DNA of 38,947 bases from positions 1 to 38,947 of the forward strand of contig CANGCO010000016.1 of assembly GCA_947452365.1 (NCBI GenBank), written 5' to 3'. The notes below the pieces were generated by a model that was not told the DNA's origin, made no database searches, and saw nothing but the letters and a program-made list of their open reading frames with translations. A program made the translations under genes and the position numbers. Source of the stretch: Caulobacteraceae bacterium (GTDB lineage Bacteria; Pseudomonadota; Alphaproteobacteria; Caulobacterales; Caulobacteraceae). This document shows, piece after piece, positions 1 to 38,947 of the stretch. How positions within the stretch are numbered: position 1 is the first letter of the stretch; each line of letters begins with the position of its first letter.

Positions 1-212
1 ACAATAATGTCGACCAGGCGCTGAAGGCGCTGAAGAAGAAGATGCAGCGCGAAGGCTCCTTCCGCGAAATGAAGCGTCACGTGCATTTCGAAAAGCCTTC
101 GGAAAAGCGCGCGCGTCAAAAGGCAGAAGCTGTGCGCCGGGCGCGCAAGCTGGCCCGCAAGCGCATGCAGCGTGAAGGCCTGATCGCCGCGCCGAAAAAA
201 CCTGTGAGATAG
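1..212 (+). CDS. rpsU: 30S ribosomal protein S21 (5' end missing)
   Basis: Open from base 3 to the TAG at 210-212, with the start outside the window; 69 residues are visible. The stretch [18 protein letters not shown] followed by FREMKRH is the S21 signature. The rest is a very basic Arg/Lys/Ala helix ending in AAPKKPVR, the longer C-terminal tail usual in alphaproteobacterial S21. S21 binds the small subunit near the anti-Shine-Dalgarno region and helps initiation. A strong hairpin and a Rho-independent terminator follow directly, so it appears to end its transcript. Identity is secure; only the N-terminal few residues are not seen. Confidence 0.95.
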
Positions 213-222
213 AGCCGTTATT

Positions 223-245
223 GGGTGCCAAGGGTCTTGGCACCC
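223..245. other. Perfect 10-bp hairpin after rpsU
   Basis: Arms GGGTGCCAAG (223-232) and CTTGGCACCC (236-245) are perfect reverse complements around a 3-base loop, 10 bases after the rpsU stop. No T-run follows, so it may stabilise the 3' end or act with the terminator just downstream. Confidence 0.6.
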
Positions 246-264
246 GGGTCTAGATCCAAACAAG

Positions 265-291
265 GCCGCGCAGGACCCCTGCGCGGCTTTT
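265..291 (+). terminator. rpsU: Rho-independent terminator of rpsU
   Basis: Perfect 10-bp stem GCCGCGCAGG (265-274) with CCTGCGCGGC (278-287), loop ACC, then TTTT at 288-291. The same stem lies just past the minus-strand hydrolase stop (293-295) and may serve that convergent gene too. Confidence 0.85.
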
Positions 292-292
292 G

Positions 293-1243
293 CTATGAGC
301 GGTGGGCGGCCGCAGCCACTTCGTCAATCGCTTGAACAATATGGATGCAATAGGTCTGACCCAGCAGGGTGCTATGCGAGGCTTTTGCGACATGGTGCAC
401 AAAGCCAAAGCGCGATTCCAGCGCTGGTGTGGCCTGGATCTGCTTCCAGTCCTTGCGCGCATCTGTCACCGGACCCGCGGTCACGACGGCCACCGGCAGG
501 GCTGAATCCAGCTTGCCCATATCGCGGGCTTGTTCGGCGGCCTTGGCCCAAAGCGCGACCTCATCAGCGGCAGCACGATTATGAGCCCCTGAAGCAAAAG
601 CGCGGCGCTTTTCGGCGGAGGCTGCGGGCGGAAGACCGATCTTATCGGCAAGTCCGGTCAAGACCAGAGGCTTGAACAGGCCCATACTGGCGCCAAAGGC
701 CGCAACCCTGGAGGCGCGCGCAAACGCAGAGACAAAGCCGCTGACCGGCTTGAGCGTATTGGCAATCGGCGGCGCGGCATCGACCAGCACAAGTCCCGCC
801 ACTTTTTGCGGATTGCGCAGGGCAAACAGGGTGACATAGGCCCCCGCCATCGAATGGCCAACCAGGATAAACGGACCCGTCTCGTTTGCAGCGGTGAGCA
901 AGGCTTCCAGATCACGGCTTATGGCCAGCCCATCGCGCGGCCCAGTGACCATAGGCGAGGCGCCCAGACCTGCCCGGTCATAGGCGCAGGAGCGGATCCC
1001 CTTGGCCGTTAGGGCCGCTTGCACCGCGCCCCAATCGGCGGAAAATCCAAAGGCGCCGGCCTCAAACAGTACAGTTGGGGCGGCAGATGGCGTGCCTTCA
1101 CAGATCAGGTGCATTTGGCGACCCTGGCCAATATCGACCATTTGGCCGCGCATCTGGGCCGTATGGGCGGCGGCCGACATGACCCCGCCCAGAGCAATAT
1201 AACCTAGCACGGCAAGCACAGCCCCGGACACCAAACGCACCAT
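293..1243 (-). CDS. alpha/beta-fold hydrolase with N-terminal signal/anchor
   Basis: 316 residues from the ATG at 1243; a GTG three codons upstream is possible, but GGAG lies 8 bases before the ATG. Residues 1-25 form a hydrophobic signal or anchor, placing the enzyme in the periplasm or on the outer face of the inner membrane. The nucleophile elbow GHSMAG puts Ser at about 131. The late acid is probably Asp261 (AGPVTD) and the His is about 290 (KASHSTL). An oxyanion-type stretch, FEAGAFGFSADW, lies near residue 61. The family covers esterases, lipases and haloperoxidase-like hydrolases; nothing here fixes the substrate. It is convergent with rpsU and follows the MarR-type gene on the same strand, so co-transcription with the regulator is possible (55-base gap). 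Confidence 0.8.
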   Translation of the reverse strand: MVRLVSGAVLAVLGYIALGGVMSAAAHTAQMRGQMVDIGQGRQMHLICEGTPSAAPTVLFEAGAFGFSADWGAVQAALTAKGIRSCAYDRAGLGASPMVTGPRDGLAISRDLEALLTAANETGPFILVGHSMAGAYVTLFALRNPQKVAGLVLVDAAPPIANTLKPVSGFVSAFARASRVAAFGASMGLFKPLVLTGLADKIGLPPAASAEKRRAFASGAHNRAAADEVALWAKAAEQARDMGKLDSALPVAVVTAGPVTDARKDWKQIQATPALESRFGFVHHVAKASHSTLLGQTYCIHIVQAIDEVAAAAHRS

Positions 1244-1298
1244 TCCCCGCACTCCAAACCCCTAGCCTGACCTGATCCTAGACTGGCCAGATGGCAAA

Positions 1299-1862
1299 CT
1301 AGTTTGCCACGCCGACCAAGGCTTTTTTTAGCTTCTTCTTCTTTTTCTTATCGCCCTTATCCTTAGCCGGTTTGGCAGCCTTGAGTTTTTTGGGCTTTGC
1401 CACATTGGGCGCGGTCAGATCAGGGGCCGCCGCGGTCTCGACCAGGGCATGGAGCAATTTCAAAAACCCGTCGCGTTTTCCAGCCGGGATCTTGTCGAGT
1501 ATGCGTAGGTCCGCCTTCACGACCTTGGGCCGCAATGCCTCGAGCACTGAGCGGCCTTGGTCGGTTAGGGCCACCGTATTAGCGCGCGCATCGGTTTTCG
1601 AGCGCTGGCGGCTGAGGAGGGATTTTTCGGTCATGCGACTGACCATGTCGGCCAAGGTTGAGCGATCAATGCCGGTCATCTTGACCAGACTGGACTGTGT
1701 CAGGCCATCACCGGTGGCCGCAGCGGCGAGGACGGCAAATTGGCGCTGGGATACAGCCCCTGCGCCCGCTTCTTCGGCATAGATATCGAGGGCCAATTGC
1801 AGGGCGCGGTGCAGCATATGGCTGGGGGATTGGTCGAGTACAGACAAGACGGACTTGGACAT
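1299..1862 (-). CDS. MarR-family transcriptional regulator with lysine-rich tail
   Basis: 187 residues; ATG at 1862 with GGAGG about 6 bases upstream. Residues 35-110 form a winged helix: recognition region TGIDRSTLADMVSRM, then wing SRQRSKTDARANTVALTDQG. The DARAN..LT pattern is typical of MarR, as is the N-terminal helix with LQLALDIYAEEAG for dimerisation. After about residue 155 comes an unusual low-complexity basic tail, with about half of residues 157-180 lysine including a run of six, then LVGVAN. Such a tail could add nonspecific DNA binding, as in histone-like tails; that is inference. The downstream hydrolase is a likely target. Three CGTAT repeats upstream may be its own operator. 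Confidence 0.85.
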   Translation of the reverse strand: MSKSVLSVLDQSPSHMLHRALQLALDIYAEEAGAGAVSQRQFAVLAAAATGDGLTQSSLVKMTGIDRSTLADMVSRMTEKSLLSRQRSKTDARANTVALTDQGRSVLEALRPKVVKADLRILDKIPAGKRDGFLKLLHALVETAAAPDLTAPNVAKPKKLKAAKPAKDKGDKKKKKKLKKALVGVAN

Positions 1863-1898
1863 AAGGACCTCCGGACAGGGGCCGCAATCTGTGGCCCT

Positions 1899-1923
1899 AT
1901 ACGCATCATACGGTCAGTATACG
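1899..1923 (-). promoter_or_regulatory. Candidate MarR autoregulatory site: three CGTAT repeats
   Basis: On minus, CGTAT occurs at 1923-1919, 1912-1908 and 1903-1899 (spacing 11 and 9), 37-61 bases before the MarR start. ATAC-N5-GTAT at 1908-1920 is also a short inverted repeat, and TATGAT overlapping the middle copy resembles a -10 box. No convincing -35 was found. Operator role is inference. Confidence 0.35.
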
Positions 1924-1946
1924 TCGGTTTAACGACAGCTGCACCC

Positions 1947-2528
1947 TTAGGTTTTGTCGCTTGTTTCCCCCGGCGCATGTTTGAGCATTAAGGGCACCTG
2001 GCTTAGGGAAAACACGAGGGCCAGGATCTGCAAGCCGGGCATGCGAAACCAGATCCAGATCCCATCTGGCTGGGTGCGCCACACCGCCTCGTTCAAGACC
2101 GCCGTACACAAGAAAAACACCCCATAGCGCAGGGTTAGGGTGCGCCAGGCTGGATCAGGAAGCTTTAGGGCATCGCCCAATAGGGCCCTTAGCGGGTTCT
2201 TTTTCAGCCAGACCCCGCCCAGCATAACGCCCGCCAAGACCGCATTGATCACAGTCGGCTTAATCTTCACAAACCGGGTATCGTGAAACACCAGGGTCAA
2301 TGTACCAAAAATCAGGGCCGCTAGGCCTGCAAACAGGGGCATGGGGGCTATGCGGCGCTCGGCGATATAGCCGACGATTAGGGCAAGGCCCGAAGCGCCA
2401 ACCAGGGCCCAGGTTGCGGTCAAAAGATTGCGCGTGACCAGATAGCCGAGCAAAAAGGCCAGCGGCCCGGCATAATCAACGCCCGACCGGATCAGGCTGC
2501 GGGTCTTATCAGACAGGGGTTGGCTCAT
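1947..2528 (-). CDS. Inner-membrane septation protein, YciB/IspZ family
   Basis: 193 residues, start ATG at 2528 overlapping the ftsY stop by four bases (ATGA), so the two are translationally coupled. At least five hydrophobic segments are seen: DYAGPLAFLLGYLV, the ALVGASGLALIVGY region, the GLAALIFGTLTLVF region, INAVLAGVMLGGVWL, and LQILALVFSLSQVPLM. FKIKPT-like (here VKIKPTVINA), W at NEAVWR and the F..R..G pattern fit YciB/IspZ. The family affects cell-envelope and septum synthesis in enterics and Shigella. Position after ftsY is common in alphaproteobacteria. Family assignment is firm; the exact role here is unknown. Confidence 0.88.
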   Translation of the reverse strand: MSQPLSDKTRSLIRSGVDYAGPLAFLLGYLVTRNLLTATWALVGASGLALIVGYIAERRIAPMPLFAGLAALIFGTLTLVFHDTRFVKIKPTVINAVLAGVMLGGVWLKKNPLRALLGDALKLPDPAWRTLTLRYGVFFLCTAVLNEAVWRTQPDGIWIWFRMPGLQILALVFSLSQVPLMLKHAPGETSDKT

Positions 2529-3484
2529 GGGGTCTCCGATGGAGCTGGATCCAGGCCAACCAGGGACCTAGCGAAACTGACAGCGTCAAAGTCTTGCAGA
2601 TCGTCAATGCCCTCGCCGACCCCGATCAGCTTAAGCGGCGCATCCGAGGCCTGGGCAACCGGCACCAGAACGCCGCCGCGCGCTGTGCCATCAAGCTTGG
2701 TCATGACAATGCCCGTCACGCCAGCCGTATTGCCGAAAATGTTTTCCTGGGACAGGGCATTGCGTCCAACCGTGGCATCGAGCACGAGCAGGGTCTCATG
2801 CGGGGCATCGGGATCAAGTTTTTTCAGCACCCTCACGATCTTGAGCAATTCGTCCATCAGGCCGGTCTTGTTTTGCAAGCGCCCGGCCGTATCGATCAGC
2901 ACGACATCGAAATCGTCGCGCCTGGCCTGCTCAAGGGCGTCATAAGCAAGGCCTGCGGCATCGGCGCCTGTGCCGCGGGCCAAAAATCCAGCCCCGGCCC
3001 GATCCGCCCAGACCTTTAACTGTTCGACGGCGGCGGCGCGGAAGGTGTCGGCCGCCACAATCAGGACCCTGGCCCCCTTGGCGGTCAGGTTGGCGGCAAT
3101 CTTGCCAAGGGTTGTGGTCTTGCCAGAGCCATTGACCCCGACAAACAAGACGACATAGGGCCTTGGGCCGCTTAAGGGATCAAACCGCCCCTGCCGCGGC
3201 AAAAGCTCGGCGGCCAAGGCATCGGCTAGGGCCTGGCGTACCTCAATATCGCTGGCCGCCTTGCCAAATCTGGCCTTGCCAAAGGCGTGGGCAATGCGCG
3301 CGGCCGCCTTGGGGCCAAGATCGGCCTCGATCAACATGTCTTCTAGATCGCCGAGCAGGTCCTGATCGAGCGGCCTTTTGGCAATCACTGAGACCACTTG
3401 TTCGCCAATCTGTTTGGACGAACGCGATAGGCCCTGGGTTAGGCGCTGAAACCAGCCGATTGGTTTGGGGGCATTATCGGTCAT
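2525..3484 (-). CDS. ftsY: Signal recognition particle receptor FtsY
   Basis: 319 residues from ATG at 3484. The frame stays open further upstream, but that would run into the Rieske gene, and the conserved N domain begins here. The NG architecture is complete: N domain about 15-100 (LLGDLEDMLIEADLG), G1 P-loop GVNGSGKTTT (116-125), DTFRAAAVEQL (146-156), DTAGRLQN (198-205), TKLDGTARGG (262-271) and the closing GVGEGIDDLQDFD. The acidic A domain of E. coli FtsY is absent; the N-terminal extension is only about 10 residues, as in many alphaproteobacteria. It receives ribosome-SRP complexes at the membrane for co-translational insertion. It lies 22 bases after the Rieske gene and overlaps the YciB gene by four bases, suggesting an operon. 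Confidence 0.96.
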   Translation of the reverse strand: MTDNAPKPIGWFQRLTQGLSRSSKQIGEQVVSVIAKRPLDQDLLGDLEDMLIEADLGPKAAARIAHAFGKARFGKAASDIEVRQALADALAAELLPRQGRFDPLSGPRPYVVLFVGVNGSGKTTTLGKIAANLTAKGARVLIVAADTFRAAAVEQLKVWADRAGAGFLARGTGADAAGLAYDALEQARRDDFDVVLIDTAGRLQNKTGLMDELLKIVRVLKKLDPDAPHETLLVLDATVGRNALSQENIFGNTAGVTGIVMTKLDGTARGGVLVPVAQASDAPLKLIGVGEGIDDLQDFDAVSFARSLVGLDPAPSETP

Positions 3485-3506
3485 GAACGGTTTGGGGCCC
3501 CTAAGC

Positions 3507-4619
3507 CTAGCTGCGCCATTGTAAGATGGCGGCCTGAACCGGATTAATAAAGGCCCGGCCTTCTTTGCGGCTGGCGGCCCATTCGCGCTTAAGCGCCTGA
3601 TACCATTTGGCCTGGCGGTCGGCGTCGTCAATCCAGAGCAGGGCCGGGTCATATTTCAGGCCCATATTCTGCAAATTGACCATATGGCCATCTTGGCGCA
3701 GGAAGGCCCGAGCGCCGGCGGCAAAAAACGGGGCGATAAAGCCAAAGACCGGATGGTCTGACCAGACAATCTGGGTGATCTGGGTCTTGTCCTGGGCCAT
3801 TGGCGTCAGGCAGGTCAGGGACAGGACCTGGCGCTTGCCGACGGTAATGTGTTCCCAGCGCATGCCGGGAAGGCGGAAAGTGATCTCGGTCAGGGGCTCG
3901 CCGCCCAATATGGCATAGGCGCGGCTGTTTTTGGACGGCGCGTGCCGAACCATGGCAAAGCCGGCATCGGTCGGCTCAAAACGCTTGGCCTTGGCATGCT
4001 GGCTCTTGGCCGAACGCCACCACCATTGCGCATGCACATAGGGCCCATGCGCGGGGTCCATGAGGCCCACCACAGCATGGTCAATATGCACGTCAAACAC
4101 CATCTGATCGACCAGTTTGGGCTTGCCGCCGACAACGCCTGGAAAAACCGGCGGCGCATGGTCGGGCTCGGCCTCGCTGCGCGGATCTGTGGCCATCCAG
4201 ATAAAGACTAGGCCTTGGGTTTCCTGAACTGGAAACCGTCGCACCTTAATGCGCTCTAGCTCTAGGCCCTGGCCCTCGACCATGGACGGGATCTTGCTAC
4301 AGACGCCGTCGGTGCGAAATAGCCAGCCATGATAGGGGCATTCCACCGCCTCGGCCCCAGCATCATCGCGCGTTAGGCGGCCAGCCGACAGGGGCGCTGC
4401 CCTATGCGGGCAAATGTCGCGCAGGCCATAGACCTGTCCCGCCAGGGTGCGGCCAATCAAGACCGGCTCGCCCAAGATCTCAAACCGCTGAAGTTTGCCA
4501 GGCTTTAAGGCCGACCCAAGGGCGGCAAAATACCAGGCATCCAGTACAAAGCCCTGGCCAAACCCAGCCCGGGCATCGGGGCGGCCAGCATTGGAGGTCA
4601 GGGTGGTCGGCTTGGTCAT
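3507..4619 (-). CDS. Rieske [2Fe-2S] ring-hydroxylating oxygenase, alpha-subunit type
   Basis: 370 residues from ATG at 4619; a TTG 12 codons upstream is less likely. The Rieske domain spans about 25-145 with ligands C70-P-H72 (DICPHRAAPL) and C94-P-Y-H97 (ECPYHGW). The mononuclear iron site reads D188-PA-H191-GPYV-H196, the expected D-x2-H-x4-H pattern, with the remaining ligand expected downstream. The C-terminal part is SRPBCC-like and ends in QAAILQWRS. Such enzymes take electrons from a separate reductase to hydroxylate or demethylate hydrophobic rings, sterols or carotenoid-like substrates; the substrate cannot be told here. No reductase or ferredoxin gene lies nearby. The end is 22 bases from the ftsY start on the same strand. 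Confidence 0.85.
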   Translation of the reverse strand: MTKPTTLTSNAGRPDARAGFGQGFVLDAWYFAALGSALKPGKLQRFEILGEPVLIGRTLAGQVYGLRDICPHRAAPLSAGRLTRDDAGAEAVECPYHGWLFRTDGVCSKIPSMVEGQGLELERIKVRRFPVQETQGLVFIWMATDPRSEAEPDHAPPVFPGVVGGKPKLVDQMVFDVHIDHAVVGLMDPAHGPYVHAQWWWRSAKSQHAKAKRFEPTDAGFAMVRHAPSKNSRAYAILGGEPLTEITFRLPGMRWEHITVGKRQVLSLTCLTPMAQDKTQITQIVWSDHPVFGFIAPFFAAGARAFLRQDGHMVNLQNMGLKYDPALLWIDDADRQAKWYQALKREWAASRKEGRAFINPVQAAILQWRS

Positions 4620-4671
4620 GGCGTCAGACTTACCTTGATGCTGCGTCCCCGCCAAGGCCTGTCCCTAATGC

Positions 4672-4710
4672 CAAGACCAAGTCTTGTAATCTACCTTTGG
4701 CTGCTATACT
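4672..4710 (+). promoter_or_regulatory. Candidate promoter region of the aminotransferase operon
   Basis: TATACT at 4705-4710 is a good -10 box; the -35 is poor (TTGTAA at 4684-4689, spacer 15). An inverted repeat CAAGAC-CAA-GTCTTG (4672-4686) overlaps the -35 and could be an operator. The region separates the divergent Rieske and aminotransferase genes. Confidence 0.35.
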
Positions 4711-4771
4711 GGTTATGCACTAATAGGGCCTCGGCTCGAACCTAGATAAGCGCTTTACGGGTGGTTTTTCG

Positions 4772-5935
4772 ATGACGGTATCGGCCAAGCTTGACACAGC
4801 GCCCTTGGCCGATCGGACAGCGGCCAGCCGCGCCAAAATACCCGTTATGCAGCCGCTCTTGCCGACGGCCGAGGCAATACTCCCCTATTTGCGCGAGATT
4901 GATGCCAATCGCTGGTACAGCAATTTTGGTCCCCTCGCCTTTCGGTTTGAAGAGCGGTTGGCGGCGCTGTTTGGCGTCAATCCGGCCTGTATAATGACCA
5001 TGTCCAATGGCACCTCGGCACTGTCGGTCCTGCTTCGGGCCTTGAATGTGCCAGCCGGCGGGGTGTGTGTTATGCCGTCCTGGACCTTTGCGGCTACGGC
5101 GGCAGCGGCGGTTGAGGTGGGCCTGACCCCGCATTTTGTCGATGTCGATGAGGCCAGTTGGTGCCTAGAGCCTGAGGCCCTGAGGCAGCAACTCCCCCTG
5201 ATCCCCGGCAAGGTGGCGGCGGTGATTGTGGTCGCCACTTTTGGCGCGCCGGTCGATGTGGCGCGCTGGGATGACTTTACCGAGGCCACGGGCGTTCCGG
5301 TGATTATTGATGGGGCCGCGGCCTTTGACACCCTGCTTCAGGTCCCCGGCACCAAGCTTGGCCGCACCCCGGTGATGGTCAGCCTGCATGCGACCAAGAC
5401 CTTTGGCATTGGTGAGGGCGGCATGGTGATCAGCCAAAACAAGCCCCTCCTGCATATAGCCCGCCAGCTTTGCAATTTTGGCTTTACGGCCAATCGCGAG
5501 ATTGTCCTGCCAGGGGTCAATTCCAAGCTTAGCGAATATTCCGCTGCCATTGGACTGGCGGCCCTGGATGATTGGCCACAAAAGCGCGCCCAGTGGGCCC
5601 AGCTTACCCAATGGTACATAGAGGCCTTTGCCGCCTGCGGTCAGGCGGGCCTTAGGCCTTGGCTGCATAATGACTGGGTCAGTTCGGTGTGCAATGTTTA
5701 TGTACCAAGCAGTAATCTAGACACCCTGATCGAGCAATTGGGCTATGCCCAGATCGAGGCGCGCAAATGGTGGGTTAAGGCCTGCCATCAACAGCCCGCC
5801 TATGCCCACCATCCGCGCTTTGCCCTGCCCGTGACCGAACGCATGGTCGGCCGCGTTCTGGCCCTGCCATTTTCCGTGGATATGGCCAGAGACGATGTCA
5901 CCTACGTGGTCGACCGCTTTAGCAGCCTATTTTAA
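4772..5935 (+). CDS. DegT/DnrJ/EryC1/StrS-family PLP aminotransferase
   Basis: 387 residues, ATG at 4772. It has the sugar aminotransferase layout: N-terminal RWYSNFGPLAFRFEERLA, the nucleotide-contact TMSNGTSAL (76-84), IIDGAAAFD (178-186, where Asp180 binds the PLP ring), the Schiff-base lysine K209 in SLHATKTFGIGEGG, and the C-terminal FALPVTERMVGRVLALPF typical of the family. Members transaminate keto-sugars on nucleotide carriers, for example in amino-sugar synthesis for O-antigen, capsule or protein glycans; a few act on other keto substrates. It heads a plus-strand run with a methyltransferase and an acyltransferase, which suits an N-acylated, methylated amino sugar (inference). The substrate is not determined. 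Confidence 0.88.
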   Translation: MTVSAKLDTAPLADRTAASRAKIPVMQPLLPTAEAILPYLREIDANRWYSNFGPLAFRFEERLAALFGVNPACIMTMSNGTSALSVLLRALNVPAGGVCVMPSWTFAATAAAAVEVGLTPHFVDVDEASWCLEPEALRQQLPLIPGKVAAVIVVATFGAPVDVARWDDFTEATGVPVIIDGAAAFDTLLQVPGTKLGRTPVMVSLHATKTFGIGEGGMVISQNKPLLHIARQLCNFGFTANREIVLPGVNSKLSEYSAAIGLAALDDWPQKRAQWAQLTQWYIEAFAACGQAGLRPWLHNDWVSSVCNVYVPSSNLDTLIEQLGYAQIEARKWWVKACHQQPAYAHHPRFALPVTERMVGRVLALPFSVDMARDDVTYVVDRFSSLF

Positions 5936-5954
5936 TCCGTTTAGAAAGCCCGAA

Positions 5955-7067
5955 ATGTCCCCGGTAACCCTGGTCTTTCCGTCTTCCATGATGCAGTCGC
6001 ACGCCTTTACCCGCCTGGCCAAGGCGCGCGGCGACCGGGTGATTGCGGCGTCTTCTGTTAAGGCCGACGAGACCGCCAAGCATTATGACTATTGGGTCTA
6101 TCTGCCCTCCATGTATGACCCGAGCTTTGGTGAGGCGCTTGCGGATTTGATCGCATCTGAGGGGATCACGCATTTTTATACGCCGCACATGGTTATTCAT
6201 CCGGCGGTCAAGGCGCTGGTTGCCAGAGAGTCTTTACCGATTACCGTCTGCGAGGATCCGATTGAGACCCTTCAAGGACAGTATCGCGACGTATTTGCTC
6301 ACGCTCAATCTGCCGCGCCCTTTATTCGCGCGATCAGTGGGTTTGACCTGCCAGAGGCACTTGTGGCCTCACTGTTTCATTTTGGCGAGCAAATCTATGG
6401 CCAGACCAGTGAGACCAAGATTGCCGCCATGGCTGCGGTTTGTGCAATCGCCCCAAAAGGGGACTTGATTGAGATCGGGTCGGCTTGGGGACGTAGCGCC
6501 TTTGTCCTTGCGACATTGGCGGCACATTTTGACACTGGGAACCTGCTTTGTATCGACCCCTGGGCAGTGGAAATTGCCCACCAGAGTAGTGATCAAGAAT
6601 ACTTGACCCAAGCCATTGGCGCCATGGATTGGGAGGCGACGTTTCAGGCGTTTTTAATCCATATGTTGCCGTTTGGTCGGCGCGTGAATTATCTGCGATC
6701 AACCTCGGCCCAGGTTGCCGCGCTTTACCGGCACTCAAACCCGGCTGTCTCGTCAGAACTTGGCACCACCTCCTATACGGGGCGCGCTGCGGTCATCCAT
6801 ATTGATGGCAATCATGGCCTTGAATGCATTGAAGAGGATTGCCGCTTATGGCGACCCTGCCTCTTGCCGGGTGGATGGTTGATTATTGATGATTATGTTT
6901 GGGAGCATGGAACAGGCCCGCAGCAGGTCGGCGATGCCTTGATCGAAAACGAGCGGGCAAACATCGCATGTGCATTTGTGGCCGGGAAGGCCCTGTTCAT
7001 AAGGTTTAAGGCGGACGCGGTGCGCGAGCGCCTGCACAGTTTCGTCGATTCGGGGGCGATATCATGA
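5955..7067 (+). CDS. Two-domain class I SAM methyltransferase
   Basis: 370 residues from ATG at 5955. An earlier ATG at 5895 lies inside the aminotransferase gene, so the later start is preferred. Residues 1-110 form an alpha/beta segment (TLVFPSSMMQSHAFTRLAKA, then DYWVYLPSMYD and EGITHFYTPHM) resembling the pre-ATP-grasp domain in front of some ligases, but no ATP-grasp domain follows. Residues 165-340 are a class I methyltransferase: motif I DLIEIGSAWGRSAF (170-183), acidic LLCIDPW (Asp201), then IHIDGNH and LPGGWLIIDDY, as in the Methyltransf_24 and cephalosporin-hydroxylase-like groups. The stop overlaps the next start by ATGA. The acceptor is probably a sugar or glycan given the neighbours (inference). 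Confidence 0.75.
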   Translation: MSPVTLVFPSSMMQSHAFTRLAKARGDRVIAASSVKADETAKHYDYWVYLPSMYDPSFGEALADLIASEGITHFYTPHMVIHPAVKALVARESLPITVCEDPIETLQGQYRDVFAHAQSAAPFIRAISGFDLPEALVASLFHFGEQIYGQTSETKIAAMAAVCAIAPKGDLIEIGSAWGRSAFVLATLAAHFDTGNLLCIDPWAVEIAHQSSDQEYLTQAIGAMDWEATFQAFLIHMLPFGRRVNYLRSTSAQVAALYRHSNPAVSSELGTTSYTGRAAVIHIDGNHGLECIEEDCRLWRPCLLPGGWLIIDDYVWEHGTGPQQVGDALIENERANIACAFVAGKALFIRFKADAVRERLHSFVDSGAIS

Positions 7068-7684
7068 TGCGTAATCGCGCGAGCTCTCAGCCCGGCAATC
7101 CTTTTGACCCCGGCTATTTCACGTCAGACGAGCTAGTGGGCCTGGGCTTCAAAAGCATCGGTCGAAATGTCAAGATTGCCAAGAACTGCACCATTATTGG
7201 TCTGCACAATGTTTCGATCGGATCGAATGTGCGCATAGATGGATACAGTGTGCTCGCGGCGCACTCCGGATACCTCGATATCGGAAGCTATATCCATATT
7301 GCCGGCGGCGGCCATTTGAGTTGTGCTGGCGGCATTACAATTTCAGATTTTTGCAACCTTTCGCAAGGCGTGCGGATTTATTCTGTTTCAGATGACTATA
7401 GCGGCGCGTCTTTGACCAATCCGACCATACCGGCCCAGTATCTGAACCTTACCAAGGCCCCGGTTCAGCTCGGACGTCATGTGATTATTGGGTCAGGCAG
7501 CGTCGTGCTCCCAGGCGCAAGGATCGGCGAGAGCACCGCCATTGGTGCCCTGTCTCTCGTCAACACGTCGCTGGCCGCATGGGGCATTTATGCGGGAACG
7601 CCGACGCGATGGATCAAGGCGCGGTCGAAAGACCTGCTGCGGCTTGAGGCGCAGTTATCCTTGGCCGATAACCCACTAGGCTAG
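7064..7684 (+). CDS. Left-handed beta-helix (hexapeptide repeat) acyltransferase
   Basis: 206 residues, translationally coupled to the methyltransferase (ATGA overlap at 7064-7067). Hexapeptide-type repeats run from about 35 to 120 and 145 to 185: NVKIAKNCTIIG, NVSIGSNVRIDG, YLDIGSYIHIAGG, GITISDFCNLSQGVRI, then HVIIGSGSVVLPGARIGES and the closing GIYAGTPTRWIKAR, which is the usual end of CysE/LacA/WbbJ-type trimeric O- or N-acetyltransferases. An inserted loop (about 125-145, YSGASLTNPTIPAQYLNL) holds the acceptor site in such enzymes. The active-site His expected near the subunit interface is not obvious; HSGY near residue 67 is a candidate. With the upstream aminotransferase it could acylate an amino sugar. 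Its last four bases overlap the end of the convergent GT41 gene. Confidence 0.85.
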   Translation: MMRNRASSQPGNPFDPGYFTSDELVGLGFKSIGRNVKIAKNCTIIGLHNVSIGSNVRIDGYSVLAAHSGYLDIGSYIHIAGGGHLSCAGGITISDFCNLSQGVRIYSVSDDYSGASLTNPTIPAQYLNLTKAPVQLGRHVIIGSGSVVLPGARIGESTAIGALSLVNTSLAAWGIYAGTPTRWIKARSKDLLRLEAQLSLADNPLG

Positions 7685-9879
7685 GGCGCCGAATTGGCCT
7701 CCTGTCGCTCACACCAGTCGCACCAAACCTTGATGAGGGCCGCCTCATAGCCTTCAGTAAAGGCCTTTGGATTTGTCATGGGGCTATGGCTGAGCTTCTG
7801 GCGAAGGCTTGAGCGGATAGCGCTTAGCTCATCGATTCGATTGGCCCAGCTGACCGCCTTTTCAACGTATTCCGCCTCTGACCGGGCGACCAGATCAGTG
7901 AGTCCAAGCTTTGTCAGATAACTATCGCCAATGCGGGATACGAGCATTTGGCCGCGCATAGAGATTTGCGGCACGCCCATCCATAGGGCCTGAAGGCAGG
8001 TGGTAGCAGCATTATAGGGGAAGGTGTCCAGCATGAGATCGACCTCATTATACTGGCCCAGATAGTGCGCCATGTCGGTTGCGCCCTCAAACCGCAATCG
8101 TGCCGGATCAACCCCCATGGCCGCAAACCGGTCGCGATAGGACTGGCAGACATCCTCTCGGTCAAACCCGGCGGTTTTGAAATAGAGTTTGGCGTCTGGG
8201 GTTTTGCGAAGAATCTCCGCCCATAATGCCAGGGCGCGGTCCGAATGTTTGCCATGAACGCCAAAACAGCCAAATGTGAAGTGGCCATTGCGAAGGGCCG
8301 GCGGCGGCCCAACCCTTATGTCAAACGCGGGCAGCTTATAGCAGATGCTGCTGACCGGCAGCCTCAAGGGGGTTTCAGTATAGAGATATTCATCTTCTGG
8401 CGGCAGCAGGTCCTTATCTGTAATGATGTAATCCATGGTCGCCAGCCCGGTCGTGTTGAAATACCCGATCCAGGTGGCCTGAATAGGCGCAGGCTTACGC
8501 GCAAAAACCTGTAGTCGCGCTAGGCTCGTGTGTCCCGAGAGATCAATGAGAATATCAATGCCATCGGTCATAATCATATTGGCGGCCCTATCATGAGAAA
8601 TATTGTTCAGTGAACGCCAATGATCAGCATAAGACCTCAACTTTTGCGTGACCGCATCGAAATCTGGGTTCACAGCATAGCAATATATTTCAAACCTATT
8701 CTTGTCGTGAAATTGAAGGACCGGCGTAATATAGTCAGCAACAGGATGGTTTTTAAAATCACCGGATACATAGCCGATTTTCAATCTCCGGTTCGGATCG
8801 GATGTATTGGCATGCGAGGTCTGCGCCTTAATCGACCCCATATATTTTTGCACCAAGGCCTTGGTGGATTGGGCAATATCTTCGGGAACAAGATTGGAGT
8901 CGTAGTGCATTGAGAAGATTATTTGTCCAAACCCGGCATCTTCTGAAATTGCAGAGCGGTCGAGGGCCTTTCGGGCCCATTTCCCCGATTCAACCAGATT
9001 GCCTTTATGGTTATGGATAATCGAGGTGTACTGACAAAAACTTGCCTCTTCTGGAAATAATGCAACTGCACGTTCACTAATGACGATCATGTCATCAATC
9101 TTATTTTGGTTCATAAGCGCCATGAGCAGGAAGTCATAAGCCTGATTTAGCAATGAATTGGCCGCGCTTGCGCTATGAATTGGATCATCCACAAATGCTC
9201 TGAGTATGGTCTCTGCCTGTTGATTTTTCTGTTGAGCGACATATAAAACCCCCCGCTCAACAACAAAAGCCTTGTTTCCGGGCGAGATTTGTTCAGCTTT
9301 TTCAAGCCAATATTCTGCCTCTTTGAAATTATGATTGGACGAGAATAGGCTGATAACGCTTTTTATTAAATCTAGGTTGTTAGGCTCTAGCTCAATCGCT
9401 TTCAGCATAAATTTAATTGACTCGTTAATGTCACTTTTATTCAAGTACGCGCCCGAAATTAAATAATACTCGAATCCGTTTAATTTATAATCGCCCGAAT
9501 TTAAAAGCCGGACTCCATATTCAATAATTTTTTCTGTAATACCGCGCCTACCATAAATATTAAACAAGACTGACAAAGCACTTGTATTTTTAGGATCTTG
9601 GGCTATCGCCCCTTCCAGTATAGAAATGGCATCATCCATATTGTTTAGGTGGGTGTGTGCCGCCGCTAATTGAAGCTTGTATGATATGTTTTCTGGGTTT
9701 ATCGCGACCGCTTTTTCAAGCGCCTTAACCGCATTCTGGTTCTTCTGGGCCTGCAAATAACACATGCCGAGCAGGCCCCAAAAATCGCCAAATTCAGTGA
9801 ACCGGCCTTGACCGCGGTTTAACAAGTCGATGGCCGCCTCAATCTGGCCGCGCCGCATATGGCTGTCGGCAAGCGCCAA
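7681..9879 (-). CDS. TPR / GT41 (SPINDLY-type O-GlcNAc transferase-like) glycosyltransferase, main part
   Basis: 732 residues if read from the TTG at 9879; no ATG stands at the beginning, and the reading frame continues upstream through one amber codon into the separate 82-residue piece, so this is probably a damaged 827-codon gene. Residues 1 to about 300 are TPR repeats (for example EKAVAINPENISYKLQLAAA and MLKAIELEPNNLDL). From about 360 comes the GT41 catalytic region: LKIGYVSGDFKNHPVADY, SGHTSLARLQVFARKPAPIQ, GCFGVHGKHSDRAL and DTFPYNAATTCLQALWMGVP. Bacterial members often glycosylate flagellin, adhesins or other proteins, or build glycans; the target here is unknown. Base composition of the TPR half is strikingly AT-rich compared with the neighbours. 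It is convergent with the acyltransferase (4-base overlap). Confidence 0.8.
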   Translation of the reverse strand: MALADSHMRRGQIEAAIDLLNRGQGRFTEFGDFWGLLGMCYLQAQKNQNAVKALEKAVAINPENISYKLQLAAAHTHLNNMDDAISILEGAIAQDPKNTSALSVLFNIYGRRGITEKIIEYGVRLLNSGDYKLNGFEYYLISGAYLNKSDINESIKFMLKAIELEPNNLDLIKSVISLFSSNHNFKEAEYWLEKAEQISPGNKAFVVERGVLYVAQQKNQQAETILRAFVDDPIHSASAANSLLNQAYDFLLMALMNQNKIDDMIVISERAVALFPEEASFCQYTSIIHNHKGNLVESGKWARKALDRSAISEDAGFGQIIFSMHYDSNLVPEDIAQSTKALVQKYMGSIKAQTSHANTSDPNRRLKIGYVSGDFKNHPVADYITPVLQFHDKNRFEIYCYAVNPDFDAVTQKLRSYADHWRSLNNISHDRAANMIMTDGIDILIDLSGHTSLARLQVFARKPAPIQATWIGYFNTTGLATMDYIITDKDLLPPEDEYLYTETPLRLPVSSICYKLPAFDIRVGPPPALRNGHFTFGCFGVHGKHSDRALALWAEILRKTPDAKLYFKTAGFDREDVCQSYRDRFAAMGVDPARLRFEGATDMAHYLGQYNEVDLMLDTFPYNAATTCLQALWMGVPQISMRGQMLVSRIGDSYLTKLGLTDLVARSEAEYVEKAVSWANRIDELSAIRSSLRQKLSHSPMTNPKAFTEGYEAALIKVWCDWCERQEANSAP

Positions 9880-9915
9880 GCATGCCTCAAGGAAATGGGG
9901 CCTGGCGGCGAGGGC

Positions 9916-10164
9916 CTATTTTAAAAGCCCGTCACCTTGATCAAAATGCCCAAGCTGACTGAGCATGGCTCCGAGATTGCAAAGCGCTTCCGGCTGGTTG
10001 GGGTTCAGGCTCAGGACCTGTTGGTAAAACCAAGCGGCCTGCTCAAAATTACCGCGAGTTTGGTTTTGTATTCCGGCTTGCAGCAGACTGCCGATCTCGG
10101 CCGACACGGCGGTGGCCTGGTCCGCGCCGGTCTTTTTCTGCATCCTGCGCAATTGACGATTCAT
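9916..10164 (-). pseudogene. Detached N-terminal TPR piece of the GT41 gene (stops at in-frame TAG)
   Basis: 82 residues, ATG at 10164, starting MNRQLRRMQKK. One complete TPR is seen (FEQAAWFYQQVLSLNPNQPEALCNLGAMLSQLG) and a second begins (HFDQGDGLLK), which the TAG at 9916-9918 cuts in the middle of a helix. Read through, the same frame continues ALAARPHFLEACLALADSH, exactly the TPR continuation expected, into the large GT41 frame. A single substitution, such as CAG to TAG, explains it. If the base call is right, this is either a recent null allele or a gene expressed as two polypeptides by restart at TTG 9879. Confidence 0.75.
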
Positions 10165-10302
10165 CTGGACTTCCCGCCTTGATCCTAATGCGCCCGCGAT
10201 GGGCCAGGCATAAGGTCAAGGCGCAAGCCCGAAGGAGCTTGGGTCACGCGACGAACAATACACCGGCCGGATCGAGGTCACCGTCCAGTGTTTGTATGGC
10301 GG

Positions 10303-10335
10303 CCAAAATTAAAATCAATACCTGCTTTCAGTATT
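10303..10335 (-). terminator. Possible terminator after the M20 peptidase gene
   Basis: On minus, AATACT pairs with GGTATT (10335-10317) around a 7-base loop, followed by GATTTTAATTTT, about 40 bases past the peptidase stop. The stem is short (6 bp with one G-U), so the call is tentative. The rest of the 209-bp spacer 10165-10373 shows no other gene. Confidence 0.35.
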
Positions 10336-10373
10336 TTGCAGCCCTAGATGATCAATTAGATTGGGAGGCCAGA

Positions 10374-11849
10374 CTAGTCCCCGGCCACCATGATCAATTG
10401 GGCATAATAGCCGGTCATGCGTTGCAGATTGTCCAGGCTGATATGCTCATTGGTGCCATGGATCATTTTGACATCCTTCATGGCAAACACGATCGGCTGG
10501 AATCGGTACACATCGGCCGAGACCTCGCTCATGCTGCGGCTATCTGTGCCAGCAATCACGAGGGCCGGGGCAATGGGTGCGCCGGGCGTGGCGGCGCGGG
10601 CCGTAGCGGCGACCAGTTTCCAGCCCTCTGACCGGGTCGAGGATACGGGCGAGGGCTGGCGCGGTGGGGCTTCCCAGCTCAAGGCAACCGGCAGATGGCC
10701 AATCGCCTTGGTCGCCTTGGCCATAACGTCCTCGGCCCGGTCCCAGGGTGCGATGCGATAATTGATCCGGGCGGTCGCCTCTTGCGGCAGGACATTTTCC
10801 TTCGGCGAGCCCTGCAACATGGTCGGGGCAATCGTAGTGTGCATCATGGCAGCCCCCGTGGGGGTCGCGCCAATCTGGGCCGCGAGCAAGGGCGCAAACA
10901 GCCAGGTATTGGCGGCTGCCATCTTGACCACCGGCTTGGCACTTGGCGCCAGACTCATCAACATATCAGCGCCGGGGCCTTGAAACCGGATTGGAAAGGG
11001 ATGGTCAGCGATCGCGCTAATGGCGCGGGAAAGGGCGACGACGGCGGTTTCCTTAGGCGGGGCCGAGGAATGCCCGCCGGCCCCCTTGGCCGTTAGGCGC
11101 AAGGTGCCATAGCCTTTTTCCGCAACCCCGATCAGGGTGGCGGCGCTGCCGGTCACTGGATTGTCGGCAATCACCACACTGCCCTCATCGAGGGTAAACA
11201 GGGCCTTGACGCCCTTGGCCTTGAGCACGGCGGCGGCTGCCCGCGCACCGGCGCCGCCGGCTTCTTCGTCCTCGCCAGAGACAATATAAATCGTGCGTTT
11301 GGGCACAAAGCCCGACTGGATCAGGGTTTCACAGGCCTCGAACAGCCCAACCAGCGAGCCCTTATCGTCAACCGATCCGCGGCCCCAAACCGCGCCCTCG
11401 GCAATCGCGCCCGAAAATGGCGGATGTTTCCACTGGCCCTCTGTGCCCTCGCTAATCGGCACCACGTCTTGGTGGGCCATGAGGATAATGGGAGCCAGGC
11501 TTGGGTCGCTGCCTGGCCAGGTATAGATCAGGCTATGGTTCAGCACGATCTGGCGCTGCATGACCTTATGTGCGGCAGGGTAGGTGGTGGCCAGCCAGTC
11601 ATGCAGCCGCGCCCATTGGGCCAGGTCGTTCTGGCTTTTGTCCTGGTGCGAAATGGTCGCGATCCGCACGGCCTGACTTAAATGCTCGGCAGCCTTGGCA
11701 TTATCGATCGCGGGCGGACTAGGCAGCTTGACCTGATCTAGATCGATGGCCGACGGGCCCTTAAACAGGGCGGTGCGCACCGCGATCGTGCCGCCAAGAC
11801 CGGCCAGCAGGACACCCGCAATCATTGCGCCCTTGGTCAGATTGCCCAT
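10374..11849 (-). CDS. M20-family metallopeptidase, PM20D1/carboxypeptidase S-like, membrane-anchored
   Basis: 491 residues, ATG at 11849 with GGGAGA upstream. Residues 8-28 are a signal or anchor helix (AMIAGVLLAGLGGTIAV), so it likely acts in the periplasm. The di-zinc site is complete: H126-x-D128 (LMAHQDVVP), bridging D161 in GSVDDKGS, catalytic E195 and zinc-binding E196 in SGEDEEAGG, D221 in TLDEGSVV, and C-terminal H464 in MIHGTNEH. The dimerisation/lid domain lies between, with GAGGHSSAPP. Length and KHPPFSGAI / WGRGSVDDKG fit the carboxypeptidase S / PM20D1 branch, which hydrolyses dipeptides or N-acyl amino acids. It stands 31 bases downstream of yggU on the same strand. The exact substrate is not known. 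Confidence 0.9.
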   Translation of the reverse strand: MGNLTKGAMIAGVLLAGLGGTIAVRTALFKGPSAIDLDQVKLPSPPAIDNAKAAEHLSQAVRIATISHQDKSQNDLAQWARLHDWLATTYPAAHKVMQRQIVLNHSLIYTWPGSDPSLAPIILMAHQDVVPISEGTEGQWKHPPFSGAIAEGAVWGRGSVDDKGSLVGLFEACETLIQSGFVPKRTIYIVSGEDEEAGGAGARAAAAVLKAKGVKALFTLDEGSVVIADNPVTGSAATLIGVAEKGYGTLRLTAKGAGGHSSAPPKETAVVALSRAISAIADHPFPIRFQGPGADMLMSLAPSAKPVVKMAAANTWLFAPLLAAQIGATPTGAAMMHTTIAPTMLQGSPKENVLPQEATARINYRIAPWDRAEDVMAKATKAIGHLPVALSWEAPPRQPSPVSSTRSEGWKLVAATARAATPGAPIAPALVIAGTDSRSMSEVSADVYRFQPIVFAMKDVKMIHGTNEHISLDNLQRMTGYYAQLIMVAGD

Positions 11850-11880
11850 GTCTCTGTCTCCCGCCCGTTATGGTGTGCGT

Positions 11881-12186
11881 TCAGCTTAGGTCAAAAGCGG
11901 CGGGCTTGGCCAGTCTCCGATCAAGATCGTTTTGGCTCAAACCACCGACCTCGATCTGTTTGAGCCGGGCGGTGGAGCCAGACACGACGGCGACGCTGGA
12001 TTTTGGCAGGCCCAGCGCCTTGGCGAGCAGTTTTTCCAAGGCGCTATTGGCCTCGCCCTCGACCGGCGGCGCACTGACGCGGATTTTCAAAAAAAGGCGG
12101 CCAGCCGGGTCCTTGGCCCAGCCGTCGATCTGATCGCGTCCACCGCGCGGCGTTAGCCGAACCGCAAGCCGAGCGCTATCGCTCAA
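11881..12186 (-). CDS. DUF167 / YggU-family protein
   Basis: 101 residues. It starts with TTG at 12186: an in-frame TGA sits six codons upstream (12202-12204) and no ATG or GTG lies between, nor any internal Met. The YggU signature is clear: LAVRLTPRGGRDQIDGW at the N-terminus, LKIRVSAPPVEGEANSALEKLLAKALGLPKSSVAVVSGSTARLKQIEV in the centre (shown here only as a family marker: VSAPPVEGEAN and GSTARLKQIEV). These small alpha/beta proteins are conserved but of uncertain function. It starts seven bases after the yggT stop on the same strand, an arrangement (yggT-yggU) common in proteobacteria, so co-transcription is likely. Confidence 0.9.
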   Translation of the reverse strand: MSDSARLAVRLTPRGGRDQIDGWAKDPAGRLFLKIRVSAPPVEGEANSALEKLLAKALGLPKSSVAVVSGSTARLKQIEVGGLSQNDLDRRLAKPAAFDLS

Positions 12187-12193
12187 GACCGGC

Positions 12194-12499
12194 CTAGCCG
12201 ATCAGGGCGCGCAAGGGGGCAAAGGCCCAGGGGATCAGATACTGATCGGCCGCCTGCAAGACGATGATGACAATCACCGGGCTGAGGTCCAGCCCGCCAA
12301 GCGCAGGCACAAACCGCCTTACCGGGGCTAGGATCGGGCTTGTAAAGGCATCCAGCCCCCTGGCCACCGAATAGACAAACCGGTTGCGCAGATTGACCAC
12401 GTCAAAGGCGACAAGCCAGCTCAAGACCGCATTAAGGATCAGGGCCCAGACCACCAAGGATAGGATGGCAGAGACAATGGCTTGCAGGAAACTGGTCAT
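12194..12499 (-). CDS. YggT-family membrane protein
   Basis: 101 residues from ATG at 12499; ten more codons upstream are open but lack support. Two hydrophobic spans: about 4-28 (LQAIVSAILSLVVWALIL) and about 70-90 (LSPVIVIIVLQAADQYLI). Between them is the family marker DAFTSPILAPVRRFVPALGGLDLSP. YggT (Ycf19-like) proteins are linked to osmotic tolerance and, in some bacteria and plastids, to division or membrane complex assembly. Downstream yggU is seven bases away. The DNA between this start and the tRNA contains a near-perfect palindrome that could control it. Confidence 0.9.
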   Translation of the reverse strand: MTSFLQAIVSAILSLVVWALILNAVLSWLVAFDVVNLRNRFVYSVARGLDAFTSPILAPVRRFVPALGGLDLSPVIVIIVLQAADQYLIPWAFAPLRALIG

Positions 12500-12528
12500 G
12501 GCGTGTCCGCTTTGGGCAATATGGGGCA

Positions 12529-12550
12529 TCGGCCCGAGGCCTCGAGCCGA
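12529..12550. promoter_or_regulatory. 22-bp near-perfect palindrome between yggT and tRNA-Ala
   Basis: TCGGC (12529-12533) and GCCGA (12546-12550) flank a perfect CGAGGCCTCG (12535-12544); only the 12534/12545 pair mismatches. It lies about 30 bases upstream of the yggT start in a divergent spacer. An operator is plausible but not shown. Confidence 0.35.
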
Positions 12551-12594
12551 CGACTTCTATCGCCCCGCGCCGCATCAGGCAAGTTTACGCCTGC

Positions 12595-12623
12595 TTGACA
12601 CGCTGCCACCCAGCCCCTTATCT
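12595..12623 (+). promoter_or_regulatory. Sigma70-type promoter of tRNA-Ala
   Basis: TTGACA (12595-12600), 17-base spacer, TTATCT (12618-12623); the expected start is near 12630, eight bases before the tRNA. The -35 is perfect and the -10 matches four of six. Confidence 0.75.
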
Positions 12624-12637
12624 GCCCCCACCCTTAA

Positions 12638-12713
12638 GGGGCTGTAGCTCAGTTGGTAGAGCGCTTCGTTCGCAATGAAGAGGTCAGCGGTTCGATTCCG
12701 CTCAGCTCCACCA
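12638..12713 (+). tRNA. tRNA-Ala (anticodon CGC)
   Basis: 76 bases including an encoded CCA. The acceptor GGGGCTG pairs with CAGCTCC and carries the G3:U70 wobble that identifies alanine tRNA. D-arm region TAGCTCAGTTGGTAGAGC, anticodon stem CTTCG/TGAAG with loop TTCGCAA (CGC, reading GCG), variable AGGTC, T-arm GCGGTTCGATTCCGC, discriminator A. Weak hairpin GGCTCG/CGAGCC follows at 12721-12745 without a T-run. No integrase lies nearby, so there is no sign that it serves as an attachment site. Confidence 0.97.
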
Positions 12714-12793
12714 ATTTCCCGGCTCGCAATATACAGTTTCGAGCCCAAGGGCGAACCGGGCCGGTCTAGGTCTTGCCAGGAGACGCAGTGGGT

Positions 12794-13423
12794 ATGTTTG
12801 ATAATGGCATCATCATTCTCGACTGGCTGGGGGTCATTGTATTTGCCATGACCGGGGCATTGGTGGCCTCCCGCAACCAGATGGATGCGGTCGGTTTTGT
12901 CTTGCTGGGAACTGTCACGGGGGTGGGGGGCGGTACCATCCGCGATCTGCTGCTGGATATTCATCCGATCGTTTGGGTTAAACAGCCTGGCTATTTGTTG
13001 CTGTGCTGCGCAGTTTCGCTGATCGCCTTTTTTACAGCCCACCTGGTGCAATCGCGCTATCGCTGGATCTTGTGGCTCGATGCAATCGGTTTGGCCCTAT
13101 TTTCCGCCTTGGGGGCGGAACGCGCCATGAGCGCAGGGGCATACCCGGTCGTTGCCATTGTCATGGGGATTATTACCGCCTGTTTTGGCGGCATAGTCCG
13201 TGACGTCCTCGGTCAGGAAAGATCGATCGTATTTTCCTATGAAATCTATGTCACAGCCGCGCTCGCCGCGGCGACGGCCTATGTCTGTGCCCACGCCTTG
13301 GGGGCACCGCGCGAACTGGCGCTATCGGCCGGCATAATATTGGGCTTTACGCTCCGTAGCGGCGCCCTTGTTTTTGGCTGGTCCTTGCCGCGCTATCGTC
13401 CCCGGGGGCCGCGCCAGCCTTGA
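12794..13423 (+). CDS. Trimeric intracellular cation channel (TRIC/UPF0126, YicG-like) family membrane protein
   Basis: 209 residues from ATG at 12794, with AGGAGA ten bases before; a GTG at 12788 is an alternative. The two-fold repeat of the family is visible: first half LDWLGVIVFAMTGALVASR..MDAVGFVLLGTVTGVGGGTIRDLLLD (markers FAMTGAL and GVGGGTIRD) and second half LDAIGLALFSALGAERA with GIITACFGGIVRDVLGQE. About seven membrane helices. Bacterial TRIC channels conduct monovalent cations; YicG in E. coli is uncharacterised in detail. It follows tRNA-Ala by 80 bases and faces the nitroreductase, with a hairpin between the two. Confidence 0.9.
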   Translation: MFDNGIIILDWLGVIVFAMTGALVASRNQMDAVGFVLLGTVTGVGGGTIRDLLLDIHPIVWVKQPGYLLLCCAVSLIAFFTAHLVQSRYRWILWLDAIGLALFSALGAERAMSAGAYPVVAIVMGIITACFGGIVRDVLGQERSIVFSYEIYVTAALAAATAYVCAHALGAPRELALSAGIILGFTLRSGALVFGWSLPRYRPRGPRQP

Positions 13424-13482
13424 CCCGCGACCCGTCCATCTAATGCAAGGCTACAGATGAGCGAGGTGGCCGTGTCTATACC

Positions 13483-13518
13483 GCGCTGGGCGCGCAGTTT
13501 CTCAAACCCGCCCAGCGC
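13483..13518. terminator. Hairpin between convergent TRIC and nitroreductase genes
   Basis: Perfect 10-bp arms GCGCTGGGCG (13483-13492) and CGCCCAGCGC (13509-13518), with an inner GTTT-CTC-AAAC stem inside the loop. It lies 60 bases past the TRIC stop and 14 bases past the nitroreductase stop. There is no T-run on either side, so termination is likely but not certain. Confidence 0.45.
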
Positions 13519-13531
13519 AGTCCACCCGTCC

Positions 13532-14209
13532 CTAATCGTCAAAGCCGCGAAACACGGCCGCTTCCTGGACCGATTTGCGCTCAGAGACTACGGCATTGGC
13601 GGGGAAGGTTTCATCGGGCCAGCCAATGGCGATGCTCTTCATAATGATCTGGTCATCGGCAATACCGGCATGTTCGCGCACGACGGGCGATTGCATAATG
13701 CCTTGGCTATTGATCACGGCGCCCAGACCGCGCGACCAGGCGGCATTGACCAGGGCTGTCGTGACGGCGCCGCAGTCAAAGGGCGTATCATCGCTGGTGC
13801 TTAAGACCTTGTCATAGGTGACGATCACGCAGACCGGGGCGTCAAATTGGCGAAAGCCGCGCAGGACCCAGTCTTGGCGCGCATCCTTGTCATCGCGGGC
13901 AATGCCCATGGCGGCAAATAGCTGCTTGGCAACCCCGACTTGGCGGTCACGGTGATGACCGGCAAAGGCCTCGCCGGTGCGAAACTCGCGCGAATGCGGC
14001 ACGCCCGCGAGGTTAAGCTCTGTATTTCCGGCGCGAATCCGGTCCAGGGGCTCGCCCGTCAGCACATAAAAGTTCCAGGGCTGGGTATTCATGGATGAGG
14101 GTGCGCGCATGGCCAGGCTTAGGATTTCTTCAATCAAGGCCCGCGGCACGGGATCAGGCTTATAGCCGCGAATACTGCGGCGGCCGAGGATTACATCGTC
14201 AAATTGCAT
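13532..14209 (-). CDS. Nitroreductase-family FMN-dependent oxidoreductase
   Basis: 225 residues from ATG at 14209; a TTG four codons upstream is weaker. The N-terminus DVILGRRSIRGYKPDPVP (Arg-Arg-Ser-x-Arg) binds FMN phosphate. APSSMNTQPWNFYVLTGEPL is the second FMN contact, and the C-terminal part has GLGAVINSQGIMQSPVVRE, ADDQIIMKSIAIGWPDE and the final VSERKSVQEAAVFRGFDD. The family reduces nitro compounds, quinones or flavins with NAD(P)H in the cytoplasm; physiological substrates are often unclear. It is divergent from the polyamine genes across about 190 bases and convergent with the TRIC gene. Confidence 0.92.
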   Translation of the reverse strand: MQFDDVILGRRSIRGYKPDPVPRALIEEILSLAMRAPSSMNTQPWNFYVLTGEPLDRIRAGNTELNLAGVPHSREFRTGEAFAGHHRDRQVGVAKQLFAAMGIARDDKDARQDWVLRGFRQFDAPVCVIVTYDKVLSTSDDTPFDCGAVTTALVNAAWSRGLGAVINSQGIMQSPVVREHAGIADDQIIMKSIAIGWPDETFPANAVVSERKSVQEAAVFRGFDD

Positions 14210-14402
14210 GTCACGCCCCAAATTGGTTTACAGCGATAATACATAACCAAGGCGCGGCGGGTATCCCTGTTTTTATCAATAGCCCGACTTATGAGGCTTG
14301 GTTCGTCTAGGTGAAAGCCTCCCTCCCGCTCGCGAAACTGAAACGCCTGTGATAGGAACCCCCCGTGCTGCGACATGGTGATCTGCGGCGGTGGAGGTGT
14401 TG

Positions 14403-15608
14403 ATGAGCAGGGTACTGGTGATTGGGGCTGGCGGTGTTGGTTCGGTGGCGGTGCATAAGATGGCCATGTCGCCGGAGATTTTCTCAAGCATTACCTTGGC
14501 CAGTCGGCGCAAGGCTAAGTGCGATGCCATTGCCCTGTCGGTGAAACAACGCATCGGCGTTACGATTGCCACGGCCGAGCTCGATGCCGATGATGTGGCC
14601 GCAACCACCGCCTTGATTAAACAGGCTCAGCCCAAATTGGTGGTCAATCTGGCCCTGCCTTATCAGGACCTAGCGATCATGGAGGCCTGTCTGGCTGCGG
14701 GCGTGCATTATATGGACACGGCCAATTATGAGCCGCGCGACGAAGCCAAGTTCGAATATAGCTGGCAATGGGCCTATCAGGAGCGGTTCAAGGCCGCTGG
14801 GCTTATGGCGCTATTGGGTAGCGGTTTTGATCCTGGCGTGACGTCAGTCTTTACCGGCTATACGGCTAAGCACCTGCTCGATCGCATCGATACGCTGGAT
14901 ATTCTGGACTGTAATGGCGGCGATCACGGCCATGCCTTTGCGACCAATTTTAATCCCGAAATCAATATCCGCGAGGTGACCGCCCCGTCGCGGCATTGGC
15001 AGGATGGGGCCTGGGTCGAGGGCCCGCCACTTGCGCATAAGCAAAGCTTTGATTTTGAGGCCGTCGGGCCCAAAAACATGTATCTGATGTATCATGAAGA
15101 GCTAGAATCCCTGGCTAAATTCTATCCAGAAATCAAGCGGATACGCTTTTGGATGACGTTTGGCGATGCCTATCTCAAGCACTTGGAAGTCTTATCCAAT
15201 GTCGGCATGACCAGGATCGATCCGGTCATGTTTGAAGGCCGCGAGATCATTCCCTTGCAGTTCCTAAAGGCCCTATTGCCGGAACCGGCCTCCTTGGGCC
15301 CCACCACGCGCGGCAAGACCAATATTGGCACGATTGCCACAGGTCTGAAGGACGGGGTGCAAAAGACGGTCTATGTGCTCAATATCTGCGACCATGAGGA
15401 AGCCTATGCCGAGACCGGCAATCAGGCGATCAGCTATACAACCGGCGTTCCGGCCATGATTGGCGCCGCCCTGATCCTGACCGGTCAGTGGCAGGGGGCC
15501 GGCGTGTTCAATATGGAACAGCTCGATCCCGATCCGTTTATGGACATGCTGAACCGTCACGGCCTGCCCTGGCAGGTCAAGACCCTAGACGCCCCTCTGG
15601 CCTTTTGA
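14403..15608 (+). CDS. Carboxynorspermidine/carboxyspermidine dehydrogenase (saccharopine dehydrogenase fold)
   Basis: 401 residues from ATG at 14403, with GGAGG five bases upstream. N-terminal NAD(P) fold VLVIGAGGVGSVAVHKMA (glycines 8, 10, 11 and 13 in the GxGGxG pattern), then NLALPYQDLAIMEACLAAGVHYMDTANYEPRD and GSGFDPGVTSVFTGYTAKH (family markers: YMDTANYE and GFDPGVT). This enzyme condenses aspartate semialdehyde with putrescine or diaminopropane, giving carboxyspermidine or carboxynorspermidine. The matching decarboxylase begins 15 bases after the stop, which makes the assignment firm; which diamine is used cannot be read from the sequence. The pathway replaces the S-adenosylmethionine decarboxylase route to spermidine in many alphaproteobacteria. 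Confidence 0.9.
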   Translation: MSRVLVIGAGGVGSVAVHKMAMSPEIFSSITLASRRKAKCDAIALSVKQRIGVTIATAELDADDVAATTALIKQAQPKLVVNLALPYQDLAIMEACLAAGVHYMDTANYEPRDEAKFEYSWQWAYQERFKAAGLMALLGSGFDPGVTSVFTGYTAKHLLDRIDTLDILDCNGGDHGHAFATNFNPEINIREVTAPSRHWQDGAWVEGPPLAHKQSFDFEAVGPKNMYLMYHEELESLAKFYPEIKRIRFWMTFGDAYLKHLEVLSNVGMTRIDPVMFEGREIIPLQFLKALLPEPASLGPTTRGKTNIGTIATGLKDGVQKTVYVLNICDHEEAYAETGNQAISYTTGVPAMIGAALILTGQWQGAGVFNMEQLDPDPFMDMLNRHGLPWQVKTLDAPLAF

Positions 15609-15623
15609 TCGGGCGACGCTGTC

Positions 15624-16796
15624 ATGCAAACCCAAGCCGGTGATCCGGGCGCCTTTGCCCGGTTTGATCTTGGCCGTGTGCCCTCGCCCTGTTTTGTCGT
15701 CGATGAGGTCGCGGTGCGGCGCAATCTGGCGGTCTTGCAAGATATTGGACAGCGCAGCGGGGCCAAGGTCCTTTTGGCCCTCAAGGCGTTTTCCATGTGG
15801 CACCTGGCCAGCGTGGTTGGCGAATATCTGGACGGAACTTGCGCCTCTGGACTGTGGGAGGCAAGGCTTGCGCGTGAGCATTATCACGGCGAGCTGACCA
15901 CCTATTGCCCGGCCTATCGGCGCGAGGACCTGCCCGAGATTCTGCGCCTGTCCGATACGGTAATCTTTAACTCGCCAAACCAGATCGCCCGCTTTGCCGA
16001 CCTGATCGAAAAGGCGCGGGCCGAGGGCGAGGTGTTTGAGATCGGGCTAAGGCTCAATCCCGAGCATAGCGAGGCCGAGGTTGCCAAATATGATCCCTGC
16101 CAGATCGGCTCGCGCCTAGGCTTTCCGGTCTCGAAATTGCGGCCAGAGCATTTGGCCGGGGTCGATGGCCTGCATATGCATGCTCTGTGTGAACAGGGAT
16201 TTGAGCCCCTGTCGCGGATCTGGAACGCGGTTGAGCCGTACCTTGCGCCGCTCTTAAGCGACATTAAATGGCTCAATCTTGGCGGCGGCCACCATATCAC
16301 CCGCGCCGATTATGACCGCGAGGCCTTGATCGTCTGGCTGGCCCAGGTGTCCAAACGCCATGGCCTGCAGCTCTATCTGGAGCCGGGCGAGGCCATTGCC
16401 CTGGATGCCGGCATATTGGTTGGCGAGATCTTGGACACGTTTGATAATGGCCTAGCGGTCGGGATTACCGATATTTCCGCCACCTGCCACATGCCCGATG
16501 TGATTGAGGCGCCTTATCGCCCGGCCATGCTGGGCGAGGTGGAAGACGGCGTGCGCTTAAGGCTGGGCGGGCCATCCTGTCTGGCGGGGGACATTATCGG
16601 CGATTATGGGTTTGCCGCGCCGCCCGCGCCTGGCACCCGCATCGCCTTTCTGGATCAGGCGCATTATTCCATGGTCAAGACCAATACGTTTAATGGAGTG
16701 CCCCTGCCATCCATTGCGCTTTGGAACAGTCAAACCGACGCGCTTAAGCTGGTGCGCCGGTTTGACTATACCGATTTTCGCGACCGGCTCTCCTGA
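15624..16796 (+). CDS. nspC: Carboxynorspermidine/carboxyspermidine decarboxylase
   Basis: 390 residues, ATG at 15624. Fold type III PLP decarboxylase: SPCFVVDEVAVRRNL then PLP lysine K54 in LLALKAFSMW, LHMHALCEQGFEPL, the phosphate-binding LNLGGGHH, EPGEAIALDAG, and the active-site Cys/Asp in GGPSCLAGDIIGDY. The ending AHYSMVKTNTFNGVPLPSI is characteristic of NspC. It decarboxylates the product of the upstream dehydrogenase to norspermidine or spermidine in the cytoplasm. The two genes are 15 bases apart and surely form an operon. The stop touches the end of the convergent acylase gene with no space for a terminator. Confidence 0.95.
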   Translation: MQTQAGDPGAFARFDLGRVPSPCFVVDEVAVRRNLAVLQDIGQRSGAKVLLALKAFSMWHLASVVGEYLDGTCASGLWEARLAREHYHGELTTYCPAYRREDLPEILRLSDTVIFNSPNQIARFADLIEKARAEGEVFEIGLRLNPEHSEAEVAKYDPCQIGSRLGFPVSKLRPEHLAGVDGLHMHALCEQGFEPLSRIWNAVEPYLAPLLSDIKWLNLGGGHHITRADYDREALIVWLAQVSKRHGLQLYLEPGEAIALDAGILVGEILDTFDNGLAVGITDISATCHMPDVIEAPYRPAMLGEVEDGVRLRLGGPSCLAGDIIGDYGFAAPPAPGTRIAFLDQAHYSMVKTNTFNGVPLPSIALWNSQTDALKLVRRFDYTDFRDRLS

Positions 16797-18914
16797 TTAG
16801 GGCCGATAGCGGCGCTGGGCGTGGCGTTCAGCATCGGCCCATTCAAAATGCACGGGCTTGAACTTTTGAGCCGCAAACAGGGCCATCTGGTCATTATAGT
16901 GCGGTGAGTTTGGCCGGTTGGTCGCCGCACCATAGGGCTGGATCGATTCCGAGATCACTTGGCCTGCCTTGTCCCAACGCACCAGCATGATGAAGCTGTC
17001 GCCGTGCTTGACCCGATACTTGCCATCCTTCTGATCCTTGTCCCAGGCGGTGGTGGCGCGCAGGGTATCTGTGCCGCCGACCATGGCTAGGTCCTTATTG
17101 CCGCGCCGCAGTCTCTGGGCATCGCCAAGCGTGGGATCAAGGCGGCCAAACCGCTTGATCAAGTCGTCCGACGCTTCGCGCAGGGCCTCACGCGGCTCCG
17201 GCAGGGCCTCTCTGTGCCAGTTCTTGGTGGTGGCGGTGCGGATCACCCGTTCGGCCAATACATCGGCTGCGCCAATGCCATCGCTGGTCCAGTCCCAGCT
17301 TGCTAAAAGGGCCTGGGCCTTGGCCAGTTGCGGATCATCGCCAAGCTTGGCGGCCAAGATGGTGCGGATCCAATCCCCTTCCCAGCTGGCCTTGGCATAG
17401 GTCTTGTCAAACTTGATCGCCAAGAGCTGTTCAGGCGTCAGGACGGGCTGGGCGGCCAGGAGTTCGACCGCACGCAGGCCGCGATTGGTCATGTCATGTT
17501 CTATGCCCAGCAGGGGCGAATAGGCCGCTGGGTCCATTTCAGAGCCAGGGCCCGCCGCCAAGAAGGGCGTATTATTGGAGTTTTCAACAAAGCCGCTCTT
17601 GGGATCCACCAGCTTGGGATAGGCTGAAAACGGCACGGGACCGGTCCAGATATCGGCCGATGTGTCACCCGGCAGGATGTTTGAATAGTCAAAGCCGGGC
17701 TTACGGTCTGGAAACAGGGCATTATAGATGTAGGCAATCTTTCCGGTCTTGTCGGCATAGATGAAATTGGTCGCCGGGATGCCGCCAATGGCCATGGAGC
17801 GGGTCCATTCGTCCCAGTTCTGCGCCTTGGTATTGCGATAATATTGCTCGACCACCTTGACGGAATCTATGCCGGCATAGCGCACGGCAAACGCGCCGGA
17901 CTTATTGAGAATCACGGGCCCTTGGACGGCATGATAGGCGGTCTTGGGCACAGGGATCACAAACGGCCCGACCTTGATCGGTAGCCAGATGGTACGCTTT
18001 TCGAGCGGCAGCCATTTGCCATCCATCCGGTATTGGTCGCCCTTTTCATTGAGCACTAGCTTATAGACATCGACCAGGTCCGGGCGATTAACCGTATTGG
18101 TCCAGCCTAGATTGCGATTATGGCCGAGCAACACAAAGGGCGAGCCGGGAAACAGGGCGCCGGCCATGTCTAGGCCCTGATCAGAATGCACGACCGCTTC
18201 ATACCAGGCGACCTGGCCCTCATAGGGCTGGTGGGAATTGGAGATAAGCCAGGTCTTGCCATCGCTCATCTTTTTCGGCGCCAGGGCAAATCCATTGGAG
18301 CCATTGAGGCTAGGATCGCGGCCCACGGGGGTCATGGCCTGTTTGGACTCGATCGGCAGGGGCTTATTGCTCGCCAGGGCCCCGATCACCCCGTCTAGGC
18401 CGTAAAAGAAAGGCGCGCGCAGCACAAAGCCCGCGACAATATCTTGGCCACTGACGGGGAATAGCTTGGCGAGCCGCACCTCTTTGGGATGGGTTTGTGC
18501 ATAGCGATTTAGGCCCGCCGCATAGCCTTCGAGCACGGCGCGAACATCGGCGGGGATCTTGGCATAGTCGCGCTCTGCGGTCTGGCGAACGCCCAAAAGG
18601 CCCGCAACATAATCAACCTGAGCGCCATCGGCCCCGGCTAGCGCGCCATAGCGGCCGCGGGTCATGGCGATTACATCCTCGATCGCGCCAAAATCATCCT
18701 CAGCATGGGCATAGGCTAGGCCATAAGAAGCATCCGCATCGGTCTTGCCGTGAATATGCGGCACACCAAATTCATCGCGGATGATTTCGGCGTCATAGGT
18801 CTGGGCGGGTGCGGTGGGCTGTACCGAAGCCGATAGGGGCTCCCAAACTGCGCCTGCGCCAAGCGCCAAGACCACGACTGCGGCTGCCGTTGCGGCAATA
18901 TGCTTCAGACCCAT
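16797..18914 (-). CDS. Penicillin acylase-family Ntn hydrolase (AHL/aculeacin acylase-like), secreted
   Basis: 705 residues, ATG at 18914. Residues 1-30 are a signal peptide (IAATAAAVVVLALGAGAVW), so it is exported. The alpha chain has IIRDEFGVPHIHGKTDADASYGLAYAHAEDDF (markers EFGVPHIHG and GYA-like GLAYAHAEDD). Autocleavage is expected before Ser206 in LNGSNGFALAPKK, giving the beta-chain N-terminal nucleophile. NSHQPYEGQVAWYEA, GHNRNLGWTNTVNRPD (with the Asn of the oxyanion hole) and SNNTPF follow. Length and motifs match the quorum-quenching / aculeacin / cyclic lipopeptide acylases rather than penicillin G acylase proper. A substrate of long-chain N-acyl amides or acyl-homoserine lactones is likely but unproven. 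It is convergent with nspC. Confidence 0.9.
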   Translation of the reverse strand: MGLKHIAATAAAVVVLALGAGAVWEPLSASVQPTAPAQTYDAEIIRDEFGVPHIHGKTDADASYGLAYAHAEDDFGAIEDVIAMTRGRYGALAGADGAQVDYVAGLLGVRQTAERDYAKIPADVRAVLEGYAAGLNRYAQTHPKEVRLAKLFPVSGQDIVAGFVLRAPFFYGLDGVIGALASNKPLPIESKQAMTPVGRDPSLNGSNGFALAPKKMSDGKTWLISNSHQPYEGQVAWYEAVVHSDQGLDMAGALFPGSPFVLLGHNRNLGWTNTVNRPDLVDVYKLVLNEKGDQYRMDGKWLPLEKRTIWLPIKVGPFVIPVPKTAYHAVQGPVILNKSGAFAVRYAGIDSVKVVEQYYRNTKAQNWDEWTRSMAIGGIPATNFIYADKTGKIAYIYNALFPDRKPGFDYSNILPGDTSADIWTGPVPFSAYPKLVDPKSGFVENSNNTPFLAAGPGSEMDPAAYSPLLGIEHDMTNRGLRAVELLAAQPVLTPEQLLAIKFDKTYAKASWEGDWIRTILAAKLGDDPQLAKAQALLASWDWTSDGIGAADVLAERVIRTATTKNWHREALPEPREALREASDDLIKRFGRLDPTLGDAQRLRRGNKDLAMVGGTDTLRATTAWDKDQKDGKYRVKHGDSFIMLVRWDKAGQVISESIQPYGAATNRPNSPHYNDQMALFAAQKFKPVHFEWADAERHAQRRYRP

Positions 18915-19000
18915 AACTTAGTCCCCCCGATTTTGGCCGGACCATTGACGATAAAACGCCGCTGGGCAAGCTAGAACGGGGTGAAAGCCGCGGTTGCGGC

Positions 19001-19177
19001 CTAGTCCTTGCCTTTCAAATCTGGTCTTTGGGCGAGAAAGGCGGCGCGCTCTGCGGCGGATAGCACCTTGCCGGGCTTGCGGCGGCTGACCTTTGGGGCC
19101 GGAGGGGCAAAGGCCTCTGGTTTATGGCCCTTGCCCTTTAGGTCTGACAGGCGGGTCTTGGATACAGGTGGCTTCAT
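19001..19177 (-). CDS. Small basic hypothetical protein, 58 residues
   Basis: ATG at 19177, TAG at 19001-19003; GGGAG lies eight bases before the start. The product begins MKPPVSKTRLSDLKGKGHK, has a Pro/Ala-rich middle (EAFAPPAPKVSRRKPGK), then a short helix-forming VLSAAERAAFLAQR, and ends PDLKGKD. The motif DLKGK appears near both ends (about 12-16 and 53-57). It is rich in Lys/Arg and has no signal or membrane span. I do not recognise the family. Good ribosome binding site and clear codon periodicity make it more likely real than not. It lies 70 bases downstream of the DUF983 gene on the same strand. Confidence 0.5.
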   Translation of the reverse strand: MKPPVSKTRLSDLKGKGHKPEAFAPPAPKVSRRKPGKVLSAAERAAFLAQRPDLKGKD

Positions 19178-19247
19178 GGCCAGTCTCCCATGCGGCTAGG
19201 CCGAGTCATCCCCTACAGTTTAGCCAAGATGGGCCCAAGCGATAGCC

Positions 19248-19604
19248 CTAACCGGACTTGCCAACCGCCCAGTGCGCCCCAACCACGGCGCCCTTGACCA
19301 GGGGCAGGAGGCCAAGCGTCAAAACCGCCACGGATGGCATGGTCAAGCCCAGGACCAGACCGGTTGGCCATTCCCAAATAAACGGAAAAAACAGCATGGG
19401 TGCGATCACCAAATGACCGACCAGCAATATGGTGAAATAGGGCGGCGCATCATCGGCCGGATATTGGCCATTATCATGGCCGCAGTGATCGCATTCGCTG
19501 CGGATTTTCAAATAGCCACGAAACAGGTGTCCTTGCCCGCAATTGGGGCAGCGGCGAACTGCGCCGCGCTTCAAGCCTTGGGATAAAGATCGCTCGCCGG
19601 TCAT
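19248..19604 (-). CDS. DUF983-family zinc-ribbon membrane protein
   Basis: 118 residues, ATG at 19604. N-terminal zinc ribbon: RRCPNCGQGHLFRGYLKI then CDHCGHDN (four cysteines at about 19, 22, 38 and 41). PADDAPPYFTILLVGHLVIAPM begins the first of two hydrophobic spans (about 56-78), and a second lies at about 83-105 (LVLGLTMPSVAVLTLGLLPL). DUF983 proteins occur widely in alphaproteobacteria, often near cytochrome oxidase assembly genes; none is near here. Function unknown. Divergent from the FliL-like secreted protein. Confidence 0.88.
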   Translation of the reverse strand: MTGERSLSQGLKRGAVRRCPNCGQGHLFRGYLKIRSECDHCGHDNGQYPADDAPPYFTILLVGHLVIAPMLFFPFIWEWPTGLVLGLTMPSVAVLTLGLLPLVKGAVVGAHWAVGKSG

Positions 19605-19749
19605 TCCAGATCCTTAATCGCCCGATCGGGGCGCTCGTTGTGATGCGGATATCGTCAGCCATGCCCGAAAGGTCAAGGATTGGCCGCGCGCCTGTGACCA
19701 TCGGTCCAACCTAAACCCTCCGTAAAGACTTGGGGACTAGGCTTTACCT

Positions 19750-20169
19750 ATGAGCTTGCGCCGTCAGTTGTGCATCGGGCTATTGTCCGTCCTCGCCGCC
19801 ACCTTGAATGCGGCGCCTGCGGCCGTGGCCAAGTCGCAAGACAAGGGCAAAGAGGTTGAAACGACGACAACCGTGATTGCGATGGAGGCCCTCACCGTCA
19901 ACATATTTCGCTCGAACTATGGACGCGGCAAGGTTGAGGTCATTATGAGCCTTGATGTGCCCAATTTCAGCTTGCGTGAACGCGCCCTGCAATCAATGCC
20001 CCGCCTAAGGGCCGCCTATGTCCAGACTCTGACCCGAACTGTCTACGACCTGCCGCCGCGCACCCCGCCCAATATTGGCATGCTTTCTGAGAGCCTGCAG
20101 CACGCAACCAATCAGGTGCTTGGCCGCCCCGGCGCCAAGGTCTTGTTGGGATCGGTTGTGGTCAATTAG
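19750..20169 (+). CDS. Small exported protein, weakly FliL-like
   Basis: 139 residues, ATG at 19750. Residues 1-27 are a signal peptide ([22 protein letters not shown]) with likely cleavage after AVA or APA; the paired Arg is not a full Tat motif. The mature part reads [30 protein letters not shown], then [12 protein letters not shown] and [17 protein letters not shown]. The pattern of an N-terminal strand, 'MSLDV', a helix of '[10 protein letters not shown]', and a final strand resembles the periplasmic domain of FliL, but it lacks the usual membrane anchor spacing. I recall similar unnamed proteins in Caulobacterales. No flagellar gene is nearby. Its end overlaps the convergent pterin dehydratase gene by eight bases. 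Confidence 0.7.
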
Positions 20170-20464
20170 GCGGCGCGTCGGCCGCCAAACGATCCATCAA
20201 TTTCGCCAATTCAAGATCAAGCCTTGTGACACCATCAGCGTCATGCGTGTTTAAAACCACCTCGACCCGGTTATAGACATTGAACCATTCGGGATGATGG
20301 TCCATCCGCTCGGCAGCCAAGGCAATCTGGGTCATGAATCCGAAGGCCTGGCTAAAATCTTTAAATACAAAGGTACGACTGATCGCTTCCTTGACCCCCG
20401 AGGCCTGCCACAGCGGCAGTTCGCCCAAGGCGTCTGTCAGGGGCATCTTGGCTGGTCGGGTCAT
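20162..20464 (-). CDS. phhB: 4a-hydroxytetrahydrobiopterin dehydratase (pterin carbinolamine dehydratase)
   Basis: 100 residues, ATG at 20464. The family signature is present: [50 protein letters not shown], with the catalytic His pair and following His in MDHHPEW and LNTHDADG and the closing Asp of RLD. It dehydrates 4a-hydroxytetrahydropterin to quinonoid dihydropterin, recycling the cofactor of aromatic amino acid hydroxylases; no such hydroxylase is in the window, and in many bacteria the enzyme stands alone. The start overlaps the HAD hydrolase stop by four bases (ATGA), so the two are coupled. Confidence 0.93.
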
Positions 20465-21114
20465 GACGCGGCGCTTTCAAAGTTCAGGCCAATGGCAGCG
20501 GAGAGGTCAGCCAACAGCTGGGCCTCGCTGACGACCTTGATGGCGGTCATGCCAAGTGCGGCGGCGGGCTTACAATTGACGCCCAGATCATCAAGATAAA
20601 CACAGGCTGAAGCGGGCAGACCAATCCGCTCGCACATCATTTGATAGATTCTTGGATCGGGCTTGCGCAGGCCCGCCTTGGAGCTTTCGATTACAACATC
20701 AAAGTGTTGCATAATCTCGCTAACGGCCTTGGCCTTGACGCTGCTGGAAGCCATGCCCGCCCCTTCGCCCGCGGCAACATTATTGGTGATGCAACCGACC
20801 TTGAATCTGGCCTTACAAAGCTTGAGCGCCGCGACAACAGCCGGGCGGATATCGCCGGACAAGAGGGGCAAGACCTCGGCGCCGCGCAGGCTATGGCCCA
20901 GAGCCTTGGCCTCTATGGCAAACCTCTGATCAAAGGCGGCGCTATCAATCTCGTTACGCTCAAACAAGGCCCAGGCATTGGTGTCGGGATTGGTGCTGTT
21001 GACCGTGCGAATAAGATTGTGCGGCAGACCGCGTTCAGCCTCAAACCGGTTAAAGGCCTCAAAGGGAGAGGTTGTAAACACCCCGCCAAAGTCCCAAATC
21101 ACTGCCTCGATCAT
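20461..21114 (-). CDS. HAD-IA family hydrolase
   Basis: 217 residues from ATG at 21114; an ATG at 21144 and a GTG at 21156 are also in frame. Motif I is D8-F-G-G in [14 protein letters not shown], so the nucleophile Asp is kept while the second acid (usual DxD) is Gly10, as in the epoxide-hydrolase-like HAD branch. Motif II is CITNN, motif III the Lys of [11 protein letters not shown], and motif [14 protein letters not shown] with two Asp. A C1 cap helix bundle fills about 18-90. The substrate is probably a small phospho- or halo-compound; unknown. It is divergent from rpe across about 107 bases that include a GCTTGC/GCAAGC hairpin (21184-21199). Confidence 0.85.
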
Positions 21115-21221
21115 GATTTTGCCAATTCCTTGGGCGACATCCATGCCGGGTGTCACCTTTAAAGCGATTATTGTCCCTTGTTGGCTTGCGCCCGCAAGCT
21201 TGGCAAGGCTAAGTCGGGCCT

Positions 21222-21887
21222 ATGAGCACAAAATCACCCCTAATCGCGCCGTCTATCCTGGCTAGTGACTTTGCCCGCTTGGGCGAAGAAGTGCGGGCTG
21301 TCACCCTTGCTGGGGCAGACTGGATCCATATTGACGTGATGGATGGCCATTTTGTGCCCAATATCACGCTTGGCCCAGACATAGTTAAGGCCTTACGCCC
21401 GCATGTGGATATTCCCTTTGATGTCCATCTCATGATCGCGCCGGCCGATCCCTATCTTGAGGCCTTTCGCGAGGCGGGCGCCGATATCATCAGTATTCAC
21501 CCTGAGGCAGGGCCGCACCTGAACCGTAGCTTGAAGCGGATTTCGCAATTGGGCGCCAAGGCGGGCGTTGTGTTCAACCCGTCGACCCAGCCCGACGTCA
21601 TTGAATACATGATGGACGATATTGATCTCATCCTCGTTATGTCGATCAATCCCGGTTTTGGCGGCCAGTCCTTCATGACCTCACAGCTGAAAAAGATTGA
21701 GCGCTTGCGCGCTATGATCGATGCGAGCGGCAAGGATATTGTCCTTGAGGTCGATGGCGGCGTGACCCCGCAAACCGCGCCCTTGTGTGTCTCGGCTGGG
21801 GCTACGGCGCTTGTGGCTGGATCGGCCGTGTTTCGCGGCGGTGCGTCCGCCTATGCTGACAATATCCGCGCCCTCAAGGGAGCCTGA
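21222..21887 (+). CDS. rpe: Ribulose-phosphate 3-epimerase
   Basis: 221 residues, ATG at 21222. TIM-barrel markers in order: [33 protein letters not shown] (metal-binding His and catalytic Asp), DVHLMIA (second metal His), [13 protein letters not shown], and [27 protein letters not shown] (markers VDGGV and VAGSAVF). It interconverts ribulose-5-phosphate and xylulose-5-phosphate in the pentose phosphate pathway. It starts a plus-strand run with the heparinase-like gene nine bases downstream, an arrangement I associate with Caulobacterales-type genomes, with purH usually next. Confidence 0.97.
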
Positions 21888-21896
21888 GCCAGACCC

Positions 21897-23645
21897 ATGA
21901 CCCAGACTAGGCCTTGGTCGCAGAATCTGGCTTTGCGTCGGCGCCTGCGGCTGGAGCTTGAAGCCTTGATGGCAATCGCGCAGCGACCCTGGCGGACCGT
22001 TCGAGATCTTAGCCTTAGGCTGGCCCTGCAATGGGTAGAATCCAAGACTTCGGGCTTGGCGGCGACGCCGCGCAATCTGCGCCCGGTTGACCCTGAGCAG
22101 GGCAGGGCTATTGCCGTCGGGGATTTCGCCTTAAGCGGCGGCAGGATCCAGATTGGGCCCAATGGTAATCCCTGGGCCATGGCCAGTCCCAATCGCCAAT
22201 TTGCCGTCGCCCTGCATGAATTTGGCTGGCTCGATAGCGTTATGGCCAGCGGGCCGGAAGGGCGGGCCCGGGGGCTGCAACTGGTCCTAGGCTGGCAACG
22301 CGAATTTGGCCGATGGAACCGGTTTTCCTGGGATCGCGCGATTCTTGAGCGGCGGGTCTATGCCATGGCTTGTCATTTAGGCGGTCTGGGCCAGCTTGCC
22401 TCGGAGCGCGAGATTGCAAATCTTTGCCGTGTGCTGCTGCGCCAAGCCTATTATTTGTTTGCTGACTCAGGTTCACGCCCAGTTGAGCGCGCGACCATTA
22501 CGGCCATTGCCGCCTGTGCCCTAAAAGGCCGCGATTCTGAGCGCCTATTGAGGCTTAGCCTAGCGAGGCTCGTTAGCGGCCTGCCCGCCACCGTCCTAGG
22601 TGATGGGGGGCATAATAGCCGATCCCCCGAGGCGGCCATGGCGCTCCTGCTCGACCTGATGAGCCTTGAGGATGGCCTCGCCCAGCAAGGCCGTGCGGCC
22701 CCGGCCCCGATAACCATGGCCATTAGCCGCCTGACCCAGGCCATGCGGTTTTTCACCTTGCCCGATGGCCAATTGGCCAGCTTTCAAGGCGGAGAGACTT
22801 GCGATCGTGCCCTGATCGCTGCGGCAAGGGCACATGATGACCAGGACCTTGATCCAAAACAGCCGCAGCAGGCCCGCCAATCGGGTTATCAAAGACTACA
22901 GGCTGGGGCCTTGGCGGTTATGGTCGATGTTGGCACGGTCGCTGAAGGCGTATTGGCCAGTACCGCCTGTGCCCAACCGCTTGCCATTGAGATCGTTTGT
23001 GGGCGCGACCGCTTGGTGACCAATGGGGGCTGGAGCCCGCGTTTGGCGCAAGCGGATGCCTATCGATTAACGCCGGCGGGCTCGACCGCATGTCTTGGCC
23101 AGTCGTCTGCGGGCCATGTTTTACAAGGCCGCTTGAACAAGCGCCTAGGTCCACGTCTGGTTGGCGGGGCCAGCCAGGTCCAGTATCGGCGCCATGAGGC
23201 TGAGGCCGGGCTCTTGCTCGAGGCCAGCCATGACGGTTGGGTGGCCGAATTTGGCCTCATTCATGACCGGCGGCTGTTTATACGGCAAGACGGTGATGAA
23301 TTGCGCGGCGAGGACCATTTTTTTCGGCCCAAGGGTCTCCGGCGACGGCTTGAATTGGGCCGCGCCATCCGGCTGGAAGTCTGTTTTCACCTTGATCCAC
23401 GCGTGCGCGCCTCACTGGCTCAAGACCGGCGCAGTGTCTTGTTTGCAATGCCCTTATCGGGCGGGTGGCGACTGCGCACAGATGCGGCTGTGGTCAGTAT
23501 TGAACAGGGATTGCAATTTGTTAACGGCTTGCCGCGTCGGACCAGTAAGGTTGTCTTGCGCGACAGTATAGATCGCCAGAATGGCGGCAAGGTGCGCTGG
23601 AAACTAGACCGCGTAGAAGCCGACAAATCAGGTCGTGCGCAATGA
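21897..23645 (+). CDS. Heparinase II/III-like protein
   Basis: 582 residues, ATG at 21897, nine bases after rpe. The N-terminal half is all-helical with the marker FALSGGRIQIG near residue 75 and the alpha/alpha toroid segment LLRLSLARLV then GDGGHNSRSPEAAM (about 235-250), the usual active-site loop of this family. Residues about 340-570 are the beta-rich C-terminal heparinase II/III domain. No signal peptide is seen at the start, so it is predicted to be cytoplasmic, or exported in an unusual way. The family cleaves acidic glycans by elimination, but many alphaproteobacterial members have no assigned substrate. The end overlaps the capD-like start by ATGA, linking it to nucleotide-sugar synthesis. 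Confidence 0.85.
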   Translation: MTQTRPWSQNLALRRRLRLELEALMAIAQRPWRTVRDLSLRLALQWVESKTSGLAATPRNLRPVDPEQGRAIAVGDFALSGGRIQIGPNGNPWAMASPNRQFAVALHEFGWLDSVMASGPEGRARGLQLVLGWQREFGRWNRFSWDRAILERRVYAMACHLGGLGQLASEREIANLCRVLLRQAYYLFADSGSRPVERATITAIAACALKGRDSERLLRLSLARLVSGLPATVLGDGGHNSRSPEAAMALLLDLMSLEDGLAQQGRAAPAPITMAISRLTQAMRFFTLPDGQLASFQGGETCDRALIAAARAHDDQDLDPKQPQQARQSGYQRLQAGALAVMVDVGTVAEGVLASTACAQPLAIEIVCGRDRLVTNGGWSPRLAQADAYRLTPAGSTACLGQSSAGHVLQGRLNKRLGPRLVGGASQVQYRRHEAEAGLLLEASHDGWVAEFGLIHDRRLFIRQDGDELRGEDHFFRPKGLRRRLELGRAIRLEVCFHLDPRVRASLAQDRRSVLFAMPLSGGWRLRTDAAVVSIEQGLQFVNGLPRRTSKVVLRDSIDRQNGGKVRWKLDRVEADKSGRAQ

Positions 23646-25525
23646 CCAAGCCGCAATTTGCCGCCGTTCGCGCGCCCAATTCACACCGCGCAATCAGCCG
23701 ACTGATTGCGATCCATGACCTGATCATGGCGGGCCTAGCCATGTGCGCGGTCTTGATCGTTCGCTACCGGTTCGCGCATAAACCCACGCCATATGGCATG
23801 ATCCTTGAGGCGGCCTGCGCCTATGTTTTAGTATGCGCGGCGGTGTTTTGGCTATTTCGGCTCAATCGCGGGATTTGGCGCTTTACCACCCTTAATGATG
23901 TCTGGCGGATTTGCCAGGCGGTTGTGCTGGCCAATTTTTTACTCCTGCCGACCTTGTTTTTGATGAACCGGCTAACCGATTTTCCAAGAACAGCGCCGCT
24001 ATTGGCATGGTTTGCCACGCTTTGCCTTTTGGTGTTTGGCCGCCTTTTGGTCAGTGCCGGGGCCAGCGGCGGGCTAAGAGCGGCCTTGGTGGTTGAGGAC
24101 CTCACAAAACCGCCTGTCCTACTGGTTGCGAAAGACCAGAATGCGGCCGATTTTCTCCGGGCGAACCAAAGATCAGACCATCCGATGCGGATTGTCGGCA
24201 TTGTCAGCCCCAATCCCTCGCTCAGTGGCAGATCCATTGATGGCTGTAAGGTCTTGGGGCGCATCGAGCAGTTGACCGCGGTTCTCGAAGGGTTTCGGGT
24301 CGGTGAGGCCTTATTGCCCCAAGTGGTTGTTGCCGATCCCAACCCCAGCCGCGCCCTACTCGATGCGGTGGTCGTCGCGGCGGGTGAGGCGGGCGTAAGG
24401 GTGACGCGGGCGCGGCCTGTGGCGGGCGGTACACAAGCTCTGGCCCCGGTTCAGGCGGCTGATCTTTTAGCGCGTCCGCCAAGGCCTCTGGACGCTAATC
24501 GCGCGCGCGGTCTTGTTGCCGGCAAACGGGTCTTGGTCACCGGCGCTGGCGGTACGATAGGCGGAGAACTGACCCGGCAAATTCTCAGCTACGGACCGGC
24601 CAGCCTGATCTTGTTCGATGCCTCTGAGTTCAATCTCTATACAATCGATCGGGAACTGGCCGAAAGCCACACGCAAATTCCTTGGCGGGCGGAACTGGGG
24701 GATGTCCGCGACCTTGCCAGATTGGCCGAGTTATTTGCCCGCGAAAAGCCGCAAATTGTCCTGCATGCCGCGGCGCTCAAGCATGTGCCCTTGATGGAGG
24801 CCAATCCCGCCGAGGCGGTCTTGACCAATGTTGCCGGGGCCTTGGCCGTGGCGCGCCTGGCGCGGGAAATGTCAGAAGTGTTTGTGTTTGTCTCGACCGA
24901 CAAGGCGGTCAATCCGACCAATGTCATGGGCGCGACCAAGCGGGTGGCCGAGCGCGGGATTTCGGCCTTGATGGCGGGCGGCCAGGCGCGGGCAGCAGTG
25001 GTGCGGTTTGGCAATGTACTGGGTTCAGCCGGATCGGTTGTGCCCCTGTTTGAGCGCCAGATTGCGGCAGGCGGTCCCTTGACCCTAACCCATCCTGACA
25101 TGGTGCGTTATTTTATGACGGTTCAAGAGGCCGCAGGCCTGGTGCTGCAAGCGGCCGCCCTGCCCCAGGCCCAAGGGTCTGCCGGTATTTATGTGCTCGA
25201 TATGGGCGAGCCGGTACGGATTGAAGACATGGCCGAAAAGTTGATCCGCCTGCATGGCCTGCGTCCCGGCCGCGATATTGCCCTGGTCCATACCGGCTTA
25301 AGGCCCGGCGAAAAGCTCTATGAGGAACTGTTCTATACCGAGGAGGATGTGTCGGCCACGGCGGCTGATGGCGTCATGGCTGCGCGCACCCAGATCCAGA
25401 ACTGGTCAGATATCGAAGCGGCCCTTGCCAGCCTTCAAGACGCGGCGCAAAGGCGCGACCAAGCCGCCGTGATTGCCGGTCTATGCGCGCTGGAACCCGA
25501 ATTCGTGCCCGATCAGCGGCCCTAA
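23642..25525 (+). CDS. Membrane-bound CapD/WbpM-type nucleotide-sugar 4,6-dehydratase
   Basis: 627 residues, ATG at 23642, coupled to the heparinase-like gene. Four or so N-terminal membrane helices fall within about 15-140 (for example IHDLIMAGLAMCAVLIV and LLAWFATLCLLVFGRLL). A small Rossmann domain follows, then the catalytic SDR domain with NAD-binding GAGGTIGGEL near residue 302 and FVSTDKAVNPTNVMGATKR near 417, where the usual active-site Tyr is Met, as typical of the WbpM/CapD/PglF group. GNVLGSAGSVVPLFERQI and HPDMVRYFMTVQEA are further family markers. The enzyme makes UDP-4-keto-6-deoxy sugars at the inner membrane for surface polysaccharide. A product for the DegT aminotransferase at 4.8 kb is thinkable but not shown. 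Confidence 0.92.
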   Translation: MTKPQFAAVRAPNSHRAISRLIAIHDLIMAGLAMCAVLIVRYRFAHKPTPYGMILEAACAYVLVCAAVFWLFRLNRGIWRFTTLNDVWRICQAVVLANFLLLPTLFLMNRLTDFPRTAPLLAWFATLCLLVFGRLLVSAGASGGLRAALVVEDLTKPPVLLVAKDQNAADFLRANQRSDHPMRIVGIVSPNPSLSGRSIDGCKVLGRIEQLTAVLEGFRVGEALLPQVVVADPNPSRALLDAVVVAAGEAGVRVTRARPVAGGTQALAPVQAADLLARPPRPLDANRARGLVAGKRVLVTGAGGTIGGELTRQILSYGPASLILFDASEFNLYTIDRELAESHTQIPWRAELGDVRDLARLAELFAREKPQIVLHAAALKHVPLMEANPAEAVLTNVAGALAVARLAREMSEVFVFVSTDKAVNPTNVMGATKRVAERGISALMAGGQARAAVVRFGNVLGSAGSVVPLFERQIAAGGPLTLTHPDMVRYFMTVQEAAGLVLQAAALPQAQGSAGIYVLDMGEPVRIEDMAEKLIRLHGLRPGRDIALVHTGLRPGEKLYEELFYTEEDVSATAADGVMAARTQIQNWSDIEAALASLQDAAQRRDQAAVIAGLCALEPEFVPDQRP

Positions 25526-25605
25526 CCGGCCTGCAGGGTTCAATTGTCGGTCAGGCCATGCTAGCAGCCGCGCATTAATGTCGCCCCTGCCCTAAAGGCC
25601 TTGCC

Positions 25606-27216
25606 ATGTCCTCCCCAACCTATCCTGCCGCCCCCGACCACGCCAAGATTCGCCGGGCCTTATTGTCTGTGTCGGACAAGACTGGCTTGATTGAGGCGGC
25701 AACAGCCCTGGTTGCGCTGGGCGTGGAGCTGGTTTCGACCGGGGGCACGCGCGCAGCGATTGCCGCGGCCGGATTGCCGGTCAAGGACGTGTCGGACCTG
25801 ACTGGGTTTGCCGAAATGATGGATGGCCGGGTCAAGACCCTGCACCCGGTTATTCATGGCGGCCTATTGGGTGTGCGCGATGCCGCTGAACACGCCAAGT
25901 CGATGCATGACCACGGCATTGGCGGTATCGACCTTTTATACGTCAATCTCTATCCGTTCGAGGCAACTGTCGCGGCGGGCGCCGATTTCGCCACCTGCGT
26001 TGAAAATATCGATATTGGTGGCCCCGCCATGATCCGCTCGGCCGCTAAGAACCATGCCTATGTCTGTGTCTGTACCCAGCCTAGCGATATGGCCGAAGTG
26101 ATCACGGCGCTGAAATCCCAGGGCGCGACCGATCTTGCCCTGCGCCAAAACCTAGCCGCCAAGGCCTATGCCCACACGGCCAGCTATGATGCGGCGATTG
26201 CGACCTGGTTTGCCGCCCAGCTCAATCAGCCAAGCCCTGAGCGCAAAATCATTGCCGGAAAGCTGGTCCAGACCACGCGCTATGGCGAAAACCCGCACCA
26301 GACGGCGGCCTTTTACACCTTTCCAAGCCCCCGCATCGGGGTTGCCACAGCCCGTCAGCTCCAGGGCAAGGAACTGAGCTATAACAATATTAATGACACT
26401 GATGCCGCCTTTGAACTGGTCGCCGAATTTGATCCGACCCATGGCCCTGCGGTTGCGATTATCAAGCATGCCAATCCCTGCGGCGTGGCGGTTGCGGGCG
26501 ATTTGAAGACCGCTTATCTGCGTGCCCTCGAATGTGATCCTGTCTCGGCCTTTGGCGGGATCGTCGCGGTCAATTGCCGCCTTGATGCCGCCACCGCCGA
26601 GGAAATGGTCAAGATCTTTACCGAGGTCGTGATTGCGCCAGAAGCCGATGAGGCTGCGATTGCGCTATTTGCGGCCAAGAAGAACCTGCGCCTCTTGGTC
26701 ACGGGCGGCCTGCCGGATCCGATTGCCAAGGGCGAGACGTTCAAGTCCGTCGCCGGGGGCTTTTTGGTGCAGAGCCGTGATGATGCGCGCCTGACGGAAA
26801 GTGATCTTAAGGTCGTGACCAAGCGCGCCCCGACGGAGCAGGAAATCAAGGACATGCTGTTTGCCTTTACCGTGGCCAAGCATGTTAAATCCAATGCGGT
26901 CATCTATGCCAAGGCCGGTCAGACCGCAGGGATTGGCGCTGGTCAGATGAACCGCAAGGACTCCGCCCGTATTGCCGCCCTGCGTGCGGCTGAGGCGGCC
27001 GAGGCGGCGGGCCTTGCCCAGTCGCTTGCCAAGGGCTCGGTCTGCGCGTCGGACGCGTTTTTCCCGTTTGCCGATGGCCTGATCCAGGCGATCGAGGCCG
27101 GGGCCACGGCCGTAATTCAGCCGGGCGGTTCAATCCGCGATGATGAAGTGATCGCCGCAGCAGACGCTGCCGGAATTGCCATGGCCTTTACCGGTGTGCG
27201 GGTGTTTCGCCATTAG
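25606..27216 (+). CDS. purH: Bifunctional AICAR formyltransferase / IMP cyclohydrolase
   Basis: 536 residues, ATG at 25606. The N-terminal MGS-like cyclohydrolase domain has [22 protein letters not shown] and [13 protein letters not shown] (77-89). The C-terminal formyltransferase domain has [13 protein letters not shown], the catalytic KHANPCG near 286, AFGGI, and the ending [14 protein letters not shown]-like (here [18 protein letters not shown]). It catalyses the last two steps to IMP. Length matches the family. It lies 80 bases after the CapD-like gene and ends seven bases from the convergent GDH gene with no room for a terminator. Confidence 0.97.
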
Positions 27217-27223
27217 GGACCGG

Positions 27224-30200
27224 TCAGCCCTTCGCCAAGACCTCACGCAGGGCACTATTGGCCAGAGTCAATTTGGCAAAGGTCCACGGCCCGCTTGCGG
27301 CCTCAATCTGGGCTATACTGGCCTGTGCCTTCTGCACCCGTTCAATCCGCAGGCCAGACCAGGACGCGACCGTGGCCTCGGCCGACCGGGCGGCATCGGC
27401 GGCCTGTTCATGACCAGCAAAGCCCATAATTGACGCGGTTAGCTCCGATTGCTCACCAAGCAGGTCCTCGATCAGGCGGCGTATGGCCAGGCGCTCGAAC
27501 GGCCCCTCTGCCTTCACCGATCCAGCAGCCGCCCGCAGCCGATCAAAACCAAATTGTGCGCCCGCCTGATGATAGAGCCTGGCCGTATGAATCCAGCCCC
27601 ATTTCGGCCCGCGGGCCAGATCGGCAATATCGCTAATTGGGGTCAGATTGCGCAGGATGGAAACGGACTTGGCCAAGGCCTTTGGGGCGCCCTGATCGGT
27701 CAGGACCCGGACTCGCATCTCGGCGGCCTGCCGCTCAAACGGGGATAACAGCCCAAACCCTTCTTGTGCGACCGCTGTTGCGGCCGGGCCATAGGCCAAA
27801 ACCAGCGACTCGACACGGGTCCTAGCCTGTCCAGCGCGCCTGGCCAGCCAATAGGTCTGACGTCGAAGCGCCAGGGCCAGTTCGTCCAGAAGGGCAAGTT
27901 GGGCCGGTCCGCCAAGCCGGGTATCGGGCGCGGCGATCTGTGACCAAGGCGCGTTCAGGCCCAAAATCTGCTGGGCAGCGGTAAAGGCCAGCACCAGGGC
28001 CTTGGTGTCCACACCGGTTGCCGCCATCAGGCGCGGCGCAAAGCTTGGGCCGACCCGATTAATCATCTCATTGGCCAGAACCGTGGCGATTATGTTTGGC
28101 CTTAGCCTATGGCGCGCCATTTCGGCCTTGAAGCGCAATAGGGCGGGCGGGAAATAGTCTTCCAGAGTCTGGACAAACCAGGGGTCATCCACCACCCCGC
28201 TCTCAATAATCGCGGCCGACAATTCCAACTTGCTATAGGCCATAATGACCGCCAGTTCTGGGCGCGTCAGGCCAAGGCCCTGTTCGGCGCGCAGGGTCAT
28301 GGCGGTGCTGCTGGGCAGACCCTCCAGCTTGCGGTCCAGTCGGCCAGCCGCCTCGAATTGCGCCATCAGATGTTCATGGGCCGTCAGATCGGCGCGGCTC
28401 GAGCGCTGTTGCAGGCTTAAGGCTAGGGTCTGACCAATATTATCGGCGAGGACATGCTCGGCAACGGCATCGGTCATGCTAGCCAAGAGGGCATTGCGCC
28501 CGGCGCCATCGAGGTGCCTCGCCCTTTGCGCCATATCGGTCAGGATCTTGATATTGACCTCATGGTCAGAGCAGTCGACGCCGGCAGAATTATCGATGGC
28601 ATCGGTATTGATTCGGCCACCGCCCTTGGCAAACTGGATCCGGGCAGCCTGGGTCAGGCCAAGATTGGCCCCTTCGCCAATGACCAAGCAATTTAGGGTC
28701 TCGGCATTTATGCGCACAGCATTATTAGCCTTGTCGCCGACCTGGGCATGGCTCTCCTCGGCGGCCTTCACATAGGTGCCAATGCCGCCCAGATATAAGA
28801 GCTCAAATCTGGCTTGGAGCAGGGCCCTGATCAGGTCGGTTGGGGTCATGGCGACCTCATCAGTGCCGATCAAGGCGCGGATTTGCGCACTCAGAGCAAC
28901 CGATTTCAGATTGCGCGCAAATACGCCGCCGCCGGACGAGATCAAGGCCGGATTATAATCGGCCCAAGACGAGCGCGGCAGGCCAAACAGGCGCTGGCGC
29001 TCCTTCCAGCTTTTGGCGGGGTCTGGGTCTGGATCAATAAAGATATGGCGGTGATCAAAGGCGGCGATAAGCCGGGTTTGTTTGGACAAGAGCATGCCAT
29101 TGCCAAACACATCGCCGGACATGTCGCCGACCCCGACTACGGTAAAGGGCTCGGTCTGAATATCCTTGCCCGCCTCGCGGAAATGGCGTTTGACCGCTTC
29201 CCAGGCCCCCCGCGCGGTAATGGCCATGGCCTTGTGGTCATAACCAACCGACCCGCCTGAGGCAAAGGCATCGCCCAGCCAAAAGCCGTAATCGGCGGCC
29301 ACGCTATTGGCGATATCGGAAAATGTGGCTGTGCCCTTATCGGCAGCAACGACCAGATAGGGATCATCGGCGTCATAGCGCAGGGTCTGGGCGGGGTGGA
29401 TGACTGTGCCATCTGTGGCCAGATTATCGGTCAGGTCCAAGAGGCCCGACAGAAAGATCTTATATGCGCCAATGGCTTCATCCCGCACTGCATCGGCTCC
29501 CGCCTCGCGCGGTAGCGCTTTTGGAAAGAAACCGCCCTTGGAGCCTACGGGCACAATAACCGCATTCTTGACCTGCTGCGCCTTGACCAGGCCAAGGACC
29601 TCTGTACGAAAATCGTCGCGCCGATCGCTCCAGCGCAGGCCGCCGCGCGCGACGGGCCCAAAGCGCAGATGCACGCCCTCAACCCTTGGCGACCAGACAT
29701 AGATTTCACGAAACGGCCTTGGCGCGGGCAGATCATCCAGGGTCTGGCTAGCAATCTTGACCGAAATATAGGCCTTGGGCTGCCCGCCCTTGTCAGTCTG
29801 GAAATAATTTGTGCGGGTCAGGGCCATGACCAGATGGGCAAGACGCCTTAAGACCCGGTCATGATCCAGGCTTTCGACCTGTTCTAGACCACTCAAAATC
29901 TGCGCCAGCGCGGCCTTGGCCCGCTGCTCTCTGTGCGGTTCTTCGTGCCCAAGGCTGGGGTCAAACCGCAGCGTGAACAGGTCAAGGATCTGGCCGGTCA
30001 GGCTAGGGTTTTCGCATAGGGCGGCCTCTTGCACGGCCGGACTGGGATCAAGGCCTGTTTGTTGGCGATAGCGCGCGAGGCCGCGGATCAGGGCCACTTC
30101 GCGCCAGGACAGGCCAAGCGCCAGCACCAGACGATTAAAGCCGTCGCATTCGGTCTGGCCTGACCAAATGGCCAATAGTGCATCTTCTAATGGGGCCTTG

Positions 30201-32083
30201 ATGGCATCAAGCCGCAGCCGCGCTCTGTCTGGATCATGCAAGACAAATTCGTGCACCCAAAGGGACTGGGCCGCGCCCGATTTTGGGCTAATCACAAACC
30301 CGACCTCTGACAGGGCTTTTAACCCTAGGGATTGCAAGAGCGGCAAGACATCGTCGAGGGCAATTGGGGCTTGAGGGTGGTAAAGCTTGAGCCTAAGGGC
30401 CTCGGCCGCGTCAGATCGGTTCTGATAGGCCCGAACCCTAAGCCCGCTATCAGGGGCCATATCGGCCATGATTTTCAGATCGTCCACCGCATCATCGGCG
30501 CTGTAGAGGTCGCAATATCCAGCTGGAAACGCGCCGATAAACCGCGCGGTCCAGTCCTGCACGGTTTCGCGCGCGAGACCTGAGGCGCGCACGGCGCCCG
30601 CAAACCGGTCACTCCAAGGGCGCGAATGCTCGGCAATTTCAGCTTCTAGTGCGCCCAAATCCGGCTGCAGGGTCTGGCCCGGATTTAGCCCGATAATATA
30701 GTGCACGCGGGCCAGGGGGGCGTCAGAAAAGCTGGGATAGGTGGCCGATACCCGGCCCGCAAAGGCCCTTGCCAAGGCCTGGCCGACGGTTCGGCTTACC
30801 GCCTCATTATACCGTTCGCGGGGTATAAAGACGAGGGCGGACACAAACCGGTCAAATGGATCATGGCGCACAAACAGCTTGACCCTTGGTCTGTCGATTA
30901 GGTGCAAAATACCAAGCGCAATGGCGGTCAGCTCGGCCAGCGGAATCTGGAACAGCTCATCGCGTGGATAGGTCTCCAAAATGCTGCGCAGACGTTTTTC
31001 ACTGTGGCTGCCGGGGATTTTTCCGGCCTGGTCTAGCACCCCGGCCACCTTGCGCCGGATCAAGGGCACCTGGCTTATGGGCTGGTCACAGGCCTCGATG
31101 GTAAACAGACCGACAAAACGCACCTCGCCAAAGGCTCGCCCATCCGGGCCAAACCGCTTTATGCCGACATAGTCCATATGGGCAGGGCGGTGTATGCGTG
31201 AGCGCAGATTGGACTTGGCCACGGTCAGGGGCTCGCCCGCCTCAAGGTCGCGGCGAATCTGACGCGATAGGATGGCGGGCTCATTTGTCCGGCGCAAAAC
31301 CGACAAGGCCTCGTCGCGCAATATGCCAAGGCCGGTTTCGGGCTGGATTAGGGGCTCTTCGGCCGCATAGTCGCCGCTCGCGGTGCGGGGGTACTCATAG
31401 ATCCTTGCCCCGAGAAACACGAAATGGTCGGCGGCTAGCCATTCGAGAAAGGCTAGAATTTCGGCGCGGTCGTCCGGCCGGAGCCGCAATGTTTCGCCCT
31501 CAAGCGTCCGGATCGAGTGCTGCATCAGGGCCAACATCGCCCCGTGGTCACCAACCGCCATATGGACGTCCTTAAGCGCCGGGGCCAGTTGGGCCAAAAG
31601 GGTCGTGACCTGATCGCCATCTAGGGCATTGAGTATGATCAAGATCATGGACTCGCGTCGCCCATCGAATGGGGCATCGTCTTGTCTTTGACCGCTTGGG
31701 TCGCGTGCGATGGGTATGACCGGGTGAAACAGGGCCTGAACGACGGCGCCGGTCGTGGCTAAAGCGGCCATAACACTGTCCACTAGGAAGGGCGCGTCAG
31801 GCTGGATTATAGTCAGGGCAGTGCCGGGCCCATTGGCCAGTTCGGCCGCTTGGCAATCGAGGCGTGGGGCCGGGCCTTGATAGGTTTTGGCGGCCTGCCA
31901 AAAGCCTTTGGCTAGGCGGGCTAGGGGCTGAGGCCCAAGAGACTCAAGCTCGTCTGGCGCCCCGTCAGCGCAGACCTGGTGAATAAAATCGGCCTCCTTG
32001 CCGCGACAAGGGCCATAGGCAGCGATCAGGTCCGGGGCGCTCGCGCCGCGAACGTCTAGATTAGGGTCTGATGAGGGTTCCAA
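27224..32083 (-). CDS. NAD-specific glutamate dehydrogenase, large (about 180 kDa) type
   Basis: 1619 residues. Start is TTG at 32083 preceded by AGGGCAGG about five bases away; an in-frame TAA lies six codons upstream, and no ATG/GTG occurs in between, so a TTG start is the only reasonable choice. This L_180-type GDH has a long N-terminal ACT-like regulatory half (for example DAPFLVDSVMAALA), and the central catalytic region near 820-850 reads RFGPVARGGLRWSDRRDDFRTEVLGLVK then NAVIVPVGSKGGFFPK. The NAD-binding part carries GVGDMSGDVFGNGM (about 985), and the C-terminal helical half follows. It oxidises glutamate to 2-oxoglutarate, feeding the TCA cycle where SucAB/SucCD act. The upstream 308-bp spacer has two strong hairpins that could control it. 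Confidence 0.95.
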   Translation of the reverse strand: MEPSSDPNLDVRGASAPDLIAAYGPCRGKEADFIHQVCADGAPDELESLGPQPLARLAKGFWQAAKTYQGPAPRLDCQAAELANGPGTALTIIQPDAPFLVDSVMAALATTGAVVQALFHPVIPIARDPSGQRQDDAPFDGRRESMILIILNALDGDQVTTLLAQLAPALKDVHMAVGDHGAMLALMQHSIRTLEGETLRLRPDDRAEILAFLEWLAADHFVFLGARIYEYPRTASGDYAAEEPLIQPETGLGILRDEALSVLRRTNEPAILSRQIRRDLEAGEPLTVAKSNLRSRIHRPAHMDYVGIKRFGPDGRAFGEVRFVGLFTIEACDQPISQVPLIRRKVAGVLDQAGKIPGSHSEKRLRSILETYPRDELFQIPLAELTAIALGILHLIDRPRVKLFVRHDPFDRFVSALVFIPRERYNEAVSRTVGQALARAFAGRVSATYPSFSDAPLARVHYIIGLNPGQTLQPDLGALEAEIAEHSRPWSDRFAGAVRASGLARETVQDWTARFIGAFPAGYCDLYSADDAVDDLKIMADMAPDSGLRVRAYQNRSDAAEALRLKLYHPQAPIALDDVLPLLQSLGLKALSEVGFVISPKSGAAQSLWVHEFVLHDPDRARLRLDAIKAPLEDALLAIWSGQTECDGFNRLVLALGLSWREVALIRGLARYRQQTGLDPSPAVQEAALCENPSLTGQILDLFTLRFDPSLGHEEPHREQRAKAALAQILSGLEQVESLDHDRVLRRLAHLVMALTRTNYFQTDKGGQPKAYISVKIASQTLDDLPAPRPFREIYVWSPRVEGVHLRFGPVARGGLRWSDRRDDFRTEVLGLVKAQQVKNAVIVPVGSKGGFFPKALPREAGADAVRDEAIGAYKIFLSGLLDLTDNLATDGTVIHPAQTLRYDADDPYLVVAADKGTATFSDIANSVAADYGFWLGDAFASGGSVGYDHKAMAITARGAWEAVKRHFREAGKDIQTEPFTVVGVGDMSGDVFGNGMLLSKQTRLIAAFDHRHIFIDPDPDPAKSWKERQRLFGLPRSSWADYNPALISSGGGVFARNLKSVALSAQIRALIGTDEVAMTPTDLIRALLQARFELLYLGGIGTYVKAAEESHAQVGDKANNAVRINAETLNCLVIGEGANLGLTQAARIQFAKGGGRINTDAIDNSAGVDCSDHEVNIKILTDMAQRARHLDGAGRNALLASMTDAVAEHVLADNIGQTLALSLQQRSSRADLTAHEHLMAQFEAAGRLDRKLEGLPSSTAMTLRAEQGLGLTRPELAVIMAYSKLELSAAIIESGVVDDPWFVQTLEDYFPPALLRFKAEMARHRLRPNIIATVLANEMINRVGPSFAPRLMAATGVDTKALVLAFTAAQQILGLNAPWSQIAAPDTRLGGPAQLALLDELALALRRQTYWLARRAGQARTRVESLVLAYGPAATAVAQEGFGLLSPFERQAAEMRVRVLTDQGAPKALAKSVSILRNLTPISDIADLARGPKWGWIHTARLYHQAGAQFGFDRLRAAAGSVKAEGPFERLAIRRLIEDLLGEQSELTASIMGFAGHEQAADAARSAEATVASWSGLRIERVQKAQASIAQIEAASGPWTFAKLTLANSALREVLAKG

Positions 32084-32195
32084 TGTACCTGCCCTATTTT
32101 AGCCGACCCAAGGGGCGGATTCCTTATGGCACCATAGGCAAGATATATTACGGTTTAGCTTAGACTGGGCAAATGACCCCTAAGGGCTTGCGAAA

Positions 32196-32222
32196 CGTCG
32201 CCGGGTGGGGGACCCGGCGACG
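32196..32222. other. Perfect 11-bp hairpin in GDH/DUF2306 spacer
   Basis: Arms CGTCGCCGGGT (32196-32206) and ACCCGGCGACG (32212-32222), loop GGGGG. No T-run follows on plus; on minus only TTTCGC follows. Confidence 0.7.
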
Positions 32223-32290
32223 CCGCTCGCCATAAGAAAGGGCGATCCATCGGGCTGGCCCAAGACCGCGGGGGACGGTATGGGACAAGC

Positions 32291-32319
32291 CAAGTTGGGC
32301 TGGTTACAGCCCGACCTTG
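32291..32319. other. Second hairpin in GDH/DUF2306 spacer
   Basis: CAAGTTGGGCTG (32291-32302), loop GTTA, then CAGCCC (32307-32312) and GACCTTG; about 11-12 paired bases with a one-base bulge and a wobble. It overlaps the candidate -35 box at 32317. Confidence 0.55.
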
Positions 32320-32344
32320 ACTTAAGATAGTGATCCAGTATGGA
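32317..32344 (+). promoter_or_regulatory. Candidate sigma70 promoter for the DUF2306 gene
   Basis: TTGACT (32317-32322), 16-base spacer, TATGGA (32339-32344), about 48 bases before the ATG at 32392. The boxes match the consensus well, but the spacer is one base short. Confidence 0.45.
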
Positions 32345-32391
32345 TGTTATAAGACGTCCGTGATCACGCCTGCGTGAGGAGCTCGAGGCCA

Positions 32392-32904
32392 ATGAAAAGC
32401 TTTGTGCGAAATATACACCCCCAAATTATTGCCCTGATCGGTGCGGCGGCGTTTTTCCTTTTGCTCATACTGGCCCTAGTCAAGGGCAACTTGTCTTCTC
32501 CTCATTTCCAAAACCTGATCGGACAGCCCATTCAGGTCTATGTTCATCTGGTTGCCGCATTGCTGACCTTTGGTTTGGGGCTGGTTTTGTTTGCGGCGCC
32601 TAAGGGCAATTTTCCGCATCGCGCCTTGGGCTGGGTTTGGTCTGGCCTGATGCTAACCGTCGCTGCGTCCTCGCTTTGGATAACCGGCCTGAACGGCAAG
32701 ACCTATTCCCCTATCCACCTTTTATCGGCCTGGGTCTTGGTGATCTTGCCTGTGGCGCTTGTTGCCGCCCGCAGACACAGGGTGGACATCCATAGCCGCA
32801 TCATGACCGGCGTGTTTCTCGGGGCCATGATATTGGCGGGCGGATTTACTTTTTTCCCCGGCCGACTGCTTTGGCGGGTGCTTTTTGCCGGATCCGAGGG
32901 CTAG
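32392..32904 (+). CDS. DUF2306-family predicted membrane protein
   Basis: 170 residues from ATG at 32392; a GTG at 32374 is also in frame. Four to five membrane helices: IIALIGAAAFFLLLILAL, VYVHLVAALLTFGLGLVLF, ALGWVWSGLMLTVAASSLWI, LLSAWVLVILPVALVAA, and TGVFLGAMILAGGFTFFPG. Conserved histidines sit in YVHLVAAL, NFPHRALGW, SPIHLLS and DIHSRIMTG, a pattern shared by DUF2306 and suggestive of heme or quinone chemistry, although unproven. The ending FFPGRLLWRVLF fits the family. It is about 100 bases upstream of the large GH18-NodB-GT2 gene on the same strand. Confidence 0.8.
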   Translation: MKSFVRNIHPQIIALIGAAAFFLLLILALVKGNLSSPHFQNLIGQPIQVYVHLVAALLTFGLGLVLFAAPKGNFPHRALGWVWSGLMLTVAASSLWITGLNGKTYSPIHLLSAWVLVILPVALVAARRHRVDIHSRIMTGVFLGAMILAGGFTFFPGRLLWRVLFAGSEG

Positions 32905-33009
32905 AGGCCGGGTATTGGCGCTTATGGTGTTCCTAAGGCCTGACGCCGTAGTTTGGTTATGATAAGGGATCAAAATCCGGCGTTCGACTAGCACCTTGCC
33001 AAGGCCTCC

Positions 33010-36000
33010 ATGACCAGCCCAGTTTTCCATGATCCGTCTGGTCGCCGTGCTCGCAGGGCCGGGGCAGCGGTTGCGATTGTCCTGTCTGTATTTGTCGCCA
33101 TTGTTGCGGCATTCTTCATGACCCTGGCCACTGCGCCCAGACTGCCGACGGTCAAGCTGCAAGACCCCCGGGTCCTGTCAGCCCTGCATGTCGAAAACAT
33201 CAAGCATTTGAAAAAAGCGCCGGGCTGGACGCGGGTGCCTCGCCCACACAAGGCGCCTCACGGCGTCGCGGCAGGGCCCTTGAGCATAGGGTTTTATGTC
33301 AGCTGGGACGAGCTTTCGCGCCATTCCTTGCGCGATCATGTCCAGCAGCTGGATGTAGTTGCGCCGCAATGGATAACCTTGGCCGATGCCAATGGCGGCT
33401 TGACCATAACCGATGATCCCCAAGCCTCTGCCATTATCGCCGCAGCCCCGCGCCCTCCCTCGGTCCTGCCGGTCGTGTTTAATGCCAAAAACATGATGTT
33501 TGATGGGGCGATGGCGGACAAGGTCTTGCTCAACCCCACCGCGCGCAAGGTCATGATTGATCGGCTGGTCGATCTGGCAAGGTCCAAGGGCTATGGCGGC
33601 TTTGTTTTCGATCTGGAAAACATGTCCCCGGCTGGCCTTAAGGCCTATCCTAGCTTTATTGCGGAGGCCAACCGCGCCTTAAATCCGCTGGGTCGCGAGG
33701 TCTGGGTGACGGCGCCCATGGATGACGAGGCCTGGCCGCTTTTGGCCCTGCAAAAGGCGTCCGACACCTTGATGCTGATGGCCTATGACGAGCATTGGCT
33801 GACCGGCGATCCTGGTCCCGCTGCCGGTCAGGACTGGTATCAGAGCCATTTGTCCGAGGCCTTCAAGGTGCTTGACCCGAAAAAGGTCATCATGATCCTC
33901 GGTGGTTATGGCTATGACTGGACCTTGAATTCCAAAACCGGCAAGGCCCGGGCCGATGTCCTGACCTTTCACGAGGCCACGGTTCTGGCCAAGGATTCTG
34001 GTGCAGCCGTGCGCATGGACCGGGCCTCGCTTAATCCGGGCTTTGGCTATGCCGATGAGCATGGCGAAAGCCATGCGGTTTGGTTTTTAGACGCCCCGAC
34101 CTTTTTTAACCAGATGAAGGTGGCTGATCCTTGGCGGCCGAGGGGCTATGGCGTCTGGCGGCTTGGCTCTGAGGACCCAGGCATATGGTCCCTTTTGGGC
34201 AAGACCTATGGCGGCCCCAATGCAGCCGGTCTGGCGACCATGGGCCCTGGCGAGGGTGTTGATTTTGATGGTACCGGCGAGGTCTTGCATGTCTCAGCAA
34301 CGCCTAGGCCGGGCAAGCGTAATATGGTGATCGATTCGGCGAGCGGCCTGATCACTGATCAGACCTATGAGGTCCTACCAACCTCATATGAGATCCAGCG
34401 TTATGGCGCCCATCCGGGCCTTGTCGCCCTAACCTTTGACGATGGCCCCGACTCGCGCTGGACTCCCCAGATCCTTAAAATTCTTAAGCAGAAAAACGCC
34501 AAGGCGACCTTTTTTGTGATCGGTGAAAACATGCAGACCTGGCCGGGTCTGGTGGAAAAGGAACTGGCCCAGGGGCATATGGTGGGTAGCCATACCTATA
34601 CCCATCCTAATATTGGTGAGACCTCAGATACCCAGACCACGATTGAACTTAGCGCCACCCAACGCCTGTTCGAGACCATTACTGGCAAGTCCTTGCGCCT
34701 GTTTCGTCCGCCCTATTTTGGCGATGCCGAGCCCTCGACACCCAAGGAAGTCGCCCCGATCTTGGCGGCGCAAAAACAGGGCTATTTGATCGCGGGCCTG
34801 CGCATTGACCCTGATGACTGGCAAAAGCCAGATGCCAAGCTGATTGTCGAGCGCGCGCTCAACCGGCTGGCGGACAAAAATCCTGAGACCGGTGGTCAGG
34901 TGATCTTGCTGCACGATTCCGGCGGTAATCGCGAGCGCACGGTCGAGGCCCTGCCCAATCTGATCGATGCCTTGCGCGCCCACGGTTATCGTTTGGTGAC
35001 TGTGGCGGAGCTGGCCGGATTAACCGCGGATCAGGCCTTGCCGCCAACCTCGCGCGACAGTGTCAGCCTCATGCTGGACCGGCTCGGCTTTGGCGCGTTT
35101 CGGATCATTAATGCGTTTTTGCGGATCTTGTTTATTACCGCCATCGCACTGGGGCTGGCGCGGCTGGTGTTTTTGACCAGCCTGTCGATCGTGCACCGTA
35201 TGACGGCCCCTAGCCGCACGCCGCCCGAACTTGACCCCGCGACCGGAGCCCTGGTCAGTGTGCTGATCCCTTGTTTTAACGAGGAAAAGGTCATTGCCGC
35301 CTCTGTGCGTCAGATTCTCGCCTCAAACTGGCCCAATCTTGAAATCATTGTGCTGGATGATGGTTCGACCGATGGCACCTCAGCGGCGGTTGAAGCCGCC
35401 TTTGCGGGCCACCCCAAGGTCAGGTTGGTTAGGTTCGAAAACGGCGGCAAGGCCCGGGCGCTTAATCGCGGTCTGGATCTGGCCCATGGCGAGATTATTG
35501 TTGCCCTTGATGCCGATACCCTGTTTGGCCAAGAAACCCTGGGGCGTTTAGCGCGCTGGTTCAGCGACCCCTTGATCGGCGCAGTGGCGGGTAATGCCCT
35601 GGTTGGTAACCGGCTGAACCTGATCACACGCTGGCAGGCCTTGGAATATGTTACGGCGCAGAATCTCGAACGCCGGGCCTTGGCAGCCTTGGGTGCCGTG
35701 ACCGTGGTGCCGGGCGCTGTCGGCGCCTGGCGCAAATCGGCGCTTCTGGCGCTTGGCGGCTATCCGCCCGATACGCTGGCCGAAGATCAGGACCTGACCA
35801 TTGCGGTGCAAAGGGCGGGCTGGGAAGTGGCCTTTGATCCCGATGCCCGGGCCTATACCGAGGCCCCCGACACGGTGTCTGGTCTGCTCAAACAGCGCTT
35901 TCGCTGGTCATTTGGCACATTGCAGTGCCTCTGGAAGCACCGCAGCGCGCTTTTCAACCGCAAACAGCCTGTTCTGGGCTTTATCGCCCTGCCGCAAATC

Positions 36001-36375
36001 TGGATGTTCCAGATTGTGCTGGCCATGGCCGCGCCCCTCGTGGATCTGGCCGTGGTCTGGGGCCTGGTCAGCGGGGCATTGGGCCATATGGCCCATCCGC
36101 TGGAATGGTCGGGCGATGAGACCCGCGACATCCTCTTATACTGGGGCGTCTTTGTGCTGATTGACCTTTTGGCTGGGGTCTTGGGCATGGCCATGGAGAA
36201 GGAGGCGCCCTGGCGAGACCTGCCATGGCTGCCTTTGCAAAGGTTTGGCTATCGCCAACTCATGTATTCGGTGGTGGTGCGCGCTGTTGTCACAGCCGTG
36301 CGCGGGCCACGCGTGGGTTGGGGCAAGTTGGAGCGTCGGGCAACGGCGGCCCTTGGCGCGGGCTCTGGCGGTTGA
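33010..36375 (+). CDS. Trimodular GH18-like / NodB deacetylase / GT2 synthase membrane protein
   Basis: 1121 residues, ATG at 33010. Residues 18-40 are a membrane anchor. About 90-400 resemble a GH18 fold: LSIGFYVSWD, then GGFVFDLENMSP with candidate catalytic E203 and LMAYDEHW (258-263). About 470-670 are a NodB-type deacetylase with LTFDDGPDSRW (474-484), the metal His pair in SHTYTHPN (527-534), RPPYFGDAE (567-574) and LLHDSGGN (633-640). Hydrophobic 697-725 crosses the membrane, then a GT2 domain with VLIPCFNEEK, DDGSTDGT (783-790), DAD (834-836), EDQDL (925-929) and QRFRW (962-966), the QxxRW mark of processive synthases, then further membrane helices. This points to one protein polymerising, deacetylating and trimming an aminoglycan such as a GlcNAc polymer (inference). 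Confidence 0.85.
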   Translation: MTSPVFHDPSGRRARRAGAAVAIVLSVFVAIVAAFFMTLATAPRLPTVKLQDPRVLSALHVENIKHLKKAPGWTRVPRPHKAPHGVAAGPLSIGFYVSWDELSRHSLRDHVQQLDVVAPQWITLADANGGLTITDDPQASAIIAAAPRPPSVLPVVFNAKNMMFDGAMADKVLLNPTARKVMIDRLVDLARSKGYGGFVFDLENMSPAGLKAYPSFIAEANRALNPLGREVWVTAPMDDEAWPLLALQKASDTLMLMAYDEHWLTGDPGPAAGQDWYQSHLSEAFKVLDPKKVIMILGGYGYDWTLNSKTGKARADVLTFHEATVLAKDSGAAVRMDRASLNPGFGYADEHGESHAVWFLDAPTFFNQMKVADPWRPRGYGVWRLGSEDPGIWSLLGKTYGGPNAAGLATMGPGEGVDFDGTGEVLHVSATPRPGKRNMVIDSASGLITDQTYEVLPTSYEIQRYGAHPGLVALTFDDGPDSRWTPQILKILKQKNAKATFFVIGENMQTWPGLVEKELAQGHMVGSHTYTHPNIGETSDTQTTIELSATQRLFETITGKSLRLFRPPYFGDAEPSTPKEVAPILAAQKQGYLIAGLRIDPDDWQKPDAKLIVERALNRLADKNPETGGQVILLHDSGGNRERTVEALPNLIDALRAHGYRLVTVAELAGLTADQALPPTSRDSVSLMLDRLGFGAFRIINAFLRILFITAIALGLARLVFLTSLSIVHRMTAPSRTPPELDPATGALVSVLIPCFNEEKVIAASVRQILASNWPNLEIIVLDDGSTDGTSAAVEAAFAGHPKVRLVRFENGGKARALNRGLDLAHGEIIVALDADTLFGQETLGRLARWFSDPLIGAVAGNALVGNRLNLITRWQALEYVTAQNLERRALAALGAVTVVPGAVGAWRKSALLALGGYPPDTLAEDQDLTIAVQRAGWEVAFDPDARAYTEAPDTVSGLLKQRFRWSFGTLQCLWKHRSALFNRKQPVLGFIALPQIWMFQIVLAMAAPLVDLAVVWGLVSGALGHMAHPLEWSGDETRDILLYWGVFVLIDLLAGVLGMAMEKEAPWRDLPWLPLQRFGYRQLMYSVVVRAVVTAVRGPRVGWGKLERRATAALGAGSGG

Positions 36376-36426
36376 TTGTCCTGAATTCGCTGGGTTTGCC
36401 AGCAGGTCATTCTTAGACACAAGGTT

Positions 36427-36436
36427 TGGTTAACCA
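36427..36436. other. 10-bp perfect palindrome upstream of sucC
   Basis: TGGTTAACCA at 36427-36436, alone in the 279-bp spacer between the GT2 gene and sucC. TTAACCA resembles half-sites described for CtrA in some alphaproteobacteria, but a single short palindrome proves little. Confidence 0.25.
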
Positions 36437-36551
36437 GAATGTTTCGTCACAGGTCGGCCATGCAAATGCCAATTCCTTGCCCTGAGCGGTCCATGCCTTT
36501 TTGCGAAGGGACAAAATTGCCGGGTCATGACATTTTCCCCGCCCTGTTTGG

Positions 36552-36580
36552 TTGCGCAAGCCTGCGGTGGTCTCTATAAC
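36552..36580 (+). promoter_or_regulatory. sucC: Candidate sigma70 promoter of the sucC operon
   Basis: TTGCGC (36552-36557), 17-base spacer, TATAAC (36575-36580), about 75 bases before the sucC ATG. The preceding spacer holds no gene. No mdh gene lies directly upstream, unlike many alphaproteobacteria, so sucC likely has its own promoter here. Confidence 0.5.
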
Positions 36581-36654
36581 CTGCCCGCACTAGCCTTTCA
36601 TCGGTCGCCTCGGCGGCTGTATTTTCCGCGAATTTCTAACCGCGACCGGACCTC

Positions 36655-37824
36655 ATGAACATTCACGAGCATCAAGCCAAGGCCGTCCTCAAAGCGTTCG
36701 GCGTTCCCGTTCCCCGCGGCATTGCCGCCTATACAGTCGATGAGGCGGTCAAGGCTGCTGAAGAGCTCGGCGGCCCGGTCTGGGTGGTCAAGGCCCAGAT
36801 CCATGCTGGCGGCCGCGGCAAGGGCGGCGGCGTCAAGGTGGTCAAGTCGGTTGAGGCTGTGCGCGAAGAAGCCGCCCGCATGCTCGGCATGACCCTGGTC
36901 ACCCATCAGACCGGTCCCGCTGGCCGCCTTGTGCGCCGGCTCTATATCGAAGAGGGCGCGGCCATTGCCCGCGAACTTTACCTGTCCTTGCTGGTTGATC
37001 GCGAGACCTCGCGCGTCGCCGTGGTCGCCTCGACCGAGGGCGGCATGGATATTGAAGAGGTTGCGGCCCATACGCCGGAAAAAATCATCACCTTCTCAAT
37101 CGACCCAGCCACGGGCGTGTTCCCGCATCATGGCCGCAGCCTAGCCAAGGCCCTGAATCTGGACGGCGCCTGCGCCAAGCAGGTCCAGACCCTTTTGCCA
37201 GCGCTCTATAAGGCCTTTGTCGAAAAAGACATGGCCATGCTCGAGATCAATCCCCTGATCGTCACCGGCGATGACCAGCTTCGGGTCCTCGATGCCAAGA
37301 TCGCGTTCGACTCTAATGCGCTTTATCGTCAGCCCGACATGCTTGCGCTTCGCGACCTGACCGAGGAAGACGAAAAAGAGATCGAGGCCTCCAAGCACGA
37401 CCTATCCTATATTACCCTTGATGGTGAAATTGGCTGTATGGTCAATGGCGCGGGTCTGGCCATGGCGACCATGGACATTATCAAGCTCTATGGGGCAGAG
37501 CCTGCCAACTTCCTCGATGTTGGCGGGGGTGCTTCCAAGGAAAAGGTCACGGCGGCGTTTAAGATCATTACCTCTGACCCAGCGGTCAAAGGCATTTTGA
37601 TCAATATTTTTGGCGGCATCATGCGCTGCGACATCATTGCCGAGGGCGTGGTGGCGGCAGTCAAGGAGGTCGGCCTTAAGGTGCCCTTGGTGGTCCGGCT
37701 TGAGGGCACGAATGTCGCGCTTGGCAAGCAGATCATCAATGATAGCGGTCTGAATGTGATCGCGGCCAATGACCTGTCCGATGCCGCTGACAAGATCGTC
37801 AAGGCGGTTCGGGCCCTAAGCTAA
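36655..37824 (+). CDS. sucC: Succinate-CoA ligase, beta subunit
   Basis: 389 residues, ATG at 36655. The ATP-grasp N-terminus is complete: [21 protein letters not shown]46 in [19 protein letters not shown] (glycine-rich loop about 52-59), the metal-binding [21 protein letters not shown] region (marker LEINPLI), and the C-terminal CoA-ligase part with [12 protein letters not shown] and [19 protein letters not shown] (marker [10 protein letters not shown]). Together with SucD it converts succinyl-CoA to succinate with substrate-level ATP or GTP formation in the TCA cycle. sucD starts 66 bases after the stop and sucA follows, so this is one operon. Confidence 0.97.
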
Positions 37825-37890
37825 GCCGGGAATTGAGCTGGGCCCGATAGGGCCTGCGATTGAAATTCGAGAAAGCCAAAAGCAGCGCGC

Positions 37891-38769
37891 ATGTCCATCC
37901 TGATCGACAAGAACACCAAGGTCATTTGCCAGGGGATCACCGGATCTCAGGGCACCTTCCATACCGAACAGGCCATTGCCTATGGCACCCAAATGGTCGG
38001 CGGTGTCACCCCCGGCAAGGGCGGCCTGACCCATGTCGGCCTGCCTGTGTTCGACACGGTCGCCGAGGCGCGTGAGCGGACCGGCGCCGATGCCACGGCC
38101 ATCTATGTGCCGCCGCCCTTTGCGGCCGATTCTATCCTTGAAGCGATCGCGGCGGAAATTCCGCTGATCATCTGCATTACCGAGGGCATTCCCGTGGCCG
38201 ATATGGTCAAGGTGCGCCGCGCGCTGGATGCTTCAAAGTCGCGCCTGATCGGCCCCAACTGCCCCGGCGTCTTGACGCCTGGCCAGTGCAAGATCGGCAT
38301 TATGCCCGGCGGCATTTTTTCAAAGGGTTCGGTGGGCGTGGTCTCGCGTTCGGGAACCCTGACCTATGAGGCCGTGTTCCAGACCACCCAGGTTGGCCTT
38401 GGCCAGACGACGGCCGTGGGCATTGGTGGCGACCCGGTCAAGGGTACCGAATTCATCGATATCCTGGAAATGTTCTTGGCGGATGATGAGACCAAGTCCA
38501 TCATTATGATTGGTGAAATTGGCGGCTCGGCCGAAGAAGATGCGGCTGACTTTATTAAACATTCCAAGATAAAGAAGCCCATGGTCGGGTTCATCGCCGG
38601 CCGCACGGCCCCTCCGGGGCGGCGCATGGGTCATGCGGGCGCGATCATTTCCGGCGGCAAGGGCGGCGCGGAAGATAAGATTGCGGCCATGGAGGCAGCG
38701 GGCATCCGCGTGTCGCCATCTCCCGCAGCCCTTGGCCAGACCCTGGTCGAGGTTCTGAAGGGCCTTTAA
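37891..38769 (+). CDS. sucD: Succinate-CoA ligase, alpha subunit
   Basis: 292 residues, ATG at 37891. N-terminal CoA-binding Rossmann domain [21 protein letters not shown] (marker CQGITGSQG, 13-21), then [32 protein letters not shown] (121-140), the [14 protein letters not shown] segment, and the phosphohistidine loop with H248 in [15 protein letters not shown]. The Gly-rich SRSGTLTYE stretch fits the partner interface. It carries the phospho-His intermediate and binds CoA. The intercistronic region to sucA (66 bases) contains GCGATCCGCA (38785-38794) pairing imperfectly with TGCGTGGATCGC (38809-38820), a possible processing hairpin. Confidence 0.97.
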
Positions 38770-38835
38770 GGCTGAGACGAAAGGCGCGATCCGCACTGGC
38801 TGATGTCCTGCGTGGATCGCCTAGGGACGAAGACC

Positions 38836-38947
38836 ATGGCGGACGATTCCGGGCGGCTCAATCAGGTTCTTGAGCAAACCTCCTTTCTCTACGGCGGCAA
38901 TGGGGCCTTCGTTGAGGCCTTGTATGCCCAGTGGGCCAAGGACCCGG
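38836..38947 (+). CDS. sucA: 2-oxoglutarate dehydrogenase E1 component (N-terminal part only)
   Basis: ATG at 38836; the window ends after 37 codons. MADDSGRLNQVLEQTSFLYGGN and AFVEALYAQWAKDP are the conserved N-terminus of SucA/OdhA, which docks to the E2 core (written here in two pieces: TSFLYGGN and YAQWAKDP are the diagnostic parts). It decarboxylates 2-oxoglutarate with thiamine diphosphate; the product feeds SucCD. Sits 66 bases after sucD in the same operon. Confidence 0.93.
   Translation, partial: MADDSGRLNQVLEQTSFLYGGNGAFVEALYAQWAKDP

Follow-up and report, generated by a model that had tools for sequence, protein, structure and literature searches.

The GT41 locus and its interrupted reading frame

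The window, that is the whole stretch of 38,947 nucleotides analysed here, is part of contig 16 of an uncultured Caulobacteraceae bacterium's genome (G000) of 2.59 Mb in 133 contigs that is 97.75% complete and 1.83% contaminated. On its minus strand a reading frame opens at ATG 10164, reaches a TAG at 9918-9916 after 82 codons and, without a change of phase, stays open for another 744 codons up to the terminal TAG at 7683-7681, the amber codon standing in the minus-strand context ...GGG CTT TTA AAA TAG GCC CTC GCC.... The features of the locus are the following:

10165..10225, minus strand: GC-rich hairpin leader directly 5' of the ATG, almost unchanged in the sibling species (fold and alignment)
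9919..10164, minus strand: 5' part of the GT41 gene, 82 amino acids, TPR (Pfam TPR_11, TPR_17 and TPR_1 above cut-off)
9916..9918, minus strand: in-frame TAG, codon 83, which is CAG (Gln) in the orthologue of the sibling species
7681..9915, minus strand: 3' part, 744 open codons and the terminal TAG, encoding TPRs and then a GT41 (OGT/SPINDLY-like) catalytic domain (Pfam PF13844; PDB matches 7y4i and 5djs)
9877..9879, minus strand: candidate TTG start for reinitiation, GAGG lying 5 nt upstream (from the sequence; use putative)
9856..9858, minus strand: candidate reinitiation start ATG with no evident Shine-Dalgarno sequence (from the sequence; use putative)
6051..7695, no strand assigned: stretch that could not be aligned with the sibling species, with a hexapeptide-transferase ORF and the larger part of a methyltransferase ORF

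The initial annotation had read this arrangement as a single in-frame amber codon that splits a TPR/GT41 gene, with TPR sequence on both sides, and this description agrees with the domain assignments. TPR families were matched by Pfam in both pieces, and the GT41 catalytic-domain model (Glyco_transf_41, PF13844) was matched in the second piece at 202.8 bits against a cut-off of 25. In the intact orthologue TPR_1 covers residues 58-91, so that the stop at codon 83 lies inside one TPR, as had been proposed; approximately the first two repeats precede the amber codon, and most TPRs together with the catalytic domain are in the 3' part. Both halves align without gaps to one orthologous protein of 827 residues, which indicates that the split arrangement is more than a chance neighbourhood of two frames.

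The leader upstream of the gene (window 10134-10225, minus strand, CGCCTTGA...TCAAGGCG) is conserved between the two species, with 1 mismatch in 80 bases over 10213-10134, an alignment that runs into the first codons. Folding of 10150-10300 (151 nt) gave a z-score of -2.52, and 3 of 200 shuffled sequences folded as well. Rfam returned only a tRNA over the window and no match at the hairpin leader. The idea that the leader is a repeat element gained no support, the DNA search having recovered it at this locus in two of seven genus genomes, with one partial match of 27 query bases in the sibling genome (G004).

Relationship to known GT41 enzymes

The best solved-structure matches of the 3' part were SPINDLY (7y4i, E 2.8e-81) and 5djs (E 3e-80), the latter being presumably the Thermobaculum terrenum enzyme. 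SPINDLY, a protein O-fucosyltransferase, and the O-GlcNAc transferases (5djs, human OGT and Xanthomonas 2jlb) likewise have TPRs ahead of a GT41 catalytic domain, whereas the frame in the window, for a predicted glycosyltransferase, is cut by a TAG after 82 codons. Residues aligned with SPINDLY D491, H495, K665 and T748 are all present in the window protein as read from the alignment; the SPINDLY mutant study describes H495 and K665 mutants as inactive, T748A as much reduced and D491A as active (PMC9715652).

Within the Caulobacteraceae, FlmG of Caulobacter crescentus is described as a TPR-GT flagellin glycosyltransferase of 596 residues with an N-terminal TPR and a C-terminal GT domain, the TPR part binding flagellin and the GT domain alone neither binding nor sufficiently modifying it (PMC7591256). 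The likeness to the window gene is one of family and architecture. The window gene differs in its length of 827 codons, in its presence in two of seven genus genomes and in its position beside sugar-modifying genes, and the size of FlmG is closer to that of a shorter GT41-like gene, a 619-codon frame elsewhere in the same genome (G000:C6) with matches in all seven genus genomes. Four flagellin-like matches were found in the G000 genome. In a relative, an open frame of 2499 codons (G024:C1:4290743-4297363) contains four GT41 matches in succession and apparently encodes a multi-GT41 protein.

Orthologues and the residue at codon 83

The full-length gene was found in two of the seven genus genomes, the window's own included, the second being the congeneric metagenome-assembled genome of the sibling species (G004, CANGEH010000016.1, isolate Jr-25may17-209). 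The other five are 63-97% complete, and absence of the gene is firmest for the most complete of them (G005, 97%). The protein of the sibling is 76% identical to that of the window over its whole length with 0 gaps, has no internal stop and carries CAG (Gln) at codon 83. Glutamine, lysine and tryptophan had been named as the residues to look for at this place, and it is glutamine in the one orthologue that covers the codon (1/1). With a single covering orthologue, the ancestral state is read without outgroup polarisation.

Neither the seven genus genomes nor 299 family genomes, in which three candidates were scored per genome, yielded another case of this split; a shared split had been foreseen as the observation that would tell against a mutation, and the sole covering orthologue is unsplit. 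Among the matches listed from these 299 genomes at E <= 1e-60, no other reached the N-terminal region, and the remaining ones start at residue 342 or later. Two matches in a further genome (G023), with 31% identity, begin just after the stop; in one of them (L122), a distant paralogue, the aligned residue is Asp, so that the codon there is a sense codon, though not one for Gln. A search of genome contigs returned the one orthologue and one distant match of 22% in Prevotella, which was left unused, and no further genomes of the window's own species were found among the genomes searched. A conserved split or a programmed readthrough gene was rejected, the stop being absent from the only full-length orthologue.

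Constraint and age of the event

Pairwise dN/dS against the sibling was 0.155 for the gene (0.195 for the 5' part and 0.150 for the 3' part), a measure that is blind to late relaxation in one lineage. As the ratio is low and similar in both parts, both halves were under constraint during most of the period after the two species separated. In the 3' part 275 one-step nonsense changes are possible and none is present; from these empty sites a crude equal-rate bound would place unconstrained drift at roughly d < 0.03 substitutions per site. Given that residues aligned with known GT41 active-site positions are kept downstream and that there is no other stop, the event at codon 83 looks recent, whatever its cause.

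Decoding of TAG

That TAG might be decoded as an amino acid, by genome-wide recoding, a suppressor tRNA or programmed readthrough, is suggested by the open frame on either side of the codon and by the expected residue, Gln, which amber suppressors can insert. The initial annotation had judged recoding unlikely on the ground that amber is the normal stop of nearby genes, and the terminators point the same way. Among the 169 ORFs of at least 350 codons in 438,947 bases (20 stretches and the window), 73 end in TAG, 59 in TGA and 37 in TAA, and TAG is thus not depleted. It also ends 9 of the 26 other ORFs listed for the window, including the hydrolase at 293 and yggT, two of the genes that had been named; for the third, rpsU, a short motif search of the window gave no match. 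A CUA anticodon is absent from the 40 tRNAs recovered, a set that is incomplete and contains no tRNA-Tyr, -Phe or -Ile. PF01409 has one match in G000, which we take to be PheRS alpha, as well as matches in 14 of 14 control genomes, and this single match gives no sign of PylRS. The orthologue, moreover, lacks the stop, and the other split gene identified in the assembly (see below) uses TAA. Recoding of TAG was rejected on terminator usage, tRNA content (incomplete set) and the single PF01409 match, and we regard it as highly improbable here.

Other interrupted genes in the assembly

A codon-usage scan of 439 kb began from 924 stops flanked on each side by 50 or more open codons; 32 stops passed the filter, and in 12 of these the first ATG or GTG lay at least 10 codons downstream or was missing, and both pieces of these 12 were run against Pfam. 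A domain continuing across the stop was recognised in one of the 12, a TonB-dependent receptor, and five gave too little Pfam signal to judge; L076, L082, L090:2203 and window:12131 had no Pfam match on either side. An earlier version of the scan with different cut-offs had yielded 7 candidates. The TAG at codon 83 passed neither version, which marks the scan as insensitive and its count as a lower bound.

In the TonB-dependent receptor (L081:2049-4721, on G000:C2) an in-frame TAA at 4290 replaces codon 748, which is CAA in all four covering genus relatives (4/4). There are hence at least two C-to-T stops at Gln codons in 439 kb, those of the GT41 gene and of the TonB receptor, and since the latter is cut by TAA, the amber of the GT41 gene is not special. 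The pair fits ordinary nonsense mutations, and also an error-prone or strain-mixed assembly. A partial copy of the TonB receptor with 96% identity lies at G000:C45:17503-19131, either a recent paralogue or a product of strain mixture, and it keeps the error-prone or strain-mixed assembly alive as an explanation.

Candidate restart sites

The downstream part had been described as having only a TTG at 9879 and no ATG near its start. The TTG is indeed present, 36 nt beyond the amber codon, while the second part of the description was mistaken, as an in-frame ATG at 9858 stands 57 nt beyond the same amber codon. The intact orthologue has the same GAGG and TTG as ordinary coding sequence, so this pair is not an adaptation to the stop. 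As bacterial translation generally works, termination at codon 83 would yield a TPR stub. If a restart did produce the catalytic domain, the missing first repeats might still impair the choice of substrate, by analogy with FlmG, whose TPR part binds flagellin (PMC7591256).

Origin of the amber codon

We consider the interruption to be a recent nonsense mutation, a single CAG-to-TAG change in the gene of a TPR-GT41 protein glycosyltransferase of 827 residues, and assign this reading a rough probability of 0.68. It is favoured because the orthologue is unsplit and carries exactly CAG, the very change that had been offered as an example among the initial options. A single C-to-T substitution would have converted the Gln codon in G000 but not in its one known orthologue; ribosomes would stop after 82 codons and release a short TPR stub devoid of the catalytic domain, with little or no enzyme left. 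Weak reinitiation at TTG 9879 or ATG 9858 would at most supply an enzyme shortened at its N-terminus, without approximately two TPRs at its beginning, which belong to the region that contributes to binding the protein substrate in relatives; reinitiation could thereby keep some enzyme function, a point against full loss. Gain and loss of function is frequent among genes for glycans and surface modification, and the loss may have been tolerated for this reason. The gene shares with ordinary nonsense-interrupted genes, whether recent pseudogenes or polymorphic loss-of-function alleles, the lone in-frame stop, the otherwise open frame and the intact relative, and no feature was found that distinguishes it from them.

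A base-call, consensus or strain-mixture error, by which the living population would mostly have a sense codon and an intact gene, is unlikely but deserves serious attention. The draft state of the 133-contig assembly, with its 1.83% contamination, is compatible with such an error, as are the same kind of C-to-T stop in the TonB receptor, the 96% partial copy on another contig, a hint of mixture or duplication, and the otherwise open GT41 frame. Isolated substitution errors are, however, rare in assembled consensus sequence; only one other domain-spanning split appeared among the 12 Pfam-checked candidates in 439 kb, with a scan insensitive enough to have missed the focal gene itself, and six neighbouring genes are unbroken in comparison with the sibling species. 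As far as the assembly goes, the base at 9916-9918 may be real, polymorphic or miscalled, a real mutation being the likelier. We think it doubtful that the amber serves to switch the enzyme off, adaptively or as a polymorphism, with some reinitiation left, in a gene bordering a recombining glycan cassette; were this true, the lineage would have lost one surface or flagellin modification and kept the rest of the cassette. It is likewise improbable, to a slightly greater degree, that the locus works as two cistrons, a TPR stub and a shortened active GT41 enzyme started at TTG 9879 or ATG 9858. The in-frame starts shortly past the stop and the retention of the catalytic domain and most TPRs in the 3' part would permit such an arrangement, but the GAG GC..TTG string is plain coding sequence in the orthologue and no second split genome was found. 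In FlmG, moreover, the GT domain alone neither binds flagellin nor modifies it sufficiently (PMC7591256), although the whole TPR was removed there and about two repeats are lost here.

The nonsense mutation thus remains our preferred reading, and the gene most likely shows an ordinary interruption rather than a novel genetic mechanism. Annotations should join the two ORFs into a single interrupted GT41 gene and list them neither as two genes nor as a recoded gene.

Divergence of the gene and a proposed exchange of a glycan cassette

The GT41 gene is strongly diverged from that of the sibling species, with a dS of about 0.98 against 0.21-0.40 for seven compared neighbours, the lowest of these values, that of the methyltransferase (0.21), coming from only 51 codons. 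The first 100 codons of the GT41 gene have a dS of 0.49, closer to the neighbours. Six neighbouring genes align to the sibling species in one piece over their full or nearly full length, while the equivalent of the unalignable 1.6-kb stretch at 6051-7695 is occupied in the sibling by approximately 4 kb of other sequence, read as ORFs. From these two genomes we infer that recombination may have exchanged a glycan-modification cassette at 6051-9700 of the window, one boundary of the cassette falling within the GT41 gene. The apparently swapped sugar-modifying genes and the strongly diverged GT41 gene beside them are more interesting than the stop itself, since they suggest exchange of glycosylation cassettes among close Caulobacteraceae.
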